In this document: in pieces, positions 1 to 50,360 of the stretch
How positions within the stretch are numbered: the stretch's first letter is position 1
Layout of the letters: each line of letters begins with the position of its first letter
Origin: Flavobacteriales bacterium
Lineage (GTDB): Bacteria; Bacteroidota; Bacteroidia; Flavobacteriales_D; Crocinitomicaceae
DNA length: 50,360 nt
Assembly (NCBI GenBank): GCA_015665275.1
Contig: JADFAL010000084.1
Coordinates: 1-50,360 of the forward strand
Direction of reading: 5' to 3'
Position numbers and translations under genes: made by a program
The notes under the pieces: generated by a model
Database searches by the model: none
Told to the model about the DNA's origin: nothing
The model's input: the letters and a program-made list of their open reading frames with translations, nothing else

Positions 1-1
1 A

Positions 2-892
2 CTTAAAAGTGGAAAGTATGGTGTAATGGCTTCAGCAGCTCGATTTACTCCGGAGTATGCAGACTCGGTAAACGTTGATACCTTGGACGTTTCTACCGCG
101 TGGATTGAAGTCCAGAATTCCAGAGCAACCGCTTACGCACGTGCACAAGAATTCAACAATGTCAAAATGCATTACAACGACTGTAAATATCCAGTCAAAT
201 TGAATGTATATGAAGCCGGCGCATTGATTCATGAAGAAGAACTTGTTACAGATGGAGCACAGCACACCGTTTTATTAAGGTTTGGTAAAACGCCAGGAAA
301 ATTGAAATTCGAATTCGAAGGAAAAGTAAGTCCCAATATTTGTGCATTCTCTCTCGAAGGAGATGTAGGTGTTCAAGTTTCAAATATTGGCATGCGCGGA
401 TCTAGTGGTACTGTGTTCGGACGCTTGAACAGCGCCACAGCACAACCAATGTTTAATGAATTGAACACTAAATTAGTGATCTTGCAATTCGGTGGCAACT
501 CGGTACCGTTCTTTAAAGATAGTGTAGGGGTTCGCAACTTTGCAAGTTATTTCAAAGGGCAAATCAATCGGGTAAAATCAATGAATCCGGGAGCTGCTAT
601 TATTGTTATCGGACCGAGCGATATGTCTAAAAACGATGAAGGAATTTACGAAACGTACGAATATTTGCCTTACTGTGTAACTCAAATGCGCAAAGCAACG
701 CAAGAAGCCGGCGGAGCCTTCTGGAATTTATACGCTGCCATGGGAGGACAAAACTCAATGCCCTCTTGGGTAGAGAAAGGGCTGGCCGGAAACGATCATA
801 TTCATTTTAGTAATGCCGGTGCTAAATTTGCTTCGCAAAAATTTTACGATGCGTTCATTTCCGCATATGCTAAATCGAAAAACACTCCCTAA
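2..892 (+). CDS. SGNH/GDSL hydrolase-like protein, 5'-truncated by the window edge
   Basis: The frame is open from base 2, so the ATG at 26 is an internal methionine and the true start lies outside the window. The visible part matches the second half of an SGNH-type esterase: a block II-like glycine motif (GMRGSSG), a block III-like motif (QFGGNS, where most relatives have GxND), and a C-terminal block V DHIHF with the catalytic Asp and His. The nucleophile block (GDS) would be upstream, off the window. The arrangement parallels the next gene, so the two are likely paralogues. Both precede an MBOAT gene, which suggests a role in O-acylation of a periplasmic or surface glycan; this is inference from context. 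The downstream gene starts directly after this stop codon. It could also be a non-catalytic partner. Confidence 0.75.
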   Translation, partial: LKSGKYGVMASAARFTPEYADSVNVDTLDVSTAWIEVQNSRATAYARAQEFNNVKMHYNDCKYPVKLNVYEAGALIHEEELVTDGAQHTVLLRFGKTPGKLKFEFEGKVSPNICAFSLEGDVGVQVSNIGMRGSSGTVFGRLNSATAQPMFNELNTKLVILQFGGNSVPFFKDSVGVRNFASYFKGQINRVKSMNPGAAIIVIGPSDMSKNDEGIYETYEYLPYCVTQMRKATQEAGGAFWNLYAAMGGQNSMPSWVEKGLAGNDHIHFSNAGAKFASQKFYDAFISAYAKSKNTP

Positions 893-2245
893 TTGAGGTT
901 CGCTTTGATCATACTTCTAGGCCAATTTCTGACCCCGTGCTGGGCTCAGGAGGAACCTGTTGCATACGATACCGTGATGATTGACACGACTTCGTGGGAT
1001 GGCGCACTAAACACGTACGTTTTCCCAGATTTCAGAGAGTTTGATACTGCGGCACGATCCGACTATCCCTTCGTGGAATTCGAGAAGAATAATTACGAAT
1101 TTTACACGGAGAACAGTCCCAACTTTGAGGTACTTTACCAGAAAACAAAGCGTCTTCGCGATAAGAAAGAAGGAACCATAAATATGTACCACATCGGTGG
1201 ATCGCACCTTCAGGCAGACATTTACACCCACGATATTCGAGAGCATTTACAGAACCGTTGGACTGGTGTTCCGGGAGAACGTGCGTGGGTCTTCCCTTTC
1301 GATTTGGCCGGAACAAACAATCCGTGGAACTACGAATTCTCGTCTCCAAACGATTGGCATGCCTATCGATGTATTCCTCACAGGCCAAGTAAATACGATA
1401 TTGATTATGGCGTTTTAGGAGCAGCCGTTACTTGTCCCGACTCAGTAATTTCGGTAAAATTCGAGTACGACTATACCGAGAACAGACCTCCAATCAGTCA
1501 TGTACGCGTATTTCATAACAAGGGAGAATTTCCTTATTGGATGCATTTCGGAGCGAATGAATTGCTGCGAACGAAAACGGAACACAATCCTGAATTGGGT
1601 TACACCGACGTTTGGTTTTCGGACGGTGCTGATACCTTGAACATTCAATTCGCTAGAACTGGACCTGAGGCTCCGGAGCTAGAGTTGTACGGATTCGTTT
1701 TGATGAATGACAAACCGGGCATTTCGTACACGGCTATTGGAATCAATGGAGCTGGATTGTACACATACTTAGCAAATATCCGATTTGAAGAACAATTGAA
1801 AACGTATCCGCCAGATTTCTTTGCCTTCTCGGTAGGAACAAACGATGGAAACGTGCCTTACGACAAATTCAAACCAAGTATTTATAAAGCCAATCTGGAG
1901 AAGGTGATGCAAATGGTGCTGAGAGCTAATCCGGACTGCGCATTATTACTTACCGTTCCTAACGATTCGTATTACCGACGTTACTACTTGAATAAGAATA
2001 TCGCTCGAGAACGTGACATGATAATTGAGTTGGCGCAGGAATACGAAATGGCCGTTTGGGATTTGTACGGCTTGATGGGGGGATTGGGATCCAGTAAGAC
2101 ATGGAAGAACAATAAGTTGATGAAACGGGACCTCATTCATTTCACCCCGGATGGCTATCATTTTAAAGGAGATTTGTACCTTGACGCGTTTATGAAGTTC
2201 ATGGATCAAATGGAGAAACGAGAACTACTAATGAAATCGAACTGA
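893..2245 (+). CDS. Exported SGNH/GDSL hydrolase-like protein of an O-acylation operon
   Basis: 450 residues with an N-terminal signal peptide ending near residue 18 (WAQ). That signal peptide supports the TTG start, which lies immediately after the stop of the previous gene. Block I reads HIGGSHLQAD (candidate nucleophile Ser104), block II GINGAG, block III GTNDGN (Asn317) and block V DLIHF (Asp413, His416), so the full SGNH set is present. Block I has GGS rather than the usual GDS. A region of roughly 170 residues between blocks I and II probably forms an accessory beta domain. The stop overlaps the MBOAT start by one base (TGATG), implying translational coupling. In such operons the SGNH protein typically transfers or removes acetyl groups delivered across the membrane by MBOAT; the exact substrate cannot be told. 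Confidence 0.8.
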   Translation: MRFALIILLGQFLTPCWAQEEPVAYDTVMIDTTSWDGALNTYVFPDFREFDTAARSDYPFVEFEKNNYEFYTENSPNFEVLYQKTKRLRDKKEGTINMYHIGGSHLQADIYTHDIREHLQNRWTGVPGERAWVFPFDLAGTNNPWNYEFSSPNDWHAYRCIPHRPSKYDIDYGVLGAAVTCPDSVISVKFEYDYTENRPPISHVRVFHNKGEFPYWMHFGANELLRTKTEHNPELGYTDVWFSDGADTLNIQFARTGPEAPELELYGFVLMNDKPGISYTAIGINGAGLYTYLANIRFEEQLKTYPPDFFAFSVGTNDGNVPYDKFKPSIYKANLEKVMQMVLRANPDCALLLTVPNDSYYRRYYLNKNIARERDMIIELAQEYEMAVWDLYGLMGGLGSSKTWKNNKLMKRDLIHFTPDGYHFKGDLYLDAFMKFMDQMEKRELLMKSN

Positions 2246-4200
2246 TGAACCTTTTGTTGAATTCTGATTGGCAATTTGGCGAATTATTTACGCGCTTCAG
2301 CTCCATTTTTTCGTGGGAGATTGGCGAAGGTTCGTCGTTGGTTTTTACCAAGCTTGATTTCTGGCTGTTCTTCCTTTTGGTTATGGCTGTGTTCTCCTTT
2401 CTGAACAAGCATATCCTTACACGAAGTATTTTCCTTACGGTAATCAGTTTGTTCTTTTTCTACAAGACTTCGGGACTCTACATGATCCTGCTGATAATAA
2501 GTGTGGCCTTCAATTACTTTCTGGGAAAGAAGATTTACACAGCCGAAAAATCGATCAATAAAAAGTGGATTATTGCCATTTCCGCAATATTCAATTTATT
2601 AATTCTAGGCTACTTCAAATACGCTTATTTCTTCACGGATTCGTTCAATCAAATGTTCCACACGAATCATGAGTTGGTGAATCATTTTGCGCAGTTTGGC
2701 AATGGATTTTTTGGGGATGGAACCTTCGTAGAAAAGATCTTATTGCCTGTTGGAGTTTCCTTTTTCACATTCCAGAACATCAGCTACGTTGTAGATATTT
2801 ATCGCAAGGAAATTAAGCCTGTAAATAATTTCTTCCACTACTCCTTCTTCGTGACCTTCTTCCCGCAATTGGTTATGGGGCCTATAGTTAGAGCGCGCGA
2901 TTTCATCCCTCAGATTACGAAACCGTTCTCGTTGAATAAGCAAGAATTTAGTTGGTCAATCATTCAGATTGTAAAAGGATTGGTGAAAAAGATAGTCATT
3001 GCCGATTTCCTCGTAGTACACTTCATAGACAAGATTCTCTTTACCGAGACCTTCACCTTCGATACCTATCCAGGCTTCGTTTTCGTGATTGTGATGTGGG
3101 CGTATTCCATTCACATTTATGCAGATTTCTCAGGATACACGGACATCGCTATCGGTCTTTCACGTTTGATGGGCTTCGAGTTAAAACCGAACTTCAACTC
3201 TCCATACAAGGCAATCAGTGTAGCCGATTTCTGGCGCAGATGGCACATCTCCTTAGGTTCTTGGTTGCGTGATTATCTCTACATTCCGCTCGGAGGAAAT
3301 AGGACGGGAACGCTGGGCTCCTATATCGCCATATTCATCATTTTCGTCTTCCTCATCTTCATAACCCAATGGTACGATTTGCTCTGGGTATATCTCGGAG
3401 TAACGGTTGCGTACCTTATTGGATGGGCCACAATTAAGAATTTTAAGCGCTACGTTCACCGCGATTTAAACCTCATCATTACCATGGTGGTTGGAGGATT
3501 GTGGCACGGTGCCAGTGAGAATTTTGTGATTTGGGGAGCCATGAATGGTTGTGCCCTTTTGATCTTTAAATACTGGAAACGCATCAATGAATATTTGACC
3601 TCGAAATCGGCCTTGTGGTACATGTCGAAAGGATTCATAGCCTACGGAATTTACTGCATTCTTTTGGTGAATTTCCCATGGTTGGATCACATCGCTATTC
3701 ATTACGTATATTATGTTTGGATGGCCTCGGGAGCTCTAATGTTGATCATTCACCTAATTACTCAAAAAGCGCAAAGTTTTGGGTTCTTTAAGAACGTTTA
3801 CGTTCGTTTCTGGCAAATATTCGTGACTTTCAATTTCATCACATTCACGCGTATTTGGTTCAAGCTAGATGAGGCACGGAAAGGTCCGTTTAAAGAAAAG
3901 GGATTGGAAGATGCCGCTGCCGATTTACTCCCGGGTAAGCTTCTGGACCGCATTTGGAACAACTTCGAATTCTCCATGGAATATTTCTGGAAATTCTGGG
4001 ATTTATTCTACGTTCCGATCATCATTATGATTGCCGGATTCATCGTTCATTGGCTTCCAAATAAGCTAAAGAAATTAGGGGAAGATGCGTACACTTGGCT
4101 GCCAATTCCCGTACAGGCCATTTGTATTGGCATCATTGTATTCTTGATGTATCAGGCCATTGGTACAGAGCAGCCTCCTTTCGTTTATTTGCAGTTCTAA
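2245..4200 (+). CDS. MBOAT family O-acyltransferase (AlgI/DltB-like)
   Basis: 651 residues, rich in hydrophobic membrane segments throughout. It shows the hallmarks of the alginate O-acetyltransferase AlgI branch of MBOAT proteins: MGPIVRARDF, DFSGYTDIAIGLSRLMGF, DFWRRWHISL (His334) and GGLWHGAS with the invariant catalytic His421. The family moves acyl groups, usually acetyl, across the inner membrane onto extracytoplasmic polymers. Its position after two SGNH-like genes matches the common Bacteroidota arrangement in which the SGNH protein finishes the transfer. The start overlaps the previous stop by one base. The length is longer than classical AlgI (about 500) because of a C-terminal extension with further membrane segments. 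The acceptor glycan is unknown from this window. Confidence 0.93.
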   Translation: MNLLLNSDWQFGELFTRFSSIFSWEIGEGSSLVFTKLDFWLFFLLVMAVFSFLNKHILTRSIFLTVISLFFFYKTSGLYMILLIISVAFNYFLGKKIYTAEKSINKKWIIAISAIFNLLILGYFKYAYFFTDSFNQMFHTNHELVNHFAQFGNGFFGDGTFVEKILLPVGVSFFTFQNISYVVDIYRKEIKPVNNFFHYSFFVTFFPQLVMGPIVRARDFIPQITKPFSLNKQEFSWSIIQIVKGLVKKIVIADFLVVHFIDKILFTETFTFDTYPGFVFVIVMWAYSIHIYADFSGYTDIAIGLSRLMGFELKPNFNSPYKAISVADFWRRWHISLGSWLRDYLYIPLGGNRTGTLGSYIAIFIIFVFLIFITQWYDLLWVYLGVTVAYLIGWATIKNFKRYVHRDLNLIITMVVGGLWHGASENFVIWGAMNGCALLIFKYWKRINEYLTSKSALWYMSKGFIAYGIYCILLVNFPWLDHIAIHYVYYVWMASGALMLIIHLITQKAQSFGFFKNVYVRFWQIFVTFNFITFTRIWFKLDEARKGPFKEKGLEDAAADLLPGKLLDRIWNNFEFSMEYFWKFWDLFYVPIIIMIAGFIVHWLPNKLKKLGEDAYTWLPIPVQAICIGIIVFLMYQAIGTEQPPFVYLQF

Positions 4201-4280
4201 TCAATTCGCATAAGTAGTAATACTTAGTTGATTAACAATTTGTTACAACACTCAAGGAATCAACAAAAATTATTCGTAAC

Positions 4281-4300
4281 ATTAATTAAACCTAATTAAT
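4281..4300. promoter_or_regulatory. AT-only inverted repeat just upstream of a start codon
   Basis: Perfect 8-base arms, ATTAATTA and TAATTAAT, separated by AACC, end six bases before the ATG at 4307. It could be an operator or an RNA hairpin over the ribosome landing site. All pairs are A-T, so stability would be low. Confidence 0.3.
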
Positions 4301-4306
4301 AATAAA

Positions 4307-5182
4307 ATGAAATCACTTATCATCACGGCACTCTTTTTTGCAAGCACTGCATTTTCTTTTGCTCAAGATTCTTATGATTTGGTCTCAACAAAGGACTTTA
4401 CAACTGTAATGAAGCCAGGTGACTTTAACTTGTGTTCACCTCCTGAATTTGGAATAAGTATTCCCTTTTCAAAGGTTTCTAAATTGAAGAGAATTACCAT
4501 CAATCAATTTTACAGAAAAATTGGGGAGGAAGAATGGACAAAATCTCAAAGCGGTTATTTGAATTATTGGATTACCGATAATAAGAGTGAAGACGGGAAA
4601 TCTGTAAACTGTCATATTGTGGATATTGATTACCCAAATGCTTTCTTTTATTATGACATGTGCGATGAAGATAAGTATGAATGGCATATGAAACGAGAAT
4701 ACAAACTCGCTGTCTACACGATGAAATCAACTAATGAGTTTGAGGAATACTGGGACGATATGAGTGAATCTTGGAAAAAAAGAGAAATCTTTGTTCAGGA
4801 TAAGCTTATGGGCGAAACCCAACCCTTTAAGTTTGAAATGCCGCGTGAAAAGCTAATGGATATCACGCGTCAAGATCGTTGGAATAAATTCCAATTAGAC
4901 ACAGACTTGTCGAGCGTTAATAGTAACATTCGTGAGAAACTAAATGGCGATTATAGTTCCGCAAATATGAAGGCCCTATTCTCATTTTATAATTCTAAGA
5001 TGAGCGAGTATGTTGATAACGATGACTTCGAAACAGCAAAGTTAATTTCAGAGAAAATTGATTCTATTGAAGGTCGTAAACAGTTTAATCAACTTTACGA
5101 GAAAGTTACAGAAGCAGAATCCAAGGGGGAAGATGTGACTCAAGTATTTCTTAATTTTGAATACGAGAAGAAGAAAAAGTAA
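4307..5182 (+). CDS. Exported protein of unknown function
   Basis: 291 residues with a clear signal peptide (hydrophobic core then FAQ at about 20). No family is recognised. The mature part begins with a beta-rich region of about 130 residues containing two cysteines near the middle (CHIVDI and MCDEDK), followed by an acidic, helical region and a lysine-rich end. The C-terminal half looks like helical hairpins (residues 190-285). There is no T9SS tail, no lipobox and no membrane segment after the signal, so the product is probably periplasmic. It stands alone: 106 bases separate it from the MBOAT gene and a strong terminator follows it. Confidence 0.75.
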   Translation: MKSLIITALFFASTAFSFAQDSYDLVSTKDFTTVMKPGDFNLCSPPEFGISIPFSKVSKLKRITINQFYRKIGEEEWTKSQSGYLNYWITDNKSEDGKSVNCHIVDIDYPNAFFYYDMCDEDKYEWHMKREYKLAVYTMKSTNEFEEYWDDMSESWKKREIFVQDKLMGETQPFKFEMPREKLMDITRQDRWNKFQLDTDLSSVNSNIREKLNGDYSSANMKALFSFYNSKMSEYVDNDDFETAKLISEKIDSIEGRKQFNQLYEKVTEAESKGEDVTQVFLNFEYEKKKK

Positions 5183-5204
5183 GCTTTGCACAGCGATATT
5201 AATT

Positions 5205-5238
5205 AAATGCTGGCCTTACTTGGTCAGCATTTTTTTTC
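5205..5238 (+). terminator. Rho-independent terminator
   Basis: ATGCTGGCC and GGTCAGCAT form a 9-pair stem (one G-U) with a 6-base loop, followed by eight T. It ends the transcript of the gene at 4307-5182. Confidence 0.85.
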
Positions 5239-5345
5239 TTATCGAAAGTAGCTTAGTCTCTTGATCGTAGCTGTATTTGCAATCACGAAACTTCAATAAG
5301 TTCTTCATTACAGGGAAGACTCAAGCTTAATTCCGATCTTGTCGT

Positions 5346-6245
5346 ATGCAATTTGGAAAAGTTCTCAATCCGGAATTGGTCGATTTCACCTTGCCCAAGG
5401 ATCATGTCGACACCTTGAAAACCTTTACGGAAAAAGGAAGGAAATCTGGGCAGCCGAAAATTTATATTGGTGCGGCTAGATGGAGTCGCGCGGATATGAA
5501 AGGATTCTATCCTAGAGGCACGAAAGATGATTTGGCCTACTACTCGCGTCAATTCAATGCCATTGAAATGAACTCCACCTTTTACCGAATTTTTCCTCCA
5601 GAACAATTTGCAAAGTGGCGCGATAGAACTCCCGACGGATTCAAGTTCTTTTCGAAAATTCCACAAAAGATTTCGCATTACAAGCAGCTGAATAATTTTC
5701 AAGAACCTACAGATCATTTCATTTTGGCAGCGTCAGAATTGGGCGATAAATTAGGAACCGTTTTCCTGCAATTGAAAGAACAATTTGCCCCGAATCGATT
5801 CAAACTTCTACAGGATTTTGTGGAGGATTGGCCAACGGATTTGCCGCTAACTGTTGAAGTGCGTCATGTTGACTGGTTCGAAGATACAGTAGTTACAAAC
5901 GAATTGTTTGATTTACTTTCAGCCCGAAATACACAATTTACTTTGGTTGACACTCCTGGACGTCGCGATATGTTACACATGCGATTACCGAACCCAAGTC
6001 CGTTTGTGCGTTGGGTAGCGTCGTATCACGATCTAGATTATCCCCGTTTGGATGCTTGGGTAGAGCGCATTGCAGCATGGTCACAACAAGGCATGGAAGA
6101 ACTTCATTTCTTCGTACATCAGAAAGTTGATACCGAGGTTCCGTTACTATCTGCGTACTTCATTGACCGCTTAAACAAACGCATGGGCTGGAATCTTAAA
6201 GTCCCAAATAGTCCGGAGGATGTGACCCCGACCCTCTTCGATTAA
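5346..6245 (+). CDS. DUF72 family protein (YecE-like)
   Basis: 299 residues. The N-terminal half shows the usual DUF72 pattern: YIGAARWS at about 39, then YSRQFNAIEMNSTFYR, and KFFSKIPQKISH, followed by a predicted TIM-barrel-like run (LTVEVRHVDWF at about 168). DUF72 proteins are widespread cytoplasmic proteins with a TIM-barrel fold and no firmly established activity. The length fits the family (about 240-300), with an N-terminal extension of about 35 residues typical of Bacteroidota members. The start at 5346 is the first ATG in frame. It is monocistronic, with a terminator-like inverted repeat after it. Confidence 0.9.
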   Translation: MQFGKVLNPELVDFTLPKDHVDTLKTFTEKGRKSGQPKIYIGAARWSRADMKGFYPRGTKDDLAYYSRQFNAIEMNSTFYRIFPPEQFAKWRDRTPDGFKFFSKIPQKISHYKQLNNFQEPTDHFILAASELGDKLGTVFLQLKEQFAPNRFKLLQDFVEDWPTDLPLTVEVRHVDWFEDTVVTNELFDLLSARNTQFTLVDTPGRRDMLHMRLPNPSPFVRWVASYHDLDYPRLDAWVERIAAWSQQGMEELHFFVHQKVDTEVPLLSAYFIDRLNKRMGWNLKVPNSPEDVTPTLFD

Positions 6246-6299
6246 CTCAGGTTCCAACCCACACTATTCGTAGCGTGTAGTTTGCAGTTAAAGATCTTA

Positions 6300-6373
6300 A
6301 AAACTCCCATCTCGATACCTAATGCTATGAACTGAATACTCTAATGAGTTTCTAATTTGGAGATGGGAGTTTT
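6300..6373. terminator. Long inverted repeat between convergent genes, probable bidirectional terminator
   Basis: Perfect 14-base arms, AAAACTCCCATCTC and GAGATGGGAGTTTT, flank a 46-base loop that itself holds a small hairpin (ACTC-TAAT-GAGT). The arms end in T on both strands, so the structure can terminate the DUF72 gene on one side and the PKD-protein gene on the other. The loop is unusually long for a plain terminator. Confidence 0.6.
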
Positions 6374-6396
6374 ACTATTTCTTGTTAAAGTGCTTC

Positions 6397-9264
6397 TTAT
6401 TTCAATAAGGATACGTGTCCTACAAATATTTTAGTGTCGTTTGTGAATTCAAGTCCTGCCGTGATTTTCCATGTATAAACGCCGTCTTGAACTTGATAAT
6501 CCTGACCGGCAAAAGTTCCATCCCAACCGACTTCCATGTTGTGCGACTCAAAAATGATATCTCCCCAACGGTTGAAAATCAATAGTTCAAAATCATCAGG
6601 ATCGAATCCTACCATAACAGGTTTGAAGATTTCATTGGCTCCATTTCCATCTGGTGTGAAAGTGTTTGGAACGTAGATCGTGTATTCGCTAAATACATGC
6701 ACATATTTTACCGCAACATCGGGACATCCTTCGGCAGAATATGCTGTAAGAATGATTTCGTATTCTCCAGGTTCGTCTGTTGGGAACGTATGTGTTGGTT
6801 CAAACTCTGTGCTAATTCCTGACCCATCGCCAAATTCCCATTCATACGATACTGCTCCTACGGATAAGTTTTGAAATCCGGTGGTTGGGTCCAACGTGGT
6901 TAAATCCAATTGCATAATTCTGAAATCTGCGAAGGGAGCATCGTGTGTTGCTACCGTTACGGTATCTCTTCCGATACAACCATTGGCATCCGTTCCAGTA
7001 ACGATGTATTCATCGGTTTGCTCCGGATAAAACATCACTCCATCAGTTACTCCATTGTTCCATGAATAGCTCACAGCACCAGCGCCATTTAATACGACTC
7101 CTTCTCCCGGGCAAACATCAGCGTCGTTTGCGAAAACAATAGGATTCTGGTAGATTTCTACGCGAACCGAATCGCTTGCAGAACATCCGGTAGAAAGTGT
7201 ATCATACACGATGTACGTCATAGTTCCATCCGCTTGGGTGAATGGTACCCCATTCATTACTCCGTTGTTCCATGCTAAGTTCTGAGATCCAGCTGCATTC
7301 AATGTAATTTGAACATCTTCACAACCTGCCTGATCCGGACCTGCATTTACCACTGGCAGTGGATTTACCGTAACGTCTACCTGATCGTCATTTTCACATC
7401 CGTTGGCGTCTGTTCCAGTTACCGTATATGTTGTAGTTCCTAAAACAGGCGTAAATGGCACTCCGTTCATGACTCCATTATTCCAAACATAAGCCGAGGC
7501 GCCTGCTCCATTCAGAGTCACTTGATCGCCAACACAAACCGACTGGTCTGGTCCGGCAACTACGTTTGGTAATGCATTCACTGAAACGTCCACTTGATCT
7601 GAATTCAAACATCCGTTCGCATCGGTTCCAATCACCGTGAATGTTGTTGATCCAACATTCGGCGTAAATGCAACTCCGTTAATTACCCCATTATTCCAAG
7701 CATATGTTAATGCACCAGCTCCGTTCAAAGTAACCTGCGTTCCTTCACAAACTGTTTGATTTGGTCCAGCAACCACCACGGGTAATGCATTTACAGTAAC
7801 TGGATACGTGATAATGTCCTCACATCCGTCAGCTGAGATTACATACAACTCAACGTTATATACTCCGGCCGCTGTGTAGGTATGCGTTGGATTTAAATAA
7901 GTTCCGGATGTATTTGGAACTCCACCAATAGCTCCCGTACCGACCGGTGTCACAATTCCATCTCCAAAATCCCATCGGTAGCCGACAATTGTACCTGGTG
8001 GCGGAATGGTGGATTGATCCGTGAAGACGACGGGCTCATTCACACAAACCGTATTTGAGTTCATGGTAAAATCGGCCGTTGGTTCTGGGTTTTCTGTAAT
8101 GGTTATATCAAGTGTCACGGAACATGCTCCACCCTGAAATGGTGTAATTGTACAAGAGTACGTTCCTCCTGCATAAACTGTTGTGGTTTGAGTTGTAGCC
8201 CCGTTGCTCCATAAATAAGTACCAGCACCTGGAGGAGCAGAAAGTACTGAAGGGTCCCCCGTACAGATAATATCATTGGAAGCCGTTAACTCAGAAATAC
8301 CACAAGATGCGTCCACGTAAGCATAACCGTAATGTCCTGTCAATGAACAATCGCCTGATGTAAATTCAACCGTTACGTTTTGCCCGATATATGCACTTAA
8401 ATTTGTGAATACCGTTTGCCAGTTCTGATACAACACCCATGTTCCTCCCCACCAAACTTGTTGATAGTTCGGGGCATTTTGCGCATCTGCAATTACGGTA
8501 TATTCACCACAATTCACGCTGTTTCCAAGAGAGTCGAAAACACGCACTGTGAAGTATGGGAGTTGATTTAAAGTATGATTGGCGGGAGACTCAAAAACCA
8601 CTGCATAACTGTAGGTAAACATATAATTGGTGTTGTCTACCATGAATGTTTGACGTAATCTGGCTGCTCTTGCTCCTACTCCGTTACCATTTCCAAGGCG
8701 CACTGAAAAATTACCGCCCTGTGGATTTACTCTTGGAATGCCTGTAATAGGATCGTTTCCACCACCAAATACAGTATGATACGGACCGGGACCGGTTACC
8801 CATTCGTTGGCGTAGCTGAAAGGTGTTGCTCCAGTAACATCACCACGGGTAAGTTCCCATCCAGTGACATCTCCTGTTTCAAAATCCATATTTTCACACG
8901 GACCGTTAGCCGCTTTGGGCGTACCTCCACTTTGATTTGGTTTCACTGGTCCGTTCTGACCAAAATCATATGTAACTTGAATTTTCTCTACTAGTTGTTG
9001 GAAGGACCAATCGAGATCGGATTGAGCAACTGGCATTCCATTGTTCAATTCGGTCCGAATAGAATCAATGAAGTTTTGATACTCTAGGTCAATTTGATCC
9101 ATTAGCACTTGATCCTGATAATCGGATGGTGAAATACCAATATTTTGTTCAAAATTGGCGAGTGATTTGCCTGCGAAAAGTTCCTCGATTACATGGTGAT
9201 CTGTTTGAGAGTATGAAACAAAAATGCACGCGAGGAAACCAGATATTAGTAGAATTGTTTTCAT
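6397..9264 (-). CDS. T9SS-secreted PKD/SprB-type repeat protein with gliding-motility C-terminal sorting domain
   Basis: 955 residues when started at the ATG whose product begins MKTILLISGF; a longer frame runs to 9321 but would bury this signal peptide. Order: signal peptide (1-20); helical N-terminal region; a galactose-binding/jelly-roll-like domain (about 115-320) beginning CENMDFETGDVTGW; a PKD domain (about 395-490, WDFGDG); four repeats of about 71 residues (about 491-772), each with AGPxQxxC, a WNNGV motif and GTDANGC or a variant; a second PKD domain (EWEFGDG, about 775-850); and a type B T9SS sorting domain (about 870-955) with YVPNTFTPDGNG, LLIFNRWGDIIF and DGVYTWKI. It is probably exported through the T9SS and held on the surface as an adhesin-like protein. 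No T9SS machinery genes are in the window. Confidence 0.92.
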   Translation of the reverse strand: MKTILLISGFLACIFVSYSQTDHHVIEELFAGKSLANFEQNIGISPSDYQDQVLMDQIDLEYQNFIDSIRTELNNGMPVAQSDLDWSFQQLVEKIQVTYDFGQNGPVKPNQSGGTPKAANGPCENMDFETGDVTGWELTRGDVTGATPFSYANEWVTGPGPYHTVFGGGNDPITGIPRVNPQGGNFSVRLGNGNGVGARAARLRQTFMVDNTNYMFTYSYAVVFESPANHTLNQLPYFTVRVFDSLGNSVNCGEYTVIADAQNAPNYQQVWWGGTWVLYQNWQTVFTNLSAYIGQNVTVEFTSGDCSLTGHYGYAYVDASCGISELTASNDIICTGDPSVLSAPPGAGTYLWSNGATTQTTTVYAGGTYSCTITPFQGGACSVTLDITITENPEPTADFTMNSNTVCVNEPVVFTDQSTIPPPGTIVGYRWDFGDGIVTPVGTGAIGGVPNTSGTYLNPTHTYTAAGVYNVELYVISADGCEDIITYPVTVNALPVVVAGPNQTVCEGTQVTLNGAGALTYAWNNGVINGVAFTPNVGSTTFTVIGTDANGCLNSDQVDVSVNALPNVVAGPDQSVCVGDQVTLNGAGASAYVWNNGVMNGVPFTPVLGTTTYTVTGTDANGCENDDQVDVTVNPLPVVNAGPDQAGCEDVQITLNAAGSQNLAWNNGVMNGVPFTQADGTMTYIVYDTLSTGCSASDSVRVEIYQNPIVFANDADVCPGEGVVLNGAGAVSYSWNNGVTDGVMFYPEQTDEYIVTGTDANGCIGRDTVTVATHDAPFADFRIMQLDLTTLDPTTGFQNLSVGAVSYEWEFGDGSGISTEFEPTHTFPTDEPGEYEIILTAYSAEGCPDVAVKYVHVFSEYTIYVPNTFTPDGNGANEIFKPVMVGFDPDDFELLIFNRWGDIIFESHNMEVGWDGTFAGQDYQVQDGVYTWKITAGLEFTNDTKIFVGHVSLLK
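6946..7793 (-). repeat. Four tandem 71-residue repeats within the PKD-protein gene
   Basis: The segment encodes four successive units of about 213 bases. The first two units are most alike (NALP, VVAGP, TLNGAGA, WNNGV, GTDANGC); the third and fourth have drifted. Recombination between the units could change the length of the surface protein. Confidence 0.75.
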
Positions 9265-9377
9265 GGTGAGTGAGTTTGATGTCCTATATATAAAACGGTT
9301 TAGCCCATACACCGTTGCCACGCCACATGTTATGCACGCATCACTATAATTCGCTTATTTAAAAGCTTTCAATGTTA

Positions 9378-9409
9378 ATTCATCTACATTATTTGGTCAT
9401 TCATCTACA
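9378..9409 (-). promoter_or_regulatory. Two 11-base direct repeats, candidate activator site
   Basis: On the minus strand TGTAGATGAAT occurs twice with 10 bases between, a 21-base pitch or two helical turns. The proximal copy ends about 113 bases upstream of the ATG at 9264. The pitch suits a dimeric activator, for example of LytTR type. The rest of the 298-base gap (9265-9562) shows no gene. Confidence 0.4.
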
Positions 9410-9562
9410 ATCCCCTATTCCTATGCATGCATATTATAATTACCCAGATTCATCACCCAGCGAACAAAATCTGCCTATGACTGAACATTTCGACGAATGA
9501 AAAGCTGGGTTTTGGACCAAAACAGGTCGTTTTAGAGCGGTTTTAGTTCTTTTTTAGTCGAT

Positions 9563-10159
9563 TTAATTCAGTTTTCGATGATTCTTAATGAATTCGGTTG
9601 GGTTGAGGTATCCTTCCGTTTGACTGCTATACCCTTTTCCGATAGGTAGCGTTAGATCATCTCTCAATTCAAGATGCAAATGAGCAGGATATCCTCCATG
9701 GTTGTTACCGATGGTTGCAATCTGCACTCCTCTTTTGACCCAATTGCCTTTAGCAACCATAATCGTATCGCAGTGTGCATACAAGGATTCTACCTTTGAA
9801 CTGTCTGGTAAATAATGAACAATGCGAATTACATTTCCCCAAGCTCCTCCGAAATCTTCTGCATATACCACCTTTCCATGAGCGATGTTGTAAATTGGAT
9901 CACCCAAGTCGGAATCTCCACCTCCTAGCCCATTCCAATCATCTCCGAGGTGAGTATTCCTTCCATAAGGCTGTGCATTGTAATATCCATTTGCATCGGG
10001 CTTTCCCACTGGATAATCGAAGCCATCCGCTATGAGTTGAGGTGGTTCTTCCTCTTGTTGCTTGTTAATAGAAACATCCTGATTGTTTTCAATCTCTTTG
10101 TCGTTCGAAGCTATTGTGCAGCCCACAAGCAAAACACCTAGTAATAATCGAGTAATCAT
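9563..10159 (-). CDS. M23 family metallopeptidase lipoprotein
   Basis: 198 residues. A short signal with lipobox LVGC makes Cys14 the likely lipidated residue, so the enzyme should be anchored in an envelope membrane. A glutamate/glutamine-rich linker (20-40) leads into an M23/LytM peptidase domain: HLGDD supplies His70 and Asp74, YAHCD at about 127 the next conserved histidine, and HLHLEL (His160, His162) the HxH motif. All zinc ligands seem present, so it is probably an active peptidoglycan endopeptidase. The domain is compact, and the position of HxH near the end is normal. It is monocistronic as far as can be seen, with 130 bases to the next minus-strand gene. Confidence 0.9.
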   Translation of the reverse strand: MITRLLLGVLLVGCTIASNDKEIENNQDVSINKQQEEEPPQLIADGFDYPVGKPDANGYYNAQPYGRNTHLGDDWNGLGGGDSDLGDPIYNIAHGKVVYAEDFGGAWGNVIRIVHYLPDSSKVESLYAHCDTIMVAKGNWVKRGVQIATIGNNHGGYPAHLHLELRDDLTLPIGKGYSSQTEGYLNPTEFIKNHRKLN

Positions 10160-10289
10160 GGTTGGATAATTCGGTTCTCACCTAAAGTAACATGCTAATG
10201 AATAGGGTTTTGAGATTTAAGAATTTTTAGGGAAGAGAGGATCGGGATGACTGGATTGTTAGATAGGTTGAACTTTTGGAGGGGGTGAA

Positions 10290-13200
10290 TTATTGAATTA
10301 GTTGCCCTCCGTTTTGGCCGCTGCCTGGGCCTAACTTAATTTCAAATCCTGCGCTTGAAATTAAATGTTGATTGTGATCGATGCAGATAATGGTATCTCC
10401 CTGATCTACGATTTCTTCAAAGACCATTAACAGTTTGTTCAAATCCACGACGTGCAACCCTGTGCCCGGTTCGTCTAGTAAGAATAATCGAGGAATCTCG
10501 GATTCACTTGATAAGGCATTGACCAATTTCATTCGTTGCGATTCACCGCCGGAAAGCGTGCTCGCAGATTGACCTAATCTCACATGTCCCAATCCCAGTT
10601 TTCTCAGTAATTCAAGTGTACTCTTCAACTTACCAGCTTTCTGATTCATAAGGATTTTGAATACTTGATCCACTGTAAACTGGAGCATTTGCCCCATAGA
10701 ATATTCTTGCCATAGGATGGCATCCACCTCCTGACTAAATCGACTTCCATGGCACGTATCGCAATCGCCCCAGACATCGCTCATGAAATCAAGACTGATT
10801 TTAATTTTTCCATTTCCCGAACATGTCGGACATTTTCCCTTTTTACTTAAATAGCTGAAATCGGCCTTCTTGAGTCCCGAACTTTTGGCCAACTCAGTTT
10901 TCGAATACATTGACTGAAGGGAATCTAATATTCCGAGGTAGCTAGCAGGTGTCATACTTCGACTTGCAGCTAAAGGTTGCTGATCCAGATACAATGTATG
11001 TACTTCGTTAAAGAAATCTACCCCAACAATGGACGCACAATGAACCGGTCGTTTCTTTTGAATGGACTGGTACAAAACATCGCGCATCAAACTTGTCTTC
11101 CCGCTTCCAGAAACACCTGTTATTACGGTAAAGGCTCCCAGTTGGAACGTGGCATCAATATCCTTTAAATTATTTGCCGAAGCCTTATTGATACTGAAAT
11201 GCGTGTTCGAATGCTTTAGAATTCTGGAGAAGCTTGGCGCGTTGTGAATGAGTTCGTATGTTTTTGTTTCCTTTCGAAGTTTGAGTTCGTTTTGATTTCC
11301 TTGGAATACCACTTCTCCACCATTTACTCCTGCTTCCGGTCCCATTTCAATCAAATAATCCGCCATTTTAATGAAATCAGGATCGTGTTCTACCGCAACT
11401 ACCGTATTTCCATGAGCGATGATTCCGCGCAACAATTTCTCCAACGATTTCACCTGCTTTTGATCCAAACCAATGGTCGGTTCGTCCAAAATATACGTCA
11501 CACCGTGCAAATTGGAATCGAATTGCCCTGAAAGTAAAACACGTTGGTATTCCCCTCCGGAGAGCGTCGCCACCTTACGATCCAATGACAAATATCCCAA
11601 GCCTAAATTTTCCAGAACTTCTAACTGAGAAAGAAGGGTCGAACTCACTTTTTGAGCAATTGCTTTTGTTTTCGAATTCTCGATTTCGGGAATTTCTTTG
11701 AGTGCATCTTTCATTTCTGAAACGCTCCACTCCATCCATTCGGCGATGTTTTTTCCTAGAAAATTTGTCGCCAACAAAGGTTGTTTCAATCGGGTTCCTA
11801 GACATTCTGGGCATGCAACATCGTGCAATAAACCCTCTAACGTTTGAATGTTTTTGTTCTGTCGTTTGCGCTCGTATTCATCGTTAATGTATCCGCAAAG
11901 CCCCATCCATGTGGTATCTAATTCTTGAACGCCAGATCGGGATTTATTTTTAAAATTCCATGTCACATGCCAGACTTCTTCTCCTGTTCCATACAATGCT
12001 GTTTGTTGTATTTCTTCGGAAATCTGGTTCCACGGTTGGGACAAATCCCATTTTTTCTGATGGGCAATCCTTTTGAGCGTAGCCATGAATTGACCATCAG
12101 GATTCGCGTAATATTTCAATGCTTTGTTTTCAGAAAGTGCTCCGTCAAACAAGCTTTTATTTCGATCTACTACGATCTGATCTGGATCACAAGATTCTAC
12201 GACACCCATGCCCTTACAGGTGTCGCAAGCCCCCAAATGATGGTTGAATGAAAAATGCTGTGCGCTAACGGTTGTTTGCTCATCCGATGCAATGCGAGAA
12301 AACAGCAATCGGAAATGATCATAAATGCCTGTAAGTGTTCCAACCGTAGATCGTTTATTGTTTTGTCTGTTTCGACGTCGCAATGCCACAGCGGGTGTCA
12401 TCCCAGAGAATGTATCCATTTTGGCCGTGCTATTTTGTTGAACCAAACTTCTGCTGTAGGTTGAAAGGGATTCCGAAAATCGTGCATTCGCCTCCGAGAA
12501 CAGCGTATCATACACAAGCGAGGACTTTCCACTGCCCGACACTCCTGTAACCACGGTGAGTTGTTGTTTCGGAATGGAGACATCAATGTTTTTGAGTCCA
12601 TTGGTGTGAACGCCGAAGAGATTTATGTATTGGAAGGGCTGGTTATTAGATCGATTGGACTGATTCGACTTTTTAACTTTTGGATAGTTCGATAGTTCGT
12701 CTGCTGAGGCAGTAGCAGTGTACGCATTTGATAGATTGGATGATAAAGGAATACCTTGAAAGATAACTTCACCTCCATTTTTTCCTCCTTCCGGCCCCAA
12801 TTCAATGTGCCAATCCGAAGATGTAATGATGCGTTCGTCATGCTCAACACAGACAATGGTATTTCCATTCGACTTTATTCGGGCGAACATTTTTAGTAAA
12901 GTTTGAATATCGGAATCATGGAGACCAATACTCGGTTCCACCAGAATATAAAGGTCATTACCTGAACTTTTCTTCTGCAGCTGGTTGGCAATTTTTATTC
13001 GCTGAGCTTCTCCTCCAGACAGTGTGGTTGACGATTGCCCCAATGTCAGGTATCCAAGGCCGATTTCCTGCAAAATATCGAGTCCTTTTCGAATCCGATT
13101 CACAATCTTATTGGAGGTTTCCAGAAAGAAATCCAGTGCTTGATTCACCGACATCTGATAGACTTCCGCAATGGATTTATCTTCATAACGAATGGCTAAC

Positions 13201-15059
13201 GTTTCTGTATTAAATCGATCGCCTCCGCATGTTCCGCATTTCATCTCGATATTCCCCAAGAAGTGCATTCCAATTTGGATTTTCCCAGCACCTTGACATG
13301 TTTCACAGCGTCCTCCTTTGTTATTGAATGAGAATCCTGATTTAGTGATTTTTGCCTTTTTTGCCGCATCGAGTGACGCGAATAAATCGCGGATAGCATC
13401 AGAAATTCCTAAATACGTTGCAGGATTGCTTCGTGGAGTTCTACCAATAGGCGATTGATCTACGAAGATTAAGTTTTCATGGAATTCGTTTTTCAGTAAC
13501 TCAATCAACGAGCTGGTTCCTGAACCTGATTTCCCACTGATGACATTCAGTCTGCCTAACTGGAAATGTACGTCTATATTTTTGAGGTTGCCGGCCGTGC
13601 AGTTGTAAAGGGAAATGGTTTTGGAGACATCGACTTTGTGACTTCTTGACTTCTCGACTTTGGGATTTTTCGATTGATTGAGCGCGTTGAGAGTCGGACT
13701 GTTGGGTATTTCGCTTTCAAGAAATTCGTTCAGCGGTCCGTTGAAGAGCAATTCCCCTCCTTTCGCCCCAGCATTCGGCCCGAGATCAATAATCCAATCG
13801 GCATTGCGAATGGTTTCCAAATCGTGCTCCACCACCATCACTGTATTCCCTTTTTTGACGAGCCCATTCAAATGAGCAATCATCTTGCGATTTTCGTCAG
13901 GATGCAAACCAATACTGGGTTCATCCAAGACATACAGCACATCGCTCAAAGGAGCTGTTAGTTGGTTGATGACCCGAATTCGCTGTGCTTCACTTGCTGC
14001 CAAATTGCTGGCCGACGTATCCATGGTTAAATACCCCAATCCAAGATCAATGAGGAGGTCTAGTTTTTCCTTCAATTTCGAAATAATGGAGCGTGCATTT
14101 TCAGGCCAAACGGAATTATTGATCCAGTCAGACAATTCAATGAATTCAAGTTCGGTAGCGTCGGTAATATTCCTTTCGTTCACCTGAACGTTCAGTGCTT
14201 CAGGCTTTAATCGTTTTCCCCTGCACGCGCTGCACGTCACAGAAGAAACGTATTTAAGAATGTTAGCGTTCCGGTCTCTTCTTAGGATATCCGACATAAT
14301 CGGCATCATGCCTTTGTAAAATCCTTCCTCTCTTGGTTTGGCCTTTATTCCCGTCCATTTTAATCTCGATTCAATGCTATGTTTCCCAAATGGAACTTTG
14401 ATTTTTTCGCTTCCGTATAGGATTACCTTTCTTTGATTCTCGCTCAAATCGTCCCATGGAATATCGACATTGAATCCTTCCGCTTCACATACTTGATTCA
14501 GAACATCAATTGTCACCTGAGAATACATGATATATCCTGTTGGTAAGGTTGGTGCCAGCGCTCCTTCACGAATCGTTTTGTTTGAATCTACCACCAGTTT
14601 ATCGATGTCAATCTTTTCCTCTTTACCAATACCTCGGCATTGTGGACATTGTCCAATCTCGGAATTGAACGAAAACAAAGATCGTGTCAACTCAAGATCT
14701 TGATTCGTTTCTCCGAATCGTGCATAAAGCAATCGAAGTAGATCGTATAAGTCGGACATTGTTCCAACTGTTGAACGGGCATTTGATGCCGTAGTTTTCT
14801 GCCCAATTGCAATTACGGGAGATAAACCATCGATAATGTCGACGTCGGGTTTGTTCAATTTTCCGATAAATTGGCGTGCAAACCCAGGCATTGTTTCAAA
14901 ATAGCGCCGCTGTCCTTCTCGAGCGATTACATCAAACGCCAAACTTGACTTTCCAGAGCCTGAGACCCCAGTCACCACAATGAATCGATGGTGTGGAATT
15001 TCCAGAGAAATCCCCTTCAGATTGTTCGTTCGTGCGTTTTTGATGACAATTTCGTGCAT
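10290..15059 (-). CDS. Double-length UvrA-like protein with four ABC ATPase modules
   Basis: 1589 residues from the ATG at 15059, which lies 14 bases after the upstream stop; a longer frame to 15131 would overlap that gene. UvrA normally has about 940 residues and two ABC modules. This protein has two UvrA-like halves, joined near residue 800. Walker A: Lys37 in module 1; GKSGSGTS with Thr515 in place of Lys in module 2; Lys845 in module 3; Lys1321 in module 4. Signatures: LAASEAQR (353-360, degenerate), then LSGGEAQR (680), LSGGEYQR (1166) and LSGGESQR (1502). Walker B of module 2 reads LVEP (Val707 for Asp); the others are intact. All four zinc modules keep CxxC pairs. Both halves lack the roughly 150-residue UvrB-binding domain, since the sequence passes from the Q-loop region straight to FSFN. 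That places it with UvrA2/DrrC-like proteins, linked to drug or DNA-adduct tolerance, rather than UvrABC repair. The function is inferred. Confidence 0.9.
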   Translation of the reverse strand: MHEIVIKNARTNNLKGISLEIPHHRFIVVTGVSGSGKSSLAFDVIAREGQRRYFETMPGFARQFIGKLNKPDVDIIDGLSPVIAIGQKTTASNARSTVGTMSDLYDLLRLLYARFGETNQDLELTRSLFSFNSEIGQCPQCRGIGKEEKIDIDKLVVDSNKTIREGALAPTLPTGYIMYSQVTIDVLNQVCEAEGFNVDIPWDDLSENQRKVILYGSEKIKVPFGKHSIESRLKWTGIKAKPREEGFYKGMMPIMSDILRRDRNANILKYVSSVTCSACRGKRLKPEALNVQVNERNITDATELEFIELSDWINNSVWPENARSIISKLKEKLDLLIDLGLGYLTMDTSASNLAASEAQRIRVINQLTAPLSDVLYVLDEPSIGLHPDENRKMIAHLNGLVKKGNTVMVVEHDLETIRNADWIIDLGPNAGAKGGELLFNGPLNEFLESEIPNSPTLNALNQSKNPKVEKSRSHKVDVSKTISLYNCTAGNLKNIDVHFQLGRLNVISGKSGSGTSSLIELLKNEFHENLIFVDQSPIGRTPRSNPATYLGISDAIRDLFASLDAAKKAKITKSGFSFNNKGGRCETCQGAGKIQIGMHFLGNIEMKCGTCGGDRFNTETLAIRYEDKSIAEVYQMSVNQALDFFLETSNKIVNRIRKGLDILQEIGLGYLTLGQSSTTLSGGEAQRIKIANQLQKKSSGNDLYILVEPSIGLHDSDIQTLLKMFARIKSNGNTIVCVEHDERIITSSDWHIELGPEGGKNGGEVIFQGIPLSSNLSNAYTATASADELSNYPKVKKSNQSNRSNNQPFQYINLFGVHTNGLKNIDVSIPKQQLTVVTGVSGSGKSSLVYDTLFSEANARFSESLSTYSRSLVQQNSTAKMDTFSGMTPAVALRRRNRQNNKRSTVGTLTGIYDHFRLLFSRIASDEQTTVSAQHFSFNHHLGACDTCKGMGVVESCDPDQIVVDRNKSLFDGALSENKALKYYANPDGQFMATLKRIAHQKKWDLSQPWNQISEEIQQTALYGTGEEVWHVTWNFKNKSRSGVQELDTTWMGLCGYINDEYERKRQNKNIQTLEGLLHDVACPECLGTRLKQPLLATNFLGKNIAEWMEWSVSEMKDALKEIPEIENSKTKAIAQKVSSTLLSQLEVLENLGLGYLSLDRKVATLSGGEYQRVLLSGQFDSNLHGVTYILDEPTIGLDQKQVKSLEKLLRGIIAHGNTVVAVEHDPDFIKMADYLIEMGPEAGVNGGEVVFQGNQNELKLRKETKTYELIHNAPSFSRILKHSNTHFSINKASANNLKDIDATFQLGAFTVITGVSGSGKTSLMRDVLYQSIQKKRPVHCASIVGVDFFNEVHTLYLDQQPLAASRSMTPASYLGILDSLQSMYSKTELAKSSGLKKADFSYLSKKGKCPTCSGNGKIKISLDFMSDVWGDCDTCHGSRFSQEVDAILWQEYSMGQMLQFTVDQVFKILMNQKAGKLKSTLELLRKLGLGHVRLGQSASTLSGGESQRMKLVNALSSESEIPRLFLLDEPGTGLHVVDLNKLLMVFEEIVDQGDTIICIDHNQHLISSAGFEIKLGPGSGQNGGQLIQ
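12651..12700 (-). repeat. Degenerate 8-base tandem repeat encoding the linker between the two UvrA halves
   Basis: About six 8-base units can be read here; those from 12661 are TGATTCGA, CTTTTTAA, CTTTTGGA, TAGTTCGA and TAGTTCGT. The segment encodes about residues 787-803, including PKVKKSN. The unit length is not a multiple of three. Confidence 0.5.
13632..13679 (-). repeat. 8-base tandem repeat encoding the linker between ABC modules 1 and 2
   Basis: Six consecutive 8-base units on the plus strand: GACTTTGT, GACTTCTT, GACTTCTC, GACTTTGG, GATTTTTC, GATTGATT. They encode about residues 461-476, including PKVEKSR, which resembles the other repeat-encoded linker. Loss or gain of one unit would shift the frame. 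Confidence 0.65.
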
Positions 15060-15073
15060 TAGGGAGCGTTCTT

Positions 15074-15649
15074 TTAGTTCGGCTTTCGCATCATAAACCA
15101 CAGTGCCTTTCCGCCTCCGGAATCCTTCCAAGTGTGATACACTTCAAACCCATAGCGTTCATAAACGGATCTGTTTCTTTCGACGGAAGTTTCCAATAAG
15201 ATGGGCAGTTGCTTTTGTTTAGACAACTCGAAAAGATGTTCCTTTAGTTCAAATACTGCCTGACCGCCATCTTTCTCAACTCCCAAAAACCAGAAATACA
15301 AATGCTTGCCTTCGAAGCGGTGTTTCTTAATGTAGGACTCCCTTTTGAGCGTTTGGATCACTTTTTTTGGAGGAATGGAAATTGCAAAGGGAAACTCGGC
15401 CCAAAATTCGGCAAAGTTGGTTCCTTTGGCTTCTGACTCAAAACACAAGGCTGCTCCTTTACGATTTGAAGATAAGTACGCGCCATTGCGATTGAATGCT
15501 TTGATAAAGGCATAATTCCCTAATCGACCGATTTTCTTACGGCGATTTCCGCCAGAGCCAATTACAATATTTACGCTCGGATTTTGGTCAAACGTATTGG
15601 TGATAATTTGAACGGCTTCTTTTTTGTCTTCGGGAGTTGCGAGCGTCAT
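15074..15649 (-). CDS. GNAT family N-acetyltransferase
   Basis: 191 residues, cytoplasmic. The C-terminal half has a GNAT-like core: a beta strand LYFWFLGVEKDGGQ followed by a helix, then LPILLETSVERN and VYERYGFEVYHTWK, the usual last strands of the acetyl-CoA fold. The pyrophosphate-binding loop, normally R/QxxGxG/A, is not canonical (EKDGGQAV), a feature seen in some small-molecule acetyltransferases of Bacteroidota. The substrate is unknown. It is the first gene of a two-gene unit with the giant UvrA-like protein, 14 bases apart. Co-transcription with a UvrA2-type protein suggests detoxification of a small molecule or DNA-reactive compound; this is inference. A perfect -7 element lies four bases before the start. 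Confidence 0.8.
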   Translation of the reverse strand: MTLATPEDKKEAVQIITNTFDQNPSVNIVIGSGGNRRKKIGRLGNYAFIKAFNRNGAYLSSNRKGAALCFESEAKGTNFAEFWAEFPFAISIPPKKVIQTLKRESYIKKHRFEGKHLYFWFLGVEKDGGQAVFELKEHLFELSKQKQLPILLETSVERNRSVYERYGFEVYHTWKDSGGGKALWFMMRKPN

Positions 15650-15653
15650 GTTC

Positions 15654-15661
15654 CAAAGTTA
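15654..15661 (-). promoter_or_regulatory. -7 promoter element, probable leaderless start
   Basis: TAACTTTG on the minus strand is a perfect match to the Bacteroidota -7 consensus and lies four bases before the ATG of the GNAT gene. No clear -33 TTTG is seen. Confidence 0.5.
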
Positions 15662-15742
15662 GAAGAAAAAGCGCTAGCTTTTGAAGACGAAGGCTGAGTC
15701 AGGCAGACGAGAAAGCCAACGGATGATACTGAATAAGGAATT

Positions 15743-15826
15743 ACGCACATCTCGGCTCCGCTAGATGTACTTTTTGAATATGGAAACTCGAAATCAGAGC
15801 ACGTCTAGTGAAGTCGAGATGTCCGT
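15743..15826. repeat. REP-like extragenic palindrome
   Basis: Imperfect 28-base arms (15743-15770 and 15799-15826, six mismatches) flank a 28-base loop. The arms contain the core CTCGRCTYCRCTAGA. Related copies occur at 33415-33442 and, as a half-site, near 45367. The element lies between two minus-strand genes and could also act as a terminator for the upstream one. Confidence 0.55.
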
Positions 15827-15844
15827 ATAGATTAGAGTTCTGGA

Positions 15845-16267
15845 TTATGGCATCTTGAATCGTTCGTGGTACTCCACTCTTCGGTCCATTAAGTTTCGTA
15901 AGAATTTTTTGTTCAAATGCCACATTTCATCTTTGTGAAATTTGAGAAACTCACCATCGGCGTGGAAACTAAAAATCGCTGTATCGTAAATGGTCATTTT
16001 TCGAAATGGAATCACCCAGGAGTATCGTGTATTCTTCACGTTAAAGTGTAAAATTGCTCCAACGGGTCGTAATTCGATATTGCAGTACACCAATCCTGTT
16101 GCCTTGTCCATGATTTTTTCAAACCCAATGCTGTACGTATCAATCAACATGCGGTGGCTTCCGATGGGTTCACCAGACAATCGTTTGCGAAGGCCAAATG
16201 CCTTACCGACCAATTTGTCTACCTCGCGTTTGGTGTCGCCATCCATGTATGTGCTATCTAAAATCAT
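15845..16267 (-). CDS. Conserved-looking cytoplasmic protein of unknown function
   Basis: 140 residues, no signal peptide and no membrane segment. The sequence alternates short beta strands (MLIDTYSIGFEKI, LVYCNIELRPVGAILHF, SWVIPFRKMTIYDTAIFSFHADGEFLKF) with basic helices at both ends, which resembles a small beta-sandwich or PH-like fold. I do not recognise the family. The reading frame is clean and its composition matches its neighbours, so it is probably real. It is divergent from the gene at 16397, with 129 bases between the starts, and is followed by the REP-like palindrome. Confidence 0.7.
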   Translation of the reverse strand: MILDSTYMDGDTKREVDKLVGKAFGLRKRLSGEPIGSHRMLIDTYSIGFEKIMDKATGLVYCNIELRPVGAILHFNVKNTRYSWVIPFRKMTIYDTAIFSFHADGEFLKFHKDEMWHLNKKFLRNLMDRRVEYHERFKMP

Positions 16268-16396
16268 ATAAGTCGATTTTGAGGGAATGGCGTAAGCGCT
16301 TCTTAAAGGTACGAATTTTGCAGCACTGCTAGCAAGAAGGCACCGGACCGTTCGCGGTATGAACTTTCTGAATTATAAATTGTATCCAAAACTACT

Positions 16397-17290
16397 ATGA
16401 AAAACATTGTTCTTTTATTCAGTCTTGTCTGCTCACTTAACTCATGGGCTATTGAATCCATTAATGCCGTAATTGGTGATACCAGTTACCTCGTAAAATA
16501 TGGTGCACTTCCGACAGCAGATACCGATAATAGCATCCGCATCATAACCCATTTGGAATATGTAGAACAAAAACTACGTGAAGTTCCGCAGAACGATTTG
16601 AGCGATGCAGCATGGCAGAACCGAATTAAAGTATTGGATTTATTACACTCCTATATAGCAGTGGCGTCTTTTCCAACTTTACCAGAACCATTCGATTCCA
16701 GACAGCCGTGCTTTATTGATGATCAAGGAGTTCTCTGCGCCGTGGCCTACCTTGTTCACGAAACGACTTCCCGCAGTTCGGCCGTTTATGCAATAAACAA
16801 ACGACATCGTTTTGATTACGTATTGGACATGAACGACGCTTATGTTGATTATTGGTCAGCAACATACGGATTGACTTTAACAGAACTCGCAATGATACAA
16901 CCGACCTATAGCTACGAGCGACGTCCTGTAGACCCTCCTCAACCACCTAGGATCGAACTTCCACGAGAACAAGCTTTGGAAATAAATCTGGTCCAATTAC
17001 GCAAGGCATATAACCAACTCTCCCAAGAAATGAAGGAAACCAAAAGATTGGTTCAAGCGCAATCAGATACCATTTCGTTTCAAGAGCAAACCATCGTTGA
17101 TCAAGAAGAAGAGATCGCATCAGCGATAGATAAAAACCAGGCGCTTCAAACACAGATGAAAGAGGAACGTGAATCGCTTAACGGTGAAATAAAAAAGAAA
17201 AAACGCTGGAACATTGCACTGGCTGGTGTTGCAACCACCTTAACTTCCATAACTGTTTTTCAATGGATCAAAATTCGCAATGCTGAGTAA
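16397..17290 (+). CDS. Exported or membrane-anchored coiled-coil protein of unknown function
   Basis: 297 residues. A signal peptide occupies 1-19 (CSLNSWA). The middle carries a pattern I have seen in uncharacterised exported proteins: CFIDDQGVLCAVAYLV at about 105, with two cysteines that may pair. A proline-rich stretch (about 175-187) leads to a long coiled coil (about 190-262, many Gln/Glu/Lys heptads), a basic KKKKR patch and one C-terminal membrane segment (about 272-290). The mature protein would therefore hang in the periplasm from its C-terminus. It converges on the gene at 17298-17837 with only seven bases between the stops. No function can be assigned. Confidence 0.72.
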   Translation: MKNIVLLFSLVCSLNSWAIESINAVIGDTSYLVKYGALPTADTDNSIRIITHLEYVEQKLREVPQNDLSDAAWQNRIKVLDLLHSYIAVASFPTLPEPFDSRQPCFIDDQGVLCAVAYLVHETTSRSSAVYAINKRHRFDYVLDMNDAYVDYWSATYGLTLTELAMIQPTYSYERRPVDPPQPPRIELPREQALEINLVQLRKAYNQLSQEMKETKRLVQAQSDTISFQEQTIVDQEEEIASAIDKNQALQTQMKEERESLNGEIKKKKRWNIALAGVATTLTSITVFQWIKIRNAE

Positions 17291-17297
17291 ACCTAAT

Positions 17298-17837
17298 TTA
17301 GTACTCGCCGCTCATCATTGAAGTACTTCCTGCTCCTTGCAACAGGTCCAATGCAACCGAATAAGGATATTCGAGTTCAGACATTCCATCTGACCCCGAT
17401 TCCTTTTTGACTTTGAATTGCCAAAATTCTCCATTGCGCATGAAACTCAAGGCTTGTTCTTCTTCTTTGTCTGAAAACGGATACTCTAGGGGAAGAACTT
17501 CAGGAACATCAAACTCAGCTGAATTGAATAACACCTCATTGCCAAAGAAGTAGAAAGTCCAAAACGGTTCCGTGAAAACGGCATAGAAATCAAATTTCTT
17601 TTCACCCGAATTGAATGCTGAAAGCAACTGTAATTTCTCCAGATCAGTTGGCTCTTCTCCGGCATACCATTGCATTTGCTCCACAGGTTTCACCGTATCA
17701 ATAGGTTCCTGATTTGGATCTTCATTCACTTCGGAGTTCTCCACAGACCCATCGGAATCTTTAGCATTTTCTGAGCCACAGGACGCCATTCCGAATCCAA
17801 GGCCGATAATAAACAATAAGAAAATTCCTTTACGCAT
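17298..17837 (-). CDS. Lipoprotein of unknown function in the vWA-MoxR operon
   Basis: 179 residues. A lipobox (GMASC) makes Cys20 the lipidation site. An acidic Asn/Glu/Asp-rich linker (21-50) is followed by a compact domain (about 55-179) with aromatic strands (FDFYAVFTEPFWTFYFFGNEVLF) and the motif ALDLLQGAG near the end. I recognise no named family, though the shape resembles small META/HslJ-like envelope domains. Its ATG overlaps the stop of the MoxR gene by one base (TAATG), so it is translated with vWA and MoxR. That makes it a candidate envelope partner of the chaperone pair. Confidence 0.75.
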   Translation of the reverse strand: MRKGIFLLFIIGLGFGMASCGSENAKDSDGSVENSEVNEDPNQEPIDTVKPVEQMQWYAGEEPTDLEKLQLLSAFNSGEKKFDFYAVFTEPFWTFYFFGNEVLFNSAEFDVPEVLPLEYPFSDKEEEQALSFMRNGEFWQFKVKKESGSDGMSELEYPYSVALDLLQGAGSTSMMSGEY

Positions 17838-19294
17838 TAGTTACTTCCAAAAAACGGAGCGTCAAGATCCGCAGAATCGAATTTGAATGTGTCTTCGTTT
17901 TCTGCTTTATCCAGTTTATCGCTAACGGTGAGACTCCAAAGTACTAATTCCATACAAAATGTCTTGTCTTCCTCGCTCATGTTTTCGCAATATTCATCTA
18001 CCAAAGTCACCAATGGTTTTACGTTTTTCAGGTTCAACATGAACTCGGTATCATCATCTGTATAGTTTAACTCCAATAAATTCGAATTGAACCATTCGAT
18101 GATATCAGTATAAGTCGTCTTTACCCCTTCCTTTTCCAATCGAGGAATTCTTGGGAAAATGCGTTCGAACTCCGAAATAATTGCATTATCGATTAGCATT
18201 CTAGCAACCTCATCAGCGCCTTCTTGCTCGCCTTCGTACACCAATTCAATCTTACCCGTGATGGATGGAACGATGGATGGGAAATCGATCAATCGCACGC
18301 TTGTTCTCTCCGATCCAGTTTCGATCAATCTCAATTTCGCGGCTGCTACAAGATTTTCCATTGCGCTGATAGTCATTCTGGCACTCACTCCACTTTTCGC
18401 ATCAACGTATTCACTGCTTCGCGCTTCAAACGCCACTTGCTCTAGTAAATCTTTGGCTTTGTCTGGAATGGCAATTGTCGAACGATCTTCTTCTGGAATG
18501 CGTGCTTCCTGTTCGGTAATCGCTTTTGCCAATTCAATGGACTTCGGATAATGGGTGAAAATTTGTGAACCGATACGATCTTTCAGTGGTGTAACAATGC
18601 TTCCACGATTCGTATAATCTTCTGGATTAGCTGTAAAAACGAACTGAATGTCCAAAGGCATGCGCAATTGGAAGCCTCGGATTTGTACGTCGCCTTCTTG
18701 CAGGATGTTAAACAAAGACACTTGGATTCGTGCTTGTAAATCCGGTAATTCGTTCAATACAAAGATGGAGCGATTGGCACGTGGAATCATTCCGTAATGC
18801 AAAACGCGCTCATCCGAATACGGCAATTTTAAGGTTGCTGCTTTGATTGGGTCAATATCACCGATTAAGTCGGAAACGTTCACATCTGGCGTAGCTAATT
18901 TCTCAAAGAAGCGCTCAGATCGGTGGACCCAAGAAATTGGTGTATCATCTCCCTTTTCTGCCAAGAGATCTCGAGAATGTTTTGAAATTGGATGGAATGG
19001 ACTGTCATTGATTTCCGAACCCTTCACGATGGGCATGTATTCGTCTAACAAATCCACCATGCTTCGTGCGATGCGGGTTTTTGCTTGTCCGCGCAACCCC
19101 AATAGGTTGATGTGATGTCCAGCAAGAATGGCTTTTTTCAATTGAGGAACAACCGTGTCTTCGTACCCCCATAAACCTTCGAAAACTGGTTTTTTATCTT
19201 TGATTCGAGCAATCAAATTTGCCTGAATTTCTTCGTTAATTGATTTATCAGTGTATCCGGAATCCTTCAACTCTTTAAATGTGATCTCTTTCAT
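17837..19294 (-). CDS. MoxR-like AAA+ ATPase
   Basis: 485 residues. The AAA+ core shows Walker A GLRGQAKT (Lys72, Thr73), Walker B SIFVLNE (Glu182; Asn181 in place of the usual Asp), an insert with LFNILQEGDVQIRGF typical of the helix-2 insert clade (MoxR/ChlI), and sensor 1 FVFTANPEDYTNR at about 218. The C-terminal 180 residues form the lid and an acidic tail. MoxR ATPases act with vWA proteins as chaperones that insert cofactors or mature other proteins. Here a vWA gene lies 12 bases upstream and a lipoprotein gene overlaps downstream, which fits that pairing. The frequent label of sigma-54-interacting regulator for this family is misleading: no sigma-54 GAFTGA motif is seen. Confidence 0.9.
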   Translation of the reverse strand: MKEITFKELKDSGYTDKSINEEIQANLIARIKDKKPVFEGLWGYEDTVVPQLKKAILAGHHINLLGLRGQAKTRIARSMVDLLDEYMPIVKGSEINDSPFHPISKHSRDLLAEKGDDTPISWVHRSERFFEKLATPDVNVSDLIGDIDPIKAATLKLPYSDERVLHYGMIPRANRSIFVLNELPDLQARIQVSLFNILQEGDVQIRGFQLRMPLDIQFVFTANPEDYTNRGSIVTPLKDRIGSQIFTHYPKSIELAKAITEQEARIPEEDRSTIAIPDKAKDLLEQVAFEARSSEYVDAKSGVSARMTISAMENLVAAAKLRLIETGSERTSVRLIDFPSIVPSITGKIELVYEGEQEGADEVARMLIDNAIISEFERIFPRIPRLEKEGVKTTYTDIIEWFNSNLLELNYTDDDTEFMLNLKNVKPLVTLVDEYCENMSEEDKTFCMELVLWSLTVSDKLDKAENEDTFKFDSADLDAPFFGSN

Positions 19295-19306
19295 CTTCTC
19301 TATTCC

Positions 19307-20476
19307 TTAGATTCGTTTAATTCTATTTTTCTCGTAGTCTTCAAAAATCATTTCGCCCAATCCTGAGAGTCCAGTAAGGAATGCCTTTCCGCGATTCTGT
19401 GCGGTGAACATTTCTACAAACTGGCGTAAGTAAGGGTCTTGTGCAATCATGAATGTGGTGATGGGAATCTTCAATTTTCTGCATTGTGCTGCTTTATTCA
19501 GACACTTTTTCACGATCTCTTCATCCAATCCCATACTGTTCTTGTAGAACTCTCCGTTGGGCAATTGAATGCAGCTGGGTTTCCCATCCGTAATCATGAA
19601 AATTTGCTTGTTGGTGTTTCGCTTGCGGCGTAAAATGTCCATGGCTAATTCCAATCCAGCAACAGTATTTGTGTGGTACGGTCCTACTTTCAGATACGGT
19701 AAATCTTTGATTTTAATTGGCCATGCTTCATTCCCAAACACAATAATATCGATGGTGTCTTTTGGGTATTTGCGTTTGATCAATTCGACCAACGCCATCG
19801 CCACTTTCTTCGCTGGCGTAATTCGATCTTCTCCGTACAAAATCATCGAGTGGCTGATATCAATCATTAGCACCGTGCTCATCTGAGCTTTGTGTTTGGT
19901 TTCCTCGACCACCAAATCGTTCTCGGTGAGGCGTAAATCGGAAATTCCGTGATTGATTTGAGCGTTTTTAAGGCTTTCTGTCATGTTCACCAGTGCCAAA
20001 TCATCGCCATAATTGTAGGATCGCATTTCGCCGTCGCGCTCGTCACCCACTCCAACTTTTGAAGTACGGTGGTTTCCCATTCCGCTTTTCTTCAGCTTAC
20101 CGAAAATTTGATCGAGTGCATGTTCGCGAAGTGCAGCCTCCAATTTAGGTGTCAAAACATTGCGTCCTTCTCCGCTTTCGCCTTGATCGCCATCTTCCGG
20201 ATCGATTTCCTCACGAATAAATCCGCGTTTTTTCAAGTCCTCAACAAAATCTTCGAACGTATATTCGTCGGTGAAAATGTCGTATTCATTATCGAGTGTA
20301 TTCAGCCAATCGAAGGCTTCGTCTAAATCTCCGGAAGTATGTGTGAGCAATTCTTTGAAGACTTCAAACACGCGATCGAAATGGTCTTTTTCCTCCGGCA
20401 CGTGCTTGCTGAATGTGAATCCTTTGTCACCGCCAAAGGCAGCAGCGAAGCTAATATCAAAATCTATTCCCTTCAT
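19307..20476 (-). CDS. vWA domain protein, MoxR partner
   Basis: 389 residues, no signal peptide. The C-terminal half is a von Willebrand A domain with the MIDAS motif DISHS (Asp206, Ser208, Ser210), a later threonine in HTNT at about 272 and the ITDGKPS strand, so metal binding looks intact. The N-terminal 190 residues are acidic and helical, with a disordered Glu/Asp/Gly stretch near 92-105. It is the first gene of an operon with MoxR and a lipoprotein. In known MoxR systems the vWA protein binds the client and the ATPase remodels it. The client is not in evidence here. The start at 20476 is preceded by a small hairpin and a purine-rich AAAGGG. Confidence 0.88.
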   Translation of the reverse strand: MKGIDFDISFAAAFGGDKGFTFSKHVPEEKDHFDRVFEVFKELLTHTSGDLDEAFDWLNTLDNEYDIFTDEYTFEDFVEDLKKRGFIREEIDPEDGDQGESGEGRNVLTPKLEAALREHALDQIFGKLKKSGMGNHRTSKVGVGDERDGEMRSYNYGDDLALVNMTESLKNAQINHGISDLRLTENDLVVEETKHKAQMSTVLMIDISHSMILYGEDRITPAKKVAMALVELIKRKYPKDTIDIIVFGNEAWPIKIKDLPYLKVGPYHTNTVAGLELAMDILRRKRNTNKQIFMITDGKPSCIQLPNGEFYKNSMGLDEEIVKKCLNKAAQCRKLKIPITTFMIAQDPYLRQFVEMFTAQNRGKAFLTGLSGLGEMIFEDYEKNRIKRI

Positions 20477-20485
20477 CCCTTTCTG

Positions 20486-20501
20486 CGTATCTGTTGATAC
20501 G
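20486..20501. promoter_or_regulatory. Small hairpin in the leader of the vWA operon
   Basis: CGTATC-TGTT-GATACG is a perfect 6-pair stem with a 4-base loop, 10 bases upstream of the vWA start codon. It may be an operator or control translation. Short palindromes of this size do arise by chance. Confidence 0.3.
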
Positions 20502-20569
20502 TACTATTAAAGGTAGGGAATAATTGAATACCATGGTAAGTTTAAGAGAATTTGGGAATTACATTTTAT

Positions 20570-20992
20570 TTATTGGGGTTGTGCTTTTATAATATCTACA
20601 CGAACCTCTGTCGCATTTGACATATTTGTTTCACGATATTCTACTTGCAAAGATTTTCCCGGAGGGAAAAATTCGTCCCATACTCGATCTCGATCTCCCA
20701 AATGCCTTCCAGTTTTTGAGTAAAAGCTAAATCTAATCACAGGTTCTTTGTACGTTGCTACCGTAGCATTGTTTTTTATGGACCCATTCATCACAAAGGT
20801 TCCCCACATATTCTTACGGTATGAGAATTTGATTTCAATAAAATCAAGTGGACTACTTTTCTCTTGTTCCTCAAGGGTCATTTTAGTCTCTTCGTAATCT
20901 TCAGAATTAAAACCGGTACCGTCTCCTTTGTTTACGCACCCCAAAGAAAGGGTAAGGGAGACAACTATTCCTATAAAATACTTAATACTCAT
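20570..20992 (-). CDS. Small lipoprotein of unknown function
   Basis: 140 residues from the ATG at 20992; a GTG one codon earlier is also possible. The signal ends in lipobox LSLGC (about Cys19). The mature part holds a beta-rich domain (about 50-140) resembling the FxLxx/DUF-type immunoglobulin-like fold seen in proteins described as having extracellular loops: EIKFSYRKNMWGTFVMNGSI and later PPGKSLQVEYRE. The latter resembles the close of such domains, where IPPGES is common. The family assignment is tentative. The start overlaps the stop of the SHOCT gene by one base (TGATG), so the two are co-translated. Confidence 0.75.
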   Translation of the reverse strand: MSIKYFIGIVVSLTLSLGCVNKGDGTGFNSEDYEETKMTLEEQEKSSPLDFIEIKFSYRKNMWGTFVMNGSIKNNATVATYKEPVIRFSFYSKTGRHLGDRDRVWDEFFPPGKSLQVEYRETNMSNATEVRVDIIKAQPQ

Positions 20993-21285
20993 CACTTCAA
21001 AATTTTCTTTTTCTCTACCTCAAACTCTTCTTGAGTCAGGGCCCCACTTTCTCTCAATTTGTTCAACTTCTCCAACTCGTCATACTTTGATGAACTTTGA
21101 GACTGATTTTCATTTTGGACATTGTTTCGAATGTCGTTACGGTTTTCATTTCGGACTTCAATAACTGTTTGTGTGGTGCTTTTCTTCCTAGAGGAACCTG
21201 AAACGGCTCTTATGATTAGAATGATTATCGCAGCGATTATAAGTAATGCTATTAGTTGCCAGGGGCCGAACACGCCAAGTGTCAT
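20992..21285 (-). CDS. SHOCT domain membrane protein
   Basis: 97 residues. One N-terminal membrane segment (about 8-27, rich in Ile/Leu) is followed by a basic stop-transfer, an Asn/Gln/Ser-rich linker (about 45-66) and a C-terminal SHOCT motif: YDELEKLNKLRESGALTQEE, then FEVEKKKIL. SHOCT is a short oligomerising or binding helix pair found at the ends of many bacterial proteins. The architecture of one membrane segment, linker and SHOCT is common. No enzymatic domain is present. It is the first gene of a two-gene operon with a lipoprotein and is preceded by a promoter-like region with a palindrome. Confidence 0.88.
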   Translation of the reverse strand: MTLGVFGPWQLIALLIIAAIIILIIRAVSGSSRKKSTTQTVIEVRNENRNDIRNNVQNENQSQSSSKYDELEKLNKLRESGALTQEEFEVEKKKILK

Positions 21286-21310
21286 AGAATAATGGTTTGA
21301 TTAAAAGTGC

Positions 21311-21356
21311 AATTTACAAGACAGAAATCATGCTGTCAATAGGTATAAGTACCTAT
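21311..21356 (-). promoter_or_regulatory. Promoter-like region with adjoining palindrome
   Basis: On the minus strand a perfect palindrome (ATAGGTA-CTTA-TACCTAT, 21339-21356) abuts TTGACA (21334-21339), which is 17 bases from TAAATT (21311-21316). The ATG at 21285 follows 25 bases later. The spacing is that of a classical sigma-70 promoter, while the Bacteroidota primary sigma prefers other sequences. The palindrome is a candidate operator. Confidence 0.4.
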
Positions 21357-21372
21357 ATCTACGTTTAAGCAC

Positions 21373-21401
21373 AAAAAAACAGCGCCGATATGACGCTGTT
21401 T
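21373..21401 (-). terminator. Rho-independent terminator
   Basis: On the minus strand AAACAGCG and CGCTGTTT form an 8-pair stem with a 9-base loop, followed by further T. It lies 18 bases after the stop at 21419 and closes the operon that runs down from 25159. Confidence 0.85.
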
Positions 21402-21418
21402 CCACTAGAAAAATAATT

Positions 21419-22816
21419 CTACTTTTTGAAAAATCTACTTTCGTTTCCAAATGAATGGCGGAAGCCAAACTTTGGCAGTATGAACTGACCCGTAGCATCT
21501 TCAAAGTCTTGTCCTCCTAGGGCAAATTCGAGCCAATAGTTTTCCATTATCTTAAATTCTGCACCGATTGTGTATCGAACGCCATTCACATTTAATTCAG
21601 TTAATGGGTTTTGCATGTTGACATATCCCACCTCAAATGAAAATCGCTTGTCTGAATTTCCAATTAGTAATCTTCCACCAGCAAATATGGTGTTGTTCAA
21701 TGAAGAATCTTGAACGAAGTATTTTGAAAGTTTTACCTGTGTTATCAATTGCGAATTATCTCTGAGATATCTGTACAACTTCGGTGCTTTTTTAAATTCT
21801 TTACCGCCAACAAGAGGCAAGGCAATGGTAAATGCACCCCCATAATAAAGGCCGTTCAAATTTCTAATACTTGCATCGGGTGAGTTAAACGAAGTACCAC
21901 CTGATGCTTGTATTGCCAACTTGTTCCAGTTTTTCTTTTTAAACTCTGCTTTTCTTTTCAATATTTCATAAGAAAAGGCACTGGAAAACGAAGGTGTTTT
22001 TATTTCCTCGAAGAAAATATCAGCAAATTCATTAGCGAAATTGGTCAGGGTGTCAAGTTTATCGTTGTAAAAATCCGACAAGCCCATTTCCATAAGTGAA
22101 TCTTTCACCATTTCCAGAACATTGTTAGCAACAGTAATATGGCTGTATACAAGATCTGTAGTATCGTAGAATTCTCTTAATTTTCGAATTCGATTCGAAT
22201 TAACTGAATACACGTCTGCCAATTTTATAATTCTTTGGTTGAGGGTTGAGTTCGTCGCAACAAAAAGTCCAACTTCACCGGTATACGAACGAATTTTAGT
22301 CTTTAGTGGCTCTCCATAATTGTTCCTTCGGTCAACTTCTTCGTAGAAAAATGACTCTAAGCTATCGACCCATTGTGGATCGTTTAATGGGTTGGTTTTA
22401 TCAATTGGTGAAAACTTAAGTCCAAAGGCCATTCTTACGTTGGAACTATCACTAGTTGTAGCTCCGGAAATTAAAATATTCTTGAACTCAAACTTGGTGG
22501 TGTTTCCATCCTTTGCCTCCCAGTTACCCGAATTTTTATTGAAGGTTTTAAACGGCGCCCACTCTACGGCAAGGCCTGGCCTTAAACCACCAGTTTCACT
22601 AACAAAGTTCGCTAATCCCATAGCAAACTCCTTAACATTTCCTGGCTTAGAAATATCATTTGGCTTGATATCCAATATGCTGAACGCCGTGATATCGGGA
22701 ACGGTAAAATCGATGTAAAAATCCTTAGCTTCTAACGAATCCAATTTTGTGGAATCCGTTTGGGCAATAGCAAGGGCCCCGCTTAACAAAAGCGATAGTA
22801 GTATAAAAAATTTCAT
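21419..22816 (-). CDS. Exported protein of unknown function, probable outer-membrane barrel
   Basis: 465 residues from the ATG at 22816, where a clean signal peptide begins (MKFFILLSLL, ending AIAQ). An upstream in-frame start at 22870 would overlap the previous gene and bury the signal. The C-terminal half (about 300-465) alternates hydrophobic and polar residues in strands separated by short turns, ending in a phenylalanine-rich strand, which suits an outer-membrane barrel. The middle (about 180-300) is helical. No named family is recognised. It lies 13 bases after the gene at 22830-23273, in the operon behind the CocE-like hydrolase, and a terminator follows it. Confidence 0.75.
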   Translation of the reverse strand: MKFFILLSLLLSGALAIAQTDSTKLDSLEAKDFYIDFTVPDITAFSILDIKPNDISKPGNVKEFAMGLANFVSETGGLRPGLAVEWAPFKTFNKNSGNWEAKDGNTTKFEFKNILISGATTSDSSNVRMAFGLKFSPIDKTNPLNDPQWVDSLESFFYEEVDRRNNYGEPLKTKIRSYTGEVGLFVATNSTLNQRIIKLADVYSVNSNRIRKLREFYDTTDLVYSHITVANNVLEMVKDSLMEMGLSDFYNDKLDTLTNFANEFADIFFEEIKTPSFSSAFSYEILKRKAEFKKKNWNKLAIQASGGTSFNSPDASIRNLNGLYYGGAFTIALPLVGGKEFKKAPKLYRYLRDNSQLITQVKLSKYFVQDSSLNNTIFAGGRLLIGNSDKRFSFEVGYVNMQNPLTELNVNGVRYTIGAEFKIMENYWLEFALGGQDFEDATGQFILPKFGFRHSFGNESRFFKK

Positions 22817-22829
22817 GATACCGGAGAGT

Positions 22830-23273
22830 TTAATAATAGAATAGACTGTCTTGGATCTTAAGTCCATCATTGGCCTTAACTTTCACTTTCCCATTGCTGC
22901 CAGCTTCTTCAGGAATCCATTCGTGGCATTCTTTTCCATTTTCATACCAATTGACTTTCACTAAAACATCTCTGTCCTCGTTATATTTATTCGCCAAGTG
23001 AATAGTAATAATATCGGAATCTTGAAGCAAGTTTTTGGTCAACCCAAGCGGATGCGATTTAGTGTTATTCGTTTTGGCAGAGTTCTTAATATTTGTATCG
23101 CCAGAATAATCATAAGACCATAAATCGATTCCTTCGATGGTCACTTTCATGGTAACATCAGCTTCGGGCTGAGTTAAATTTATCATTTGCATAATTACAG
23201 TGTTGTGGTTTGCATTTGTTTCGATCGCAATATACCCATCTTTTACAAACGCACCTTGAGACAAAACCCTCAA
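22830..23273 (-). CDS. Small beta-rich protein of unknown function
   Basis: Up to 147 residues. The only start that keeps the N-terminal beta strands is a TTG at 23273, directly after an in-frame stop; the first ATG would remove 27 residues. No signal peptide, membrane segment or lipobox is visible. The sequence alternates strands (IAIETNANHNTVIMQMINL, MKVTIEGIDLWSYDYSG, DIITIHLANKY, VLVKVNWYENGKE) and looks like a beta sandwich. It contains one cysteine. I do not recognise it. It lies between the CocE-like hydrolase (23 bases upstream) and the barrel candidate (13 bases downstream). Start uncertain. Confidence 0.6.
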   Translation of the reverse strand: MRVLSQGAFVKDGYIAIETNANHNTVIMQMINLTQPEADVTMKVTIEGIDLWSYDYSGDTNIKNSAKTNNTKSHPLGLTKNLLQDSDIITIHLANKYNEDRDVLVKVNWYENGKECHEWIPEEAGSNGKVKVKANDGLKIQDSLFYY

Positions 23274-23296
23274 TCACAGTAAGGATAAATCCTATG

Positions 23297-25159
23297 TCAC
23301 TCTGATTTTACCACTGGTAACAGTATGCGACTCGAACCGTAAACAGTGTGCTCCGCCTTTTCGAAATCTTCCTTCTCGGCCTCATAAATATTCTCCACGT
23401 AGTTCTGAGGATTCAGGTCGAATAAAGGAAACATAGAGCTCTGCACCTGAATCATAATTCGATGTCCTTTTTGGAAGGTGTGACGGACTTCTATTAATGG
23501 TACATCCACTTCGTCTTTCACATTGGATTCGAAAGGAACTGGGGCAGAAAAATCATCTCGGAAACGACTGCGGATATATCCAACCCGAACCAATTTTTGG
23601 TATCCATTCATCTTCACTCCTGGAACGTCGGTAGAATCCGGTTGGCGGTCCATGGGAAGTACATCAATAATCTTTACATATACATCAGCATCCTGATGAT
23701 CTGTCGCAAAATCAATCAGCGCTTTAATCTCCCCGGAAACATCAACATCTTCTTTCAATACCTCTGAAGTATAGGTCAGAACATCAGGCCGTTTGGATGC
23801 AAAGCGCTGGTCTCCATTCATATATTTCTTTGGAGCCATACGGTAAAAATTATCATCTGAAATGAACGGCACCGGATGGTAAGGATCGGAGATAAAGCTC
23901 ACTCCTTCATCAGTAGATTCATTCGATAAACTTCCTTCCGGGTTAAGAAAAAACTCCACGGTATCTTTTGGCATCGCGAATGGATCTTCATTGTACTCTT
24001 CCCATGTATGCGTTCCCATGTTGAATACCTTTGCGGTGAAGTCCAAATCCGCTCCTCGTTCCTTGAGGTGGTATTCGAAATAGCGAAATTCGACCTCACT
24101 CTGATACTTTTCACACAAGCTATCTCCGTAAAAAATATCTGCCAATCGGTAACTCCCCTCTCTTCTTTTCGGATGTCCGTGCGACCATGGCCCCAAGACT
24201 AATTTCGCCAATCCGGGCTCGGCATTTTCCTCCATTTCGCGGAAGGACTTCACGATTCCAAAAAGATTTTGTTCGTCTGTCCATCCTCCCACAACCAAGG
24301 TTGGACATTGCACGCGATCCAAGTACTGCAACCAATTACGTTCTTGACGATAAGCGTCGTAATTCGGGTGTTCTGTAATATTCTTCCAGAAAAAATTATC
24401 GGGGTGAATAACATCGTCGAATTCGGTTAACGCCATTCTCTCGAGGAAGAAATCGTAGTAATCGACAGTAGTCCCTGCTTTTTGATCGATGACATAAGGT
24501 TTTGGTCGTTCGCTGTACCATGACTCTGTTGTGGGTCCCTCTTTCTGAATTCCAAACGCATCCAGCACAGGCAAGTAATTCAAACCGAGTAATCCGTATC
24601 TATTGAAATCCTCAAAGTAGAAATTGGTTACGGGCGCCATTCCTAAAACTGCTTTTAAATTTGGATGACCAGTTACCGCAGAGACTAATGACGTATGACC
24701 GAGATAAGAGTTTCCATATTGTCCAATATTCCCATTGAAATTCTTGAGGTTTTTCTTTAGCCAATCAAAGGTGTCATAGCTGTCAGTTACTTCATCTGTG
24801 CGTTTTTTATCGCTCCAGGAATAGGGCGGTTTGGTGTTCTCAAATTCTCCTTCACTCATCCATCTTCCCCGCATGTCCTGATTCACAAAGATGTACCCAG
24901 AAGCCACCAATTCAGTATTGTGCATTAGCTTTTGAGGCATTGTATCTGCACCATAAGGCTTGACGCTGTAGGGAGTTCGTTTGATCAAAACGGGGTATTT
25001 CTGACTTTTATCCTTGGGCGTGTAAACGGAAGTGAAGAGTTTCGCTCCATCGCGCATTTCGATGTAAACTTCTTCTTTTTCGTAGTCGTCAATGGTGAAG
25101 TTTTGCGCAAAGGTGAGGATTGCAAATAATTGGAGAAATAGGAGAATTCCAAGTTTCAT
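23297..25159 (-). CDS. Exported CocE/NonD family hydrolase (S15-like acylase)
   Basis: 620 residues with a signal peptide ending near residue 19 (TFAQ). The alpha/beta-hydrolase domain has the oxyanion-strand segment FVNQDMRGRWMSEGEF, the nucleophile elbow GNSYLG (Ser151), the acid in GGWTD (Asp295) and the histidine in GPWSHG (His327): a complete triad. The C-terminal 200 residues form the jelly-roll domain of this family (GEIKALIDFATDHQDADVYV). Members include cocaine esterase, cephalosporin acylases and X-Pro dipeptidyl peptidases, so the substrate is probably an amide or ester but cannot be named. Length is normal. It is the first gene of a three-gene operon, divergent from the GNAT gene at 25323. 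Confidence 0.93.
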   Translation of the reverse strand: MKLGILLFLQLFAILTFAQNFTIDDYEKEEVYIEMRDGAKLFTSVYTPKDKSQKYPVLIKRTPYSVKPYGADTMPQKLMHNTELVASGYIFVNQDMRGRWMSEGEFENTKPPYSWSDKKRTDEVTDSYDTFDWLKKNLKNFNGNIGQYGNSYLGHTSLVSAVTGHPNLKAVLGMAPVTNFYFEDFNRYGLLGLNYLPVLDAFGIQKEGPTTESWYSERPKPYVIDQKAGTTVDYYDFFLERMALTEFDDVIHPDNFFWKNITEHPNYDAYRQERNWLQYLDRVQCPTLVVGGWTDEQNLFGIVKSFREMEENAEPGLAKLVLGPWSHGHPKRREGSYRLADIFYGDSLCEKYQSEVEFRYFEYHLKERGADLDFTAKVFNMGTHTWEEYNEDPFAMPKDTVEFFLNPEGSLSNESTDEGVSFISDPYHPVPFISDDNFYRMAPKKYMNGDQRFASKRPDVLTYTSEVLKEDVDVSGEIKALIDFATDHQDADVYVKIIDVLPMDRQPDSTDVPGVKMNGYQKLVRVGYIRSRFRDDFSAPVPFESNVKDEVDVPLIEVRHTFQKGHRIMIQVQSSMFPLFDLNPQNYVENIYEAEKEDFEKAEHTVYGSSRILLPVVKSE

Positions 25160-25208
25160 TCGAACAGTTTTGTGCTAAAATAGGAAAACTGAGTGGAGAA
25201 TTGAGGCC

Positions 25209-25252
25209 AAATAACTATATAACTAAATGGTTATAAAGGAATATGGTTATTT
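25209..25252. promoter_or_regulatory. Nested inverted and direct repeats in a divergent promoter region
   Basis: AAATAAC and GTTATTT form the outer arms. TATAAC and GTTATA form inner arms around TAAATG. ATGGTTAT is also present twice in direct orientation, 16 bases apart. The cluster lies between the CocE-type hydrolase (-) and the GNAT gene (+) and could bind a regulator of either. Confidence 0.35.
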
Positions 25253-25310
25253 CTAGTAATTGCCAACAATATTTCGTATTTTAAGTCTTCCTCACGCCTC
25301 CACATTTCAT

Positions 25311-25318
25311 TACATTTA
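25311..25318 (+). promoter_or_regulatory. -7-like element four bases before a start codon
   Basis: TACATTTA matches TAnnTTTG at all but the last base and is followed by four bases and then the ATG at 25323. The mRNA is probably leaderless or nearly so. Confidence 0.4.
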
Positions 25319-25322
25319 ACCC

Positions 25323-25850
25323 ATGAAACTCCTCCATCCGGAAAGCGGTGTAGCATTGCGCAAAATTCAGGTCGAAGATCGAGAACGATTGGTAGTTCTT
25401 GCGAACAATCCAAAGGTTGCAAATAACCTGCGTGATGACTTCCCACATCCGTACACCATTGAGGATGCCGATCAATTCATAATGCACGCCCAAGCTGCTA
25501 GCCCCACGCTTAGATTCTGCATAGAAAAAGATGGATTGTACGTTGGAAATATCGGGATTCACCCTCAAGAGGACATTTATCTACGAAATGCTGAGATAGG
25601 CTACTTCATTGGCGAAGGACATTGGGGTCAAGGCATTGCTTCTCAGGCAGCAAAAATGATTGTTGACTATGGATTTCAACAATTGGACTATCACCGAATT
25701 TTTGCAGGTGTTTTCTCTTACAATATAGCTTCCAAAAAAGTTCTAGAGAATGCAGGATTCGAATATGAAGGTGCTTCCATCGAAGCGGTATACAAAAATG
25801 GAGAATTCTTCGACGAACTTCGCTTTGCAATCATCAATCCGAATCATTAA
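25323..25850 (+). CDS. GNAT family N-acetyltransferase, RimJ/RimL-like
   Basis: 175 residues. It starts with the ALRKIQVEDRERLVVLANNP pattern typical of the RimJ/RimL/SpeG branch. It has a strand IGIHPQ, then EIGYFIGEGHWGQGIASQAA with the acetyl-CoA pyrophosphate-binding loop (W-G-Q-G-I-A at about 103-108), and ends with the N-S/A-K-V-L-E-N-A-G-F-E-Y-E-G motif (about 135-150). All the family hallmarks are intact and the length is normal. The substrate is unknown; relatives acetylate ribosomal proteins, peptides, amino acids or antibiotics. It is monocistronic, divergent from the hydrolase operon. Confidence 0.92.
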   Translation: MKLLHPESGVALRKIQVEDRERLVVLANNPKVANNLRDDFPHPYTIEDADQFIMHAQAASPTLRFCIEKDGLYVGNIGIHPQEDIYLRNAEIGYFIGEGHWGQGIASQAAKMIVDYGFQQLDYHRIFAGVFSYNIASKKVLENAGFEYEGASIEAVYKNGEFFDELRFAIINPNH

Positions 25851-25934
25851 CCCTTTTTATTTATTAAATGTGCTCTTTGAATCATTTAAGCATCAGAGTT
25901 TGCATAACTTGCGGAATCAAAACTGAATCAACTT

Positions 25935-27020
25935 ATGCCACTCAACCATACTTCTAATCGCTGCATTCAAACCGCCGCAGCTTGTTTCTTTCTACTCTTT
26001 TTATCGTCAACTGCCTTGGGGCAACGGGTTAAAAATGAAACCATCGAATACAATTACTTGCAACTTCCTTCTGAACCTTTGGATGCAACAGTGAAAAATT
26101 ACCAATCGAAGGTTACACAAAACTACCTCGCAGACAACGCTGAAAAACAGGCCAAATACGATGAAGAAATGGCAACTGCTCAAGCGAACTTTGAACAAGA
26201 AGAGGCCGAATATCCAGCTTTGGTCGCAGCCGCAGAACAGAAGTACGAAGAAGAGATGAAAGCATGGAAAGAAAAGTCCATCGCCGACAAAGTGATTGAG
26301 AAAAAAATCCTGGAAGAGGACAATCGACCGGTGATGCAGTCACCTCCAGTACCGTTTCTTCAACACGTTCAGGAACCCAAATTACAACGAGAATACGATG
26401 CTGAAGCGCTTGCCTCTACGTATCTTGTTTTGGACGGATTCAATGACGCAGCAGACAACACAGTAACTATTGAAGTGGTGATGTACGGCTTCGAATCCAC
26501 AAATCCGAGAGTAGTTTCGGAAGTGAAGAACATTTTGAAAGACGGACAAACGCGTAAAGTAACATACTACCATATTGAATATACCTACCGTCACACAATG
26601 ACCGTAACAGTTAATAATCCCGATGGTTCGGGACGCTTCAAATTGGCTCCTTCGGAATTGAACAACTATACGAAGTACGAAACCAAAGCTTCTACTACGC
26701 GTCCCGCACTGAACCACGATGCACTAATCACGATGCACGAAGAAGAGATCATTCAAAACAACCTAGAGTTCATTCGAAACCTGATCAACGACAAAATGGG
26801 ATTCAAAAATCAGCCACGTTCGGTTGAATTGTATTTCATTAATGACAAAAAAGGAGAGTACGCAGACATTACTGAAGGATACAATTTGATGACTTCTGGT
26901 TTGAACGCAGTTTTTGAAGAACCAGAAAACGCGAAAGACCTTGCAGAAGGACTTGTAATCGATTGGGATCTTTCGGGAATTCCGTGGGAAACAACCATGC
27001 CGTTGCCAAGAACTCAGTAA
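25935..27020 (+). CDS. Exported coiled-coil protein of unknown function
   Basis: 361 residues. A signal peptide with a long n-region ends near residue 29 (STALGQ). A glutamate/alanine-rich coiled coil follows (about 62-118), then a proline-containing hinge (QSPPVPF) and a beta/helix C-terminal part (about 135-361) with a strand-rich segment VTIEVVMYGFES and KVTYYHIEYTYRHTMTVTV. There is no T9SS tail, lipobox or later membrane segment, so it is probably periplasmic or outer-membrane associated. I do not recognise the family. The start at 25935 is chosen because it gives the complete signal peptide. Confidence 0.75.
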   Translation: MPLNHTSNRCIQTAAACFFLLFLSSTALGQRVKNETIEYNYLQLPSEPLDATVKNYQSKVTQNYLADNAEKQAKYDEEMATAQANFEQEEAEYPALVAAAEQKYEEEMKAWKEKSIADKVIEKKILEEDNRPVMQSPPVPFLQHVQEPKLQREYDAEALASTYLVLDGFNDAADNTVTIEVVMYGFESTNPRVVSEVKNILKDGQTRKVTYYHIEYTYRHTMTVTVNNPDGSGRFKLAPSELNNYTKYETKASTTRPALNHDALITMHEEEIIQNNLEFIRNLINDKMGFKNQPRSVELYFINDKKGEYADITEGYNLMTSGLNAVFEEPENAKDLAEGLVIDWDLSGIPWETTMPLPRTQ

Positions 27021-27137
27021 ATGGTAATATTCGCGCAAACTCCTCTAATTTCACATCCCATCAACAAAGTGTTCAATAACAGGCAATTCATTTTCATAAT
27101 TCACCGCAATCGTCGATCTTTGTAACCCAACGTTACT

Positions 27138-30100
27138 ATGAAAACAACTCGACTTACCATTCTATTGGTGTTCCTCGGGACAATGCTACCGTATTGTTCT
27201 GACGCTCAGAACCATTCTATTTCAAGAAAATGGAATAATATTATCCTCGAAGCGATTCGAAATGACTTCGCTAGACCAACGGTTCACGCCAGAAATCTGT
27301 ACCACCATTCCATCATCTCTTACGATGCTTGGGCGGCTTACGATCCGTCAAGAAATCGGGTCTTCCTTGGACAAACACACTACGGCTATACGTGTCCTTT
27401 CGATACGTTAATTATTCCCGGAAATGTCGAGCAAGCCAGAATAGAAACCATTTCATACGCTTCTTACCGATTTTTGGAAAACCGATACAACGGATCCCCG
27501 GATTTTGCAGCTACCATGTCCTTGGCAAATTTACTCATGAGCGATCTAGGACTGGATCCCACCTATACTTCCACAGATTACATAAACGAAGGTCCATCAG
27601 CCTTAGGAAATTACTTGGCGCAACAAATTCAATTGTATGGCTTAACAGACGGCTCGAACGAAGCGGGCGGATTCGAAAATCAATACTACGCACAATTGAA
27701 TCCACCTTTGGAGATGTCCACGGCCGGAAACCCCGACATTCAAGACCCAAATCATTGGCAACCGCTTTCCTTGGATATTCTTATCGATCAATCAGGAAAC
27801 TTAATAACCGAAACACAACCGCACCTTTCTCCGGAATGGGGCGAAGTAAATCCATTCGCGATGGACACCGCGTCTGCCGTGGAAATTAGTCGAGATGGAA
27901 TGACTTTCAATGTGTACTTCGATACTATGCAACCTGCATATTTGACTTTGGGAGACTCTTCCGACTGGGATTCGTTTTACAAATGGAATCACACCTTAGT
28001 AAGCGTTTGGCAATCACATTTGGATCCGAACGATGGAGTGATGTGGGATATCTCTCCGGCATCCATCGGTAACAACCTTTGGTATCCGGCACCCAATGAT
28101 TCAATGGCCTATGCTTCCTTTTACGATTTGGTGAACGGTGGAGATCCTGGAGTTGGACATGCGATCAATCCCGAAACAGGAATGCCATATACACCGCAAA
28201 TGGTGCCACGTGCTGATTACGCCCGTGTTTTAGCAGAATTCTGGGCCGATGGAATTGATTCGGAAACGCCTCCAGGACATTGGTATGAAATCTATCATTA
28301 TGTGACAGATCAACCTTCATTCGTGCGTCAATGGAAAGGCATTGGGCCGATTTTGGACCCCTTAGAATTCGATGTGAAAGCGCACCTTGCACTTGGTGGA
28401 ACGCTTCACGATGCCGCAATTGCTGCGTGGAGTTTGAAAGGATATTACGATTATTTGCGTCCGGTTTCCGCGATACGTTACATGGCCGATCAAGGGCAAA
28501 GCTCTGATACGAACGAATTGAATTACGATCCAAACGGGATTCCATTGATGCCGGGCTACGTTGAAGTAGTTCAGCTCGGAGATACGTTAGCCGGACAGTG
28601 GAACGAACACGTCGGGAAAATCAAATTATTTACCTGGAAAGGACATGCATACATTAACGATCCGCAAGTAGATATTGCCGGAGTTGGATGGATTTTGGCC
28701 GAAGAATGGTGGCCGTATCAACGTCCTACCTTCGTAACACCGCCTTTTGCAGGATTTGTCTCTGGACACTCAACCTTCTCTCGTGCCGCTGCACATACAA
28801 TGGAGTTCATGACTGGATCAGCGTTCTTCCCTGGAGGAATGGGAGAATTTATTGCTCCAATGAACGAATTCTTGCAATTTGAGGAAGGACCAAGCGATAC
28901 AATTCGTTTGCAATGGGCCACGTACATGGATGCTTCTGATCAATGCAGTTTGTCTCGAATTTGGGGAGGAATTCACCCACCAATCGATGACATTCCAGGA
29001 CGAATGATGGGGGATGTGATTGGACCACAGGCCTCGCTCATGGCAGATTCTATCTTCGCAATAAATGAAGCGGCATTAACATTTGCAACAACTACAGACA
29101 GCCTTATTACGCAGGTTGACATGGGAAATAGTTTTGATCTCAACTTCGGATTTAGCGTACCGATGGATACTTCCGTAATTCCGAATCTTATACTTATCAC
29201 TCCAACATTAGCTACGGCCATTGCACAGCAAGGATATTATTGGATCGATTCTATGGAATTGGTCATTGTGATGGATGCCTTGACAAGTTCGATTGAAATT
29301 TGGGATGCCGATTTGAAACTGAACAACCTGTTAACAGGAACAGCGGTCAACTTGCCTGATTATACCTTTAAAAACCTGTTCTTGGTAGATACGAAAAGTC
29401 CTTTGGTAAGCAGTTATCAAAGTAACTTAACCGTGTTGAACGATGCCAGTACGGCACAAGCGCTGTCTATAAGTTTGATCCTTGATGAACCCTGTGATAC
29501 ATCGATCGCGCTGTCAATTGAGTTCAGCGGAACAAATTATCTCAACCCAACTTTGGTATTGCAGGGTGGAAATTCCTCTTGGCAAGACGATACAACATAT
29601 GTTGCACTATTTGATATTATTGATTTCGACGAAACAGTGAACAATATTACCATGAGTGTTTGGACAGGAACAGATGCTCAAGGAAATCTCATGGATTCTG
29701 TTGGATTGGCAGCACCATTTGAAATTGACACGGAAAACCCAACCATTATTTCGGTAATTTCTACCGAAACCTTGATTAGTCAGGCAGATTTGGCAAGCCC
29801 GCAGTTTACGGTAGACGTAACATTTAGCGAAGTAATGGATACATCTTTGACTCCTGTTTTAACCTTCATGGATCAAGGAACTCCTTACACTTCCCTTTCG
29901 CAGAATATGACACAAACAATATGGTTGGATGAATTTACGGTTCAATCTGAGTTTTTCATTTTTACAAACACCAACGACCTCATCTCTTTGGATTTACAGG
30001 TATCGAACGTAACGGATGACAAAACTAACCTGCTGGTAGACTCGCTTGCCACTGTAGTTCTTTGGAGCGATATGAAATCTCCAGAAGTAGTAAGTCGTGT

Positions 30101-31001
30101 CGCAAACAAACCGATCATTAGTGATAGTGTGGTTGGCCCAATGGAATATTACGTGGACCTCTCTTTCAGTGAAGCCATGGACACAACGGTTGTTCCTTTT
30201 GTTTCTTTAAATGCGGCGGTTTCCATTAACAGTGATGTTCAATACAATGTCCCTGAAAGTGCTTATTTGGATTCGTTTACCTACCGTGCCTATTTCCAAG
30301 TAGTAGATCTTGGAACGGAAGTAGACCCGGTGCACATTACTGTTGATTTCGGAGAAGATTTTGCAGGAAACAGTCAGCTCTTAGATGATTTCCAAAACTT
30401 CACAACGCTTGATACCAAGAACCCATCCGTTATTAGTTTAACGGCAAACGATTACATTTTGGATGCGTGGGGGCAAAATTTCGATGTTCTCGCCATTTAT
30501 GATGAACCAATGCGAACGGATATCTATCCGCAAATGACATTCTCACCTTTAGTTCCAGTTCCATTACCGAAAGAAGATTCCGCATGGCTGAACGGCACAA
30601 CGCACGAACTGTATTACGAATTGCTGGGGGTTCCGAGTCAAACAACCATCTTTGACATATCGCTTACAGAAGGCGTTGATCTTGCAGGAAACCTTCAGAA
30701 TCCAATAGCTGCAACTTCTTTCTTCCAACTGGATCCGCTTCTCGGAATTGAACACTTGGAAAATGGACAAGCCATCATTTACCCAACGGTAATTGGAAAC
30801 GGAGAAAACCTTACGATTTTGAACTTGCCAGAAGAAAACAACGAATATCGATTCAACATCGTAAATACACTAGGACAAAAGGTGGATGAAATCTCCTTCC
30901 ATAGAAATGGAAGCAAATGGGTTTCCACACCAATAAATGTTGCCACAGGAATGTACTATTTGAACTCTGAACAACTCCAATTCAAAATCATGGTTAAATG
31001 A
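27138..31001 (+). CDS. T9SS-secreted vanadium haloperoxidase/PAP2-type enzyme with Ig-like repeats
   Basis: 1287 residues. A signal peptide ends near residue 23. The catalytic domain (about 25-640) has the full acid phosphatase/vanadium haloperoxidase triad: Kx6RP (Lys434, Arg441), VSGHSTFS (Ser542-His544) and SRx5Hx3D (Arg607, His613, Asp617). Then follow about five Ig-like repeats of about 113 residues (about 640-1195), marked by D-T/M-K/E-S/N-P at about 751, 864, 978 and 1092. The end (about 1210-1287) is a type A T9SS sorting domain with a gene-typical IIYPTV start and GMYYLN. It should be secreted and surface-attached or released. The reaction, halide oxidation or phosphate ester hydrolysis, cannot be decided by sequence; the long spacing between the first two motifs favours haloperoxidase. 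Its stop overlaps the next start by four bases. Confidence 0.9.
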   Translation: MKTTRLTILLVFLGTMLPYCSDAQNHSISRKWNNIILEAIRNDFARPTVHARNLYHHSIISYDAWAAYDPSRNRVFLGQTHYGYTCPFDTLIIPGNVEQARIETISYASYRFLENRYNGSPDFAATMSLANLLMSDLGLDPTYTSTDYINEGPSALGNYLAQQIQLYGLTDGSNEAGGFENQYYAQLNPPLEMSTAGNPDIQDPNHWQPLSLDILIDQSGNLITETQPHLSPEWGEVNPFAMDTASAVEISRDGMTFNVYFDTMQPAYLTLGDSSDWDSFYKWNHTLVSVWQSHLDPNDGVMWDISPASIGNNLWYPAPNDSMAYASFYDLVNGGDPGVGHAINPETGMPYTPQMVPRADYARVLAEFWADGIDSETPPGHWYEIYHYVTDQPSFVRQWKGIGPILDPLEFDVKAHLALGGTLHDAAIAAWSLKGYYDYLRPVSAIRYMADQGQSSDTNELNYDPNGIPLMPGYVEVVQLGDTLAGQWNEHVGKIKLFTWKGHAYINDPQVDIAGVGWILAEEWWPYQRPTFVTPPFAGFVSGHSTFSRAAAHTMEFMTGSAFFPGGMGEFIAPMNEFLQFEEGPSDTIRLQWATYMDASDQCSLSRIWGGIHPPIDDIPGRMMGDVIGPQASLMADSIFAINEAALTFATTTDSLITQVDMGNSFDLNFGFSVPMDTSVIPNLILITPTLATAIAQQGYYWIDSMELVIVMDALTSSIEIWDADLKLNNLLTGTAVNLPDYTFKNLFLVDTKSPLVSSYQSNLTVLNDASTAQALSISLILDEPCDTSIALSIEFSGTNYLNPTLVLQGGNSSWQDDTTYVALFDIIDFDETVNNITMSVWTGTDAQGNLMDSVGLAAPFEIDTENPTIISVISTETLISQADLASPQFTVDVTFSEVMDTSLTPVLTFMDQGTPYTSLSQNMTQTIWLDEFTVQSEFFIFTNTNDLISLDLQVSNVTDDKTNLLVDSLATVVLWSDMKSPEVVSRVANKPIISDSVVGPMEYYVDLSFSEAMDTTVVPFVSLNAAVSINSDVQYNVPESAYLDSFTYRAYFQVVDLGTEVDPVHITVDFGEDFAGNSQLLDDFQNFTTLDTKNPSVISLTANDYILDAWGQNFDVLAIYDEPMRTDIYPQMTFSPLVPVPLPKEDSAWLNGTTHELYYELLGVPSQTTIFDISLTEGVDLAGNLQNPIAATSFFQLDPLLGIEHLENGQAIIYPTVIGNGENLTILNLPEENNEYRFNIVNTLGQKVDEISFHRNGSKWVSTPINVATGMYYLNSEQLQFKIMVK

Positions 31002-33406
31002 GGTTGATCATTGCACTCTCTGTATTGATCTCGTTTACTTCAATGGGTCAAACCTTCACGGATATCGCTGCGGCTCAAAACGTGACTTCAGTTCAGTATG
31101 CTCCACAGCATTACGCCAACGGAATGTCGTTCTATGATTTTGACGAAGATGGATGGGATGATCTTACCTACCCGATGAATAATGACTCCATCGCTTTCTA
31201 CAGAAATGTGAACGGAAATTTTGTTCAAATACCGTCTATGGTGTACGCTCCGGGAGCCTTACGTCAGATGTGCTGGGTTGATTACGACGATGACGGAGAT
31301 TTGGACTTTTGCGTAACCTTTGATGATATCGGAATTCGCTTGTACCAAAACGATGGTGCTTTCAACATGACTGAAGTTACCGACGCCGCTAATTTAGCTA
31401 TCACTCCATTTACAGGATATGGTTTTTCTTTTGCTGATCCCGATGCAGATGGAGATTTGGACCTATACGTCGCGATCTATGAATCTTCCGCCAGTACTAC
31501 TTCTCCCATTCCCAATTTGTTTTACGAAAACCTTGGAAATGGGACCTTTCAGGAAGTTTCAGCAGCTTGGGGAATTGATGACGGATTGAATACTTCATTC
31601 CAACCTGTTTGGTTTGATTTTGACAATGATTTGGATCTGGATTTACACTTGATCAATGACCGACCGGCGCACGTAGATGCCTTTTACGTGAATGACGGAT
31701 CTACGGTACTTACGAATCAGGCGAGCACCATGGGAATTTTAAATCAATGGATGAGCCCTATGAGCCTGAGTGTAGCGGATTATGATAACGATGGATATCA
31801 GGATATTTTCAAAACGGACATTGCTACCGGATTGCCCTTCAATGGCATCTACGATTATTACAAACTCTTCCGAAATCAAAATGGAAGCTTCTTTCAGGAT
31901 GTGGCTGGACCTTTAGGCCTCGAAACCATCAACTTTGGATGGGGATCTGTTTGGGTGGATTATAATAACGATGGTTACGAGGATTTGTACGTTGCAACGG
32001 GGGATATTGACTCGCTACTTACCGTGAAGACATCTTTGTTGTTTAAAAACGACGGTGGTACCGGATTTGTAAACGAAACGGACTCTATTCTATCGAATGT
32101 CTACAACGTGGCGTATTGTCCTGTCAAAGGCGACATTGATAACGATGGCTTTTACGACTTGGTAGTGGTAAATCATGGCATTGCTCCTAGTGTGCTGTCA
32201 AATAGCGGTAACAAGAATCATTATATCAAAGTAACTCCGGTTGGAATTCAGTCGAACAAACAAGCCATTGGAACCGTTTTCAAAGTATACGCTGGCGGGA
32301 TGTGTCAAACACAAACCGTTTTCTGCGGCAGCGACCTCTGTGCACAACATTCCCAACACAAAATTTTCGGTACTGGAAACGCATTGATTGTTGATTCCCT
32401 CGTGGCCTATTTCCCAAGTGGAATTGTAACGAAAATGTACAACCTGCCCGTTGATTCAAGCTACGTCGTTGAGGAGAAAGTAACCATCGGGTTGAATTTC
32501 ATTCCAGGACAAGGAGCGTTCACCGTTTGTGATGGAGATTCGGCAGAGATTGGGGTGCCGGGACTTTACAATTACCAATGGAACACCGGAGAAACTACTT
32601 CGCACATAACCGTTACATCCTCCGGAACTTATTCTTTCGAAGCTGAAAATGCCACGGGAGATACCCTGTACATCTCAGATCCTGAATTCGTTTATTTCGA
32701 ACCGTCTCTTAACGCCATTTCAATCGTGACTCAGCCGCCATGTGGAGATGACAGTTCGGGCGTAATCCAACTCCTTCCTACCCAATCACAATTGGTGGAT
32801 TCCATCCTTTGGTCGAATGGTGAACTTGGAAATATGATTGATTCGCTTTCGCCGGGAATGTATACGTATACGCTCGTTTCAATCAACGGATGCTTGAGCA
32901 CGGATTCTGTGGAGATAGTAGGAACGCCATCCTTTAATGTTCAACCTTTTACAACATCGGTAACAGATCAATCACTTGGCTCGGTAACCTTCAATATTTG
33001 GGGAGGATCAGCGCCGTTTGAATTCTACATGGATACCGCGCAAGTTGGACAAACGATCAACAATTTGGCGGCTGGCACTTATGAGGTAACCGTGATTGAT
33101 GCAGCTGGCTGCGAGGTCATTGTTTCGTTCACTATCAACGATGAATCATCTGCGAGTTTGAGCGAATTGAACGAAAACGAACTGAATGCCTTCTTCTCAG
33201 ATGGAACGTGTTTCCTATGTGCTGAAAAATCGTTGACAGGAAGTACCATTTCCATAATCGACATGACAGGTAAGGAAGTTCTGAATTGGACTTGGACCGA
33301 AAGCGATGCATGTACACAGCGTTCTTCAAATCTAACTGAAGGATTCTATCAAGTTCAGATTACGCACCAAGGAATTACTTCTGTGAATAATGTGATTGTA
33401 CGATAA
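30998..33406 (+). CDS. T9SS-secreted FG-GAP/VCBS and ASPIC/UnbV protein (CRTAC1-like)
   Basis: 802 residues. A signal peptide ends near residue 17 (SMGQ). About seven FG-GAP-like repeats carry calcium-type DxDxDG loops (DFDEDGWDD, DYDDDGDLD, DPDADGDLD, DYDNDGYQD, DYNNDGYED, DIDNDGFYD), forming a propeller. An ASPIC/UnbV domain follows (about 407-495; HYIKVTP, GTVFKVYAGG, LVAYFPSG), then a SprB-like repeat region (about 560-715) and a type A T9SS sorting domain (about 725-802). ATGA overlap with the haloperoxidase-like gene indicates coupled translation, so the two exported products probably act together. Two close cysteines in the tail (CFLC) are unusual. The precise role, adhesion or enzyme scaffold, is unknown. 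Confidence 0.9.
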   Translation: MRLIIALSVLISFTSMGQTFTDIAAAQNVTSVQYAPQHYANGMSFYDFDEDGWDDLTYPMNNDSIAFYRNVNGNFVQIPSMVYAPGALRQMCWVDYDDDGDLDFCVTFDDIGIRLYQNDGAFNMTEVTDAANLAITPFTGYGFSFADPDADGDLDLYVAIYESSASTTSPIPNLFYENLGNGTFQEVSAAWGIDDGLNTSFQPVWFDFDNDLDLDLHLINDRPAHVDAFYVNDGSTVLTNQASTMGILNQWMSPMSLSVADYDNDGYQDIFKTDIATGLPFNGIYDYYKLFRNQNGSFFQDVAGPLGLETINFGWGSVWVDYNNDGYEDLYVATGDIDSLLTVKTSLLFKNDGGTGFVNETDSILSNVYNVAYCPVKGDIDNDGFYDLVVVNHGIAPSVLSNSGNKNHYIKVTPVGIQSNKQAIGTVFKVYAGGMCQTQTVFCGSDLCAQHSQHKIFGTGNALIVDSLVAYFPSGIVTKMYNLPVDSSYVVEEKVTIGLNFIPGQGAFTVCDGDSAEIGVPGLYNYQWNTGETTSHITVTSSGTYSFEAENATGDTLYISDPEFVYFEPSLNAISIVTQPPCGDDSSGVIQLLPTQSQLVDSILWSNGELGNMIDSLSPGMYTYTLVSINGCLSTDSVEIVGTPSFNVQPFTTSVTDQSLGSVTFNIWGGSAPFEFYMDTAQVGQTINNLAAGTYEVTVIDAAGCEVIVSFTINDESSASLSELNENELNAFFSDGTCFLCAEKSLTGSTISIIDMTGKEVLNWTWTESDACTQRSSNLTEGFYQVQITHQGITSVNNVIVR

Positions 33407-33414
33407 TCGAGTTT

Positions 33415-33442
33415 CTCGACTCGCTAGAAGTACGTTTTTGAA
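33415..33442 (+). repeat. REP-like element, partial copy
   Basis: CTCGACT-CGCTAGAAGTAC then GTTTTTGAA matches the left arm and flank of the palindrome at 15743-15826 with few changes. Only one arm is present, preceded by TCGAGTTTCTCGA, a tiny hairpin. It begins eight bases after the stop at 33406. Confidence 0.45.
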
Positions 33443-33485
33443 ATTCTCATTCTCCCTAACGTTGAGGTTCCCGAATTTTAGTTCC

Positions 33486-33507
33486 CCTCCTCCCTTAAAG
33501 GAGGAGG
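33486..33507. terminator. Hairpin between convergent genes, possible bidirectional terminator
   Basis: CCTCCTCC and GGAGGAGG form an 8-pair G-C-rich stem with loop CTTAAA. There is no long T tract. It lies between the + gene ending at 33406 and the - gene ending at 33542. Confidence 0.5.
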
Positions 33508-33541
33508 AATTGACTTATATCGCAAATGAGATAAGGTTCTC

Positions 33542-35593
33542 CTAACTCGACTGATCAATCTTGCGAACCATCGTTAGAATCGTTGCCATTCCACATGTTT
33601 CGCCCGTCTCATCATAGATATCCACTAGGAATTTCACAATTCCTTTAGCAATATCATCTTCGGAACGTTTTTCCTGATCAATTTTCTCTTTTACCGTAAA
33701 GCGAACGCCAATGGTTGCTCCTGGATATACTGGTTTCGTAAATCGTGCTTCGTCAATTCCATAGTTCAGCAAAACTGGACCTTTCTTCGGATCAACAAAC
33801 AATCCTGCTGCTTTAGAAAGCAAGAAATATCCGTGTGCTACACGCCCTTCAAAAATGGTTCCGTCCAATGACGTCTCATCCATGTGCGCGTAGAAATTAT
33901 CTCCTGAAACATTGGCAAAGTTTACGATATCAGACTCTGTAACCGTATGCTTGTGCGTATACACTGTTTCTCCAACTACTAATTCTTCAAAGTGTTTACG
34001 GAACACATGCGGATTTGCTTCTGGCATTGCTGCTCCCACTTGGAATTGCTGCGTAATTTCTGTAATCGTTGTTGGGTGTCCTTGAATTGCGGTACGCTGT
34101 AAATAATGTAAGATTCCACGTTTTCCACCCATTTCTTCACCACCTCCGGCGCGTCCTGGACCACCGTGCGTGAGCAAAGGCATTGGAGAACCATGGCCTG
34201 TACTTTCCTTTGCACAATCTTTGTTCAATACCAAAATACGTCCGTGCATACTCGCAGCGCCTACAACATAGTCGCGTGCTTCTTTATCATCTGGAGTTAC
34301 AATCGAAGATACCAACGACCCTTTCCCCATGCGCGCCAATTCTACAGCTTCGTCCAAATTCTTATATGGCATAATCGTAGAAACCGGACCAAATGCCTCC
34401 ACATTGTGAACATCCACTTTATTGAATGGATCGCTGTTTCTGAATAAGATCGGTGAGAAGAATGCTCCCTTGTCTTTGTCGGCTCCAACAACTTCAAAAT
34501 TGTCCAAATCACCGAATACCATTTCCTGAGATTTTGCCAACAATTCTACGCTTTCTCGAACACGATCTACCTGAGTTCGTGTTGCCAAAGCCCCCATGCG
34601 AACGCCCTCTTGAGAAGGGTCTCCAATAATTGTGGTGCTCAATCGTTTGGAAATCGCCGCCTGAACATCTTCTAATAAATTTTCAGGTACAATGATGCGA
34701 CGTACTGCCGTACATTTCTGTCCTGCTTTTACCGTAATTTCTTTCGTAACCTCCTTCACAAACAAGGCAAACTCTTCCGTATCTGGAGTTGCTTTTTCTC
34801 CCAATACCGAAGCATTCAGTGAATCAGCCTCAAGGTTAAAAGCAACACTTCTTTCTGTGATATGTGGAAGTCCTTTCAGGTCTTTACCTGTATGCGCACT
34901 TCCCGTGAAGGTTACTGTATCTTCTAAATCAACGTGATCGATGATTCCGCGGCCCAATCCACAAATCAATTGCAGCGATCCTTCCGGAAGAATTCCCGAA
35001 GCGATAATATCGCGCACCATAACCTCGGTTAGGTAACATGTATATTCAGATGGTTTTACCACTGCTGGAACTCCAGCCATTAAGTTAACCGCTATCTTCT
35101 CCAACATTCCCCAAATTGGAAAGTTAAAAGCATTGATGTGTACGGCAACACCTTGTTTTGGTGTCATGATGTGATGCCCGATAAACGTTCCTTCTTTCGA
35201 AAGTGGCGCCATCGTTCCATCTACATAATAAGGTAAGTCTGGAAATTGACGACGCAAAGATGCATTCGCAAACAGGTTTCCAATCCCTCCTTCAATATCA
35301 ATCCAAGAATCAACTTTAGTTGCCCCGGACCATGCGCTTACTTCGTAATATTTTTTCTTCAACGACATCAAGTGAAGCGCCAAGGCCTTGAGCATACGTC
35401 CTCTTTCCTGGAATGTCATCTTACGCAATTGTGTACCCCCCGTTCGTCGACCGTATTCCAAAATGGCTGCGTAATCGAATCCGGCGCTTGAAGTTTCACC
35501 GAACTGTTCTCCCGTAATAGCGTTGTAAAGTTTCGTTTCAACCCCTTCACCATCAACCCATTCACCGAGGATATAGCTTTGATATCGTTGCAT
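33542..35593 (-). CDS. paaZ: Bifunctional PaaZ: aldehyde dehydrogenase and MaoC-type hydratase
   Basis: 683 residues, the normal length for PaaZ. The N-terminal aldehyde dehydrogenase domain (about 1-530) has the catalytic Cys294 in GQKCTAVRR and Glu255 in FNLEADS, matching oxidation of 3-oxo-5,6-didehydrosuberyl-CoA semialdehyde. The C-terminal MaoC/hotdog domain (about 540-675) carries the Asp and His of SGDNFYAHMD for ring-opening hydrolysis of oxepin-CoA. Together these are the fourth-stage enzymes of aerobic phenylacetyl-CoA degradation. None of paaABCDE, paaG, paaF, paaH or paaJ is nearby, so the rest of the pathway must be elsewhere or the enzyme serves another ring-CoA. A -7-like element (TATCTTTA) lies 20 bases before the start. 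Confidence 0.95.
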   Translation of the reverse strand: MQRYQSYILGEWVDGEGVETKLYNAITGEQFGETSSAGFDYAAILEYGRRTGGTQLRKMTFQERGRMLKALALHLMSLKKKYYEVSAWSGATKVDSWIDIEGGIGNLFANASLRRQFPDLPYYVDGTMAPLSKEGTFIGHHIMTPKQGVAVHINAFNFPIWGMLEKIAVNLMAGVPAVVKPSEYTCYLTEVMVRDIIASGILPEGSLQLICGLGRGIIDHVDLEDTVTFTGSAHTGKDLKGLPHITERSVAFNLEADSLNASVLGEKATPDTEEFALFVKEVTKEITVKAGQKCTAVRRIIVPENLLEDVQAAISKRLSTTIIGDPSQEGVRMGALATRTQVDRVRESVELLAKSQEMVFGDLDNFEVVGADKDKGAFFSPILFRNSDPFNKVDVHNVEAFGPVSTIMPYKNLDEAVELARMGKGSLVSSIVTPDDKEARDYVVGAASMHGRILVLNKDCAKESTGHGSPMPLLTHGGPGRAGGGEEMGGKRGILHYLQRTAIQGHPTTITEITQQFQVGAAMPEANPHVFRKHFEELVVGETVYTHKHTVTESDIVNFANVSGDNFYAHMDETSLDGTIFEGRVAHGYFLLSKAAGLFVDPKKGPVLLNYGIDEARFTKPVYPGATIGVRFTVKEKIDQEKRSEDDIAKGIVKFLVDIYDETGETCGMATILTMVRKIDQSS

Positions 35594-35613
35594 TATTGTT
35601 ATTTTTAGTCAGC

Positions 35614-35621
35614 TAAAGATA
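35614..35621 (-). promoter_or_regulatory. -7 promoter element of paaZ
   Basis: TATCTTTA on the minus strand differs from TAnnTTTG only in the last base and lies 20 bases before the paaZ ATG, giving a short leader. Confidence 0.4.
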
Positions 35622-35632
35622 GCCATAATTCC

Positions 35633-36076
35633 ATGAGCGCTCAGAGTCAATACACGGATATTTTTAAATCAGAATTGGTGGATTCCGCCACTGTTGATGG
35701 TTTGTTTATAGCGATATACGAAAATGGCTTGCTGCATGTTAAAGTGCCACGCTACTACAGTATTGACTTGGACGTTTTTATCAAATGTCAGAATTACATT
35801 CGAACGTACGGCGAAGACAAGAAGTACCATTTCGTATTTGAGTTTGCCAGCTTTTCAGAAGTAGACCCGGAGCTTCGAAAGAAAAGAGCTTCTTCAGAAG
35901 GATCGGAGTTTTCGCTTTCCGATGCACTCGTGATCTCCAACCTTCCTCAGAAAATGATGGGCGATTTTTATCTCAAATTCAACAAGCCTGTGCGCCCTTC
36001 CAAGTTTTTCTTCTCGTTAGAAAAAGCTGTAGATTGGTCATTGAACCTAAAAGAGAAATCACTGAAATCCAACTAG
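35633..36076 (+). CDS. STAS/SpoIIAA-like protein (DUF7793-type)
   Basis: 147 residues, cytoplasmic, no signal. The pattern is that of the small STAS-like family common in Bacteroidota: an N-terminal strand pair (FIAIYENGLLHVKV), a helix, then a conserved C-terminal stretch SDALVISNLPQKMMGDFYLKFNKP, with the NKPxxPxKFF and AxxW motifs at about 115-135. The function of the family is unknown; regulation by protein contact is often proposed. The frame starts 39 bases from the divergent paaZ start. Its stop shares the palindrome CTAG with the stop of the convergent decarboxylase gene. Confidence 0.82.
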   Translation: MSAQSQYTDIFKSELVDSATVDGLFIAIYENGLLHVKVPRYYSIDLDVFIKCQNYIRTYGEDKKYHFVFEFASFSEVDPELRKKRASSEGSEFSLSDALVISNLPQKMMGDFYLKFNKPVRPSKFFFSLEKAVDWSLNLKEKSLKSN

Positions 36077-37305
36077 GATACAAGCTTCTCGGAAATCATT
36101 GTATCCAGAAAGAATTCCAAATGCTCAATCTCAACGTGTTCCATGATCACAATTTTATACCAGTTGGGAGCGTCGTGATTGTCGGGAACTAAGCCGAACT
36201 TTGCTGCCTGTTCTTTCATTAAAAACGAGCTTTCAATGGTTACAATATTACTACTCGGATTTCTGAAGTAGTTGATTTTGTTCGCGTCTAACTTTTCGCA
36301 AAGCCAATCGGTGCGCTTTTGTAGAACGAAAATCTTCTCGTGCCAGCCGAACTTTCCATACGTCATAAGAATCATCCAAACCGCAATAGCATTGGCCCCG
36401 GAACGACTACCGATTAAGGTAGAATCCTGACCTTCGACATAAATTGCTTCCTTGGTATGTGCATATTGCATCCATCCTTTTCGGATCAGAAATATTCCTG
36501 TACCATAAGGTGCTTGGGCCATTTTGTGTGCATCCATGGTGATCGAATTGATGCGTGGATTCTCGAAGGTCAACTGGGTGTCCTCACTAGAGAATGGATA
36601 GTAAAAACCGCCGAAAGCTGCGTCCACGTGGATCTTGAAAGTCAAGTTTCGTTCCGTCAACGCTTCCACATAAAGATTGACATCGTCCACTGATCCGAAC
36701 ATAGTGGTCATCATATTTGCAACCACAATAAAATATTTCACACCTTCCTTTTCCAATCGTGCGACGGTATCGTCAATGGCCTCTATGCTAACTCCCATCG
36801 TAGACGGATCCGTCTTGACAGTCGCCCATTTGATGTGCAATAAATTTGCTGCTTTTGCCGTCGAGTAGTGCGTATGCTCATTACCAATGATGGCAATTTC
36901 GTTGTATTCGGCGTTGAAATCTCGATGGAAGTAATTCCTGTAAATCCAGATTGCTTGCAGGTTTGCCTCTGTACCACCCGATGCAACATAACCATCACAA
37001 GAATTTGCCTCTGCTCCCATTATCTCTTCTGCGCAAATACGAACCGCTTCACGTTCTAAGACATGTGTCCCCTCAAAATAAGCCTCCGATTGATCCAAGG
37101 TATGACAACCAATATGATTGGGATTTTCAACCATCGTTGATAAAAACGGAGCATTGTCCAACAAAGCGTGATCCGGCGAAAACACCTTTGAGTCCAAAAA
37201 TGAAGCTGGCAATCCCAAAACGTTTTCTCCTCGAAACCCTCTGTTCTTTTGTAATGCGTCAAAAATTCGCTCTTTAATCCGATGTTGGTTCAATTTCTTC
37301 CACAT
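36073..37305 (-). CDS. PLP-dependent group II decarboxylase
   Basis: 410 residues. Conserved elements of fold-type I, group II decarboxylases are present: SGGTEANLQAIW (about 109-120, phosphate binding), EHTHYS (about 143-148, ring-stacking His), VDAAFGGFYYPF with Asp228 contacting the pyridine N, and TMDAHKMAQAPYGTG with Lys261 forming the Schiff base. The family covers glutamate, histidine, tyrosine and aspartate decarboxylases and the substrate cannot be fixed by eye; the shorter length (about 410 against 460-480 for GadB) favours the histidine/tyrosine/aspartate group. No antiporter gene accompanies it. Convergent overlap of four bases with the STAS-like gene. Confidence 0.9.
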   Translation of the reverse strand: MWKKLNQHRIKERIFDALQKNRGFRGENVLGLPASFLDSKVFSPDHALLDNAPFLSTMVENPNHIGCHTLDQSEAYFEGTHVLEREAVRICAEEIMGAEANSCDGYVASGGTEANLQAIWIYRNYFHRDFNAEYNEIAIIGNEHTHYSTAKAANLLHIKWATVKTDPSTMGVSIEAIDDTVARLEKEGVKYFIVVANMMTTMFGSVDDVNLYVEALTERNLTFKIHVDAAFGGFYYPFSSEDTQLTFENPRINSITMDAHKMAQAPYGTGIFLIRKGWMQYAHTKEAIYVEGQDSTLIGSRSGANAIAVWMILMTYGKFGWHEKIFVLQKRTDWLCEKLDANKINYFRNPSSNIVTIESSFLMKEQAAKFGLVPDNHDAPNWYKIVIMEHVEIEHLEFFLDTMISEKLVS

Positions 37306-37440
37306 AGCAATGCTTTTCAGGACAAATGACGGGAATCTGAATCGTTCAAATGATGACTTTCGTCAGTATTAAGATAAAAGATGAATTGGGCGGATTAAAC
37401 AGTCCAGTATATCCAGAAGCGAAGCGATCTAATAACTCCT

Positions 37441-37448
37441 TATATTTA
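37441..37448 (+). promoter_or_regulatory. -7-like element four bases before a start codon
   Basis: TATATTTA differs from TAnnTTTG in the last base and is followed by TACC and the ATG at 37453. It predicts a leaderless mRNA. Confidence 0.4.
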
Positions 37449-37452
37449 TACC

Positions 37453-38490
37453 ATGCGATATTTCATTTTAACAATCTTCACGATTATGAGCATTTCTGGA
37501 CAGGCACAGGACAAAGTAGTGTTGGTTATTCACGGAGGAGCTGGCACCATCCTCAAGAAAAATATGTCGGACGAAAAAGAAGCCGCATACGAGGCAAAAC
37601 TCCGCGAAGCTTTGGAAGCTGGATACGCCGAATTAAGTGCTGGTAAAACGAGTGTAAAAGCAGTACAAGCGACCATTCACGTTATGGAAGATTCGCCATT
37701 GTTTAACGCAGGAAAAGGTGCCGTGTACACCAACGCAGAAACGCAAGAAATGGATGCTTCCATCATGCGTGGACATGACAAAGAAGCAGGTGCAGTGGCT
37801 GGTGTAAGCACCATTAAAAACCCGATTGATGCAGCAATTGCTGTGATGGAAAAATCAGAACATGTCATGTTAGCAGGAACAGGCGCTGAGGAATTTGCAG
37901 AGAAACAACGCGTGACCATTGTAGACTCTTCCTACTTCAAAAGCGAGGTACGTTTGAAACAACTCAAGCGCGTTCAGGACCATGAGAATGCTGTATTAGA
38001 CCATGATGGTGATGACCGAGGAGAATTTGACGGCTCGGAGAATGAATTCAACATAGATTATATAGAGGACAAGAAATTTGGAACCGTGGGTGCGGTTGCT
38101 CTGGATTCTTCAGGAAATCTGGCTGCAGGAACCTCAACGGGTGGAATGACCAATAAGCGGTATCATCGGGTTGGAGATTCCCCCATTATTGGTGCGGGAA
38201 CCTATGCTAATGAACTAGTGGGCGTTTCGTGCACCGGCCATGGCGAATATTTCATTCGAAATGTGGTTGCGTACGATGTTGCCGCCTTGATGGAATATGC
38301 TGATATGACATTAGAAGAAGCCACTGCTAAAGTGATTGAAAAGCAAACCGAAATGGGCGGTAAAGGCGGATTGATTGCCCTGGACAAGGACGGAAATGTA
38401 AGCCTTCCTTTCAATACATCAGGAATGTACCGAGGATGGGTTACTGAAAGTGGTGAGATTACTATCGAGATTTACGAGGCGGGAGAGTAA
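37453..38490 (+). CDS. Exported isoaspartyl peptidase/L-asparaginase (Ntn-hydrolase)
   Basis: 345 residues with a signal peptide ending near residue 19 (GQAQ), so the enzyme is periplasmic. It has the plant-type asparaginase signatures: VIHGGAGT at about 26, FNAGKGAVYT at about 84, MDASIM at about 100, and the self-cleavage site KKFGTVGAVALD with nucleophile Thr211, followed by GTSTGGMTNKRYHRVGDSPIIGAGTYA. The precursor should cut itself before Thr211 to give alpha and beta chains. It removes isoaspartyl residues from peptides and can hydrolyse asparagine. The loop before the cut (about 180-205) is Asp/Glu-rich, as in homologues. Convergent with the gene at 38510. Confidence 0.95.
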   Translation: MRYFILTIFTIMSISGQAQDKVVLVIHGGAGTILKKNMSDEKEAAYEAKLREALEAGYAELSAGKTSVKAVQATIHVMEDSPLFNAGKGAVYTNAETQEMDASIMRGHDKEAGAVAGVSTIKNPIDAAIAVMEKSEHVMLAGTGAEEFAEKQRVTIVDSSYFKSEVRLKQLKRVQDHENAVLDHDGDDRGEFDGSENEFNIDYIEDKKFGTVGAVALDSSGNLAAGTSTGGMTNKRYHRVGDSPIIGAGTYANELVGVSCTGHGEYFIRNVVAYDVAALMEYADMTLEEATAKVIEKQTEMGGKGGLIALDKDGNVSLPFNTSGMYRGWVTESGEITIEIYEAGE

Positions 38491-38513
38491 TCAAATAAAC
38501 CGCTCTTGATTAC
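38487..38513. terminator. Inverted repeat that spans both convergent stop codons
   Basis: GTAATCAA and TTGATTAC form perfect 8-base arms with an 11-base loop. Each arm contains the TAA stop of one of the two converging genes. There is no T tract, so termination is uncertain. Confidence 0.4.
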
Positions 38514-39376
38514 ATTCTAAAACGAAGATGTTCTGGTCTCTTTAGTGCGGGTGTGAGCGTGATTTGGAGTTGATGCCCCCCAAGACTGGAAATTAGCGGC
38601 TCATTATTCAACAGAGGTATACTATACGAGTATCGAAATTCATAGTATTGAAGAAAGGTACATCCAAGAGAGAAGGAAAGCGAACTGACATCAAAAACTT
38701 GAGATTTTACGACTTCTGTATCAATCGTATTCTTGTCTGAAAAAATCGATTCATTCAAACTGATGTAATGCGAAGCTCCACGAACCACTTCCATTTTGGA
38801 TTTCACTCCGAAATCATAAGCGAAACCTACGCCTGCATAGATGGCAAATTTTCGACTTTTCGTACTATAAATATACGGGCGAATGGAAGCACTTAAAGCT
38901 ACCAAGTCGTTTCTATAGGAGACGTCATACGTGAGCTCGCTTCCCTTACCGTGAACAAACGAATTTCCTTGAGAATTTGTGAGCGTATCTATTACTTCAA
39001 AACTTGACTGCGCAGCGCTCATTTCACTGTAGAAGGTCCATCTTCTGAGCGATCCGATGGCGCCTAACCACGGAAACCACTTTTTTTCTTCTCGCAGTCT
39101 AAAGACTTTTTCATAGCCAAGTTCAAAAGATAAATTAGTCGCGTTCTGCTCCGAACTGCTCGTTAAGTCACTTTCTTGTAGTTGGGAAAAGTATACAGAT
39201 TCAGTTGCAAAATTTTGATGCGAGCTATACCCAAAATCAACATTTCTATTCTCGAAGCTAAGGCTAGCATGAATCTTGTGGACCGGAACCCATATGGTGT
39301 TCGAATCCTTCTGATTTAAACCGAAAAAAGAAATTCCGCTGAATAACAGAACCGTAATTGTCTTTCGAAGTAGCAT
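38510..39376 (-). CDS. Probable outer-membrane beta-barrel protein of unknown function
   Basis: 288 residues. An N-terminal hydrophobic segment (about 5-20) acts as a signal peptide, although no AXA site is obvious. The rest alternates polar and hydrophobic residues in many strands: NLSFELGYEKVF, LVALSASIRPYIY, KFAIYAGVGFAYDFGVKS, SLSFSLGCTFLQYYEFRYSYSIP, LQITLTPAL. This resembles small 8-10-strand barrels of Bacteroidota. No named family is recognised. It is monocistronic and divergent from the gene at 39524. Confidence 0.7.
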   Translation of the reverse strand: MLLRKTITVLLFSGISFFGLNQKDSNTIWVPVHKIHASLSFENRNVDFGYSSHQNFATESVYFSQLQESDLTSSSEQNATNLSFELGYEKVFRLREEKKWFPWLGAIGSLRRWTFYSEMSAAQSSFEVIDTLTNSQGNSFVHGKGSELTYDVSYRNDLVALSASIRPYIYSTKSRKFAIYAGVGFAYDFGVKSKMEVVRGASHYISLNESIFSDKNTIDTEVVKSQVFDVSSLSFSLGCTFLQYYEFRYSYSIPLLNNEPLISSLGGHQLQITLTPALKRPEHLRFRM

Positions 39377-39462
39377 TTCTTTGATTTTCAGCTAAAACGC
39401 CTAAAACATGTACATATTGTCTCCTCTATTTACTCTTAGACCTGTGGTTTTTGCACTGAATT

Positions 39463-39470
39463 TAACTTTG
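39463..39470 (+). promoter_or_regulatory. -7 promoter element
   Basis: TAACTTTG matches the Bacteroidota -7 consensus exactly and lies 53 bases before the ATG at 39524. Confidence 0.45.
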
Positions 39471-39523
39471 ATAGGAAATACGGAGATTGAGAAACCAGTA
39501 TTTTGCTTTCAAACTACACTACG

Positions 39524-40822
39524 ATGCGTAACAACTTGATAACCCGATCTATACTGCACCTTTCTATCTGCTTATTAGCACTCACAGCAAAAGCTCAAGA
39601 GTGGAAGACGCTAGATTCAGACGATTACGGAATGTTCTCATGGACACGAAACGGTTATGCGGTTGGGAACCGACTTTTTAAAGTCAATCCCCACGATGGT
39701 AGCATATGGTGCGACAACAGAAACATTATCCACGGTATCGATAAGCACGGAGAGTATTTCCGTTTCGATGAAGAGAATTGCTACATCATTCAACCATTCA
39801 ATCAGGGAAGCAATTTGGCTGAATTTGCCTTCACCCGAAATGACACATACGTTTGCGACAAATTCAATGGTATTATCAAATACAATGGAAACAATTGGTC
39901 GTACCTCTATCATGGAGAATGGATGAAAAACATCTTTGCCGAAGAAGACACCGTATACGCTTTGTTTGATCAATCAAGTGAAGTTCGAACTTGGATTAAC
40001 GGAAGTCCTGGAGAGACTTTCCATCCTCTTTTCGGACACGATCGAATCTCAGTCAAGAATGGCAAAATGTATGGATCCACTTCAATTCCACGCGGAACGC
40101 TTTCGATTCCTATTGAGAACGGATATTATCTGTATGACCCGGATAGCTGCATGATTCTTGATAGGTACAATTTCGATATCAAACACTCTCCAAACAGCGA
40201 TTTGCTCTTTGTTGCTCACGAAAACGGCATCTCAGTGGCGAAGGACGGAGTTTTTTACGACACCATTACATCGAATAATTCTTGGGGCATGCCGGGAGGC
40301 GCAATAGCTGAAATTGAAGTCGATTCTCAAGACAATATTTGGGCATTGTTCGGAGAATTGAGCAATAATGGGTATTCATTCTCTGGTTACTACTCTATTG
40401 CCTATTACAATAGCAAAACGAGAGCCTGGTCTAATATATTTTCAGTCAACAATTCGCCTTTGGAATTACTCTCGAATGTCTCGATTGATCTTGGACCTTA
40501 CGATAATTTATACATTGCCGACTATGACAAATTGCATATTGTAAAATTCGGAGATCAATGGCCCGTATGGATGGATGTTGCAGTAAAATTGCCGAAACCA
40601 TTCTCAATCGGACCTAATCCAACTTCAGATCTTTTGAAAATTTTTGGGAATCAATACGGGCTAGAAAATGAGATTGTGATTCGAGACCAACTCATGCGAG
40701 AAGTAAAAAGAACTCCATTCAGCCATCAAATAGATGTATCAGAATTGGCAGCAGGAAGCTATTGGCTAGAGCTTTTGAAAGAATCTGAACCGATGGAACG
40801 GACCCAATTCGTGAAATTGTAG
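39524..40822 (+). CDS. T9SS-secreted propeller-like protein
   Basis: 432 residues from the ATG at 39524; the longer frame would need a TTG and would lengthen the signal peptide n-region. A signal peptide ends near residue 25 (TAKAQ). The body (about 26-360) is a run of WD/two-component-propeller-like strands with repeated Trp/Tyr-Gly-Asn patterns (GIIKYNGNNWSYLYHGEW, ENIxWALFGE-type, DNLYIADYDKLHIVKFGDQW). The last 75 residues form a type A T9SS sorting domain (FSIGPNPTSDLLKI, IVIRDQLMREV, GSYWLELL). It should be exported to the surface. The binding partner or activity is unknown. Confidence 0.82.
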   Translation: MRNNLITRSILHLSICLLALTAKAQEWKTLDSDDYGMFSWTRNGYAVGNRLFKVNPHDGSIWCDNRNIIHGIDKHGEYFRFDEENCYIIQPFNQGSNLAEFAFTRNDTYVCDKFNGIIKYNGNNWSYLYHGEWMKNIFAEEDTVYALFDQSSEVRTWINGSPGETFHPLFGHDRISVKNGKMYGSTSIPRGTLSIPIENGYYLYDPDSCMILDRYNFDIKHSPNSDLLFVAHENGISVAKDGVFYDTITSNNSWGMPGGAIAEIEVDSQDNIWALFGELSNNGYSFSGYYSIAYYNSKTRAWSNIFSVNNSPLELLSNVSIDLGPYDNLYIADYDKLHIVKFGDQWPVWMDVAVKLPKPFSIGPNPTSDLLKIFGNQYGLENEIVIRDQLMREVKRTPFSHQIDVSELAAGSYWLELLKESEPMERTQFVKL

Positions 40823-40833
40823 GTAGGAACTAT

Positions 40834-41829
40834 TTAAATCACCACTTGATAGTTATCAGCATTTTCTTTGATGGATTCTAGCGTTTCCCTAATCTCGTTC
40901 AAATCGAACGAAGTAACCAGCTTCATACGCGTTTCCTTGAAGTGAGAAATCCCTTTGAAGTAATTGGTGTAATGACGTTTCATTTCGGCTACGCCGAGCG
41001 TTTCACCTTTCCATTTCACGCTCATTTCCAAATGACGTAACGCCGCTTTCGCTTTGTCTTCAACCGATGGTTTCGCTTTATGTGTTCCGGTCTCGATGTA
41101 GTGTTTGATCTCGTTGAAAATCCATGGATTACCAATAGATGCGCGACCAATCATAACCCCATCAACGCCGTACTTTGCCTTGTATTCAACCGCTTTTTCC
41201 GGTGTGGTGATATCTCCGTTTCCGAATACTGGAATACGCATCCGGGGATTGTTTCGAACATCGGCAATTAACGACCAATCGGCCTCACCTTTGTACATTT
41301 GCTTTCGCGTACGTCCGTGAATGGAAATTGCCTCAATTCCGATATCCTGCAGTCGTTCAGCAACTTCGACAATGTACTTGGTATTGTCATCCCAGCCCAA
41401 ACGCGTTTTCACAGTCACCGGAAGATTGGTCGATTTTACGATTTCCTCGGTCATCTTAACCATCTTCGGAATATCTTGTAAAATTCCGGCCCCGGCTCCT
41501 TTACAGGCTACCTTTTTCACCGGACATCCGTAGTTAATGTCGAGAATATCCGGATTCGTGCGTTCCACAATTTCTGCCGTTTGCTTCATAGATTCGATTT
41601 CAGAACCGAAAATTTGAATTCCGATCGGGCGCTCGTACTCGTAGATATCCAATTTCTGAACGCTCTTGGCAGCATCGCGGATTAATCCTTCTGAAGAGAT
41701 AAATTCCGTGTACATCAAGTCTGCTCCGTTCTCTTTGCACAAAGCGCGAAAAGGCGGATCGCTGACATCCTCCATGGGAGCCAACAGCAGCGGGAATTCT
41801 CCCAATTCTATATCACGGATTTTAACCAT
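40834..41829 (-). CDS. dusB: tRNA-dihydrouridine synthase DusB
   Basis: 331 residues, the family length. It has the Dus signatures: LLLAPMEDVSDPPFR (FMN-binding), GIQIFGSE, DINYGCPVKKVACKGAGAG with the catalytic Cys102, VKTRLGW, ISIHGRTRKQMYKGEADW, and FGNGDI plus GVMIGRASIGNPW for phosphate binding. The enzyme reduces uridine in the tRNA D-loop using NADPH via FMN. The PVKKVACKGAG pattern is that of the DusB branch. It follows the AsmA-like gene by 42 bases and has its own perfect -7 element in that gap. Confidence 0.96.
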   Translation of the reverse strand: MVKIRDIELGEFPLLLAPMEDVSDPPFRALCKENGADLMYTEFISSEGLIRDAAKSVQKLDIYEYERPIGIQIFGSEIESMKQTAEIVERTNPDILDINYGCPVKKVACKGAGAGILQDIPKMVKMTEEIVKSTNLPVTVKTRLGWDDNTKYIVEVAERLQDIGIEAISIHGRTRKQMYKGEADWSLIADVRNNPRMRIPVFGNGDITTPEKAVEYKAKYGVDGVMIGRASIGNPWIFNEIKHYIETGTHKAKPSVEDKAKAALRHLEMSVKWKGETLGVAEMKRHYTNYFKGISHFKETRMKLVTSFDLNEIRETLESIKENADNYQVVI

Positions 41830-41837
41830 TGGTGGTG

Positions 41838-41845
41838 CAAAGATA
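41838..41845 (-). promoter_or_regulatory. -7 promoter element of dusB
   Basis: TATCTTTG on the minus strand is a perfect consensus match, eight bases before the dusB ATG, in the short gap behind the AsmA-like gene. It gives dusB its own promoter. Confidence 0.5.
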
Positions 41846-41871
41846 GGGCATTTGAATTATGAATTCCGCAT

Positions 41872-44550
41872 TCAATCAAATCCGATCTCAAATTCTTCTT
41901 CGCCAGGTTTCTCTATTTTTTCTCCACTTTCACGAATGAACTTGCGAAACTTCCCATCTTTTTTAGGCTTTGTTTCGTTGATAATCTCGTCGTTCTTCTC
42001 GGTAGGATTGATAATCACCTCAATCTTCTCGTGCTCAAACTTCTCCTGCACGTACTCTTGAACTGTAGAATCGTTCTTAAACAAACCGAATTCTGATTTA
42101 AACATAGATCTTGCATTCGAGATTTCTTTCTGTCGTTGCTCTTTCTTATAGGTCTTGCTTGCCTCCGCATCCCATTCAAAACTAGGGTCGTACAAATCGC
42201 CGTACATACGCATGAACACGTGTTTTCCAGTGCCATCATCTCTAATTTCTCCGAATTCACTTGTTTTCGCCTGTTTCAAGTCACGGAATCGGAAACCAAA
42301 ACGATAATCGATTTGATTCGTGAATGTATGCTTTCCAGAGATTTCCATTTCCAATGCGGAGGATTTCACTGACATGCTCGGCATTACAATCACGCCGTTG
42401 CGAATGACCAAAGTATTCTCTAGTCGGTCAAATTTCAAATCGAGTAATTTATTCTCAAACATTTTGATGTTCTCCTTGCCAATCGCCAATCGAGCAGAGG
42501 CCATTTCGTTCAAACTTTGCGTGATTTCTTTGAATGCCTGAACGTTTTTCAAGCGTCCGTCTTCAATCGTAATTCCTGCCGTCGCTTCAACGGAATTCAT
42601 TATGATTCCGCTGCGCAAATCAAACGGTGCACTGAATTCCAAACTAACCTTCGCTGTTCCGGTAATGTTTCGGCTTTTGATGACATCTTGCTCGAAATTG
42701 TCCCATTCTTTGAAGAGTTTTTGAAAGGAAATATTGTTCGATACTATGTGACTCGAAATATAGAATATCTCTGGTCTATCTTCTGAAATTTTCACCCATC
42801 CAGATGCGTCTGCTCCTCCGTTTGACACATTCACTTTCGGGAAATGAATCACGCGGTCTTTGATCTTCATATTTCCGCGTAAATTCAAGAAGTCGTGTTT
42901 GTCGTAGCGTAATTTCTTCACGTCGAGATATGCCTTTCCTTCAATATCGGCTGGCAACACATAAACCCGTCCGTGCTGCATTTTGTCTTCTTTAGAATCC
43001 GACCCTAAATCCTCCAGGATAATTCTATCGCTTTGAATATCAACATCTGCCACGAGGTTCCCCGTCTTTGCAAAATACTTCGAAACTCCTTTAAACATGC
43101 CGTCAATGGCAAAATCCGATGATCCAATCTTGAGTGTAATTTTATCCAATCCAATACGATCGTTTCTCAGGAAAACCCGGCCTTCAATATCTCGATAAAT
43201 GCGTTTGTCTTCCACAAGTTGCGCCTTCACCTTATTGAATACCACTTGCCCTTCGCATTTCTTGATCTCATAGGTCTTACTCTCATCCAACTGTACATGC
43301 GTTTTCACAGCAAATTGCGAAGCGACATCGACGGTGCCCTTCAGTTGCTCGAATTGGGTCAGTTTGAAAAGCGATCGCACCACGGATAAATTCAGTAATC
43401 CGACGCCATTCCCCTGAAATAGAGGCGCCGCAAATTCGGTGATTTTCAAGTTTGCTTTGAAAGGTCCGCCTTGGGTTTGGAAGCCGATATTCTTGAGCGT
43501 GACGAATTCCTTATCTGGACCGCCAACGTTGGAATACGCTCCTTCCAGTGAAAGGTCTCGTAGTGAAATCCCGCTATTTGGATCCCGAAGCGTTCCTTTC
43601 TCCACGCCAAAATCACAAGTAATTTCTACGGGGGTCGTTGCTTCGTTTTTACCATCAACATTCAGTTCAAACAATAGGGTTCCCTTACCAGAAAACGCCT
43701 TGATGTCTTTGGTTTCTTCAATTGCCAAATTATTTGCTGCATCCTCAATCCCAATGTCTTTTCCGGAAAGTTGGAAGTTGAACCCAACTGTATCTACTTT
43801 TCCTTCAAAATGGAAGGGTAAATTAGCGACGGAAATAGTAGACTTCGGAATTACGACAGTTCCATCTTTCGTGTTGACTTTCACACCAACTCCCAATTTC
43901 GCGGGTTTGTTTGATACCAGCGTTAGATTCCCACTTTTGGCAGCGATAATCTTCAAATCACTTTTAGCCGAGGCGGTGAAAACGTCTTTACTGAGGTTTC
44001 CTTCTAGCGACATTTTCTTGATGTATGTCCGGTACTCTTGAGCCGTAGCCTCGTTGATATAATTGAAACGAAAATTCTTGAATTGTACATCTTTGAGTTT
44101 GAAATCAAACGATTCACTCTCTCCGGATTCTTCCGGTTCTTTGAAGATATCGTAATTGTTATTCCCGGTAGAATCGACCTGTAAGTTCAGCACTCCTGGA
44201 TGAATTTCGAGGCTTTTCACTTTGTATTTTTCTCGCCATACATCGAACGGATTTACTTTGAGTCGAATTAAATCGGTATACAACAGGGTATCTCTGGAAG
44301 TAGCTCCTTCACGCGGGTCTTGGACGTACACGTTCTTAAAATCGATGGACAAATTGGGAAAAGTACTCCAGAAAGTCAATTCAACTTCCGACACTTTCAC
44401 CTCGGCTTTCAGGCGCTTGTTGGCTTCATCAATAGCGGCCTGACAGATATCGTCTTTGTAGATATACAAAAGCAATGATATCAACAGGAAAAGCGAAAGT
44501 ATGCTCCCGAAGAACCACTTTGCAATTTTTATAATACGCTTTTTCCGCAT
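41872..44550 (-). CDS. AsmA family protein
   Basis: 892 residues. A basic start and one membrane segment (about 13-31) anchor it in the inner membrane, followed by the AsmA opening pattern: INK/DEANKRLKAEVKVSEVELTFWSTFPNLSIDFKNVYVQD. The long periplasmic part is beta-rich and repetitive, and the AsmA C-terminal region appears near 600-790 (ATAGITIEDGRLKNVQAFKEI, FDRLENTLVIRNGVIVMPSMSV, DYRFGFRFRDL). Members of this superfamily (AsmA, TamB, YhdP) form grooves that move phospholipids between membranes; that role here is inference from family. The C-terminal 100 residues are charged and probably disordered. A -7-like element lies four bases before the start. Confidence 0.92.
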   Translation of the reverse strand: MRKKRIIKIAKWFFGSILSLFLLISLLLYIYKDDICQAAIDEANKRLKAEVKVSEVELTFWSTFPNLSIDFKNVYVQDPREGATSRDTLLYTDLIRLKVNPFDVWREKYKVKSLEIHPGVLNLQVDSTGNNNYDIFKEPEESGESESFDFKLKDVQFKNFRFNYINEATAQEYRTYIKKMSLEGNLSKDVFTASAKSDLKIIAAKSGNLTLVSNKPAKLGVGVKVNTKDGTVVIPKSTISVANLPFHFEGKVDTVGFNFQLSGKDIGIEDAANNLAIEETKDIKAFSGKGTLLFELNVDGKNEATTPVEITCDFGVEKGTLRDPNSGISLRDLSLEGAYSNVGGPDKEFVTLKNIGFQTQGGPFKANLKITEFAAPLFQGNGVGLLNLSVVRSLFKLTQFEQLKGTVDVASQFAVKTHVQLDESKTYEIKKCEGQVVFNKVKAQLVEDKRIYRDIEGRVFLRNDRIGLDKITLKIGSSDFAIDGMFKGVSKYFAKTGNLVADVDIQSDRIILEDLGSDSKEDKMQHGRVYVLPADIEGKAYLDVKKLRYDKHDFLNLRGNMKIKDRVIHFPKVNVSNGGADASGWVKISEDRPEIFYISSHIVSNNISFQKLFKEWDNFEQDVIKSRNITGTAKVSLEFSAPFDLRSGIIMNSVEATAGITIEDGRLKNVQAFKEITQSLNEMASARLAIGKENIKMFENKLLDLKFDRLENTLVIRNGVIVMPSMSVKSSALEMEISGKHTFTNQIDYRFGFRFRDLKQAKTSEFGEIRDDGTGKHVFMRMYGDLYDPSFEWDAEASKTYKKEQRQKEISNARSMFKSEFGLFKNDSTVQEYVQEKFEHEKIEVIINPTEKNDEIINETKPKKDGKFRKFIRESGEKIEKPGEEEFEIGFD

Positions 44551-44554
44551 GGTT

Positions 44555-44562
44555 TAAAATTA
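44555..44562 (-). promoter_or_regulatory. -7-like element four bases before a start codon
   Basis: TAATTTTA on the minus strand, then AACC, then the ATG of the AsmA-like gene at 44550. The last base departs from TAnnTTTG. Confidence 0.35.
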
Positions 44563-44747
44563 TGGCGAAAAAGTCAAGCCCTTACCGCGATGTACTCTAC
44601 TTATCAACGCGAAATTGTTGGGATTTGGTATGTCAACCCAAGGAAAATCAAGGACTTTAACATTTTATGTAGTCATGCAGCGTTTTCGAAACTTTCGGTA
44701 TCTATCTAAATAAGGAAAGAGAAAAAAGACGCTTTTATCATAAATCG

Positions 44748-44789
44748 CCGGGCACCGAATTGCTAAATATTGGAGGCCCGGTTTTTTTT
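44748..44789 (+). terminator. Terminator-like hairpin pointing away from both neighbours
   Basis: CCGGGC and GCCCGG form a 6-pair stem with a 22-base loop and are followed by eight T on the plus strand. Both flanking genes are on the minus strand. The minus-strand transcript of 44791-45525 would meet the same stem without a T tract. The 240-base gap holds no convincing open reading frame. Confidence 0.55.
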
Positions 44790-44790
44790 G

Positions 44791-45525
44791 TCATGTAAAC
44801 GAATAAATGAGCAGACAGAGCAATCCAGCCGCTATAAACACCGTCGAAACAATGAAGCCCAAGTAGGCGCCTCCTAGTAGGTAACGCACAATCAAGTATG
44901 CGATAATGACTACCACAAAAATGAATACGAAAAGAAGGAAGCCGAGAATGCCGGCTATAAATCCGTTTCCACTGAAAACCAGCGAGTAAAACAACTCTTC
45001 CATAATCCAAAAGCCAAAGAAGGACAACAAGGCTCCAATAAGAATGTAGCCACCAATTCCTAGCAACACATACCCCAGATACAGAAAGCCTTCACCGAAA
45101 GATTCATTGGAAACTCGCGATGCTTTCTTCTTTTGCTTGGGTATTTTAAGTGCGTACTTCCTAGATTTCTTCATGAAAAAAGATCGCGCCTCCTGCTTAA
45201 TGTCGATGGATTTTCGAAGTTTCTTCTCCCTTTGACTTTTATTTACTTCGCGGGCTGAGGCTCTCGAAGCCCGCCCTTCTCGTTTCTCAAAACGTACATC
45301 GAACTCGGCCGAAATTTCATTCGTTTCTGCCATTTCTCCTTCACCAATATCTTCATGAAGATCCTGCATCTCGACTCCGCTTGACACTTGTCTCTCGCTC
45401 TCACTCTCAGCTTGCACGCGATAATTCTTCTTCCATTCAATATGAAATCCGGGACGATGCACGCGCTTCGTTACAGTGCAACTGAACAAGAATAAAAAGA
45501 GGAAAATAGTAGCTACTTTATACAT
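44791..45525 (-). CDS. Multi-pass lipoprotein of unknown function
   Basis: 244 residues from the ATG at 45525, which gives a lipoprotein signal (FLFSC, about Cys16); a start ten codons earlier is less likely. After the signal comes a highly charged region (about 20-140) with Glu/Arg/Ser/Lys runs, then three or four hydrophobic segments (about 145-243: GYVLLGIGGYILIGALLSFF, FIAGILGFLLFVFIFVVVII, LGFIVSTVFIAAGLLCLLI). A lipidated N-terminus combined with a C-terminal membrane domain is common in Bacteroidota proteins of unknown role. The charged part contains a REP-like core in its DNA near 45367. No named family is recognised. Confidence 0.7.
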   Translation of the reverse strand: MYKVATIFLFLFLFSCTVTKRVHRPGFHIEWKKNYRVQAESESERQVSSGVEMQDLHEDIGEGEMAETNEISAEFDVRFEKREGRASRASAREVNKSQREKKLRKSIDIKQEARSFFMKKSRKYALKIPKQKKKASRVSNESFGEGFLYLGYVLLGIGGYILIGALLSFFGFWIMEELFYSLVFSGNGFIAGILGFLLFVFIFVVVIIAYLIVRYLLGGAYLGFIVSTVFIAAGLLCLLIYSFT

Positions 45526-45659
45526 GAGCGTTAACAAGAAATTTACAACTTCCATGCCACAATTCTAACTCTAGTTCTAACATCAACATAGGGGTATTGT
45601 CTCTGATAAACCAAATCAAGTCCGAAAAAAAGTCCGAAGAATTACAGCCACATTCTGAG

Positions 45660-45667
45660 TAACTTCG
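45660..45667 (+). promoter_or_regulatory. -7-like element four bases before a GTG start
   Basis: TAACTTCG has one change from TAnnTTTG and is followed by CGGT and the GTG at 45672. Confidence 0.3.
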
Positions 45668-45671
45668 CGGT

Positions 45672-46229
45672 GTGAAAGTCATTCGATTATCTGACGTTAT
45701 CGTTAAGTCCTGGTCGGGAGGAACAACTGCCGAGCTACTCATTTATCCGGAAGGAAGTTCATTCGCCGCTGGCAATTTTGAACTTCGAATAAGTCTGGCG
45801 ACCGTTGCTCAGGAAACGTCTGTATTTACCCCATTACCTGGTACAAATCGAACGCTTCTTGTGTTAAAAGGCACGCAACTTTTGAAGCATCGAGGCCATC
45901 ATACCGCAGATTTGAAACCCTTAGAACAAGATACATTCTCCGGCGACTGGACCACTCAATGCTCAGGAACAGCGACCAACTTCAATGTGATGACACATTC
46001 TGATAAAGTGGCGAAAGTTGAGGTGGTCGACCTAGGACATGGAAATTCGTTACAATCCCATACGTCGGCTACGGTTCAGTTCCTATATCTCTTGGAAGGA
46101 ACGCTCATTGCAGGGCAGCAAACCATCATTTCTGAAGAGGGAATTGTATTCAATAAGGAAACGGAAATCAGAGCGAAAGAAAATGCGCGAATGGTGTTGG
46201 TAAGCTATCGGTTCAAATCCAATTCCTAA
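45672..46229 (+). CDS. HutD/Ves family bicupin
   Basis: 185 residues from a GTG start at 45672. The pattern matches the HutD/Ves family: WSGGTTAELLIYPEG at about 14, FELRISLATVAQETSVFTPLPGTNRTLLVLKG (about 36-67, the signature run), then a weaker second cupin half with LYLLEGTLIAG. HutD is linked in some bacteria to histidine utilisation and Ves to cold response, but the activity is not established. No hut genes are nearby, so the context gives no pathway. It is monocistronic, divergent from the lipoprotein gene. Confidence 0.85.
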   Translation: MKVIRLSDVIVKSWSGGTTAELLIYPEGSSFAAGNFELRISLATVAQETSVFTPLPGTNRTLLVLKGTQLLKHRGHHTADLKPLEQDTFSGDWTTQCSGTATNFNVMTHSDKVAKVEVVDLGHGNSLQSHTSATVQFLYLLEGTLIAGQQTIISEEGIVFNKETEIRAKENARMVLVSYRFKSNS

Positions 46230-46289
46230 ATTCTAGATATTTCCTAGTGGTATCCTTTTGAAACGCCTGCTATTTCGTCAATTTCTTAT

Positions 46290-46297
46290 TATCTTTG
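46290..46297 (+). promoter_or_regulatory. -7 promoter element
   Basis: TATCTTTG is a perfect match to TAnnTTTG, 22 bases before the ATG at 46320, and drives the kinase-DUF349-membrane protein operon. TTTTG at 46256 is too far upstream to be its usual -33 element. Confidence 0.55.
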
Positions 46298-46319
46298 CCG
46301 CTGGATTTAAAACAACGAA

Positions 46320-47249
46320 ATGAGTTTATTAACAGTAGGATCAGTTGCCTTTGATGCCATTGAGACACCGTTTGGGAAAACAGACAAAATCATTGGTGGT
46401 GCTGGCACGTATATCGCGCTTGCCGCTTCTTTTTATAAAAACGAACAAAACATTGTTTCCGTAGTTGGAGAAGATTTCCCGGAAGAAATGTTGCAGCAAT
46501 TGCGCAATCGTAATGTGAATCTTGACGGATTGCAGATCAAGCAAGGGGAAAAAACCTTCTTCTGGTCGGGTCGTTACCACAACGATATGAACTCGCGTGA
46601 TACTTTGGTTACCGAATTGAACGTATTGGAGCATTTCGATCCTAAGGTTCCAGAATCGTACCAAGGAAGCGACTACCTAATGTTAGGAAACTTGAGTCCT
46701 CAGGTGCAGCGCCAAGTAATTGAGCGTTTGACCGTTCGTCCAAAGTTAATAGCGATGGACACGATGAACTTCTGGATGGACATCGCGATGGATGATTTGA
46801 AAGAAACCATGAAGTTGATTGATGTTTTGATCATCAACGATGAAGAGGCACGTCAACTTTCAGGTGAATACTCATTGGTGAAAGCATCCAAGGTAATCCG
46901 TGATATGGGACCTAAATTCCTGATCATCAAAAAGGGGGAACACGGAGCTTTGTTGTTCCACGGAGACAAAATGTTCTTTGCTCCGGCGCTTCCATTGGAA
47001 GAAGTTTTCGATCCAACTGGAGCGGGAGATACTTTCGCTGGAGGATTTATGGGGTACATCGCTAGTACAAATGATACCTCATTCGACAATATGAAACGTG
47101 CGATCATCAACGGATCTGCTTTGGCTTCTTTCTGTGTAGAGGAGTTTGGAACGCAGCGCTTGATGACGATCACAAATACAGACTTAGAAGAACGCATTTC
47201 TGAATTCGTTGCATTGACGAATTTCGAGATGGAGCAAGTAATTGGATAG
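46320..47249 (+). CDS. PfkB family carbohydrate kinase
   Basis: 309 residues, normal for PfkB/ribokinase members. It has the N-terminal glycine pair (IIGGAGTYIALAAS) of the substrate site, a lid segment, VLIINDEEARQL at about 169 and the C-terminal PfkB signature DPTGAGDTFAGGFMG with the catalytic Asp237 and the anion hole GAGD. It phosphorylates a sugar, nucleoside or related alcohol with ATP; the exact substrate is not clear. The next gene starts three bases after the stop, so it is the first gene of an operon with a DUF349 protein and a membrane protein. Confidence 0.93.
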   Translation: MSLLTVGSVAFDAIETPFGKTDKIIGGAGTYIALAASFYKNEQNIVSVVGEDFPEEMLQQLRNRNVNLDGLQIKQGEKTFFWSGRYHNDMNSRDTLVTELNVLEHFDPKVPESYQGSDYLMLGNLSPQVQRQVIERLTVRPKLIAMDTMNFWMDIAMDDLKETMKLIDVLIINDEEARQLSGEYSLVKASKVIRDMGPKFLIIKKGEHGALLFHGDKMFFAPALPLEEVFDPTGAGDTFAGGFMGYIASTNDTSFDNMKRAIINGSALASFCVEEFGTQRLMTITNTDLEERISEFVALTNFEMEQVIG

Positions 47250-47252
47250 GCC

Positions 47253-48962
47253 ATGGAAAGCACTGAATTTATTGAACGTTTAAAGGAACTTGCGGCTAAC
47301 GAAGATGTTATGTCCGTTAGTCAGGAAGTGAACGAGCTTCGCTCTAAATTCGCAGATTACATTCTGGAAGAAGAGCGCAAAGCACAAGTTGCAAAACTAG
47401 AAGCGGAGGAAAAAGGCGAAGAAGTTCCTGAAACAGAAAACGACTTTGGCAAAGAAGCCTTTTACGAAATCTACGATGCCTATAAGGTGGCGCGCAAAGC
47501 TGCTGTAGACGCATTGAGAGCTGTTGAAGAAAGCAATTTGCAGCAAAAACGCGGATTGATCGCGAAACTGAAAGATGTTGTTCAGAACGAAGAAAATATC
47601 GGTGCTGCCTTTGCCTCATTTAAAGAGGTACAAGAAGAATGGAAAACGATTGGAGATATTCCTCGCGACAAGCGGAACGACATACAGACGGAGTATTCTA
47701 AGTTGATTGAAGATTTCTTCTACAACATCAAGATTTATAAAGAACTCAAAGACCACGATTTCAACCGAAACCTTCAATTGAAGGTGGAACTCATTGACAA
47801 GTTGAAGAAAATGGTGGAGGTGAAGAGCATCAAGGAGTTAGAAACTCAACTGAAAGCACTTCAGAACGATTGGGAAGATATTGGTCCGGTTCCAAACGAG
47901 AAATGGGAGGAATTGAAAGACCTTTATTGGACGGAAGTGCGTTCTATTTACGATCGCATCAACCGTTTTTACGACGATCGCCGTTCTGAGCAACAAGAAA
48001 ACCTGAAGAAAAAACAGGCAATTATTGATGCCTTAACTCCTGAATTGGAAGGAATCGAGAATTTGAACACGGTAAAAGATTGGGACGATAAAACATCCTT
48101 GGTTCTTGATTCCCAGAAGCAGTGGAAAGCGATTGGCTTTGGTCCGAAGAAAGAAAACGACAAAATCTGGAAGGAGTTCCGTGCCTTGTGTGATCGTTTC
48201 TTCGAAGCGAAAAAAGGATTCTTCAAGGATGCCAATGCTGCATTTGATGCCGTTGCCGAGAAAAAACAACAATTAATTGATAAAGTAGAGTCACTCAAAG
48301 ATTCTACCGATTGGAAAGATACTTCAACCCAAATTATTCATTTGCAGAAAGAATGGAAAAAATTGGGGCACGCTGGACGTCGCAATGAACAGAAACTTTG
48401 GAAAGCATTCCGTGGCGCCTGTGATCAATTCTTCTCAGCACGACAAGCACATTTCGAAGAGAAAGACAAACAGTTTGAGGTGAATCAAAAGGCGAAAGAA
48501 GCACTTTTGGAAACGATTGAAGCATACAAATTGCCAGAGTCGAAAGAAGAAGCGTTAAGCCAATTGAAGACATTTTCAAAAGAATTCAATGAAGTTGGCC
48601 ATGTACCAATGAAGGTGAAAGATGCGATCTACAATCGATTCAAGAAGATCATGGATACGCATTACGGAGCCATGAAAATGGAAGGAGCGGAAAAAGAAAA
48701 AGTATTGTTCGAGGCAGAAATCGAAACAATTGCTGCCGCGCCGAATGCTTCTCGTCAGTTCCAGTATTTACGCAACGATATTCGTCAGCTAATTGATCGT
48801 GAGAAAAAGGAAATCAATCTTTTGGAAAACAACCTTGGTTTCTTCTCAAGCAACAGTAAAGGAGCAGAAGCACTTCGCAAAGATGTAGAGAAGAAAATTG
48901 ATCGTGCGAATCAAAAAATCGATGGATTAAAACGCAAACTTAAAGCGATTCCGAATGAATAG
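47253..48962 (+). CDS. DUF349 repeat protein
   Basis: 569 residues, almost wholly helical and highly charged. It has about five repeats of 70-75 residues from about 90 to 470, each with a W-K/E-x-I/L-G motif (EEWKTIGDIP, NDWEDIGPVP, KQWKAIGFGP, KEWKKLGHAG, KEFNEVGHVP) followed by a phenylalanine-rich helix (FFYNIK, FFEAKK, FFSARQ). This is the DUF349 family, which is conserved in Bacteroidota and Actinobacteria and has no settled function. The N-terminal 80 residues are acidic. It is translated three bases after the kinase and overlaps the next gene by eight bases. Confidence 0.93.
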   Translation: MESTEFIERLKELAANEDVMSVSQEVNELRSKFADYILEEERKAQVAKLEAEEKGEEVPETENDFGKEAFYEIYDAYKVARKAAVDALRAVEESNLQQKRGLIAKLKDVVQNEENIGAAFASFKEVQEEWKTIGDIPRDKRNDIQTEYSKLIEDFFYNIKIYKELKDHDFNRNLQLKVELIDKLKKMVEVKSIKELETQLKALQNDWEDIGPVPNEKWEELKDLYWTEVRSIYDRINRFYDDRRSEQQENLKKKQAIIDALTPELEGIENLNTVKDWDDKTSLVLDSQKQWKAIGFGPKKENDKIWKEFRALCDRFFEAKKGFFKDANAAFDAVAEKKQQLIDKVESLKDSTDWKDTSTQIIHLQKEWKKLGHAGRRNEQKLWKAFRGACDQFFSARQAHFEEKDKQFEVNQKAKEALLETIEAYKLPESKEEALSQLKTFSKEFNEVGHVPMKVKDAIYNRFKKIMDTHYGAMKMEGAEKEKVLFEAEIETIAAAPNASRQFQYLRNDIRQLIDREKKEINLLENNLGFFSSNSKGAEALRKDVEKKIDRANQKIDGLKRKLKAIPNE

Positions 48963-49614
48963 ATTTATCAATGCCGTCTTATTGTTTTTTACGCTCATTA
49001 CTGCTTTCGCAGCGATTTATGTCGGCTTTGATTTACCCTTTGGAATTCTCAAAACTACTGGCTCGGAAATCCCCTATATAGATTATGTTTTCCATGGACT
49101 AGGTTTGTTCCTCTTCCTCATCATTTTTCGTCGTTCTTACCAGCGCTGGATGGCAATTCGAATAGTAAGTCGTAAAGAGAAATTCAAATGGAATCAGCCG
49201 GTGAGTAAGGAGCGTAAGGTGCGCATCATCATTTATAACCTCTTGGAATTTTTCGTGTATGTATTTGCAGCATGCGCGATTTATTGGCTTACCGATCGTG
49301 CCTGGGCTCCGGTGGTTGCTTTGCTTTTCGCTGCTTTAGATAACTTAATTCTATCCGCCCTCAACAAAACCTACCGCGTAGGATTGACATCGAAAGCTAT
49401 TATCGTTGCAGATCGTGAAGTGGTAGTGCTTTATTTCACTGGATTAAGAAAGGTAAGTGTGCACCAACAAACGGTATATTTCGATTACATCAAAGACCTC
49501 CAATTATCCTTTCCAACGAATTGTCTCCCGGCAGATCAACAGTCGGAGTTTTTCGATACGCTAGAACAGCAAGTCGATCGTGATAAGGTATATTTCTCAA
49601 AGACGGATAAGTAG
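48955..49614 (+). CDS. Integral membrane protein of unknown function
   Basis: 219 residues. Four membrane segments can be seen: about 7-27, 45-61, 89-107 and 114-132. The last 80 residues (about 135-219) are soluble with a PH-like strand pattern (GLTSKAIIVADREVVVLYFTGLRKVSVHQQTVYFDYI). I do not recognise a named family. The gene overlaps the DUF349 gene by eight bases, so it is translationally coupled to it and to the kinase. The first methionine gives a good signal-anchor start. Confidence 0.75.
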   Translation: MNRFINAVLLFFTLITAFAAIYVGFDLPFGILKTTGSEIPYIDYVFHGLGLFLFLIIFRRSYQRWMAIRIVSRKEKFKWNQPVSKERKVRIIIYNLLEFFVYVFAACAIYWLTDRAWAPVVALLFAALDNLILSALNKTYRVGLTSKAIIVADREVVVLYFTGLRKVSVHQQTVYFDYIKDLQLSFPTNCLPADQQSEFFDTLEQQVDRDKVYFSKTDK

Positions 49615-49636
49615 ACTTTAGACAAAAGACTGAAAA

Positions 49637-49671
49637 AGACGCTAGACACTAGAGACTAGAGACTAGACTTT
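49637..49671. repeat. Seven-base tandem repeat, intergenic
   Basis: Five units: AGACGCT, AGACACT, AGAGACT, AGAGACT, AGACTTT. The rest of the 239-base gap (49615-49853) is AT-rich and holds no gene. Confidence 0.65.
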
Positions 49672-49841
49672 TTACAGTTTAAGATGTATGATAGAAGGTT
49701 GCAAATGCAGATCTCTTAGAACTTTCAACCTTTGATCTTTTCCCTTTACATTCTATTTATTGCGAGAATCCCAGCTATCGAAAAGTTTAAATGCGATGCA
49801 GTCTTGAGTCCATTAGCGAAGCAATATAATGCCTTTTTACG

Positions 49842-49849
49842 TATCTTCT
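49842..49849 (+). promoter_or_regulatory. -7-like element four bases before a start codon
   Basis: TATCTTCT followed by CTCC and the ATG at 49854. Two positions depart from TAnnTTTG. Confidence 0.3.
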
Positions 49850-49853
49850 CTCC

Positions 49854-50360
49854 ATGAAAAAGTTGACCCGTCGTGAATTATTACCGCTCATTGGAGTCGG
49901 TTTGGCAGGCAGTGCGTTTGTTTTAAGCAATACAAAAGACCAAAGCACCGAGCGCAAAAATCAACTGATTGAAATTCCAAAATACGATAGACCGGCCCGG
50001 CTAAAAAAAGGAGATACCATAGGAATTTGTGCTCCGGCAGGCGCTTTGAAACGCAAAGAAGAAGTTTCGGAATTCATCCATATTTTAAATCAATTGGGCT
50101 TTGAAGTGAAAGTCGGAGACAATGTACACGAGAAGTACGGCTACTTTGCAGGAACAGACGAAGAACGTGCCTCCGATTTCATGAAATTCATTGAGGATGA
50201 ATCAGTCCAAGGCATCTTTTTCCTCCGTGGCGGTTGGGGTTGTGCGCGATTGCTTCCCTTACTCGACTTTGATCTCATCCGAGAAAACAAAAAAGTAATC
50301 ATGGGATTCAGCGATCTCACCTCCTTGCTGAACGCCATCACCGAACATTCTGGAATTGTA
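49854..50360 (+). CDS. LD-carboxypeptidase (peptidase S66), 3'-truncated, Tat signal
   Basis: The first 169 residues are visible; the gene runs off the window. The N-terminus has a twin-arginine signal (LTRRELLPLIGVGLAGSA), then a linker and the S66 domain: LKKGDTIGICAPAGAL at about 43, YFAGTDEERASDF, IFFLRGGWGCARLLPLLD and VIMGFSDLT with the nucleophile Ser153. The Glu and His of the triad are beyond the edge. LD-carboxypeptidases release the terminal D-alanine from tetrapeptides in murein recycling and are cytoplasmic in E. coli; the Tat signal here suggests periplasmic action. The start is the first ATG in frame. Confidence 0.88.
   Translation, partial: MKKLTRRELLPLIGVGLAGSAFVLSNTKDQSTERKNQLIEIPKYDRPARLKKGDTIGICAPAGALKRKEEVSEFIHILNQLGFEVKVGDNVHEKYGYFAGTDEERASDFMKFIEDESVQGIFFLRGGWGCARLLPLLDFDLIRENKKVIMGFSDLTSLLNAITEHSGIV

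Follow-up and report, generated by a model that had tools for sequence, protein, structure and literature searches.

Two overlapping genes on the forward strand of the window (the whole 50,360-nucleotide stretch of DNA analysed here) encode a haloperoxidase-type enzyme of 1287 aa (27138-31001) and a partner of 802 aa. The enzyme combines a vanadium-haloperoxidase fold with five Ig-like units, and the partner is an FG-GAP/ASPIC-UnbV propeller. As originally predicted, the partner begins four bases inside the enzyme gene, at a shared ATGA. The features are listed in Table 1. All open reading frames (ORFs) are mechanical calls of 100 aa or more and not annotations. Sites found in a promoter and terminator scan were no more frequent than in shuffled sequences.

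Table 1. Positions of the features of the enzyme and its partner in the window.
Feature	Position	Strand	Basis
Enzyme catalytic region (residues 1-640, including an N-terminal signal-like stretch)	27138..29057	+	vanadium-haloperoxidase fold; PF21167 at residues 61-209; model; invariant residues
W431-x2-K434-x6-R441-P442 motif (vanadate-site Lys and Arg; Trp three before Lys)	28428..28463	+	
S542-G543-H544-S545 motif of the enzyme	28761..28772	+	
S606-R607-x5-H613-x3-D617 motif of the enzyme	28953..28988	+	
Five Ig-like units of the enzyme (residues 641-1197)	29058..30728	+	pairwise alignments against shuffles
C-terminal T9SS type A-like sorting tail of the enzyme	30777..30998	+	alone below curated cut-off
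ATGA overlap (start codon of partner and stop codon of enzyme)	30998..31001	+	direct read
Partner: FG-GAP propeller, seven calcium-type loops, ASPIC/UnbV domain, T9SS tail	30998..33406	+	
UnbV_ASPIC domain (partner residues 423-489)	32264..32464	+	29.8 bits, cut-off 23.4
T9SS type A sorting domain (partner residues 747-801)	33236..33400	+	TIGR04183

Domains and sorting tails of the two proteins

The three predicted motifs of the enzyme, Kx6RP, SGHS and SRx5Hx3D, are intact, and we take their Lys, Arg, Ser-Gly-His, Arg and His residues to have vanadate-site roles. In the alignment, K434, R441 and the SGH residues are identical in 172/172 homologues, and R607, H613 and D617 in 171/171, the count being lower by one since one row ends at a contig end. 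Vanadate-binding residues are thus invariant, with no losses, in all homologue rows that reach the column. W431 and F537 are also invariant (172/172). In Pfam, DUF6851 scores 31.4 bits (cut-off 27) and VCPO_2nd is borderline at 27 bits against a cut-off of 27, with 29 residues matched; the PAP2 signature reaches 17.6 bits, under its curated cut-off of 27.2.

The five predicted Ig-like repeats are recovered as five mutually similar units (residues 641-755, 756-868, 869-982, 983-1096 and 1097-1197), with each of the ten pairwise alignments 3.5-8.7 s.d. above 200 letter shuffles. A BLASTP self-comparison of this region (E up to 1) returned the full self-match and no repeat, and a Pfam scan (E up to 0.1) returned no family; therefore, "Ig-like" is used here as a description only.

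Sorting tails for the type IX secretion system (T9SS) had been proposed for both proteins. The tail of the partner is supported by NCBIfam TIGR04183 (32.8 bits, cut-off 23), and that of the enzyme falls just under the same cut-off, with 16.6 bits for the whole protein and 20.4 bits for its last 150 aa. Both are below the Pfam Por_Secre_tail cut-off of 27 (partner 26.4, enzyme 13.8). Within the clade of the enzyme, 23 tails were scanned with TIGR04183, and 21 of them match at E<=0.01. The window genome encodes SprA and GldK/L/M/N; therefore, a T9SS is present.

The partner contains FG-GAP_3 over its curated Pfam cut-off (89.6 bits, six stretches) and seven DxDxDGxxD-type loops. FG-GAP repeats followed by UnbV_ASPIC correspond to the CRTAC1-like FG-GAP/ASPIC-UnbV pattern, and the nearest solved chain is 9etn, the animal protein cartilage acidic protein 1 (residues 171-336, E 3e-6). 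To our knowledge, no role has been assigned to ASPIC/UnbV propellers in bacteria. The partner family is not exclusive to the enzyme, as two paralogues are encoded elsewhere in the window genome. The C6 copy of this family nests within the window's partner clade (FastTree).

Coupling, fusion and a bounded difference

In the window's clade (26 rows), the partner lies downstream, on the strand of the enzyme and within 409 bases of it, in 21 of the 23 readable loci. The partner of L076 is cut by a contig end, with 196 aa seen, and the L044 partner frame contains one TGA. Two members lack the partner; one of them, L051, with little upstream flank, is classed as not readable in the stricter family count. 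The genes flanking the pair hardly recur among 19 partner-holding loci. These loci were chosen for holding the partner, so only the poor flank conservation is informative there, and the coupling figure free of that choice is 21/23. Chance adjacency of the two genes is rejected, since the window genome holds three UnbV genes in 3.64 Mb and the pair persists as its flanks change.

In the wider family, an FG-GAP protein is linked to 62 of the 147 readable enzyme genes, as a fusion in 35, downstream in 22 and upstream in 5, and 85 have no FG-GAP protein fused or adjoining; over all 172 homologues, 62 are linked and 25 are not readable. The concern that homologues regularly lack the partner is thus justified for the wide family; in the clade of the window itself it is not. 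The coupling is real, though not universal. An earlier, less strict count had 17 rows at contig ends and 7 with a partner-type gene on the opposite strand or at a greater distance ("NEAR"). The stricter count is tighter on contig ends and assigns the NEAR rows to none or end; fused rows were never removed for short flanks, which slightly raises the linked share. L048_5831 was reclassified from downstream to none, as the gene next to it encodes a fused enzyme. Enzyme matches with fewer than 560 aligned residues were excluded before the count, and merging of near-duplicates reduced 181 rows to 172. Weak or partial matches (below roughly 450 bits) were left out, as were the partial copies G094:C36 and G118:C49 (507 and 465 bits), and loci L237 and L238 lie outside the analysis. 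Part of the homologue set consists of the best 80 of at least 568 confirmed matches, which biases the sample towards the window.

A description of such an enzyme-propeller pair was not found in openly licensed PMC papers among the matches listed, which does not prove that none exists; in PMC12188728, a haloperoxidase appears in the reference list only. Nor was a paper linking UnbV with enediyne found in openly licensed PMC papers.

At one conserved site, the window was compared with a relative, G025. The flanks of the two are 97% and 88% identical and the catalytic domain 85%; identity falls to 27-50% in the enzyme beyond about residue 1020 and is about 50% over the partner propeller. This block may have arisen by fast divergence of the distal Ig units and the partner rather than by replacement through recombination. 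Throughout the clade, Ig units, tails and partners do vary more than catalytic domains, and the first 180 enzyme residues of the window and G025 are also less alike (65-70%). However, identity drops over about 120 residues (78, 62 and 50% in consecutive stretches of 60 residues that end at 960, 1020 and 1080) and is back at 97% in the next gene, and the G020 copy remains at 77-93% identity in the same enzyme part and propeller. Fast divergence appears somewhat unlikely.

The original prediction that a haloperoxidase-type surface enzyme is associated with a calcium-loop propeller is further supported by fusion proteins, in which enzyme and propeller form one chain (35/172 homologues). The fusions fall into five groups on the enzyme tree (FastTree), with at least six changes of state. 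Six fused proteins were scanned with Pfam, giving FG-GAP_3 in 6/6, UnbV_ASPIC in 5/6, DUF6851 in 5/6 and Por_Secre_tail in 3/6. The propellers of the fusion groups fall in different lineages (FastTree), the number of which is approximate because long branches meet in the propeller tree. Since many relatives keep the two genes together or fused, the two proteins probably act jointly on the cell surface.

Coupling by expression only would have the two proteins be independent T9SS cargos, useful in the same setting (e.g., algal or particle surfaces) and making no contact. Conserved gene order alone would fit this explanation, and most readable members of the wider family have no partner. An AF2 model of one natural fusion gave two good domains and no confident relative placement or docking (pTM 0.58, linker pLDDT <50), which also agrees with it. 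Conversely, the recurrence of one-chain fusions in five enzyme groups, and the distal Ig units and partner differing together in one relative, argue against it, and we consider expression-only coupling doubtful.

Fold and type of reaction

The predicted model of the catalytic region (pLDDT 85.9) matches best the fold of NapH1 (3w35; Z 29.6, rmsd 2.7 over 433 residues). NapH3 scores Z 28.6, and Zobellia iodoperoxidase (4usz; 26.8) and Curvularia chloroperoxidase (1vni; 21.9) are further whole-domain matches. Acid phosphatases match partially, over about 200 of 640 residues (Z <=12.9), and algal and cyanobacterial vanadium bromoperoxidases score below them (Z <=11.3). The matches also include 3bb0, a chloroperoxidase caught in dephosphorylation. 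The title of the NapH3 structure describes a haloperoxidase homologue with another reaction, and Trp three before Lys is found there too; because NapH3 has the fold but another reaction, the fold alone is no guarantee of halide oxidation. According to PMC11871015, this Trp occupies the position found in the chlorinating Curvularia and Ascophyllum enzymes, and a Trp introduced there in the A. marina enzyme had little effect on chlorination.

The enzyme had been described as halogenating or phosphate-releasing. The fold of the model and the invariant site favor the first alternative, with halide oxidation as the probable reaction of a vanadium-dependent haloperoxidase-type enzyme, and a phosphatase appears less likely on the predicted fold. 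The enzyme is unlikely to be a phosphatase of the cell surface or some other PAP2/haloperoxidase superfamily protein that does not halogenate, such as NapH3: NapH3 and 3bb0 are among the matches and acid phosphatases match the core better than algal bromoperoxidases, but the whole-domain matches are to NapH1 and the Zobellia and Curvularia enzymes, and W431 and F537 are invariant together with the vanadate site.

Proposed surface system and related systems

The observations directly support the fold, the intact vanadate site, a genomic T9SS, the gene coupling, the repeated fusions and one bounded difference spanning distal stalk and partner. We propose, with a probability of about 0.5, that the surface haloperoxidase-type enzyme and the propeller form one surface system in which the propeller is a docking or targeting module. 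The enzyme would belong to the bacterial chloroperoxidase type of vanadium-dependent haloperoxidases, be exported by the T9SS with its active domain carried on the five Ig-like units, and oxidise halide with hydrogen peroxide, giving extracellular hypohalous acid of short lifetime. The propeller would be co-exported with the enzyme and would bind the distal Ig/tail part of the enzyme, or a common surface or target, thereby fixing the site of oxidant production. Direct binding of enzyme and partner has about an even chance of being correct, and the targeting role of the propeller is more tentative.

A further, rather speculative suggestion is that a surface oxidant generator is aimed by an interchangeable part, the FG-GAP/UnbV propeller. 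Partner, sorting tail and distal Ig units would pass between lineages as one block and leave the catalytic domain in place, and other lineages would have recreated the coupling by fusing different FG-GAP propellers to the enzyme. If so, bacteria would direct hypohalous acid to particular surfaces through exchange of the binding protein. In this Bacteroidota-centred branch, haloperoxidase-fold enzymes occur coupled to ASPIC/UnbV propellers or as fusions with them. An aimed oxidant generator would provide a testable function for the two families and would help to trace where reactive halogen is set free by bacteria.

The bacterial vanadium-dependent chloroperoxidase NapH1 (3w35/3w36) shares its fold with the window enzyme over residues 25-640 at 20% identity, whereas the Ig-like units, T9SS-type tail and propeller partner are features of the window enzyme. 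The vanadium iodoperoxidase of Zobellia galactanivorans (4cit/4usz) has the same fold (Z 26.8), also at 20% identity, and its solved chain of 415 residues comprises the catalytic region only. Another Zobellia iodoperoxidase, vIPO3, was upregulated with Ascophyllum relative to alginate, according to PMC9296495. Compared with cartilage acidic protein 1 (9etn), of the ASPIC/UnbV family, the window partner is bacterial, T9SS-tailed and encoded with a haloperoxidase-type enzyme. The single-chain FG-GAP/UnbV-haloperoxidases found here in Winogradskyella, Allomuricauda and others consist of the same two parts as the window pair, and those of Winogradskyella (L177) and Allomuricauda (L191) also carry Por_Secre_tail over the cut-off. 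In these fusions the propeller is N-terminal within one chain, whereas in the window there are two chains in the order enzyme-partner.

The gene pair and the enzyme's active site

Both open reading frames named in the original prediction are present, and they overlap at ATGA. In the Pfam scan, the enzyme matches DUF6851 (PF21167) above the cut-off and VCPO_2nd just at it, and its PAP2 score falls below. The partner matches both FG-GAP repeats and UnbV_ASPIC and carries seven calcium-type loops; cartilage acidic protein 1 (9etn) is its sole solved relative at E ≤ 1. A shuffle comparison backs the five Ig-like units placed between the catalytic region and the tail of the enzyme, which match no Pfam family. 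T9SS sorting tails had been proposed for both proteins. That of the partner exceeds the NCBIfam cut-off and lies slightly under the Pfam one (26.4 against 27 bits), whereas that of the enzyme scores below both. Within the enzyme's clade, 21 of the 23 tails scanned match at E ≤ 0.01, and the genome encodes SprA, GldK, GldL, GldM and GldN. The upstream frame has no family above cut-off and is absent from the neighbours that recur in at least three other pair loci.

Location of the gene pair and of related features (window coordinates unless a locus is named)
Feature	Location	Strand	Length	Description
Enzyme	27138-31001	+	1287 aa	haloperoxidase type
Partner	30998-33406	+	802 aa	FG-GAP/ASPIC-UnbV propeller
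Upstream ORF	25935-27020	+	361 aa	secreted-looking, directly upstream of enzyme
Second enzyme	L034:8765-10753 (contig C30, same genome)		662 aa	43% identity; stops after catalytic domain; no partner nearby
gld region	L230:5903-16764 (contig C6, same genome)			T9SS core genes gldK-gldL-gldM-gldN, then second gldN, partner paralogue, second gldM
Partner paralogue	within the gld region		817 aa	FG-GAP/UnbV and T9SS tail
Fused protein	L086:7337-12481		1714 aa	PKD domains and dockerin type I; no T9SS tail match

An AlphaFold2 model of residues 1-640, built from 48 sequences, has a mean pLDDT of 85.9 and a pTM of 0.88. Among solved structures, the model is closest in fold to NapH1, XhnO11, NapH3, the Zobellia iodoperoxidase and the Curvularia chloroperoxidase (Z from 21.5 to 29.6). 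Acid phosphatases, in contrast, match over about 200 residues with Z ≤ 12.9, and the algal and cyanobacterial bromoperoxidases lie lower still (Z ≤ 11.3). The predicted vanadate-site motifs are intact and conserved: W431, K434, R441, F537 (the presumed counterpart of a halide-site Phe in the fungal enzyme), S542, G543 and H544 are invariant in 172/172 homologues, and R607, H613 and D617 in all 171 rows reaching those columns. According to PMC11871015, the position three ahead of the catalytic Lys is Trp in chlorinating fungal and brown-algal enzymes and Arg in red-algal and cyanobacterial bromoperoxidases. By this comparison, the Trp position in our enzyme points to a chloroperoxidase-like site. 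It does not settle the activity, because introducing this Trp into the A. marina enzyme left chlorination almost unaltered (PMC11871015) and because NapH3 shares it, although its structure title names another reaction.

Linkage and fusion among homologues

Homologues were drawn from 119 relatives, 395 class members and 395 phylum members, in overlapping draws, and from 80 named loci (the best 80 of 568 matches), giving 172 distinct enzymes, each aligned over no fewer than 560 residues. By the stricter reading, 147 are readable; an FG-GAP propeller is in the same chain in 35, directly downstream in 22, directly upstream in 5 and lacking in 85. On the FastTree tree, the window's enzyme falls in a 26-row clade (support 97), where the partner lies downstream in 21 and is missing in two (loci L040 and L051, both with a readable downstream flank), and three rows run into a contig edge. 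Among 184 other ORFs from 19 clade loci holding the partner, homologues at a further locus were found for 42, each in at most 4 of the 18 others. The pair thus persists amid changing surroundings.

On the enzyme tree, the fused proteins, 35 in all, fall into five groups: a set of 20 rows that includes Winogradskyella, Flavivirga, Seonamhaeicola, Marinoscillum and others; loci L181, L191 and L208, which include Allomuricauda; L054 and its neighbours, nine rows in total; L086 by itself; and L065 with L068. At least six changes of linkage state are required. Six fused proteins were scanned, with matches to FG-GAP_3 in all six, UnbV_ASPIC and DUF6851 in five each and Por_Secre_tail in three. Their order is propeller-enzyme, whereas the window's operon runs enzyme-partner.

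On the propeller tree, whose long branches make exact lineage numbers unsure, the fusion groups are scattered. The L054 set is separate; L057 and L058 contribute their second propellers to it, and their first propellers, like that of L086, lie among background proteins. The Winogradskyella set groups with lone genes that adjoin an enzyme, being located upstream of it in L123, L127, L145 and L203 and downstream in L129. A single locus protein accompanies L065/L068, which are otherwise separate, and the Allomuricauda set is close to the window's partners. Because these propellers do not fall together, a single ancestral origin of the coupling looks unlikely from the trees. The window's partner clade is not exclusively enzyme-linked, since the C6 paralogue and its G025 counterpart nest inside it.

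On C6, a propeller cargo is located amid genes of the secretion motor. Contigs with two gldM copies are common in the window's genus; among the 119 relatives, close copies of the C6 paralogue stand beside gldM only in genomes G000, G020 and G025. The second enzyme of the window's genome sits with other short forms in a distinct clade of nine rows. Five loci (L042, L043, L045, L047, L155) hold tandem pairs of haloperoxidase-type enzymes, one of about 1300 and the other of about 1060 aa, with no propeller adjoining them; the two copies fall in two separate tree groups. Tandem arrays of four or five partner-family proteins occur away from the enzyme in G072 (C137), G079 (C55) and G083 (C39).

A differing block and the proposed working of the pair

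In two genomes of the window's genus, G020 (locus L035) and G025 (L036), the pair is flanked by the same larger neighbours, named here from reading of their sequences. Between the window and G025, identity is 88% for the upstream CocE-like gene, 78% for the GNAT-like gene, 97% for the downstream paaZ-like gene and 85% for the catalytic domain; the small ORFs that separate the enzyme from the GNAT-like gene are not alike. Along the enzyme, identity in successive 60-residue segments goes from 78% (segment ending at residue 960) through 62, 50, 40 and 47 to 27% (ending at 1260), and the partner's propeller remains at about 50% over its whole length. Identity over residues 1-180 of the enzyme is likewise reduced (65-70%). 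The G020 copy, by comparison, keeps 77-93% in the same distal part and propeller, the partner's C-terminal part being less alike. The simplest account of these alignments is joint replacement of the distal Ig units, tail and partner in one lineage, an outcome that a working link between the partner and the enzyme's distal part would predict. A recombination tract over adjacent sequence would give the same pattern; no donor of the G025 block was found.

We propose, at roughly even odds, a surface-held haloperoxidase with the propeller as docking or targeting module. The fold, intact site, genomic T9SS, coupling, fusions and block difference form the observed basis. The enzyme would oxidise halide, would be in contact with its partner and would be targeted by it. 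A model of a natural fusion (L191, 1110 residues, 30 sequences) gave two good domains, a poorly defined linker and a pTM of 0.58. Because its domains have no confident relative placement, a rigid complex is not supported, and a flexible tether fits better. One possible setting, by analogy, is defence or detoxification on algal surfaces, since the Zobellia vanadium iodoperoxidase vIPO3 is upregulated with Ascophyllum relative to alginate (PMC9296495).

Among the openly licensed papers listed in searches, no description of this conserved, repeatedly fused enzyme/propeller combination appeared, and the main text of a recent halogenase-mining preprint (PMC12871659), as far as it was available, contains neither "FG-GAP" nor "fusion". 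Taken singly, the fold of the enzyme, the family of the propeller and export by the T9SS are of known kinds.
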